Shown: positions 1 to 23,760 of the stretch, one piece after another
Numbering within the stretch: position 1 is the stretch's first letter
How the letters are laid out: the number at the start of each line of letters is the position of its first letter
IMG/VR virus record: IMGVR_UViG_3300028925_000708
Coordinates: 1-23,760 of that record
Reading direction: 5' to 3' (one strand)
From: a virus
Length of the DNA stretch: 23,760 nucleotides
The notes under the pieces: generated by a model
Told to the model about the DNA's origin: nothing
The model's database searches: none
The model's input: the letters and a program-made list of their open reading frames with translations, nothing else
Translations under genes and position numbers: made by a program

Positions 1-11
1 AGGGGATACTG

Positions 12-143
12 ATGTCGGAAAATAAAGACGTAACAGTACACGTCACAGGCGTCTCCATGTCAGGAGGTGTCAAGAATGACGGTAAGCGATCTTCTCCAGC
101 AGATCAGAAACAATCTGGAGCAAAGACGGCTGGAAATAGCTGA
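12..143 (+). CDS. Small hypothetical protein (43 aa)
   Basis: This short reading frame starts with MSENKDVTVHVTG and ends in a Ser/Lys/Gly/Gln-rich, probably disordered tail. The start is supported by AGGGGA at 1-6 and by a TGATG junction: a frame entering the window from the left (codons AGG GGA TAC TGA) stops at 10-12 and shares its last base with this ATG. Such stop/start overlaps are the rule in this phage. Against it, the frame overlaps the next gene by 68 bases in a different phase, longer than any other overlap here. No domain is recognisable and no function can be given. The upstream gene ending at 12 cannot be identified from three codons. Confidence 0.42.
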   Translation: MSENKDVTVHVTGVSMSGGVKNDGKRSSPADQKQSGAKTAGNS

Positions 144-273
144 CGGTATGCTTCGGGGTCGGATGTCCGACTTTGAGGCGTACCACAAAAACGTGGGCAT
201 TGCGGAGGGGCTGGAGCAGGCCGCTGACGTAATCCATGACACGATCAAAACTTTAAACGAAGAGGATGAATAA
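76..273 (+). CDS. Small helical hypothetical protein (65 aa)
   Basis: The ATG at 76 is chosen because a strong AGGAGG lies at 62-67, eight bases upstream. A GTG at 67 in the same frame would have the ribosome site inside itself. The product (MTVSDLLQQIRNNLEQ...) is charged and almost entirely helix-forming, with no cysteines, signal peptide or membrane segment. It ends in an acidic tail (NEEDE). The stop overlaps the region before the co-chaperonin start, so the two are probably translated together. Its place just ahead of the co-chaperonin, scaffold and capsid genes suggests a head-assembly or accessory role, but no family is recognised. Confidence 0.75.
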   Translation: MTVSDLLQQIRNNLEQRRLEIADGMLRGRMSDFEAYHKNVGIAEGLEQAADVIHDTIKTLNEEDE

Positions 274-274
274 C

Positions 275-679
275 ATGTCTCATCAACATGACGCAATCTA
301 CACTGATGAAGAAACCAGCGCGACGATTGGCTCTCATCAAATCCCAATTCCGATGAATTGGAAGGTTCTCGTTCAGCCTAATCAGGTAAAGATGACAACC
401 GCAGGCGGCATTCTGCTGCCAGACACCTCAAAAGACAACGAGGAATACCTGACCGCCCACGGCACCGTCTGTGCAATGGGTGATTTAGCGTATCGTGACC
501 GCGACACGGGTGAGCGTTGGAAGTCTGACGTTATGCCACAAATCGGAGATCGCGTGACCTACGGTAAATACGCTGGTCAGAAAATTGTTGTGAAGGGCGT
601 GAAATTCCTTCTGCTGAATGACGATGAGCTAACGTCTATTCTGCCAGAGGGCGTCGAAGTCGCCGCATATTTGGGGTAG
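275..679 (+). CDS. GroES-like co-chaperonin
   Basis: The product is a viral homologue of the 10-kDa co-chaperonin that caps the host GroEL folding chamber; phage versions such as T4 gp31 help fold the capsid protein. Residues 24-34 (IPMNWKVLVQP) match the first beta strand of GroES. Residues 40-63 match the mobile loop, with the signature AGGILLPD (43-50) corresponding to GGIVL in bacterial GroES. GDRVTYGKYAGQKI (91-104) and FLLLNDDEL (111-119) match the later strands. At 134 aa it is longer than the usual ~97 aa because of an N-terminal extension and an insert around 70-85. ATG 275 is preferred, with AGAGGA at a normal distance; an in-frame ATG at 266 lies too close to that site. The position next to the scaffold and capsid genes fits a capsid-folding role. 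Confidence 0.86.
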   Translation: MSHQHDAIYTDEETSATIGSHQIPIPMNWKVLVQPNQVKMTTAGGILLPDTSKDNEEYLTAHGTVCAMGDLAYRDRDTGERWKSDVMPQIGDRVTYGKYAGQKIVVKGVKFLLLNDDELTSILPEGVEVAAYLG

Positions 680-683
680 GGCA

Positions 684-1586
684 ATGTCAGAACAAGAGAA
701 AATTCTTGAAGAAATCGAGGCCGAAATTCATGCGGCCAAGGGTGAGCCAGAAGATTTTGAAATAGAAATCACTGACGATCCCGTCAAGGAGGCCAAGGAG
801 GAGGCCGCTGATGTTGCGGAGGAGCAGGAGCCAGACTACGGCCCCAAGGTGCAGAAGCGCATCAGCAAGCTCGTATCTCAGCGCAGGGAGGCTGAAATCC
901 AGGCGCGGCAAATACAGGAGCAGAACGCGCAACTGCAAAAGCGGCTAGAGCGTCTGGAGCAGGGATCGCATCAGAACGCCGAGCAGGAGTTTAACGCCAA
1001 ATACCAGCAGACAAAGCAGGCGCTTCACAAGGCCGTGGAGGAGGGAGACACTGACGCCCAAGTCAACTTCCAAGAGCAGATAGCCGACATGAGAGCGGCC
1101 ATGCGCGTGGCACAGGCCACTGACCAGTATCGGCGGCAGGACGTGCAACGACAGCAACAACGCCAACAACAGCAGCCACAGCAACAGGCGCAGGGCAATC
1201 AGCCACCTGAGAAGGCAATGGGCTGGTGGCAGCAAAATAACTGGTTCAATGCCACTGGTTTTGAGCGAGAAACAGCGGCGGCACGGGCTATAGACGTGCA
1301 GCTAGATTTGGAAGGATACGATAAGAATAGCGATGAATATTACTCGCAACTTAACGGGCGTTTACAAAAAGTGTTTCCTGAGTTAAGATCGCGCCCAAGT
1401 CCAAAGCAGCGGCCAAAAGGTAGGTCTCCAGTCGCCCCCACTACGGGCGGGTCAGCTTCTTATAAGGGCAATCGTGTGCGTATGACGCAAGAGCAACTCC
1501 GCATGGCTAGGGAACTTGGTATAAACGATGAACGTGGTCTCAAAAAATACGAAGCCGAAATTCGCCGTCAACAGAGGGAAAGCTAA
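684..1586 (+). CDS. Scaffold-like coiled-coil head assembly protein
   Basis: This 300-aa protein has an acidic N-terminus (residues 1-50), a long charged coiled-coil region (about 55-145), a glutamine-rich tract (about 150-170) and a basic C-terminal third ending in a helix. A conserved-looking block near 180-235 contains MGWWQQNNWF and later YYSQLNGRLQKVFPEL. An acidic, coiled-coil, low-complexity protein placed directly upstream of the capsid gene is the usual form of a phage scaffolding protein, which shapes the procapsid and is then removed. The assignment rests on architecture and position, not on a catalytic motif. It starts four bases after the co-chaperonin stop. No protease domain is visible in it. 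Confidence 0.72.
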   Translation: MSEQEKILEEIEAEIHAAKGEPEDFEIEITDDPVKEAKEEAADVAEEQEPDYGPKVQKRISKLVSQRREAEIQARQIQEQNAQLQKRLERLEQGSHQNAEQEFNAKYQQTKQALHKAVEEGDTDAQVNFQEQIADMRAAMRVAQATDQYRRQDVQRQQQRQQQQPQQQAQGNQPPEKAMGWWQQNNWFNATGFERETAAARAIDVQLDLEGYDKNSDEYYSQLNGRLQKVFPELRSRPSPKQRPKGRSPVAPTTGGSASYKGNRVRMTQEQLRMARELGINDERGLKKYEAEIRRQQRES

Positions 1587-1588
1587 TC

Positions 1589-2071
1589 ATGTCTGAGAAA
1601 CGCAACGCACGAGCAGAGCAAGCACGATCATCTGTGCGCGACGAGGAGATTCGTCCAGAAGCCGCATGGAAACCACCAGCACTGTTGGACGCACCAGAAG
1701 CCCGTCCCGGCTATGTCCAACGCTGGGTCGCAACCTCGATTCAAGGGAAGGACACCCCCGACAACGTGTATAAAAGAATGCGCGAAGGTTGGGAGCCACG
1801 CTCCGCTGACACTGTGAAAGAAAAGTTGTTTCCGACTATCAATCATGGACAGTGGACAGGATCAATTGGGATTGAGGGCATGTTGCTTTGTGAAATGCCA
1901 GTCGAACGTCATGCCGCGCAGAAGCGGTATTACCAAGGCAAAAACACAGAGCAAAATGAAGCAGTCTCAGGTGAACTTGATGCGTTAGGACGGCGTAGTG
2001 GGCAGAAGTTCTATCAAGAGCGGAAGTCTGAAATAAGTCGCGGCAGACAATTGTCTGCCATGAGCGATTAA
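1589..2071 (+). CDS. Conserved virion-associated protein of unknown function
   Basis: The 160-aa product is hydrophilic and basic at its start (SEKRNARAEQARSS). A central segment, PGYVQRWVATSI followed by DNVYKRMREGWEP, and a glycine-rich strand (GSIGIEGMLLCEMP) come next, with a basic helical tail. This arrangement (short basic N-terminus, RW motif, EGWE motif, then a GG-LL-P strand) resembles proteins coded between scaffold and capsid genes in marine podoviruses; that is recalled resemblance, not a search result. It begins two bases after the scaffold stop. There is no signal peptide or membrane segment. It may be an internal or head-vertex protein, but its function is unknown. Confidence 0.75.
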   Translation: MSEKRNARAEQARSSVRDEEIRPEAAWKPPALLDAPEARPGYVQRWVATSIQGKDTPDNVYKRMREGWEPRSADTVKEKLFPTINHGQWTGSIGIEGMLLCEMPVERHAAQKRYYQGKNTEQNEAVSGELDALGRRSGQKFYQERKSEISRGRQLSAMSD

Positions 2072-2094
2072 TCTTTACGCTATAGGAGCGAAAC

Positions 2095-2649
2095 ATGGCA
2101 AATGTAGACGCCGCATTCGGGTTTGTCCCGATCCGTCACATGAGCGGTAATGCGCCTCGCACAAATAAATATACCATCGCAAGCACTCTTGCGGAGAACA
2201 TCTTTAAGGGTGATCTGGTGATTATTGTTGCTGCGGGTACGCTTACACCTCACACTGCGACTGAAACCAATAACATTGGTGTGTTTGATGGGTGTTCGTA
2301 CACCGCATCTGACGGATCATATGTGTACAGTGAATATTGGCCCACAGGCACAACTGCTACTAACATCATTGCGTACATTTATGATGATCCGTACACTGTG
2401 TTTAAGGTTCAGTCTGCTGGCACAACCGCCCAAACAAATATCGGCAACTGCGCTGATGTTGTTGCTGGCGCTGGTTCAACAGTTACTGGTCAATCTGGTT
2501 TTGAAATTAGTGGAACAATGGCAGCGGGTATCGCAACCTGTAAAATCCTTGCTCTGTACGAAACTCCAGACAACGCATTCGGCGCAAATGCTGTCATGGA
2601 GGTGACCATTAATGAGCATCTTCTTGGCACCAATGTCGCTGGTATATAA
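2095..2649 (+). CDS. Head decoration-type structural protein
   Basis: This is a 184-aa, beta-rich, Thr/Ala/Gly-rich protein without cysteine-rich or membrane features. It begins MANVDAAFGFVPIRHMSG and contains repeated short strands typical of small capsid surface proteins. TAGGAGCG lies just before the ATG. It sits immediately upstream of the major capsid gene, where many phages place a decoration or capsid-stabilising protein. That role is inferred from position and composition; the sequence shows no diagnostic motif. Other minor head proteins remain possible. Confidence 0.68.
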   Translation: MANVDAAFGFVPIRHMSGNAPRTNKYTIASTLAENIFKGDLVIIVAAGTLTPHTATETNNIGVFDGCSYTASDGSYVYSEYWPTGTTATNIIAYIYDDPYTVFKVQSAGTTAQTNIGNCADVVAGAGSTVTGQSGFEISGTMAAGIATCKILALYETPDNAFGANAVMEVTINEHLLGTNVAGI

Positions 2650-2663
2650 GGAGGGCATGAACA

Positions 2664-3572
2664 ATGGCAATGAATAGAGCGAGTTTTGCGAAAACTCTAG
2701 AGCCGGGTCTGAATACTCTCTTTGGACTTGAGTACGACAGCTACCCCGCCGAATACACTGCGGTCTTTGAATCGAACAGCTCTCAAAAGGCTTACGAGGA
2801 AGACGTACTTTTGAGTGGTTTCGGACAAGCGCCAACAAAAACTGAGGGTGGAGCGGTCTCGTATGACGCCGCCTCACAACAGTGGACTGCGCGTTACCAG
2901 CACGAAACTGTCGCCTTGGCGTTCTCAATCACTGAGGAAGCTGAAGAGGATGGTCAGTATGGTTCGCTTGCCTCGCGTTACACAAAGGCGCTGGCACGGT
3001 CGATGGCATCGACCAAGGAAATCAAGGCTGCAAACGTCTTGAACAATTCTCAAGCTTCTGGCTACAATGGCGGCGATGGAGTTGTGATGTTGAGTGCCTC
3101 GCACCCAACGCAGAACGGCACTCAGTCCAACGTGCTTGGCACGGCGGCTGACTTGTCCGAGACATCTCTTGAGTCGATCCTGATTAACATCAGCGACATG
3201 AAAGATGATCGCGGTCTTCGGATCGCGGCACAGGGTATGCAACTGGTTATTCCAACTGCCTATCAGTTTACTGCCGAGCGCCTGCTGGAAAGCCAGCTTC
3301 GCACTGGTACAGCCGATAATGACATCAACGCCATCAAGGCTGGTGGTTATCTGCCCAAGGGCTATCACATCATGCGCCGTCTGACCGATTCAGATGCGTT
3401 CTTTGTTACCACTGATGTTCCAGATGGCCTCAAGCACTTCACCCGTTCAGCAATGAAAAAGGGTATGGAAGGCGATTTTGAGACTGGCAACGTGCGGTAC
3501 AAAGTACGCGAAAGATATAGCTTTGGCTGGACCGATTGGCGCGGCGTGTTTGGCACCGAGGGCGCAGCATAA
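2664..3572 (+). CDS. Major capsid protein, Mu gpT-like
   Basis: The 302-aa product resembles the Mu gpT type of HK97-fold major head subunit. Recognisable blocks are FAKTLEPGLNTLFG (residues 8-21), a YPAEYTAVFE strand, the EEDVLLSGFG block near 45-55, RYQHETVALAFSITEE, a SASHP motif (gpT-type proteins have TDHP or similar here), DDRGLRI, and a C-terminal FETGNVRYKVRERYSFGWTD with RGVFG at the end. Length is normal for the family and no cleavable delta domain is apparent; the separate upstream scaffold fits that. AGGAGGGC precedes the start. The gene is followed at once by a strong terminator, so it closes the head transcription block. The fold assignment is from remembered family features. 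Confidence 0.88.
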   Translation: MAMNRASFAKTLEPGLNTLFGLEYDSYPAEYTAVFESNSSQKAYEEDVLLSGFGQAPTKTEGGAVSYDAASQQWTARYQHETVALAFSITEEAEEDGQYGSLASRYTKALARSMASTKEIKAANVLNNSQASGYNGGDGVVMLSASHPTQNGTQSNVLGTAADLSETSLESILINISDMKDDRGLRIAAQGMQLVIPTAYQFTAERLLESQLRTGTADNDINAIKAGGYLPKGYHIMRRLTDSDAFFVTTDVPDGLKHFTRSAMKKGMEGDFETGNVRYKVRERYSFGWTDWRGVFGTEGAA

Positions 3573-3607
3573 ACAACCCAATCTTCTCTTCCTGTTGGGT
3601 CAAACTG

Positions 3608-3634
3608 GGGCGGTCTTCGGATCGCCCTTTTTTT
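3608..3634 (+). terminator. Intrinsic terminator with UUCG tetraloop after the capsid gene
   Basis: GGGCGGTC (3608-3615) pairs with GATCGCCC (3620-3627), with one G-U pair, across a TTCG loop, and seven T follow directly. C(UUCG)G is an exceptionally stable RNA tetraloop. A weaker hairpin (ACCCAA 3576-3581 with TTGGGT 3595-3600) stands just upstream. The element ends transcription after the capsid gene. It closely resembles the terminator at 4385-4413. Confidence 0.93.
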
Positions 3635-3728
3635 ATTTTAAATAAAAATGCATTTTATTTGTATCTGTCTATTGTATTCTAAATTGTATCCCCTATATCT
3701 ATTACAACAGAAGCAAGGGAGAGATCAA
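3635..3728 (+). promoter_or_regulatory. AT-rich leader, possible promoter for the small-gene cassette
   Basis: After the terminator lies a very AT-rich stretch with three TTGTAT hexamers starting at about 3659, 3672 and 3684. TTGTAT (3672-3677) with TATATC (3694-3699) gives a 16-base spacer, a weak sigma-70-like pair. AAGGGAGAG near 3714-3722 is the ribosome site for the gene at 3729. A promoter is expected here because a strong terminator lies immediately upstream, but the hexamers are poor matches. Confidence 0.33.
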
Positions 3729-4025
3729 ATGACAACGGCCACAGTGACATATCCAGAAGCAATCGAAGCGATCCGCAACGCCAACATTAATGCTTCTCAG
3801 CAACGCGCAGCAATTAACTTGATAAATAGAATTAAGTCGGACACGCAATCTTCATTACCATCAGATGTGCCAACATATGAGATCGAAATTGATAAATCTA
3901 AGTATGGGAAAAGCGCCAGTTTCTTTTGCGTAGGTAAGGGGGAAATTTACTGGAATATGATTTCAGCAGTCATTGGGCCAAGAGGCGGCAAAAATCATAT
4001 AAGAAAACAATTCGAAATTAGATAA
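3729..4025 (+). CDS. Hypothetical protein (98 aa) in accessory cassette
   Basis: The ATG at 3729 follows AAGGGAGAG at a normal distance; an in-frame ATG at 3648 lies in the AT-rich leader with no ribosome site and is rejected. The product starts MTTATVTYPEAIEAIRNANI. Its first half looks helical (about residues 8-45), followed by a strand-rich second half (YEIEIDKSKYGKSASFFCVG) with a basic C-terminus. No motif is recognised. It is AT-richer than the flanking virion genes and sits between two terminators together with a DNA-binding protein gene, so it may be an accessory gene rather than a virion component. Confidence 0.72.
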   Translation: MTTATVTYPEAIEAIRNANINASQQRAAINLINRIKSDTQSSLPSDVPTYEIEIDKSKYGKSASFFCVGKGEIYWNMISAVIGPRGGKNHIRKQFEIR

Positions 4026-4033
4026 ATCAAAAC

Positions 4034-4050
4034 GGGGGCCATGCGCCCCC
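4034..4050 (+). other. GC-rich intergenic hairpin
   Basis: GGGGGC (4034-4039) pairs with GCCCCC (4045-4050) across a five-base loop. No T run follows, so it is not a standard terminator. It may protect or process the mRNA after the 3729 gene. A similar hairpin occurs at 23252-23267. Confidence 0.5.
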
Positions 4051-4059
4051 ATCCAAAAC

Positions 4060-4084
4060 GTAACACTAACGGCGTTAGCGTTAC
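4060..4084 (+). promoter_or_regulatory. 11-bp inverted repeat upstream of the HTH gene (possible operator)
   Basis: GTAACACTAAC and GTTAGCGTTAC form an 11-base inverted repeat with one mismatch around GGC. It ends about 12 bases before the AAAGGAGA ribosome site of the winged-helix gene at 4107. This is the placement expected of an autoregulatory operator or of an RNA hairpin controlling translation. The structure is seen directly; the binding role is inferred. Confidence 0.5.
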
Positions 4085-4106
4085 AAAAATCCAAAGGAGA
4101 TAAAAT

Positions 4107-4376
4107 ATGTCAAACGGTTTTCCATCATCAATGGCAATGCTTGATCACTTGCTTGAGGGCCACCCAATCTCGCTGATCGAAGCGATGAATATGTTTGGGG
4201 TCTGCAACCCCGCCGCAGAGCTAACAAAGCTCCGCAAGCAAGGATGGATCATCCAGTCTCAACGGGTCAAGATGACCAAAATCATTGTTCGCATGAACAA
4301 ATACATGGTTATGAAGCCACCGTCCCAGCTTCCACATAAGGAATGTCTTATGATGGAATACTGGATCAGCAAATAA
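4107..4376 (+). CDS. Small helix-turn-helix (winged-helix) DNA-binding protein
   Basis: Residues 9-50 (MAMLDHLLEGHPISLIEAMN and onward to GWIIQSQ) follow the pattern of a phage winged-helix domain. A first helix is followed by a short turn, then a helix with the form ISLIEAMNMFG, then a recognition helix with AAELTKLRKQGW, where RKQGW leads into the wing. The remaining residues (52-70, KMTKIIVRMNKYMV) could form the wing strands. At 89 aa it is a single-domain protein. AAAGGAGA precedes the ATG. The inverted repeat just upstream suggests autoregulation. It lies alone with one other small gene between twin terminators, inside an otherwise structural region. Target genes are unknown. Confidence 0.75.
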   Translation: MSNGFPSSMAMLDHLLEGHPISLIEAMNMFGVCNPAAELTKLRKQGWIIQSQRVKMTKIIVRMNKYMVMKPPSQLPHKECLMMEYWISK

Positions 4377-4384
4377 TCAAGCAG

Positions 4385-4413
4385 GGGCCGTCTTCGGATG
4401 GCCCTTTCTTTTT
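4385..4413 (+). terminator. Intrinsic terminator with UUCG tetraloop after the HTH gene
   Basis: GGGCCGTC (4385-4392) pairs with GATGGCCC (4397-4404), one G-U pair, around a TTCG loop, followed by TTTCTTTTT. Loop, closing pairs and layout match the terminator at 3608-3634; the middle GTCTTCGGAT is identical in both. Confidence 0.92.
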
Positions 4414-4491
4414 GTTCAGACCTGTTGTATTGTGCCGACATCCCTGACAGGTGCGTCCCGTGCCTGACTTAACCCAAGACAGGAGATCATC

Positions 4492-5088
4492 ATGGGTACA
4501 ACTACTTTTACAGGTGCGGTACGTTCTGAAAACGGCTTTATCGACGTAACGAAAAACGCCACCACAGGCGCTTACACCACAAATTCAACATACGACAATG
4601 ACGCCACAATTGGCGGCAATGTTACTATCGCTGGAACCCTCGCGGTCACGGGAGCCACGACAGGCATCAAATCAGTTGTAACAATTACAACTTCAACTTA
4701 CGCCGTCACAGCGGCCCAGTCAGGAACCACGTTTATTTTATCAAGGGCGGCAGGAATTGTGGTTACGCTTCCAGAATTAACAGCAGCGGCAAGCGGTGAA
4801 CAATACACGTTTATAGTTGGAACAACATTCACTGGCGCAGGCCAGATTAATACGGGCGCTGCCGCCGATCTGTATTCTGGGTTTGCTATATTATCAGACC
4901 CCGCAACGGCTGGAGACACCAACACGTTTATTCCAGATCAATCGAACGATGACACGATTGATATGGGCGCAATAGAGCAGGGGTGGCTGTCGGGCGGCAT
5001 GATCACGCTAACCGCTCAGTCGGCTACGCGCTGGCATTGCGCGGCCTACCTGTTAGGTGACGCGACACTTGCGACACCGTTCGAATAA
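4492..5088 (+). CDS. Beta-rich virion structural protein
   Basis: The 198-aa product starts MGTTTFTGAVRSENGFIDVT and is rich in Thr, Ala, Gly and Ile with almost no charged runs, giving a predicted all-beta fold. The segment ATIGGNVTIAGTLAVTGATT resembles the beta-helical stalk motif seen in fibre proteins. AGGAGA precedes the ATG. Its position after the head block and before the connector genes suggests a minor head, decoration or short-fibre protein. No enzyme motif is visible. The exact role is unassigned; structural nature is likely from composition and context. Confidence 0.72.
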   Translation: MGTTTFTGAVRSENGFIDVTKNATTGAYTTNSTYDNDATIGGNVTIAGTLAVTGATTGIKSVVTITTSTYAVTAAQSGTTFILSRAAGIVVTLPELTAAASGEQYTFIVGTTFTGAGQINTGAAADLYSGFAILSDPATAGDTNTFIPDQSNDDTIDMGAIEQGWLSGGMITLTAQSATRWHCAAYLLGDATLATPFE

Positions 5089-5097
5089 ATCAATCTG

Positions 5098-5115
5098 GCG
5101 GGGGGCAACCCCCGC
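5098..5115 (+). other. Intergenic hairpin with GCAA tetraloop
   Basis: GCGGGGG (5098-5104) pairs perfectly with CCCCCGC (5109-5115) around GCAA, a GNRA-class loop. No T run follows, and the next gene starts 22 bases later, so it is more likely an mRNA-stability or processing element than a terminator. Confidence 0.6.
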
Positions 5116-5136
5116 TCCACAATCTAGGGGATTGGG

Positions 5137-5742
5137 ATGAGCATACAATCAGACGTGCAGGTTGGATTTATCAGCGATGAGGTCGTGGCAGACGGCGATT
5201 TTATTGTTACGGCAGCGAGGCCAAACACAACCGCTACATTAGCCAACGCATCCTTCGCATCAGGAGGGGCAAGGCTTTTAGCCGTCACCACAGCAGGGAC
5301 TAGCGATAACGGCAAGACCACAACTATTACAGGCACTGATGTGTTTGGAGATTCTATCTCTGAGGTAATTACTTCTACGGGGTCGGCAGAGGCTGTAAAC
5401 GGGGCAAAGTACTTTAAGACTGTAACCTCTGTTGTTTGTTCCGCGCAGTACGCAGGCAACATCACAGTGGGCAGTACCGCAAGTGCAGCACAGGCCGTGG
5501 CTGGCGGTGGTCGCACTCGCTTAAAGGGATACTCTATTGTCTCTGGTGGCACCGCTGGCGTTATTAATTTCTATAATGGAACGCCAGAGGACGGCACGGT
5601 GACATTCAAGGCCCGTACTGTTGGCACGGACAACACAACTATGGACAATACAATCCCAGACGAAGGGATTTTATTCAAAGATGGGTTGTCCATCCAATAT
5701 ACGGTTGCAACAATTGACATGATGAACTTTTTCTTCGCATAA
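5137..5742 (+). CDS. Virion structural protein of unknown role
   Basis: The 201-aa product is beta-rich and Thr/Gly/Ala-rich (MSIQSDVQVGFISDEVVADG...). Its middle has repeated TTxGTSDNGKTTTITGTD-like strands, and a conserved-looking C-terminal half contains KGYSIVSGGTAGVINFYNGT. TAGGGGATT stands before the ATG. The neighbours are structural and connector genes in one direction, so a minor head, neck or fibre component is the likely role. There is no membrane segment or signal peptide. The second half resembles a small immunoglobulin-like or jelly-roll domain by composition only. Confidence 0.7.
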   Translation: MSIQSDVQVGFISDEVVADGDFIVTAARPNTTATLANASFASGGARLLAVTTAGTSDNGKTTTITGTDVFGDSISEVITSTGSAEAVNGAKYFKTVTSVVCSAQYAGNITVGSTASAAQAVAGGGRTRLKGYSIVSGGTAGVINFYNGTPEDGTVTFKARTVGTDNTTMDNTIPDEGILFKDGLSIQYTVATIDMMNFFFA

Positions 5743-5754
5743 TAGGGTGGATGC

Positions 5755-6438
5755 ATGGCGACTTCAGACACAGTAGCGTTTCGCCCAGATGTTGAAGAAA
5801 TCATCGCGGAGGCTTACGAGCGGTGTGGGATCGATCCGCAGACGCAAACGGGATACAAGGCTGTGTCGGCTAGGCGCAGCCTAAACCTGTTATTTAGTGA
5901 GTGGGCCAACAGGGGCATCAATTACTGGGCGGTAAAGCAGCAGACGCTGACTCTGGTGAACGGCCAGACAACGCCCTACACGCTGCCTGCTGGCACTATA
6001 GACATTATGGACGCCGTCATTCGGGACAGCGCAGGCACAGACACGTCTGACCAAATTATTAATCGTGTGTCGATTGCCGACTACAATCAACTGCCAAACA
6101 AAACATCTTCGGGCAAGCCAAGCCAGTATATGCTGGACAAGCAATACACGCCCCTGCTTTACATCTGGCAGATACCAAACGTCACCACATACAGTTTGAA
6201 TTATTGGTCAGTAAATCAGCTAGATGATATCACGGCCAGCAATCAAGACGCTGACGTACCGTACCGCTGGTCTGACTGCATCTGCGCGGGGCTGGCAAGC
6301 AAGCTGGCGTTGAAAAACGCCCCCGACAGGTTTCAAATATTAAACGAAATCTACGAGAGGGCATTCACGTTTGCGGCGGCGTCTGACAATGATGGTGTCA
6401 GTCTGAGGGTTCAGCCAACTGCGCTGAATTTATCCTGA
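5755..6438 (+). CDS. Head-to-tail connector/adaptor-like protein
   Basis: Residues 10-60 (VEEIIAEAYERCGID... then ARRSLNLLFSEWANRGINYW) form an N-terminal helical bundle. A beta domain beginning QQTLTLVNGQTTPYTLPAGT follows, then a helical C-terminus (CAGLASKLALKNAPDR). This order, with helices containing SLNLLFSEWANRG and a YTLPAGTIDI strand, is typical of P22 gp4-type head-completion or adaptor proteins, which bind beneath the portal ring and hold packaged DNA. At 227 aa the length fits. The stop overlaps the next start (TGATG at 6436-6440), so the two are translationally coupled. Family assignment is by remembered pattern. Confidence 0.72.
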   Translation: MATSDTVAFRPDVEEIIAEAYERCGIDPQTQTGYKAVSARRSLNLLFSEWANRGINYWAVKQQTLTLVNGQTTPYTLPAGTIDIMDAVIRDSAGTDTSDQIINRVSIADYNQLPNKTSSGKPSQYMLDKQYTPLLYIWQIPNVTTYSLNYWSVNQLDDITASNQDADVPYRWSDCICAGLASKLALKNAPDRFQILNEIYERAFTFAAASDNDGVSLRVQPTALNLS

Positions 6439-7055
6439 TGGCAAAATACGCAAGAGGCAAAAAATCTCAGGCAATTAGCGACATTAGTGGCCTTCGGGTT
6501 CCCTATACGCAATTAAAAACCACTTGGGACGGCCTGCGCGTATCTCCAGAAGATTACGAGCCAAAACAACCGCAGCTTACGCCTGCTAAAAATGTTGTCG
6601 ATGCCACGGCCCTATTTAATCCACGGCCCGATAACGATCCCGAAAATGTCACGTTTTTCGTTGGATTTAATTACGACCCGTTTCTAGACCCAAGACAGAG
6701 ACCGGGGAGCGGCGTGTATGGCGCAGGCGGCACTGCACGGCTAGACTTCACAGACTTTGAGTATGGCCCAGAGGCGACAGGGGCGGCTGGAACGGGCGGC
6801 ATAGGAACGGCAGCATTCGCTGTCGAGGTAACAGGTGTATCTGGTAGTGGCGGCACGGGCAACGTGGGCGTCGAGGCTCTGGAAATATCCATCGCTGAAG
6901 CTGGCGTTGCTGGCACTGGAGCGGTTGGGGCAGAGGCTCTAGAGCTTTCCATTGCAGAATCTGGAGTTGCTGGCACGGGCGCTGTCGGAAGCGAAAGTGT
7001 TGAATTTACTGGCTGGGGTCAAAACGGTTGGGGAGCAGATGGATGGGGCGAATAA
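6438..7055 (+). CDS. Repeat-containing virion protein with Gly-Trp C-terminus
   Basis: The N-terminal half (residues 1-95) is hydrophilic, with WDGLRVSPEDY and FFVGFNYDPFLDPRQRPG. Residues about 112-193 contain four imperfect repeats of roughly 20-23 aa, built on G-(V/A)-(A/S)-G-(T/S)-G-x-(V/I)-G followed by a strand such as EALEISIAEA. The protein ends FTGWGQNGWGADGWGE, a Gly-Trp motif whose like also appears as GWGVGGWGEST in the nozzle protein at 11622. Such motifs may pack against each other at a tail interface, but this is conjecture. It is coupled to the preceding gene. Low-complexity repeats and position indicate a structural protein. Confidence 0.68.
   Translation: MAKYARGKKSQAISDISGLRVPYTQLKTTWDGLRVSPEDYEPKQPQLTPAKNVVDATALFNPRPDNDPENVTFFVGFNYDPFLDPRQRPGSGVYGAGGTARLDFTDFEYGPEATGAAGTGGIGTAAFAVEVTGVSGSGGTGNVGVEALEISIAEAGVAGTGAVGAEALELSIAESGVAGTGAVGSESVEFTGWGQNGWGADGWGE
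6771..7010 (+). repeat. Four imperfect 60-69 bp tandem repeats in a virion gene
   Basis: Units begin at about 6771, 6834, 6903 and 6963 and encode G-x-x-G-T-G-x-x-G followed by a short hydrophobic strand. The last two full units (GVAGTGAVG-(A/S)-E) are closest to each other, as expected from recent unit duplication. The units differ at many third positions, so the array is not a recent simple slip. Confidence 0.65.
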
Positions 7056-7056
7056 A

Positions 7057-7683
7057 ATGAGCTACACAACACTAAAGGCCAACATCCAAGCGTTTTTGGA
7101 AGATGACTCGACAGAGTTTGTCGCGTCGATTGACGTGATGATAGCGCAGGCCGAAGAAATGGTTTTTCAGCGACTGCCAAATCTGCCATGCTTTCGCGCT
7201 ACATCTAGCGCGGCCAATCTTGTGGCAGGCACGGCGTCATACACAATTCCCACGGCGAGAATGATCCGACAGGTATCAATTACCGACACAAATGTTGTGA
7301 CGTATCTTGACCACAGGGTGGATTCATACATCCGAGATTACTGGCCCAATGCGGCAACGCAAGGCACCCCGCGAATGTACAGTACAGACAGCGCGGGAAC
7401 GTCTGGGACGGTCATTACATTGGCACCAACGCCGTCATCCACCTTGGCCTACAGTGTGGACTTCATAGCGCCTGAGACGGGTCTCAGTTCGTCTAATGCC
7501 AATACATGGATCGACACCAACGCGCCTGCGGTTATGCTCGCAGCGGCTTTGCACGAGGCGTCTGCGTTTCTAAAAGCGCCAGAGACGCTGTCACTATACA
7601 AAACGCAATTTGACGAGGCGGTGCAATCTCAGGTACAAGAGATGCAACGCGACTACGCAGCAGAATATAACGGAGGCATATAA
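7057..7683 (+). CDS. Phage adaptor-like (neck) protein
   Basis: The start at 7057 (MSYTTLKANIQAFLED) lies right after the previous stop; an earlier in-frame ATG at 6952 would overlap the repeat gene by over 100 bases and is rejected. The 208-aa product has an N-terminal helical bundle (DVMIAQAEEMVFQRLPNL), a central beta domain (AGTASYTIPTARMIRQV...) and a C-terminal long helix pair (MLAAALHEASAFLK). The helix-beta-helix order, with a tyrosine-rich strand and LHEAS..LKAPE helix, recalls adaptor proteins that form the ring between portal and tail nozzle. It overlaps the next gene by one base (TAATG). Confidence 0.7.
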   Translation: MSYTTLKANIQAFLEDDSTEFVASIDVMIAQAEEMVFQRLPNLPCFRATSSAANLVAGTASYTIPTARMIRQVSITDTNVVTYLDHRVDSYIRDYWPNAATQGTPRMYSTDSAGTSGTVITLAPTPSSTLAYSVDFIAPETGLSSSNANTWIDTNAPAVMLAAALHEASAFLKAPETLSLYKTQFDEAVQSQVQEMQRDYAAEYNGGI

Positions 7684-8111
7684 TGGCTATTACACAGGCG
7701 ATGTGTACGCAGTTCAAACGAGATGTTATGCTGGGGCTGCATGATCTCGACAGCGACACAATTAAAATTGCCCTATTCACGAGTTCAGCATCTCTTGGGG
7801 CAGCGACCACTGTCTACGCCTCATCTGGGATTAACGAAGTGGCAAACGGAAATGGATACACAACGGGCGGCGTAACGCTGGCAAGTGCGTCTGTCGTTAA
7901 CAACAGCACCAGTGGTTGCTTCGATGCCACTGACCCAAGCTGGACATCTGCGACATTCACGGCGCGGGGCGCGATGATATGGAATGACACCGAGAGCGAC
8001 TTGGCAATTGCCATTCTTGATTTTGGTGGCGACTTCACGGTTGCTGGAGGAACCTTTAAAATTGTATTCCCTGCGGCCACTGCAAGCAATGCGATAATTA
8101 GGATAGATTGA
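7683..8111 (+). CDS. Conserved phage structural protein (142 aa)
   Basis: The product contains FKRDVMLGLHDLDSDTIKIALFTSSASLGAATTVY, a GYTTGGVTL strand, and ends ATASNAIIRID. This pattern (helix with F-K-x-(E/D), 'IKIALFTSSA', 'GGVTL', ARGAMIWN, AIAILDFGG, 'SNAIIRI') is a recurrent small beta-sandwich protein coded next to tail-fibre genes in many phages and prophages. Its exact function is not established to my knowledge. The gene is coupled to its upstream neighbour by TAATG and followed one base after its stop by the fibre start, so the three are made together. A tail-fibre connector or small head protein are both possible. Confidence 0.75.
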   Translation: MAITQAMCTQFKRDVMLGLHDLDSDTIKIALFTSSASLGAATTVYASSGINEVANGNGYTTGGVTLASASVVNNSTSGCFDATDPSWTSATFTARGAMIWNDTESDLAIAILDFGGDFTVAGGTFKIVFPAATASNAIIRID

Positions 8112-8112
8112 T

Positions 8113-9573
8113 ATGGCTTCAACTTATGTAAACGACTTACGCCTCAATGAGATGGCGACTGGCGATCAGTCGGGCGCATGGGGTACGGTAACTAACACAA
8201 ACCTTGAGCTAATTGGGGATGCCTTTGGTTACGCCACAGAGGCCATTACCACAAACGCTGACACCCACGCCACGGTTATAGCTGACGGCGCGGCAGACGC
8301 TGGCAGGGCAATGGTGCTGAAGTACACAGGAACGCTCGACAGCGCGTGTACGATCACAATATCTGGCGGCGATGCCTCGACATTCACAGTGTCCAAGCTG
8401 TGGTACATCCACAACGCCACTAGCGGATCGCAAAACATTATTATCACTAGCGGCTCTGGGGCAAACATCACAATCGCTGCTGGACAGACAAAGTGCGTCT
8501 ACACCGATGGTGCTGGCTCTGGTGGCGCGGTTATTGATACCTTCGCGGCCCTGTCTGTTGTTGATTTGTTTGTTGATGATGATCTGACGGTAACTGACGA
8601 TTTGACGGTTGGTGGAGATATTGACCTTGAGGGCAGTATTGACGTTAACGGCACAGCAAATCTAGATGCTGTAGATATTGACGGCGCAGTTCAAATAGAT
8701 GCCGCTTTTACCTCTGGTCTAGACGGACAGGGTTATGACACTAAATTCTTTGGTGATACGGCAAGTGCCTACATGCTTTGGGACACTAGCGCCGATGATT
8801 TAATACTGGGCGGCGGTGCGGGGCTGGTTGTTCCCGAAGGACAGATCACAATAGCGGCAACGGCAATGACTAGTTCGGCTGCGGAGTTAAATATCTTAGA
8901 TGGTGTGACCACAACAACAGCAGAGATTAACCTAATAGACGGTGGTACAGCTAGAGGCACAACCGCCCTCGCTGATGGCGATGGTATGCTGGTTAATGAT
9001 GCTGGCACCATGAGGATGTCCACGGTCCAAACTGTCAAAACGTATATGACTGCGGGGGTTGGTGGAGGTCTGGTGTTTATTGCTACTACTGATGTTAGTA
9101 ATGCAGCCACTATTTCGTTTACAGGCTTTGATGCAAGTCTATATGATAGTTATGTTTTCTCACTTGGACAGATTCTACCTGCTACTGATAATGCTTACTT
9201 CACTGCTTTGGTTTCTGTAGATAATGGAGATAATTATTTAAGTGCTTCGGATAGCTATACAGGTCCAGCTCATGCAGACATTAGTGCAGGGGATCAGCCC
9301 TCTATGAGAATAGGGTATTATGGTGTGGGCAATGTTGCAGGGGAGGGTATTTGTGGAACAGTGGAGTTAAATCATCCTCACCTGAATGCATGTACGTTAC
9401 TCACTGGAACGGAGGGTTTATCATACTCACTTGCTAGTGGTGCTGTGGCTGTAGTTACTCAAGCAGCAGTTAAGACTAAAGCTGCAACAGTTGTAGATGC
9501 TATACAGTTTAAATTTGTTAGTGGCAACATAGCATCAGGCACAATAACAATGTATGGCAGAGTTAATTCATAA
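8113..9573 (+). CDS. Tail fibre protein with divergent C-terminal tip
   Basis: The N-terminus (MASTYVNDLRLNEMATGDQSGAWG) is a virion-attachment-like segment: the motif 'LRLNE..TGD.SG.WG..TN.NLELI' is widespread in marine phage fibres. Residues 150-240 are a beta-helical stalk (DLTVTDDLTVGGDIDLEG). SSAAELNILDGVTTTTAEINLIDG-type repeats occur near 257-280. The last ~170 residues (GGGLVFIATTDVSN to ITMYGRVNS) form a separate beta domain, probably the receptor-binding tip. DNA composition changes where this tip begins, near 9060: by hand count, line 8221-8280 is 33/60 GC and line 9181-9240 is 19/60. A swapped-in tip fits the general behaviour of fibre genes. Confidence 0.83.
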   Translation: MASTYVNDLRLNEMATGDQSGAWGTVTNTNLELIGDAFGYATEAITTNADTHATVIADGAADAGRAMVLKYTGTLDSACTITISGGDASTFTVSKLWYIHNATSGSQNIIITSGSGANITIAAGQTKCVYTDGAGSGGAVIDTFAALSVVDLFVDDDLTVTDDLTVGGDIDLEGSIDVNGTANLDAVDIDGAVQIDAAFTSGLDGQGYDTKFFGDTASAYMLWDTSADDLILGGGAGLVVPEGQITIAATAMTSSAAELNILDGVTTTTAEINLIDGGTARGTTALADGDGMLVNDAGTMRMSTVQTVKTYMTAGVGGGLVFIATTDVSNAATISFTGFDASLYDSYVFSLGQILPATDNAYFTALVSVDNGDNYLSASDSYTGPAHADISAGDQPSMRIGYYGVGNVAGEGICGTVELNHPHLNACTLLTGTEGLSYSLASGAVAVVTQAAVKTKAATVVDAIQFKFVSGNIASGTITMYGRVNS

Positions 9574-9599
9574 GTAGCCACGACAACAGGAGGGTAGAG

Positions 9600-9881
9600 A
9601 TGCCGAGATTCAATAACGTAAACGGTGTGAACGTACAGTTCACATCAGCAGAGGAAACTGCCCGTGATGCCGAAGAGGCGACGTGGGCTGCTGCAGCAGA
9701 TACGAGGGCGGCTATTCAGGTCCGTGAAGAACGGAATGCTAAACTAGCTGCATCCGATTGGATGGGCAATAATGATGTGACTATGCCTAGTGCATGGACC
9801 ATCTATCGTACGGCACTCCGCAATGTACCAGCGCAAAGTGGGTTTCCTAATCGTATTACGTGGCCTACAGAGCCTAGTTGA
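9600..9881 (+). CDS. Tail fibre assembly chaperone-like protein (in-frame part)
   Basis: The 93-aa frame begins MPRFNNVNGVNVQFTSAEE after AGGAGGG. It continues with a charged helix (RAAIQVREERNAKLAASDW) and then AWTIYRTALRNVPAQ..FPNRITWPTEPS. The order 'RN.LLA.SDW...W..YR.ALR.....GFP..I.WP..P' is the recognised signature of small phage tail-assembly chaperones, which help fold or trimerise fibres. Position directly behind the fibre gene agrees. The frame stops at TGA 9879-9881 right after WPTEPS. An 18-codon continuation in the +1 frame reads D-G-N-V-Y-T-W-N-E and so on, ends TAA at 9934-9936 and overlaps the next start. The full protein may therefore be 111 aa. Confidence 0.8.
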   Translation: MPRFNNVNGVNVQFTSAEETARDAEEATWAAAADTRAAIQVREERNAKLAASDWMGNNDVTMPSAWTIYRTALRNVPAQSGFPNRITWPTEPS

Positions 9882-9936
9882 TGGCAATGTGTACACTTGG
9901 AATGAAAGCACAACACGCTGGGTTGAGGTGACATAA
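9880..9936 (+). CDS. Out-of-frame C-terminal extension of the fibre chaperone
   Basis: From GAT at 9880 the +1 frame reads DGNVYTWNESTTRWVEVT and stops at TAA 9934-9936. Hydrophilic, Trp-containing tails of this kind (D-G-x-x-Y-x-W-x-E...W-x-E-V) commonly follow the W-P-x-x-P motif in this protein type. The TAA shares its last base with the ATG at 9936, the same coupling used elsewhere in this genome. It has no good start of its own. Either ribosomes shift +1 at AGT TGA (skipping T 9879) or a one-base insertion has truncated the gene. Confidence 0.62.
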   Translation, partial: DGNVYTWNESTTRWVEVT

Positions 9937-10130
9937 TGGATAAGCGCACAGTGGCATCCGCACACAGCAGAATTGATGATTTAAACGTCACCTCTGCATC
10001 TCTACGCACCGAGGTGACCATACAACACAGAGAGTTGTTTACGAGAGTTAAGCGTCTGGAGGCAATTATGATCGGTGCAAGTGCAGCAATAATCGTGATG
10101 CTAATGACTGTGCTAACAAAAATGGGGTGA
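9936..10130 (+). CDS. Small membrane protein, XhlA/holin-like
   Basis: The 64-aa product has a charged, coiled-coil-like N-terminal part (residues 5-41: SRIDDLNVT...HRELFTRVKRLE) and one transmembrane helix (about 43-61, IMIGASAAIIVMLMTVL). This matches the layout of haemolysin XhlA-type proteins, which act with a holin in host lysis. It is the first gene of a cassette leading to the endolysin. The start overlaps the stop of the out-of-frame fibre-chaperone tail by one base. The lysis role is inferred from topology and context. Confidence 0.7.
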   Translation: MDKRTVASAHSRIDDLNVTSASLRTEVTIQHRELFTRVKRLEAIMIGASAAIIVMLMTVLTKMG

Positions 10131-10134
10131 TGAA

Positions 10135-10344
10135 ATGAATATGACACCAGAGACGTTTGATAAACTCAAGGTTTTACCCCGTTTGATGATGTTGGCTGTC
10201 ACGGTGCTTACATATCAAAGTGTTCACTGGTTCATGTCGATTCCTCCCGATCTTGTAACAAATGCCCAAGCAGGTTTGGTTAGCGTCTGTATGGGTGCTT
10301 TGACGGGTTGCTTTGGCATCTTCATCAATGGTGAAAAGCCATGA
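10135..10344 (+). CDS. Two-helix membrane protein, candidate holin
   Basis: The 69-aa product has two hydrophobic helices (about residues 16-35, LMMLAVTVLTYQSVHW, and 42-64, AQAGLVSVCMGALTGCFGIF) joined by a short loop with PPDL. It has a charged N-terminus and a basic end (NGEKP). This size and topology suit a small class II holin that permeabilises the inner membrane for endolysin release. GGGGTGA lies ahead of the start, and the stop overlaps the next ATG. No sequence motif defines holins, so the assignment relies on topology and on the neighbouring endolysin. Confidence 0.65.
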   Translation: MNMTPETFDKLKVLPRLMMLAVTVLTYQSVHWFMSIPPDLVTNAQAGLVSVCMGALTGCFGIFINGEKP

Positions 10345-10799
10345 TGGCGCTTCTGGGAAGTCTGCTGGGCTTCGGATCATCTTTTCTGCCGTCAGTTCTG
10401 GATTACTTTAAGGCAAACCAAGTTCAGAAGCATCGAATGGAGATGATGCATCTTGAGACAGAGTTAGCGCATAAACGGTCTGAAATGAAGCTTGTCGAGC
10501 TTGATAAGCAAGCTGACATCGAAGAGACGAAGGGGTTGTATGCACATGACAGTTCTATCGACGCTGGAGGCTTTATCAACGCCCTGCGTGGGTCCGTTCG
10601 CCCCGTTATCACTTATATGTTTTTTGCTTTATTCGTATCCACAAAAGTCGTGATCATGGTTAAAGTAATTCAATCGGATGGAGACTGGATGCAGGCGTCA
10701 GAGCTTCTATTCGACCCAGAAACTCAGGGACTATTTTCGGCAACTTTAGCATTCTGGTTCGGAAATCGAGCGATCAGTAAATACGCAGGGAAAAAATGA
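10341..10799 (+). CDS. GTA-holin-like (3TM holin family) protein
   Basis: The 152-aa product has a hydrophobic N-terminal segment (residues 3-20), a long charged coiled-coil helix (about 24-66), and a membrane part with helices at about 87-108 (VRPVITYMFFALFVSTKVVI) and 129-141 (QGLFSATLAFWFG). It also has the motifs LRGSVRPVITYM and FWFGNRAISK. RGS-RP-hydrophobic followed by W-F-G-x-R is characteristic of the 3TM holin family first described for gene transfer agent release. It probably works with the two preceding membrane proteins to open the inner membrane. It overlaps both neighbours by four bases (ATGA junction with the endolysin at 10796). Confidence 0.8.
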   Translation: MMALLGSLLGFGSSFLPSVLDYFKANQVQKHRMEMMHLETELAHKRSEMKLVELDKQADIEETKGLYAHDSSIDAGGFINALRGSVRPVITYMFFALFVSTKVVIMVKVIQSDGDWMQASELLFDPETQGLFSATLAFWFGNRAISKYAGKK

Positions 10800-11620
10800 T
10801 ATTATCTTCTGGTCAAATTGAGCAGCTACTGCATGGCAACAAAAACTGGAAGGCGTGGGAGACGCCTCTCAAAGACATTCTTGCCAAGTACCAGATCAAC
10901 ACGCCACAACGCATTGCAATGTTTATCGCACAGTGTGGGCATGAGAGCCTAAATTTTACGGTACTAGAAGAAAATCTAAATTACTCCGCAAAGGGCTTGA
11001 ACGCAGTATTCCCGAAATACTTCAAAAATGCAGGACGTGACGCAGCGATGTATCACCGCGATAGTGAGCGTATCGCTAATGTGGTCTATGCTGACCGTAT
11101 GGGTAATGGCGATACATCTAGCGGAGACGGATGGATGCACAGAGGCAGGGGCGTCATCCAGCTTACTGGTGCCTCCAACTATACCGCATTCGCCAAGGCA
11201 ATCGGAAAGAAAAAAGCCGCCACAGTAAAATATCTAGGCACCAAGGACGGTGCATTGGAAAGCGCCTGCTGGTTCTGGAACACAAACAACCTAAATAAAT
11301 ACTCTGACGATGGCGACATTAAAAGCGCAACCAAGCGGATCAACGGCGGCTATAATGGCCTGTCTGATCGTGAGCATCACTACCACCGCGCAATGTCGAT
11401 ACTAGATGGCTCATACAAGCCACAGACAGCCCCCGTGATGCTCAAGGTTGGCTCTACAGGCCCAGAGGTCATAAGAGTGCAGGGGGCGCTTAATCTGGAC
11501 GCTGACGGCGTATTTGGGCTAATGACCAAGGCGGCTGTCATGGACTGGCAAAAAAGAAATGACTTGACTGAAGACGGGATAGTTGGCCCTAAGACTTATG
11601 CTGCCTTGATCGGAGAATAA
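10796..11620 (+). CDS. Endolysin: GH19 muramidase/chitinase-like domain plus peptidoglycan-binding domain
   Basis: Residues 1-205 form a glycoside hydrolase family 19 domain. AQCGHESLNF (45-54) holds the catalytic Glu50. A second acidic residue lies in LEENLNYS (57-64). GRGVIQLTGASNY (117-129) and RINGGYNGLSDR (181-192) are the other family motifs. Residues about 216-272 are a PG_binding_1 domain (VMLKVGSTGPEVIRVQ, LDADGVFGLMTKAAVMDWQ, EDGIVGPKTYAAL). GH19 endolysins cut the glycan backbone of peptidoglycan. There is no signal peptide, so it needs the holins coded just upstream. The ATGA overlap couples it to the 3TM holin. Confidence 0.93.
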   Translation: MILSSGQIEQLLHGNKNWKAWETPLKDILAKYQINTPQRIAMFIAQCGHESLNFTVLEENLNYSAKGLNAVFPKYFKNAGRDAAMYHRDSERIANVVYADRMGNGDTSSGDGWMHRGRGVIQLTGASNYTAFAKAIGKKKAATVKYLGTKDGALESACWFWNTNNLNKYSDDGDIKSATKRINGGYNGLSDREHHYHRAMSILDGSYKPQTAPVMLKVGSTGPEVIRVQGALNLDADGVFGLMTKAAVMDWQKRNDLTEDGIVGPKTYAALIGE

Positions 11621-11621
11621 T

Positions 11622-13535
11622 ATGCCGCTGCAATTGCTAAAATACAACGCTGGCATTGTGAAAGACACCACCGAATATTCTGCTGGCAAGAACGGGCCAT
11701 TTTATGTTGATAGTGATCTTGTTCGTTTTATAAACGGATACCCAGAGAAAATTGGTGGATGGGAAAAAGACAAATTTTACGCATTAGATTCGGCTGGAGG
11801 AACAACATCCACTGAAGCCACGCTAACTGGCATTGGCCGAAAAATGGTTTTTTGGAGGGCGTCTGATGGTGTTGACAGAATAGCTGTCGGAACACACAAT
11901 CATCTTTACATAATTCAAAACAACGCAATTTATGATATTACGCCACTGCGAAAAACCACAAGCAATCTCTCTAATCCTTTAGTTGTGACCAATGGTAGTA
12001 CAACTATTACTGTAACCGATAACTCTCATGGCGCTTCAAACGGTGATTGGGTTGTAATAAATTCTGCCACTGCCACAGGCGGCATATCTGCCGAAACAAT
12101 TAACAGAATGGCAGGGTATCAAATAACTTTTATTAACTCTAACTCTTATTCAATACAATCGCCCGATGCAGCAACAAGCGGAGCCACAGGCGGCGGCACG
12201 ACAATAGACATAAAATACCTTATTGGTGCCGCCGAAGGATTAGGCACACAAAGTGCTAGTCCAGCACTTGGATGGGGCGTTGGTGGATGGGGTGAATCAA
12301 CGTGGAACACGCCACGATCTTTGTCTCTGTCTCAAGTCAATCTTGAAAACTCTTCATGGAGTCTAAATATTTGGGGCGAAGATTTAATCGCCAATGTCAG
12401 AGGCAAACGGATATATTACTGGGATACATCTGGCTCAACAACATCAAGGGCCGTTCTTGTGTCCAGTCTGGCAGGGGCAGCGTCTGTGCCTGTTGAAGTT
12501 CGGGCAACTGTTGTCAGCTTCCCCGACAGACATTTTATTGCCGCTGGAGCCAGTGTATATGTTGCCGCCGATGGAAGTTCTGGAACATTAGATCCAATGT
12601 TGGTGCGCTGGTCTACGCAAGAAGATTTTACAAAATTTGCTCCAACAGCACTCAATACTGCTGGCGATCAGAGGCTTGAGGTTGGAACCAAAATTGTTGC
12701 CTTGGTTAACACGCGAGAGGAAACAATTATATCCACTGATGAGGCCGTGTATGGCATGACATTCGTTGGTGAACCATTTATATTTTCGTTTAGATTGCTT
12801 GGTACTGGCACTAGCGCAATTGGCTTAAACTCTATGATTGCAATCGATGGAAATACATATTGGATGGGCAATAGATCGTTCTATATATACGATGGCGTAA
12901 TCAACGAAATACCATGCCCATTAAAGCATTTTGTCTTTGATAGATTGCAAACATCATTTTTTGATAAAACTGTGGCTGGTCATAATGTCGAATTTAACGA
13001 AGTAACGTGGTTTTATGTCTCTGATCAAAATACAGCAGGGACAACCAATCCAGAGCCAGATAGCTATGTAACTTATAATTACAACGAAAAAGTATGGTCG
13101 ATTGGATCAATGGACAGAACGGCTTGGAACGATGCATTCGGTTCCCGCGAGAAACCATTTGCATTTAGCCCTCAAGGATTATTGTATAACCATGAGACAG
13201 GAACAAGCGACGATGGTTCAGCCATGACCGCATTTATTGAGGCAGCGCCCCGTGAAATCACAGCAGAAGGCGAAAACCTTTACATGGTGGATCGAATTGT
13301 TCCTGACGTAACAATGGGCGCAAATAGCAATTTATCTTTGTTTATGAACTCTCGTAAATACCCTAACGCCAGCGAAACTGTAAAGGGGCCGTTCAACATT
13401 ACGTCTACAACAGAGAAAATCAGCACTCGCGTTAAAGGTCGGCAAATTGCTTTAAAATTTGAAAGCACAGGTACGCAAGACGAATGGCGGATTGGTGACC
13501 TTCGGATCGACACAAAAATAGCGGGGATGAGATGA
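11622..13535 (+). CDS. Large tail nozzle/tubular-B-like structural protein
   Basis: The 637-aa product begins LLKYNAGIVKDTTEYSAGKN and continues FYVDSDLVRFINGYPEKIGGWEK. This start ('PGI..D.T.Y..GG.W.D.D.VRFR.G.PEKIGGW') is widely seen in phage proteins that form the lower tail tube of podoviruses. The body is beta-rich with repeated strand-turn units, consistent with a propeller or tubular-B fold. It contains NGSTTITVTDNSHGASNGDWV and GWGVGGWGEST, and later TAWNDAFG and RGRQ-type strands. No enzymatic motif is visible. It starts one base after the endolysin stop and overlaps the next gene by ATGA. Composition is AT-richer than the early virion genes. Confidence 0.75.
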   Translation: MPLQLLKYNAGIVKDTTEYSAGKNGPFYVDSDLVRFINGYPEKIGGWEKDKFYALDSAGGTTSTEATLTGIGRKMVFWRASDGVDRIAVGTHNHLYIIQNNAIYDITPLRKTTSNLSNPLVVTNGSTTITVTDNSHGASNGDWVVINSATATGGISAETINRMAGYQITFINSNSYSIQSPDAATSGATGGGTTIDIKYLIGAAEGLGTQSASPALGWGVGGWGESTWNTPRSLSLSQVNLENSSWSLNIWGEDLIANVRGKRIYYWDTSGSTTSRAVLVSSLAGAASVPVEVRATVVSFPDRHFIAAGASVYVAADGSSGTLDPMLVRWSTQEDFTKFAPTALNTAGDQRLEVGTKIVALVNTREETIISTDEAVYGMTFVGEPFIFSFRLLGTGTSAIGLNSMIAIDGNTYWMGNRSFYIYDGVINEIPCPLKHFVFDRLQTSFFDKTVAGHNVEFNEVTWFYVSDQNTAGTTNPEPDSYVTYNYNEKVWSIGSMDRTAWNDAFGSREKPFAFSPQGLLYNHETGTSDDGSAMTAFIEAAPREITAEGENLYMVDRIVPDVTMGANSNLSLFMNSRKYPNASETVKGPFNITSTTEKISTRVKGRQIALKFESTGTQDEWRIGDLRIDTKIAGMR

Positions 13536-13717
13536 CCAAAGCAGCGCCACTAGCAGTATTAAGACTGCCGTCACCTCCCCAGCAATATCAGCAGGGTTAT
13601 ATGGGGCGATTGGTAAACACTCTGGAACTTGAAAAGCAGGCGACATATTTTTCGGCATCGCAGGGCTTGCAGACAGCCGTTGATCAGGCCGAAGCTACAG
13701 CGTGGTTTATGGGCTAA
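13532..13717 (+). CDS. Small hypothetical protein (61 aa)
   Basis: The frame opens with ATGA overlapping the nozzle stop and closes with TAATG overlapping the next start, so it is bracketed by coupled genes, the best support for it. The product (MTKAAPLAVLRLPSPPQQYQ...) has a Pro/Gln-rich N-terminus and a helical C-terminal half (NTLELEKQATYFSASQ). No membrane segment, motif or family is recognised. In this operon position it may be a small virion or assembly factor. Confidence 0.72.
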   Translation: MTKAAPLAVLRLPSPPQQYQQGYMGRLVNTLELEKQATYFSASQGLQTAVDQAEATAWFMG

Positions 13718-14040
13718 TGGCTAATAATTACAAAAACTCCAAAGTCGATCTGACAAGCACAGGGGCAACCGTACTGTACACCGCGCCCAGCGCAACCACC
13801 ACTTTGATCAAGTCGATCCTAGTTTCCGAAGACAGCGGAAATGCCGACACAATTACGGTCACAATTACAGACGTTGCCGCAGCCGTGTTTTCGCTATATA
13901 AGGTGAAGGCAGTGGCGGCGAACACAACTGTTGAACTTTTAACGGCCCCCTTGGTCGTACAAGAAGACGAAATAATTAAGGTCACAGCGGCCACGGCCAA
14001 CAGGCTGCATGTTGTGGCTTCACTATTGGAGATAACCTGA
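13717..14040 (+). CDS. Small beta-rich structural protein (107 aa)
   Basis: ATG 13717 is chosen because it overlaps the previous TAA; an in-frame ATG at 13702 would overlap by more and has no better ribosome site. The product (MANNYKNSKVDLTSTGATVL) is Thr/Val/Ala-rich with alternating strands (TLIKSILVSEDSGNADTITV, AANTTVELLTAPLVV). The pattern 'YTAPSATTTLIKSI.V.N......ITV' recalls small beta-sandwich proteins coded among phage tail genes. It is joined to the next gene by TGATG. A virion accessory role is likely but unspecified. Confidence 0.72.
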   Translation: MANNYKNSKVDLTSTGATVLYTAPSATTTLIKSILVSEDSGNADTITVTITDVAAAVFSLYKVKAVAANTTVELLTAPLVVQEDEIIKVTAATANRLHVVASLLEIT

Positions 14041-15062
14041 TGGCAGTTCAGTATGACGCAAATGGCATCGCCCTGACAGATGAGCGCGGAATTGCTCTCC
14101 CAGACCCATATGGCAATTTAGGCGCATTGCCAGCAGAGGACGGCACGGAGACAGTCGATGTCTACCAGATGCAATCCCAGCCAGCCCCCACTCTCGCTCA
14201 AGGCTTGCGCCTTCAAGACGTTTACGGCACCGCCGCCATGCCAATGTATGAATTTGTAAAGCCAGTTCAAACAGGCACCCGCACGTTCTCTACTGTCCCA
14301 GACTTTGGTGGCACAACTTTTAATGGCGAACCAATGATGGCCTCGCCACGCACTGCAAATGCAACCTCGACTGATATGGGGCCAATGCGGATCGCGGCGG
14401 CTGGCGAATTGGGCAGTATGTATGGCGGTAGAGTTGGCCGTTTGATGAGCGGTTCTAGTGGGTTGGGTTTTGGTGAAGCCATTAAGGCTGGTGGTAAATC
14501 AATGTTGCCCGGTTCTGAAGTTGTGGTTCCTGGCGGAAACACAAATTATGGGTATGCTGGGGCAGGCTACGGTATAGGTCGCACGGTTGGCGGTTTGTTG
14601 GCAGGCGAAGATACAGGTGACGCTGTAAAGGGCGGCGTAAAGGCTGGGATCGGTGGCGCAATTGGTACAGCCATTGGTGGCCCAATTGGCGGTTTTATCG
14701 GCGCGTCTATTGGTGGCCGTGTGATCTGCAACGAACTACAGCGGCAGGGCGTAATGAGCAGGCAAAACGTGCTGCTGGACTACCGCTTCACCAGAGATTA
14801 CCTGACGCCACAACACGTCAATGGATATCATGTATGGGCCGTACACGTTGTAAAGCAAATGCGTAAGGGCAAAGGCGTCAAGATGTGGCGGCACGTAGCC
14901 CAACACAGAGCCAACGAAATCGCTTATATTTACGAAAAGCGCGACAAGCCCGACTATCTGGGCAAGATTTATAGAAAAATTCTGGAACCAATCTGCTGGT
15001 CGGTTGGCTTCTTCTGCGAAAAAACTGACTGGTCTGTGCTATATAAAGCGAAGGAAACGTAA
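14040..15062 (+). CDS. Glycine-zipper virion protein, possible DNA-ejection component
   Basis: The 340-aa product has three parts. Residues 1-190 are low-complexity and Gly/Ala/Met-rich (IALTDERGIALPDPYGNLGA). Residues about 190-230 form a glycine-zipper membrane-like segment (KAGIGGAIGTAIGGPIGGFI). The C-terminal ~110 residues are a basic, Trp/Tyr-rich domain beginning CNELQRQGVMSRQNVLLDYR and containing GYHVWAVHVV and LGKIYRKILEPICW. Glycine zippers insert in or assemble across membranes. In a phage tail operon this suggests a role in passing DNA through the host envelope, but that is inference. It is coupled to both neighbours (TGATG and TAATG). Confidence 0.7.
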   Translation: MAVQYDANGIALTDERGIALPDPYGNLGALPAEDGTETVDVYQMQSQPAPTLAQGLRLQDVYGTAAMPMYEFVKPVQTGTRTFSTVPDFGGTTFNGEPMMASPRTANATSTDMGPMRIAAAGELGSMYGGRVGRLMSGSSGLGFGEAIKAGGKSMLPGSEVVVPGGNTNYGYAGAGYGIGRTVGGLLAGEDTGDAVKGGVKAGIGGAIGTAIGGPIGGFIGASIGGRVICNELQRQGVMSRQNVLLDYRFTRDYLTPQHVNGYHVWAVHVVKQMRKGKGVKMWRHVAQHRANEIAYIYEKRDKPDYLGKIYRKILEPICWSVGFFCEKTDWSVLYKAKET

Positions 15063-15415
15063 TGCCTAATAAAGATATGATGAAAGCAGAAATGCCAGAT
15101 ATGCCAGATATGCGTGGCGCAAATATGCGAGAAGAAAGACGCCCACAAAAAGACATGGGTCAAGCATCGCCAGAAATCGCGGCTGCTCTTGTTCAGCGTC
15201 TTGGATCAATGTCTGAGCAGGAACTTGCAATGCTCGACAGCGTTATCAGCCCAGAAGTGGCGCAAGTGCTTATGAAGCTGCTTCCAGAGCTTGCGGAGCT
15301 TATTGCGGCAATAGAGGGTGGCGCAGGCGGTGGTCAGCAGCCTGCTGGCCCCAGACAAATGATGGCACCACCGTCAGCGCCACAGCAAATGGGCGCACTG
15401 GGCGGCATGGGCTAA
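15062..15415 (+). CDS. Methionine-rich hypothetical protein (117 aa)
   Basis: The N-terminus carries a short tandem repeat (MPDMPDM) within an unusually Met-rich, charged leader. The middle (about residues 38-82) is a clean amphipathic helical region (ISPEVAQVLMKLLPELAELI), and the tail is Gly/Pro/Met/Gln-rich and probably disordered. No catalytic or membrane feature is seen. One-base overlaps (TAATG) at both ends place it in the coupled virion series. Short helical proteins with disordered ends in such operons often serve as assembly factors or internal proteins; no family is recognised. Confidence 0.7.
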   Translation: MPNKDMMKAEMPDMPDMRGANMREERRPQKDMGQASPEIAAALVQRLGSMSEQELAMLDSVISPEVAQVLMKLLPELAELIAAIEGGAGGGQQPAGPRQMMAPPSAPQQMGALGGMG

Positions 15416-15852
15416 TGATGATCAGAACGGCGACACCTCTGGATATATCCGCACTATACGGAATGTTGCACGTCATGCATTCCGAAACAATACACGATGT
15501 GTCGCCAATCCGATCTGACAAGCTTATCGCAGCAATCAGCCGCGCCATTCACGATGGCGTTGCTCTTGTCGCTGAAATAGACGGCAGAATTATTGGCTCA
15601 ATTGGTGGCGCAGAAATGACCGACTGGTGGAGCGACAAAAAGTATCTGGCTGACAACTGGTTTTTCGTTTATCGCCAACACAGAAAATCGACCATTGCCA
15701 CCCGATTAATTAAGAAATTTATGAAAATCGGACAAGAGTCTGGAGTACCAGTCAAGTTAGGTCACGTCTATTCTGGCGATGTAGATCGCAAAGATAATTT
15801 TTACGAGCGGCTTGGCCTGACCAAAGTCGGCTCACTTTTTACGGAGGCTTAA
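15415..15852 (+). CDS. GNAT-family N-acetyltransferase
   Basis: The 145-aa product has the GNAT order: MIRTATPLDI at the start, a helix pair, strands ALVAEIDGRIIGSIGG (50-65), the acetyl-CoA motif A region WFFVYRQHRKSTIATRLIKK (82-101) and the terminal DNFYERLGLTKVGSLF (127-142). The usual (Q/R)-x-x-G-x-(G/A) loop appears as R90-K-S-T-I-A, so the first glycine is Thr93, a deviation that could affect cofactor binding. The substrate is unknown: a virion protein, a host protein or a small molecule. It lies inside the virion operon, overlapping the upstream stop, and is followed two bases later by a structural gene, so it is made late. Confidence 0.85.
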   Translation: MMIRTATPLDISALYGMLHVMHSETIHDVSPIRSDKLIAAISRAIHDGVALVAEIDGRIIGSIGGAEMTDWWSDKKYLADNWFFVYRQHRKSTIATRLIKKFMKIGQESGVPVKLGHVYSGDVDRKDNFYERLGLTKVGSLFTEA

Positions 15853-15854
15853 TC

Positions 15855-16898
15855 ATGGGCAGCATGTGTACACCATCATATTCGGAGCTACCAAGCTCAT
15901 CTGACACATACAGCGCAGATGAAGTTCCATCTTGGGTCTCCTCCGCTGGCAGATCGTTGTTTGAGAAATCAGCAGAAATTGCGGCGTCCGATTATCCAAC
16001 ATATTCGGGTGACCGCATTGCGACATATGGTGGCGTGGATGCTATGGGAAATGTTATACAGGACAGCAAGCTGACCGACCAAGAGCGCGAGGGCATGGGC
16101 TTACTTGGCGGCATATCTGCCACGGCGCAGCCCTATTTGGATAAATTCAATACTGTTTCAGACACTCTGGGCCAAGGATATGACGCCGCAACACGACAAG
16201 AACTTTTGGGCGATCCATTTAGCATGGACACGGCGCAGCCGTTTATGGACATCTACCAAGGCGCGATGGACCCTGCGGTGCGCGAAATTGAAGAGCAAAC
16301 CATTCGATCTCAGAATGAAGCCAGAAGCCGCGCTGCAAGAGGCGGTGGTGCCTTCGGCTCACGTTTGGGCATTATGGAAGGCACAGCGGCTGGAGAGGGC
16401 GCACAGGCCGCTGGAGACCTCAGAGCAAGGGCAGGCCGCGAGGGCTTGGACTTTGCCGCTAGTCGCTTTGACACGGAACGTGCCAACAGGTTTAGCGCAG
16501 AGAACGCCATGCGAACTGGATACGAAACTGATGAGGCGTCACGGCGCGGCCAAATGGATGCATACGGATCGGCTGGCACGTTGGCGGCAGACCTACAGGT
16601 GCAGACGGCGCAGGGTCTTATCTCATCTGGCGAGGCCACGCGACAGCTAGATCAACGCGCACTAGATTTAGCCTATGCTGACTACATTGATCAGCGGGAG
16701 TATCCAGCCGAGCAGCTTAACTTTGCTCTGGGTGCGCTGGCCCAAACGCCGTACTCCAAGGCGTCCAGAGGCTATCAGACAGGCACACAGATGTCGGCTA
16801 ATCCCTCCGTGTACGGCCAGACAGTCAGCGGCATTGGCGGTCTGTACAGCGCGTATAAATTGATGAACCCAACTTCAACAAAAGTACCGGGGAGCTAA
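15855..16898 (+). CDS. Internal/tail virion protein (347 aa), ejection-type candidate
   Basis: The product is mostly alpha-helical, Ala/Gly/Arg/Glu-rich and soluble, with no signal peptide. A short leader (MGSMCTPSYSELPSSSD) is followed by a WVSSAGRSLFEKSAE helix and a long helical body with EARSRAARGGGAFGSRLG near residues 155-172. After more helices it ends with tyrosine-rich repeats (SKASRGYQTGTQMS, NPSVYGQTV, GGLYSAYKLM). GGAGG stands eight bases before the ATG. It is the first of three consecutive long proteins before the operon ends, where many podoviruses code internal core proteins released with the DNA. The GNAT enzyme directly upstream is an obvious candidate partner, without proof. 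Confidence 0.7.
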   Translation: MGSMCTPSYSELPSSSDTYSADEVPSWVSSAGRSLFEKSAEIAASDYPTYSGDRIATYGGVDAMGNVIQDSKLTDQEREGMGLLGGISATAQPYLDKFNTVSDTLGQGYDAATRQELLGDPFSMDTAQPFMDIYQGAMDPAVREIEEQTIRSQNEARSRAARGGGAFGSRLGIMEGTAAGEGAQAAGDLRARAGREGLDFAASRFDTERANRFSAENAMRTGYETDEASRRGQMDAYGSAGTLAADLQVQTAQGLISSGEATRQLDQRALDLAYADYIDQREYPAEQLNFALGALAQTPYSKASRGYQTGTQMSANPSVYGQTVSGIGGLYSAYKLMNPTSTKVPGS

Positions 16899-16901
16899 AG
16901 C

Positions 16902-18425
16902 ATGGCACTGGGCGCAAGCAACACTACTGAATTTGACAAAATGATGGGTGCATTGGGAATGCTTTCTGGCAGTAAGGCTGGAGCGCAGAAAGCCTTTGAC
17001 GCAGCCAGCGCCATGTACGCCCCCGTTGAAGAGGCCAATCCTTGGGAGGCTTCCCTGCGATACTTTCTGGAAATGGGCAAGCAGGCATCAGAGCAGGGTT
17101 CCACATTGTTTGGCTCTGCCGTAGGCGCTGGCCTTGTGCCGCTCGACTACCTGACTGCCAAAAAGAAAGAGAAGCGCGACAGAGACGAGAAAGTGGCCTC
17201 TACGGCGTTTAGCCTTGCGCCATCGCTGAAGCCGAAGGCTGGTAAAGTCACATATCGTCCTGCCACCGCTGCCGAATTAACACAATACGGTGCAACCGCT
17301 GGTCAAATGGACAGTGGTGGAAAGTTTTATGATTTATCTAAAACGGCTGGATCGACATCCTTGTCAACATTTGGAATTGTTGATGGTGCGGATGGAAGAT
17401 TAGCTTTAGAAACAATTCTTGGAAAACCTGTTGCAGTAGATGGGTCTGGTAATGTTGTTTTAAATAGTGCCGACCAAACTACAGCCTTAACCGCTGGACT
17501 GTTAATCCCAAAACAGTCGGTAGATAGCAAAATAACAACAAAAACAATCGGCCAAGGTACATTGGCAGAATATATGAGCGAAGAAGATGCCAGAAAGTTT
17601 GTTAAAGACTTAGGTTTGCCCGAAGATAACCCAAATTTTGAAAGAATTGTTGGGCAAATAACAGCAGGAGATAGCAGTCAAGTAGGCAGAGCCGTTACTC
17701 AGGCTGGAGTGTATCTGGAATTATTCCCAGTTTATCAAAATGAAAACATGGTAAACCTTCAGTTATCACCATCTAAAACTGCTGCTAAACCTTACTATAC
17801 TACATACGTTGAAAAACGACTTCCGCTGATTGCTAAAGCTGTTGACACATATAATACACAAGCACGGGAAGTTCTTCCAAGAGCGCGAGAAGCTATGGCT
17901 TTGTTAAAAACAGGTCGAGTGGAGACAGGAGCTTTAACTGCTGCACTGATGCCATTTAAACAAGTCTTCAATCAAGCGTTTGGTGTAAATGACCCAGAAG
18001 TAAGAGACTTGGAAACTTTACAAGCAACGTCAAATTTTATGGCACCAAAAATGCGACCCGTTGGCTCTGGATCAACTTCAGATATGGAATTTACAGCTTA
18101 CCAAAAAGCTGCCCTTTATTTGGGAAATTCACCAGAAGCAAACTATATATCTTTATATGCATTTGCAAAAATGGCTGAAAATGGCATCCGTTTAAACCAA
18201 CTTGAACAAGAGCTTTTAACTTCTGGAGACTATTCTGATATGGCCGCAGTTAATGCTCAATTAAAAGTTGAAGACGAAGGCATTTTTGAAAAATATACTG
18301 GAGACCCAAATGATGCCGCTGAAATTCAAGCGTTCTATGATAGTGTGCCTGATGGTGCTGTTATAATTAACAACGATATATTCAATAGCGAATCGTCATA
18401 TATAATTAAAGGTTGGGGTGCTTAA
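16902..18425 (+). CDS. Internal virion protein (507 aa), ejection-type candidate
   Basis: The product is long, helical and soluble. The N-terminal 120 residues (FDKMMGALGMLSGSKAGAQK, then FLEMGKQASEQGS) are Ala/Gly-rich, and a lysine/arginine run (KKKEKRDRDEK) near residue 90 follows a short hydrophobic stretch. The remainder is mixed, with helices such as KAVDTYNTQAREVLPRAREA. No catalytic motif is recognisable. GGGGAG precedes the ATG. DNA composition shifts inside the gene near 17300: line 17161-17220 is 32/60 GC and line 17401-17460 is 22/60 by hand count. Its position between two other long internal-type proteins supports a DNA-ejection or core role. Confidence 0.7.
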   Translation: MALGASNTTEFDKMMGALGMLSGSKAGAQKAFDAASAMYAPVEEANPWEASLRYFLEMGKQASEQGSTLFGSAVGAGLVPLDYLTAKKKEKRDRDEKVASTAFSLAPSLKPKAGKVTYRPATAAELTQYGATAGQMDSGGKFYDLSKTAGSTSLSTFGIVDGADGRLALETILGKPVAVDGSGNVVLNSADQTTALTAGLLIPKQSVDSKITTKTIGQGTLAEYMSEEDARKFVKDLGLPEDNPNFERIVGQITAGDSSQVGRAVTQAGVYLELFPVYQNENMVNLQLSPSKTAAKPYYTTYVEKRLPLIAKAVDTYNTQAREVLPRAREAMALLKTGRVETGALTAALMPFKQVFNQAFGVNDPEVRDLETLQATSNFMAPKMRPVGSGSTSDMEFTAYQKAALYLGNSPEANYISLYAFAKMAENGIRLNQLEQELLTSGDYSDMAAVNAQLKVEDEGIFEKYTGDPNDAAEIQAFYDSVPDGAVIINNDIFNSESSYIIKGWGA

Positions 18426-20732
18426 ATGGCTGGCATAGATTTACCACCTGACGCTGCTGGAGTAACGCCAACAGCAAAAGTAACAAGAGAAGGCGAAGAA
18501 CTGCAAGTGGCAGAGAAGTCTTATTTTGAGCGCATGATGGAAATACCGTCAGCATTAAAAGACGCATACACTGGCGAAGGGCAAGAAGTTGAATTTCCAG
18601 ATGTACCAGAGGCGGCTGACATGGGTGGTGATGCACCCAGCTTGGTTGAAGGTATCCTTCCCAACATAAAAACATTTTTTGCGCGTGATGACGTAGGCAA
18701 AACAGAAATATTGGAAAACGCTTTTTCTGAAGATGAAAGATGGGGCGGTAGGTTCCAAGATAAATTTGGCAACCCAATGATCGTGTGGAATAAAAAACCA
18801 TACTATATGAATAAGCCGGGGTTTTCTGGAACAGATTTTGGCACGTTTGTTGGAGAAACAATAAAAGCAGCGCCTGCGATGTTAATGTCTGGAGGCGCTT
18901 CTGTTCTTGGCACTATAGCTAAAGGAATCCCATTGTATTCTGGAACAGAAGCTGGCTCCCAAGTTCTTGAAGCTGCTATGACGCCCGTAACAACAAAAGC
19001 CAAAAAAGAAACAATGGGTGATCAAGCCGCAGAAATAGCAACCGCCACCGCTTTGGGCGTTGGTGCAGATGTTTTATTGCCTCCTATGTTAAAGGGCGCA
19101 GGAAAGGTTATTACAGCCCCGCTGAAGGCTGGGGCGCGTGTGGCGTCAACATTGCCATCCCTTCCACAATCGGTTCGCTCTGGCCTGTCTGGTGTTGTGT
19201 CTCGTATGAATGCAGCACCGCAAACATCTACATATGATTTAAGCACTGGGCAAAGGGCTGGCCCCGCTCCAGATACTAAGCAGGCGCAATTATCTGCATT
19301 GGCAACTGAGCAGATAGAAACAGAAGATATGCTTAGAAGAGCGGCCAGCACAGGGAAAGATGCGACTATAATTATGCGAGGCTTTGATGAGCTTCAAATG
19401 GATCAAATACGTGCTGATGCTGCCGCATTGCAATCTGAGTTTGGGTCAGGAAATCCGCAAATCACTCAACTGGCTGAAGATGTGGGTGATGCCGCTGCGA
19501 CTGATATTCAAAAAATAGTATCGTCTAGGGCAGACACACTAAGTTCACAAGCGGGTGATGCCTTTGATGCTGTAAGAACAGCGACAGATGCCCCGCAATT
19601 AACGCCAGAAGGTTTGGTAGAAATTGCAAATAATGCTGTGGCAATGATACGAGCAGAAACTGGGCCTGCCATGCGAAATAAAATGCCAGCGGTTCAGAGA
19701 TATTTAAAAAAAATGAACCAACTTGTTAAGATTGGAAAAAACCCAAAGGCAAAGCCCGTATCTCTTGCAACGATTAAAGACTTTCAAGAGGCTTTAAATA
19801 TAGACATAACCGAAGCCTTGGGGCCAAGTGGTATTCCCGCTCAAGGTCGCATCTTAACAATAATGAAAAACGATCTAAACGCAGCATTTAATTCAGCCAT
19901 TGAAAAAGGATTAATGACTGGTGATCAAACTGTGTTGGATCAACTTGCACAATCTAGGGCGCTTTATACTCAGTTTATGGGCCTGACTGGAAAACAGTCT
20001 GGCAAAGATAAATCAATAAATGCAGCGAACAAAATACTTGAGATGATTACAAATCCAAGTTCTGCAAACCCATCTAGTGGCTATACGTCACGGCAAGTTG
20101 TGGGCGCTCTATTTGGTCACGCAAAATTTGCGCCAGCGCAGACTGTTCCTATTGTGGTAAATAAATTAAAGTCAATTTTACCAGAAGAAGAGGCAGACCA
20201 AGTTATACGGCTAATGAAAGACGCTGTGCTTGAAAGAGCATTTTCTGGAAGTGGAAAGTCTGGTGTGACACGAACAAACATTGTTAATAATTATCAAGAC
20301 ATATTTGGTAAAAATAGCGATGTTGTAAACGCTTTGTTTTCTCCAGAAGAGATAGCAAGAATTTCTAAATTTAGAGAAAATGTTTTGCCAACTATGTGGG
20401 CAGAAATAAAATTAAACCCATCAGGATCAGCGTACACAGGGGTGAATGCAATGGTCAGATCAGGCTTGATGAATGCAATTAATAAACTTCCATTTGTTGG
20501 TAGAGAGCTTGCCCTTGGATTGGAGGAGGGCGCAAATAGAAGCGCAGCACTTGAGGCGACACGGTCATATTTACGAAGAGCAAACGCCCCTCTGCTTTCT
20601 GGAACTTTTCAATCAGCTACTAGGCCAGAAATTGTAGAAACAATGACGGTTGACGAATCTCCCACGGCGCAGGCCATACTTAAAAGTTTGCCCCCAGAGA
20701 TAGCTGAAAAAGTCAGACAGGCCGCTCAGTAG
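18426..20732 (+). CDS. Large internal virion protein (768 aa), ejection-type candidate
   Basis: This is the longest product here and the last of the rightward operon. The start directly follows the previous TAA. The N-terminal ~100 residues are acidic. Residues about 140-240 are Gly/Ala-rich and hydrophobic (AAPAMLMSGGASVLGTIAKG, ATATALGVGADVLLPPMLKG) and could insert in a membrane. The rest is long helices, with QRYLKKMNQLVKIGKNPKAK and SGKDKSINAANKILEMI. Size, helical content and a membrane-active stretch match the large ejection proteins of podoviruses, which form a conduit for DNA. I see no lytic transglycosylase motif such as ES..G, so no enzymatic activity is claimed. Confidence 0.72.
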   Translation: MAGIDLPPDAAGVTPTAKVTREGEELQVAEKSYFERMMEIPSALKDAYTGEGQEVEFPDVPEAADMGGDAPSLVEGILPNIKTFFARDDVGKTEILENAFSEDERWGGRFQDKFGNPMIVWNKKPYYMNKPGFSGTDFGTFVGETIKAAPAMLMSGGASVLGTIAKGIPLYSGTEAGSQVLEAAMTPVTTKAKKETMGDQAAEIATATALGVGADVLLPPMLKGAGKVITAPLKAGARVASTLPSLPQSVRSGLSGVVSRMNAAPQTSTYDLSTGQRAGPAPDTKQAQLSALATEQIETEDMLRRAASTGKDATIIMRGFDELQMDQIRADAAALQSEFGSGNPQITQLAEDVGDAAATDIQKIVSSRADTLSSQAGDAFDAVRTATDAPQLTPEGLVEIANNAVAMIRAETGPAMRNKMPAVQRYLKKMNQLVKIGKNPKAKPVSLATIKDFQEALNIDITEALGPSGIPAQGRILTIMKNDLNAAFNSAIEKGLMTGDQTVLDQLAQSRALYTQFMGLTGKQSGKDKSINAANKILEMITNPSSANPSSGYTSRQVVGALFGHAKFAPAQTVPIVVNKLKSILPEEEADQVIRLMKDAVLERAFSGSGKSGVTRTNIVNNYQDIFGKNSDVVNALFSPEEIARISKFRENVLPTMWAEIKLNPSGSAYTGVNAMVRSGLMNAINKLPFVGRELALGLEEGANRSAALEATRSYLRRANAPLLSGTFQSATRPEIVETMTVDESPTAQAILKSLPPEIAEKVRQAAQ

Positions 20733-20733
20733 C

Positions 20734-21003
20734 TCAGAAGCCGTCCCTTAACCCATCCAATATCTCACTGAGGGTGGGCCTTTTGTCTTTCTTCTCATAG
20801 ACGCACTGAAAAACACGGGGGCATTCGGAAAACGACAGCGTTGGATAGTGATATCCAAGCCCCCCAAATCCCGCTGAGAAGCGATAGACGCAAATTTTCT
20901 GACCAGTATTTTTGTCAGTAATCCGCTTCCACAAGCTGCACGGTACGTGGGTGGGATTGGCAACGCCAGCCAGCGTTACTGACAGCAATAAAATTTTAAT
21001 CAT
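20734..21003 (-). CDS. Secreted four-cysteine small protein
   Basis: The 89-aa product starts with a signal-peptide-like stretch (MIKILLLSVTLAGVANP). A mature part has four cysteines in two pairs (C-S-L-W-K-R...I-C-V-Y-R-F and E-C-P-R-V-F-Q-C-V-Y), which could form two disulphides in the periplasm. There is no lipobox at the cleavage region. It overlaps the upstream gene by ATGA (21000-21003) and is the last gene of the leftward block, ending one base from the stop of the + strand operon. The function is unknown. With the C-tail membrane protein next to it, an envelope role (spanin-like or superinfection-related) is conceivable but unproven. Confidence 0.72.
   Translation of the reverse strand: MIKILLLSVTLAGVANPTHVPCSLWKRITDKNTGQKICVYRFSAGFGGLGYHYPTLSFSECPRVFQCVYEKKDKRPTLSEILDGLRDGF
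20752..20790 (+). terminator. Possible terminator of the rightward operon
   Basis: CCCATCC (20752-20758) pairs with GGGTGGG (20772-20778), one G-U pair, over a 13-base loop, followed by a T-rich run (CCTTTTGTCTTTCTT). It lies 20 bases after the last + strand stop, inside the 3' end of the convergent gene. Stem and loop are not ideal, so this is tentative. Confidence 0.4.
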
Positions 21004-21476
21004 AATGCTAACGTGACTAAATAAATGCCACCACCAAGCACGGCCACAATGCCAATAACCAATCCCGAAATGGCCGCATTATTAGCCATTTGTCGCTTGC
21101 TTTCCATTGCGGCGTATACTGTGCGCTCCCTGTCGGCCCTGATTTTTCGGCGCATACCAAGCATTTCGTCATAGGTTCCCAAACCAAATCTGTAGTCCAA
21201 CATGAACTTAATCTCTTTTTCCTTTTCGGCCAAAGTTTTTTTGCGGATGACAATATCCATAGCTTCTTGCTCTATGTTGTCAGTTCCGTGGGTTGTCTTG
21301 TCTAGCCAAGTTGGGTTTTTCCTTTGAGACTCAGCGCGAGTTATATCCGCGACTGCGCCATACCAAGCTCCTAGTTGCTGTGATACGTCCTGTATCTCAC
21401 GGCCAGCGCCCACAAGCATTTTAACCCCTTTAAAAGCGGCATTGGCGGCTGCAAATGCTGTAAGTGGATCAATCAT
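21000..21476 (-). CDS. C-terminally membrane-anchored helical protein (158 aa)
   Basis: The product is helical. MIDPLTAFAAANAAFKGVKM and GREIQDVSQQLGAWYGAVAD form an amphipathic N-terminal half, the middle is charged (QRKNPTWLDK...KEKEIKFMLDYRFG), RRKIRADRERTVYA leads into the end, and the last ~25 residues (AAISGLVIGIVAVLGGGIYL) form one transmembrane helix. This is a tail-anchored topology with most of the protein in the cytoplasm. Similar short proteins with a C-terminal anchor appear near internal-protein genes of marine podoviruses in my recollection, without known function. The start is preceded by a GGGGGG-rich ribosome site held in a hairpin (21486-21507). Confidence 0.75.
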   Translation of the reverse strand: MIDPLTAFAAANAAFKGVKMLVGAGREIQDVSQQLGAWYGAVADITRAESQRKNPTWLDKTTHGTDNIEQEAMDIVIRKKTLAEKEKEIKFMLDYRFGLGTYDEMLGMRRKIRADRERTVYAAMESKRQMANNAAISGLVIGIVAVLGGGIYLVTLAL

Positions 21477-21485
21477 GGGTCATCA

Positions 21486-21514
21486 CCCCCCTAAAATGGA
21501 ATAGGGGCATTATA
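21486..21514 (-). promoter_or_regulatory. TATAAT box and hairpin covering the ribosome site
   Basis: On the - strand, TATAAT (21514-21509) is a perfect -10 hexamer; the -35 position has only TGTTCA. Directly downstream, CCCCTA (21507-21502) can pair with TAGGGG (21493-21488) over eight bases, burying the G-rich ribosome site of the gene starting at 21476. A short internal promoter with a translation-masking leader is possible. Confidence 0.4.
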
Positions 21515-21518
21515 GCGG

Positions 21519-21650
21519 CTATTTGGGCTTGTGAACAGCCGCAAGCTGTCGCGCCTGTTCCTTGATTAATTCGCGCTGCCTTTCAAGCTCCTCAAACTGC
21601 CGATCCAAAACGGACAGAGATGGAAATTCAACTATTGTTTTATCACCCAT
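21519..21650 (-). CDS. Very small charged helical protein (43 aa)
   Basis: The ATG at 21650 is chosen because GGAGGAAG precedes it; a longer in-frame reading from 21731 would run through the zinc-ribbon gene. The product (MGDKTIVEFPSLSVLDRQFE) has a short strand-like start, then one charged helix (RQRELIKEQARQLAAVHK). Its start lies inside the end of the zinc-ribbon gene, an overlap of eight bases (21643-21650), so it is translated with it. It could be a small coiled-coil binding protein; no family is recognised. Confidence 0.66.
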   Translation of the reverse strand: MGDKTIVEFPSLSVLDRQFEELERQRELIKEQARQLAAVHKPK

Positions 21651-21804
21651 CGTCTTCCTCCTCCACTTCTCCACTGCCATCACAGTAATGGCAATTGATC
21701 CATTCGCCAACAGGCTCCAGTGTGCCACCAAATCTCTGGTGGACTTCCTTTTCGACCTTGCCGTGATAATCGGTGTGGTCGCATTCTGGGCAAGGGATAG
21801 TCAT
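21643..21804 (-). CDS. Small zinc-ribbon protein (53 aa)
   Basis: Reading leftward from ATG 21804, the product starts MTIPCPECDHTDYHGK and contains two CxxC knuckles, C-P-E-C (residues 5-8) and C-H-Y-C (38-41), the latter followed by DGSGEVEEE. C-x-x-C with ~29 residues between knuckles and a CDGSG element resembles a DnaJ-like or zinc-ribbon metal site. The C-P-E-C...C-x-x-C-D-G-S-G pattern supports zinc binding. AAGGAAG precedes the start. It shares an ATGA junction with the upstream gene (21801-21804) and overlaps the next by eight bases. Such phage proteins may be adaptors for host enzymes; the target is unknown. Confidence 0.78.
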   Translation of the reverse strand: MTIPCPECDHTDYHGKVEKEVHQRFGGTLEPVGEWINCHYCDGSGEVEEEDDG

Positions 21805-22001
21805 GCTGTCTTCCTTCCAGTTTTCAAATTGTATTCAAAGCGCAAACCGCCCAAGCAATCGCGGCAACGGATGTAATCAAAATAGCCTTGCGTCTTCATT
21901 GCCTCATGTGCCGCCTTTCCCGCTTTTGGGCTGCTTACAGTATCGACCCACTCTTCTGAGCCACCATCTTTAATTCCAAATATTTTAAAGCTACGTGCCA
22001 T
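21801..22001 (-). CDS. Small hypothetical protein (66 aa) with a CxxC motif
   Basis: The ATG at 22001 follows AGGAGA with a seven-base gap; a longer in-frame start near 22070 would run through the promoter region and is rejected. The product begins MARSFKIFGIKDGGSEEWVD and contains a helix (AGKAAHEAMKTQ), then YIRCRDCLGGLRFEY, a single CxxC, so it may bind metal only as a dimer or not at all. The first strands (KIFGIKDGGSEEWVD) look like a small beta unit. It is the first gene behind copy A of the duplicated 82-base leader and leads a coupled cluster with the zinc-ribbon gene. Confidence 0.72.
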   Translation of the reverse strand: MARSFKIFGIKDGGSEEWVDTVSSPKAGKAAHEAMKTQGYFDYIRCRDCLGGLRFEYNLKTGRKTA

Positions 22002-22010
22002 TTTTTGATC

Positions 22011-22092
22011 TCCTGATTTTTGATTTTTGATCTTACCTAATACATATAGTGATACCCCAAGATATATCAAGGGGTATCTTTAAATAATTTAT
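22011..22092 (-). repeat. 82-base intergenic repeat, copy A
   Basis: This segment is nearly identical to 22698-22779; the two differ by two compensating one-base indels. It runs from the first base of the SprT stop codon to the ribosome-site region of the next gene, so it is a complete intergenic leader. It holds a palindrome (22051-22078), a candidate promoter and the AGGAG ribosome site. Confidence 0.93.
22043..22078 (-). promoter_or_regulatory. Promoter with overlapping palindromic operator, copy A
   Basis: On the - strand TTGATA (22070-22065) and TATATG (22048-22043), 16 bases apart, form a sigma-70-like pair. The -35 sits inside a 28-base palindrome (22051-22078) with arms GATACCCC and GGGGTATC and a central GATATATC. 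A protein bound there would block RNA polymerase. The promoter is predicted; the palindrome is seen directly. Confidence 0.6.
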
Positions 22093-22688
22093 TAGGCTGC
22101 ATCAAGGGCAAGCCACACGTCAGCAAATGCTTGTTCGTTGCATCGCCTGATGAATGCTGCGCGGGTGGCTGGGTCGTTACAGAACGCCTCGCGCAACCGC
22201 GAATAAATGTGGATGAAACCATCGCCATGTGGCTTACGCAAGTAGCGACCTTGGCTCCGATCAGCGCGGTAAAGTGTAAACTGTACATAGTGTGCAACCT
22301 CATGCAGCACTTGGATCAAGTTACCGTGATCCACATCGCCTTTTTTAATGAACGCACCACCGCACTTAGTGTTGGCGTTAAATGATTTGTATTCGTTATA
22401 ATAGACGTGGCCGTCCAGAACTTTATCCTCAAAACATTTATGTCCATTTTCATATTTGCCGCTCTGGATGTTCTTGATCTGCCAATATGACAAATTAATC
22501 ACAATTGAACTGTGACAAGCATATGAGCAATTGTTTATGCCACCGTTTGGCTTTTTAACAACCAACACTTTTAACGCATTGGCCTTCTGACTTTTTGTCA
22601 GTGAAAACTTAGTGCCGTCGAGGCCGTCGAGCGCGTTCTCAACCAAAGATGAAATGAATGGGCGCTGTGTGTTTAGATCGTATGTCAT
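22092..22688 (-). CDS. SprT-like zinc metalloprotease
   Basis: The 198-aa product has the zinc protease signature LHEVAHYVQF (128-137), with His129, Glu130 and His133, and a third ligand candidate His154 in KPHGDGFIHIY (152-162). HExxH followed some twenty residues later by PHG-x-x-F is the SprT/Spartan-type layout. Family members cut DNA-bound or cross-linked proteins. The N-terminal ~100 residues contain cysteines (N-C-S-Y-A-C, K-C-F, K-C-G), and a classic SprT zinc ribbon is not evident at the C-terminus. AGGAGT precedes the start, and the promoter-bearing repeat copy B lies immediately upstream. Targets are unknown; host or replication-associated proteins are possible. Confidence 0.86.
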   Translation of the reverse strand: MTYDLNTQRPFISSLVENALDGLDGTKFSLTKSQKANALKVLVVKKPNGGINNCSYACHSSIVINLSYWQIKNIQSGKYENGHKCFEDKVLDGHVYYNEYKSFNANTKCGGAFIKKGDVDHGNLIQVLHEVAHYVQFTLYRADRSQGRYLRKPHGDGFIHIYSRLREAFCNDPATRAAFIRRCNEQAFADVWLALDAA

Positions 22689-22697
22689 TATAGATAC

Positions 22698-22779
22698 TCC
22701 TGATTTTTGAATTTTTGATCTTACCTAATACATATAGTGATACCCAAGATATATCAAGGGGTATCTTTAAATAATTTAT
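22698..22779 (-). repeat. 82-base intergenic repeat, copy B
   Basis: This is the partner of 22011-22092. It also begins exactly at the first base of the upstream stop codon (the protease gene) and ends with the AGGAG ribosome site of the SprT gene. Relative to copy A it has one extra A in the T-rich leader and one C fewer in the palindrome arm, so both copies are 82 bases. Confidence 0.93.
22731..22765 (-). promoter_or_regulatory. Promoter with overlapping palindromic operator, copy B
   Basis: TTGATA (22757-22752) and TATATG (22736-22731) recur on the - strand, but the lost C shortens the spacer to 15 bases and shortens one palindrome arm (22739-22765, 27 bases). This copy may therefore be weaker or bind its regulator less tightly than copy A. 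It would drive the SprT-like gene. Confidence 0.57.
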
Positions 22780-23225
22780 CAATGGGGTGCTTTTATTTCC
22801 CAAGCGTAGGCCACGCGCTTGCGGCGGTGCTTGGATTTACGGACGCTGTGCCACTCGCCAGACTGGTTGTCGATGGTCTTGTCGCCCGACACCACAATGT
22901 AGTGGCCCGTGATGTTGACCAGATAGGTCTTCTTGCGGTCACGGGTTTTGAGCCAAGCTGCAAGCGTGGCATTGTCTCTGGCATACGATCCGATCTCGCG
23001 CTTGTAGTGAAACGTCATCTCGACGTTGTTAGCACCCATGACAACTTTCATCAGGCTGTTGCTCATGCCCGTGATCTTGCCGCGATATGTGAATTGCAGG
23101 CAGGCGTCATATGCGGCGTCATAGTTCTGACGCAGAAACACAGCAGCGGCGTATGGGCCACACCATGTGCGGCGGCTCTTGCTGGCGCGGAGCGGGGTGT
23201 GGGACTGGGCAGTTCTTGGAAGCAT
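22779..23225 (-). CDS. Putative C39/papain-like cysteine protease
   Basis: ATG 23225 is preferred, with AGGAGA close upstream; a reading from 23462 would cross the neighbouring gene's coding region. The 148-aa product has a basic leader, then WCGPYAAAVFLRQNY (21-35), which places Cys22 before a helix, as in papain-like folds (C-G-P-x-x-A). Later YLVNITGHYIVVSGD (101-115) provides His108 in a strand, and T-I-D-N-Q-S-G-E-W (117-125) offers Asp119/Asn120. The order Cys-His-Asp/Asn and the GHY-hydrophobic then D-N spacing agree with C39-like peptidases or related papain-fold enzymes. Length is short for a full protease. Activity and substrate are unknown. Confidence 0.66.
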   Translation of the reverse strand: MLPRTAQSHTPLRASKSRRTWCGPYAAAVFLRQNYDAAYDACLQFTYRGKITGMSNSLMKVVMGANNVEMTFHYKREIGSYARDNATLAAWLKTRDRKKTYLVNITGHYIVVSGDKTIDNQSGEWHSVRKSKHRRKRVAYAWEIKAPH

Positions 23226-23251
23226 TGGATTCTCCTGATTGGATAATGGGT

Positions 23252-23267
23252 GGGGCGCTATGGCCCC
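23252..23267 (-). other. GC-rich intergenic hairpin
   Basis: GGGGC and GCCCC pair around a six-base loop between the last two genes on the right. No T run follows on the - strand. It resembles the hairpin at 4034-4050 in sequence (GGGGGCCAT-A-GCG type on the - strand), suggesting a shared mRNA-end element. Confidence 0.45.
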
Positions 23268-23274
23268 CGTTGGG

Positions 23275-23760
23275 TTAAAAGTTGTAGTCGTATTTTTTAA
23301 TGGCGGCAGTGTGCAGGCTGTGACGCCCGTGGCTGCTTTTCCACGAACCGTCCTTCTGGAGACGAGCGCGAATTGTGTAGCCCTCTGGGTCTGACTTAAT
23401 GACCCAAGCGTTGCGCTGATCGCCATTGTTGGTGCAATGACCAGCGAAGCCACCAGAAACAAACACGGGTTGCCAGTCTTTGTTTTTCTCTGCGGTCATG
23501 GAGCGCAGTTCGATTGTCTTGTCGGAGACAACACGCACGATCTCAAAAGGTGTTGTATCGCTATAGCCGTTCTGATTGGCGTGAGTGTAATTGATCTCTT
23601 CGATCTCGTAAGAATGTTTTTGTGGGAAAGCACCAGCACGGCGTACTGGAAGCTCTTCGATTACCGCTTCAGCTTCAGCAGCGGTACTCCAAGTGGCCCG
23701 TGGGCTGTTTGAACGGCGAAGAAAGTCACGCTCTGCCTTATACTCAATAACATATTCCTC
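23275..23760 (-). CDS. Hypothetical protein, 5' end beyond the window
   Basis: The frame is open from the stop at 23275 all the way to the right edge, giving at least 161 residues. An in-frame GTG at 23538 is internal and not the true start. The visible protein has a charged, helical first part (ERDFLRRSNSPRATWS, then a run of EAEAVIEELP), then YEIEEINYTHANQNGYSD-type strands and TPFEIVRVVSDKTIELRS. It ends SLHTAAIKKYDYNF. The middle part (GYSDTTPFEIV...KTIELR) resembles small beta domains found in phage proteins of unknown role. No catalytic motif is visible. It leads the leftward series seen in the window. Confidence 0.78.
   Translation of the reverse strand, partial: EEYVIEYKAERDFLRRSNSPRATWSTAAEAEAVIEELPVRRAGAFPQKHSYEIEEINYTHANQNGYSDTTPFEIVRVVSDKTIELRSMTAEKNKDWQPVFVSGGFAGHCTNNGDQRNAWVIKSDPEGYTIRARLQKDGSWKSSHGRHSLHTAAIKKYDYNF

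Follow-up and report, generated by a model that had tools for sequence, protein, structure and literature searches.

A moron-like, multi-slot gene cassette between matching terminators behind the capsid gene of a CRP-901-type marine phage

Extra genes that lie between conserved phage genes, are absent from close relatives and carry a promoter-like leader and a terminator of their own are, in the definition used here, morons. Integron gene cassettes form arrays, genes then hairpins, that grow and shrink gene by gene, and the PeSLs of T4-type phages are reportedly the subject of Arbiol 2010 and Comeau 2014. Parts of PMC4503421 describe these T4-type PeSLs as promoter-terminator motifs that occur at gene borders and go with gene shuffling, and the same line of work is cited in a part of PMC5931544. 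The CRP-901-type roseophages are presented in sections of PMC10149686 as a lytic, genus-level group with the CHAB-I-5 lineage as host and as a genus widespread across oceans; the cassette locus described below is not mentioned in those sections on CRP-901-type roseophages. No description of the locus was found in the open-licence PMC literature, and an earlier description is possible.

The stretch of DNA analysed (the window) is a 23,760-bp IMG/VR virus record and represents a contig of a CRP-901-type (Roseobacter) phage, a grouping based on the resemblance of its capsid and gene order to CRP-901. The order of capsid, GroES and tail-adaptor genes is alike in the window and the CRP-901-type roseophages, whereas the site behind the capsid gene is empty in both isolates. 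A GroES co-chaperonin encoded by the phage (PF00166, E 7.7e-15) lies at 266-679 of the window, upstream of the capsid genes. At the site itself, two terminators (T1 and T2) bracket a 776-bp block with an AT-rich leader, a gene termed orfA and a winged-helix gene, all three present where a preliminary description of this DNA had placed a leader, an unknown gene and a winged-helix gene. The features of the locus are as follows.

2664-3572, plus strand: major capsid gene (Mu gpT-like), left flank (PF25209, E 2.1e-13; phrog_371, E 1.3e-17)
3607-3628, plus strand: terminator T1 with UUCG loop, left cassette boundary (from its fold and the junction against the empty site L002)
3629-3728, plus strand: AT-rich leader (25% GC against 48.6% for the window)
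3672-3698, plus strand: promoter-like TTGTAT-N16-TATAT in the leader, the only match in the window
3729-4025, plus strand: orfA (family F9), 98 aa, slot 1 (near-identical gene elsewhere in L115)
4034-4050, plus strand: hairpin linker A, GGGGGCC-N2-GCGCCCCC (from its fold; recurs between cassette genes)
4060-4084, plus strand: hairpin linker B, GTAACACTAACGGCGTTAGCGTTAC (fold of -9.6 kcal/mol; exact scan of IMG/VR)
4107-4376, plus strand: winged-helix gene (family F1, HTH_39), 89 aa, slot 3 (PF14090)
4383-4406, plus strand: terminator T2 with UUCG loop, right cassette boundary (from its fold)
4442-4494, plus strand: Mu-gpT-DE RNA (RF03012, from Rfam), covering the ribosome-binding site of g198 and ending at its AUG
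4472-4497, plus strand: proposed pseudoknot of ACCCA (4472-4476) with UGGGU (4493-4497; start codon and codon 2 of g198), from covariation
4492-5088, plus strand: g198, next gene of the structural block, uncharacterised, right flank (from its position)

T1 (9-pair stem, UUCG loop, tail TTTTTTATTT) folds at -16.1 kcal/mol, with z -4.5 against dinucleotide shuffles, and T2 (10-pair stem, UUCG loop, tail TCTTTTTGTT) at -18.0 kcal/mol with z -4.2; a compensated change of one pair, G-C to C-G, distinguishes their stems, and the pair agrees with the twin UUCG terminators of common sequence and architecture that had been proposed. With its hairpin and T run, T2 would provide the cassette with a terminator of its own at its end. 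Terminator-like sites as a class are not enriched in 1-8000 (10 against a shuffle mean of 8.2). GTCTTCGGAT is present in the window in three exact copies (3214, 3613 and 4390, that at 3214 being within the capsid gene) and, when one mismatch is allowed, in six against 0.85 expected, a number reached in 0 of 100 shuffles. A 16-mer in the capsid gene (3211-3226, GCGGTCTTCGGATCGC) is identical to part of T1; it was rejected as a conserved site, being present in 4 of 225 capsid rows, and the sharing is therefore probably due to chance. The preliminary description had regarded both flanks as virion genes: this stands for the capsid gene, through PF25209 and phrog_371, and g198 counts as a virion gene solely through its position, its best PHROG (E 0.034) and Pfam (E 0.93) family matches not being significant.

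Within the cassette, orfA has no PHROG or PADLOC family, its matches in Pfam (E 0.11) and NCBIfam (E 0.037) are weak, and its single-sequence structure model is poor (pLDDT 46.7). The winged-helix protein matches Pfam HTH_39 (PF14090) with E 7.8e-9 and 35.7 bits, above the gathering threshold of 21.3, and its AlphaFold model (mean pLDDT 82) has the succession helix-helix-helix-strand-helix-strand, for which Foldseek returned generic winged-helix matches in the PDB (best E 0.13) and phage HTH proteins (best E 8.8e-4). Searches of NCBIfam and PADLOC gave nothing significant for this protein, no solved relative was found by sequence, and a pattern scan of the genome collection yielded 19 stretches with 0 confirmed relatives; neither it nor the orfA product was matched in the phage collection. 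The winged-helix protein is probably a DNA-binding regulator.

An IMG/VR capsid scan, of which the best 80 of at least 597 relatives were used, identified L002 as the nearest among these (capsid 98% identical), and in L002 the block is missing and the site is empty. The L002 flanks are identical to those of the window at 194 of 201 and 189 of 191 positions, and the junction falls inside the terminator core: the capsid stop is followed by GGGGCGGTCTTCGGATC, as in T1, and then by GCCCTTTCTTTTTGTTCAGACC, as after T2, the single terminator thus consisting of the left side of T1 and the right side of T2. A single terminator that is T1-type on the left and T2-type on the right is common to six near empty sites (L002, L005, L068, L202, L223 and L234); the pattern by which L202, L223 and L234 were retrieved included the TTTCTTTTT tail, and the scans behind the other three did not. 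Among the distinct sites with a capsid identity of at least 76%, 30 of 102 were occupied and 72 of 102 empty (occupied being a gap of more than 300 nt, with identical sites merged), in a pool enriched for occupied sites through the linker B, leader and winged-helix scans; with the capsid scan alone (best 80 of at least 597), 9 of the 67 sites with both ends were occupied. A minimum of 14 occupancy changes is required on a capsid tree of 95 rows, 26 of them occupied. The preliminary description had suggested a moron-like insertion, to be checked by synteny in relatives, and our comparison bears this out: the two genes are not conserved at this place, and the empty site of L002, with flanks 97-99% identical, together with the 72 empty sites, shows the absence from close relatives that belongs to a phage moron. 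At this site orfA was found only in the window's own virus (L121 is 99.9% identical over 8133 bp).

CTTCGG-type terminators flank both ends in 23 of the 30 occupied sites under a strict pattern, and L013, one of the other seven, has a matching terminator pair with a GAAA loop; the L013 cassette, with F2 and F10 between these terminators, lies at 5900-6760. Sites of the UUCG type were occupied more often (8/18 vs 1/49, Fisher p 5e-5); as a cause of occupancy the UUCG type was not supported, with tree-independent pairs giving about 1 in the same direction, 2 in the opposite direction and 9 without difference. The terminator with the TTTCTTTTT tail is present in at least 119 stretches, and in 101 of 104 newly fetched loci it is located 20-140 nt upstream of a g198-type start, the remaining 3 having no recognised start. 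At 129-177 nt, the gaps are short in farther relatives (capsid 55-62%) obtained via the terminator pattern. In L069, L076, L079 and L080 (capsid about 61-63%), two similar small genes are present at the site with other terminators.

Where the locus had been described as one moron, the insertion stands and the single unit does not, the comparison of relatives revealing a multi-slot mosaic with two further hairpin linkers. Fourteen cassette families were obtained by protein clustering and a 15th was found in L269. Where the linkers are present, the order is T1, leader, slot-1 gene, hairpin A, slot-2 gene, hairpin B, F1 and T2, from which genes and hairpin A are sometimes missing; slot 1 holds F9 (orfA), F2, F4, F6, F12 or F13, F5 and F3 are the slot-2 genes, and the linker-free occupied sites (e.g. 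L013, L020, L030, L042 and L067) hold one or two genes. In the near-identical pair L087/L128 the winged-helix gene is present or absent between linker B and T2; L088 and L091 differ in the slot-1 gene between leader and hairpin A, with flanks identical at 287/287 and 552/557 positions; F5 is replaced by F3 in slot 2 between L119 and L122; F3 is present or absent in slot 2 between L122 and L135; and L137 and L129 differ by F5 and a copy of hairpin A as a unit. When IMG/VR was scanned for exact copies, linker B turned up in 35 stretches, 34 from this site and the unrelated L150, and the leader core in 19 stretches, all 19 behind a capsid terminator; leaders closely similar to that of the window precede F2, F6, F8, F12 and F13 and, in L091, the linkers alone. 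For the ten other families (F2-F8 and F11-F13), none of the Pfam matches was above the cut-off and PHROGs gave unknown-function matches only (F7, E 3.6e-29; F11, E 8.1e-10; F2, E 0.0011). The locus is a moron-like multi-slot exchange site, richer than first stated: in place of a lone gene, several ordered genes are joined by recurring hairpins, and in a lytic marine phage type.

Homologues of the cassette genes were also found away from the site. A second copy of orfA in L115 is identical at 303 of 304 nt, the identity starting at the ATG, continuing for 7 nt beyond the stop and ending just before a hairpin different from linker A, and its leader has the form TTGAAG-N17-TATATA; since the large terminase of L115 is 85% identical to that of CRP-901/902, L115 is of the same phage type, with orfA elsewhere in the genome. 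A homologue of F13 (72%) in the cassette-bearing record G001 stands behind TTGTAT-N16-TATAT and before a GGGGCCACCGCCCC hairpin, and F7, which belongs to the cassettes of L020, L182 and L249, has a CRP-901 homologue (69%) at 14333-14899 that immediately follows a UUCG hairpin and TTGTAA...TATAT. The winged-helix family was found at 30 loci in IMG/VR, of which 12 belong to this site and 18 do not, and several of the loci adjoin CTTCGG hairpins; in five of the 18 (L096, L099, L101, L105 and L112) a helicase (65-67% identity) and a VRR nuclease (67-71% identity) resembling those of CRP-901 lie upstream of the gene, the same setting that holds the F13 homologue of G001 and F7 of CRP-901. F3 occurs outside the site in L281 and L283. 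Four families, including orfA and the winged-helix gene, thus recur in presumed early regions of related phages and, with homologues on the replication side, these cassette genes would belong to a pool of small, presumably early, accessory genes. For the other families, no homologue of this sort came to light.

The motif TTGTAW-N16/17-TATAT, defined post hoc once the leaders had been seen, occurs once in the window (0.03 expected), at a place within the leader; the first 27 kb of CRP-901 hold four matches (0.06 expected), each ahead of a gene. In scoring against the E. coli sigma-70 consensus, the 21 leaders scored were not above dinucleotide shuffles (p 0.19-1.0), and of eight long phage records scanned for the motif four gave no match, including the cassette-bearing G003 and G004, and G008 gave one. 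CRP-901 repeats TTGTAATCTGTGACA-N2-TGTCA...TATAT ahead of several genes, and the cassettes of L042 and L067 carry near variants of this promoter-like form. The two terminators and the promoter-like leader lead us to infer that the cassette may be transcribed independently.

The CRP-901 (L258) promoter-like repeats, which may be phage-specific operators, are located at 12017, 13266 and 14279 on the plus strand and at 1598 on the minus strand; in the three on the plus strand, the -35-like and -10-like boxes enclose a TGTGACA-N2-TGTCA palindrome. The palindrome is unlike the inverted repeat of the window's own promoter-like copies. On the minus strand of the window, at 22017-22092 and 22705-22779, near-identical promoter-like leaders (CCCCTTGATATATCTTGGG...TATCACTATATG) each stand before a minus-strand gene and are spanned by the inverted repeat GATACCCC/GGGTATC.

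The presence or absence of the cassette at a terminator, the mosaic slots and the replication-side homologues in related phages are, in our judgement, likely to reflect a moron-like cassette of early-type genes between late units, with its own leader promoter and with exchange at terminators and hairpins, perhaps via a Sak4-like protein. The block at 3629-4406 would occupy a landing site between two late transcription units, the capsid unit ending at T1 and the g198 unit beginning after T2. Its genes would be of an early, host-takeover type, and transcription would start at the leader's own promoter and stop at T2, so that they could be expressed early despite their position in the late block. 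Whole cassettes would be gained, lost and replaced by recombination inside the conserved UUCG terminators, with which the junctions read agree, and the leader and the two hairpin linkers, A and B, would be the points of exchange for single genes. Ordinary RecA recombination is poor on stretches of about 20-30 nt; the shared stretches are of about this length, and exchange by that route would therefore be poor. A phage-encoded Sak4-like annealing protein and its SSB would be the likely machinery, and would act where the genomes of co-infecting phages are identical over short stretches. Two CRP-901 proteins have family matches of this kind, gp14 to Sak4-like annealing proteins (phrog_124, E 1.4e-47) and gp15 to a phage SSB (DUF669); the Sak4 family was matched in 4 of 8 related records, one match being a fragment at a contig end, and as phrog_124 was also matched in 13 of 14 control genomes, the match alone is not specific for Sak4. 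Single-strand annealing activity of the Sak4 of phage HK620, stimulated by its SSB, is described in a part of PMC5928155.

We entertain with some doubt the wider proposal that CRP-901-type phages maintain a dedicated exchange port behind the capsid gene, an integron-like array in which gene-plus-hairpin units would be inserted, removed and reordered at the terminators and hairpin linkers by the phages' own single-strand annealing and no site-specific recombinase, and through which early counter-host genes would pass between marine phages. Illegitimate recombination at arbitrary points, with the survivors falling between transcription units and the terminators kept as insulation, appears unlikely to us, although selection alone would leave junctions where those read are found, either in non-coding DNA or at a start codon, and the left junctions of L088/L091 and L119/L122 lie in the leader or near the start codon rather than in a hairpin; the hairpin junctions could likewise result from selection for intact genes and transcription units and not from preferred recombination there. 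Against entry at arbitrary points stand the T1-type left and T2-type right sides of the single terminator in the six near empty sites, and the ends of L013, which match each other with a GAAA loop as expected of copied or recombined ends. That the cassette is a late accessory pair, read only from capsid transcripts leaking through T1, would accord with a leader that lacks a consensus sigma-70 promoter (E. coli consensus), but this is quite improbable given the stable hairpin and T run of T1 and a leader that is nearly unchanged ahead of different genes. A block that is ancestral and was deleted from most relatives through recombination between the two terminators would leave just such a T1/T2 chimera as that of L002, and deletion between the terminators probably also occurs, but as the origin of the cassette it is likewise quite improbable, since the different genes at occupied sites (14 families and a 15th) and the near-identity of orfA (303/304 nt) to a gene elsewhere in a sister phage point to gain.

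A moron-like exchange cassette of this kind would work in the manner of T4 PeSL shuffling as cited above and resembles integron arrays, and we file it under neither. The succession of the T1 hairpin and a promoter-like leader at a gene border could correspond to a PeSL, and CRP-901 also has units of a hairpin and then a promoter-like sequence ahead of presumed early genes; however, the window phage is CRP-901-type by capsid and gene order, not T4-type, and among the exact copies scanned the leader (19/19) and linker B (34/35) belong to this one site only. As in integrons, the array varies gene by gene and hairpins stand behind genes; no integrase is among the annotated features of CRP-901, itself an empty-site phage. 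The natural series of empty sites, sites with one, two or three genes, and replacements shows where phage genomes break and join, and the cassette site is a place to seek small host-takeover or counter-defence proteins in marine phages.

Beside the cassette, after T2, the Mu-gpT-DE RNA at 4442-4494 scores 61.8 bits, above the RF03012 gathering threshold of 49, and it was found in 15 of the 16 occupied loci scanned. The remaining locus, L013, gave no Mu-gpT-DE match, and its g198-type leader looks like another RNA type. Since the cassette sits between gpT and Mu-gpT-DE, the RNA stays with the downstream gene. Rfam types Mu-gpT-DE as 'Gene; sRNA', whereas here it remains with g198 across cassette insertions and appears to be paired with the start codon, an arrangement more suggestive of control over g198 translation than of an sRNA; the natural insertions part the RNA from the capsid gene and make this orphan RNA testable as start-codon control of g198. 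A part of PMC7657543 lists Mu-gpT-DE among RNAs with extra covarying pairs, and some of the pseudoknot finding may therefore be known already.

In the Rfam outer stem, CCUG pairs with CAGG of the ribosome-binding site; for the loop of Mu-gpT-DE, covariation points to a probable pairing with g198 at its start codon and codon 2. The conserved-loop base before CC and the middle base of codon 2 covary (G-C 53, C-G 49, A-G 1), the pair being kept in 102 of 103 parsed elements (of 134 distinct elements, the 31 of other types lying outside the count) against 70 in the best of 10,000 shuffles, and its mutual information of 1.00 bit is the highest in the matrix. As both covarying bases are within 25 nt and a neighbouring, non-pairing loop base also reaches 0.93 bit, the module may move as one block. 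On the capsid tree (93 rows, the one row with A dropped) the pair type changes 18 times and 15/15 independent pairs agree (p 6e-5), and other-backbone loops with a matching pair (L046, L048, L211, L231 and L240) suggest separate events.
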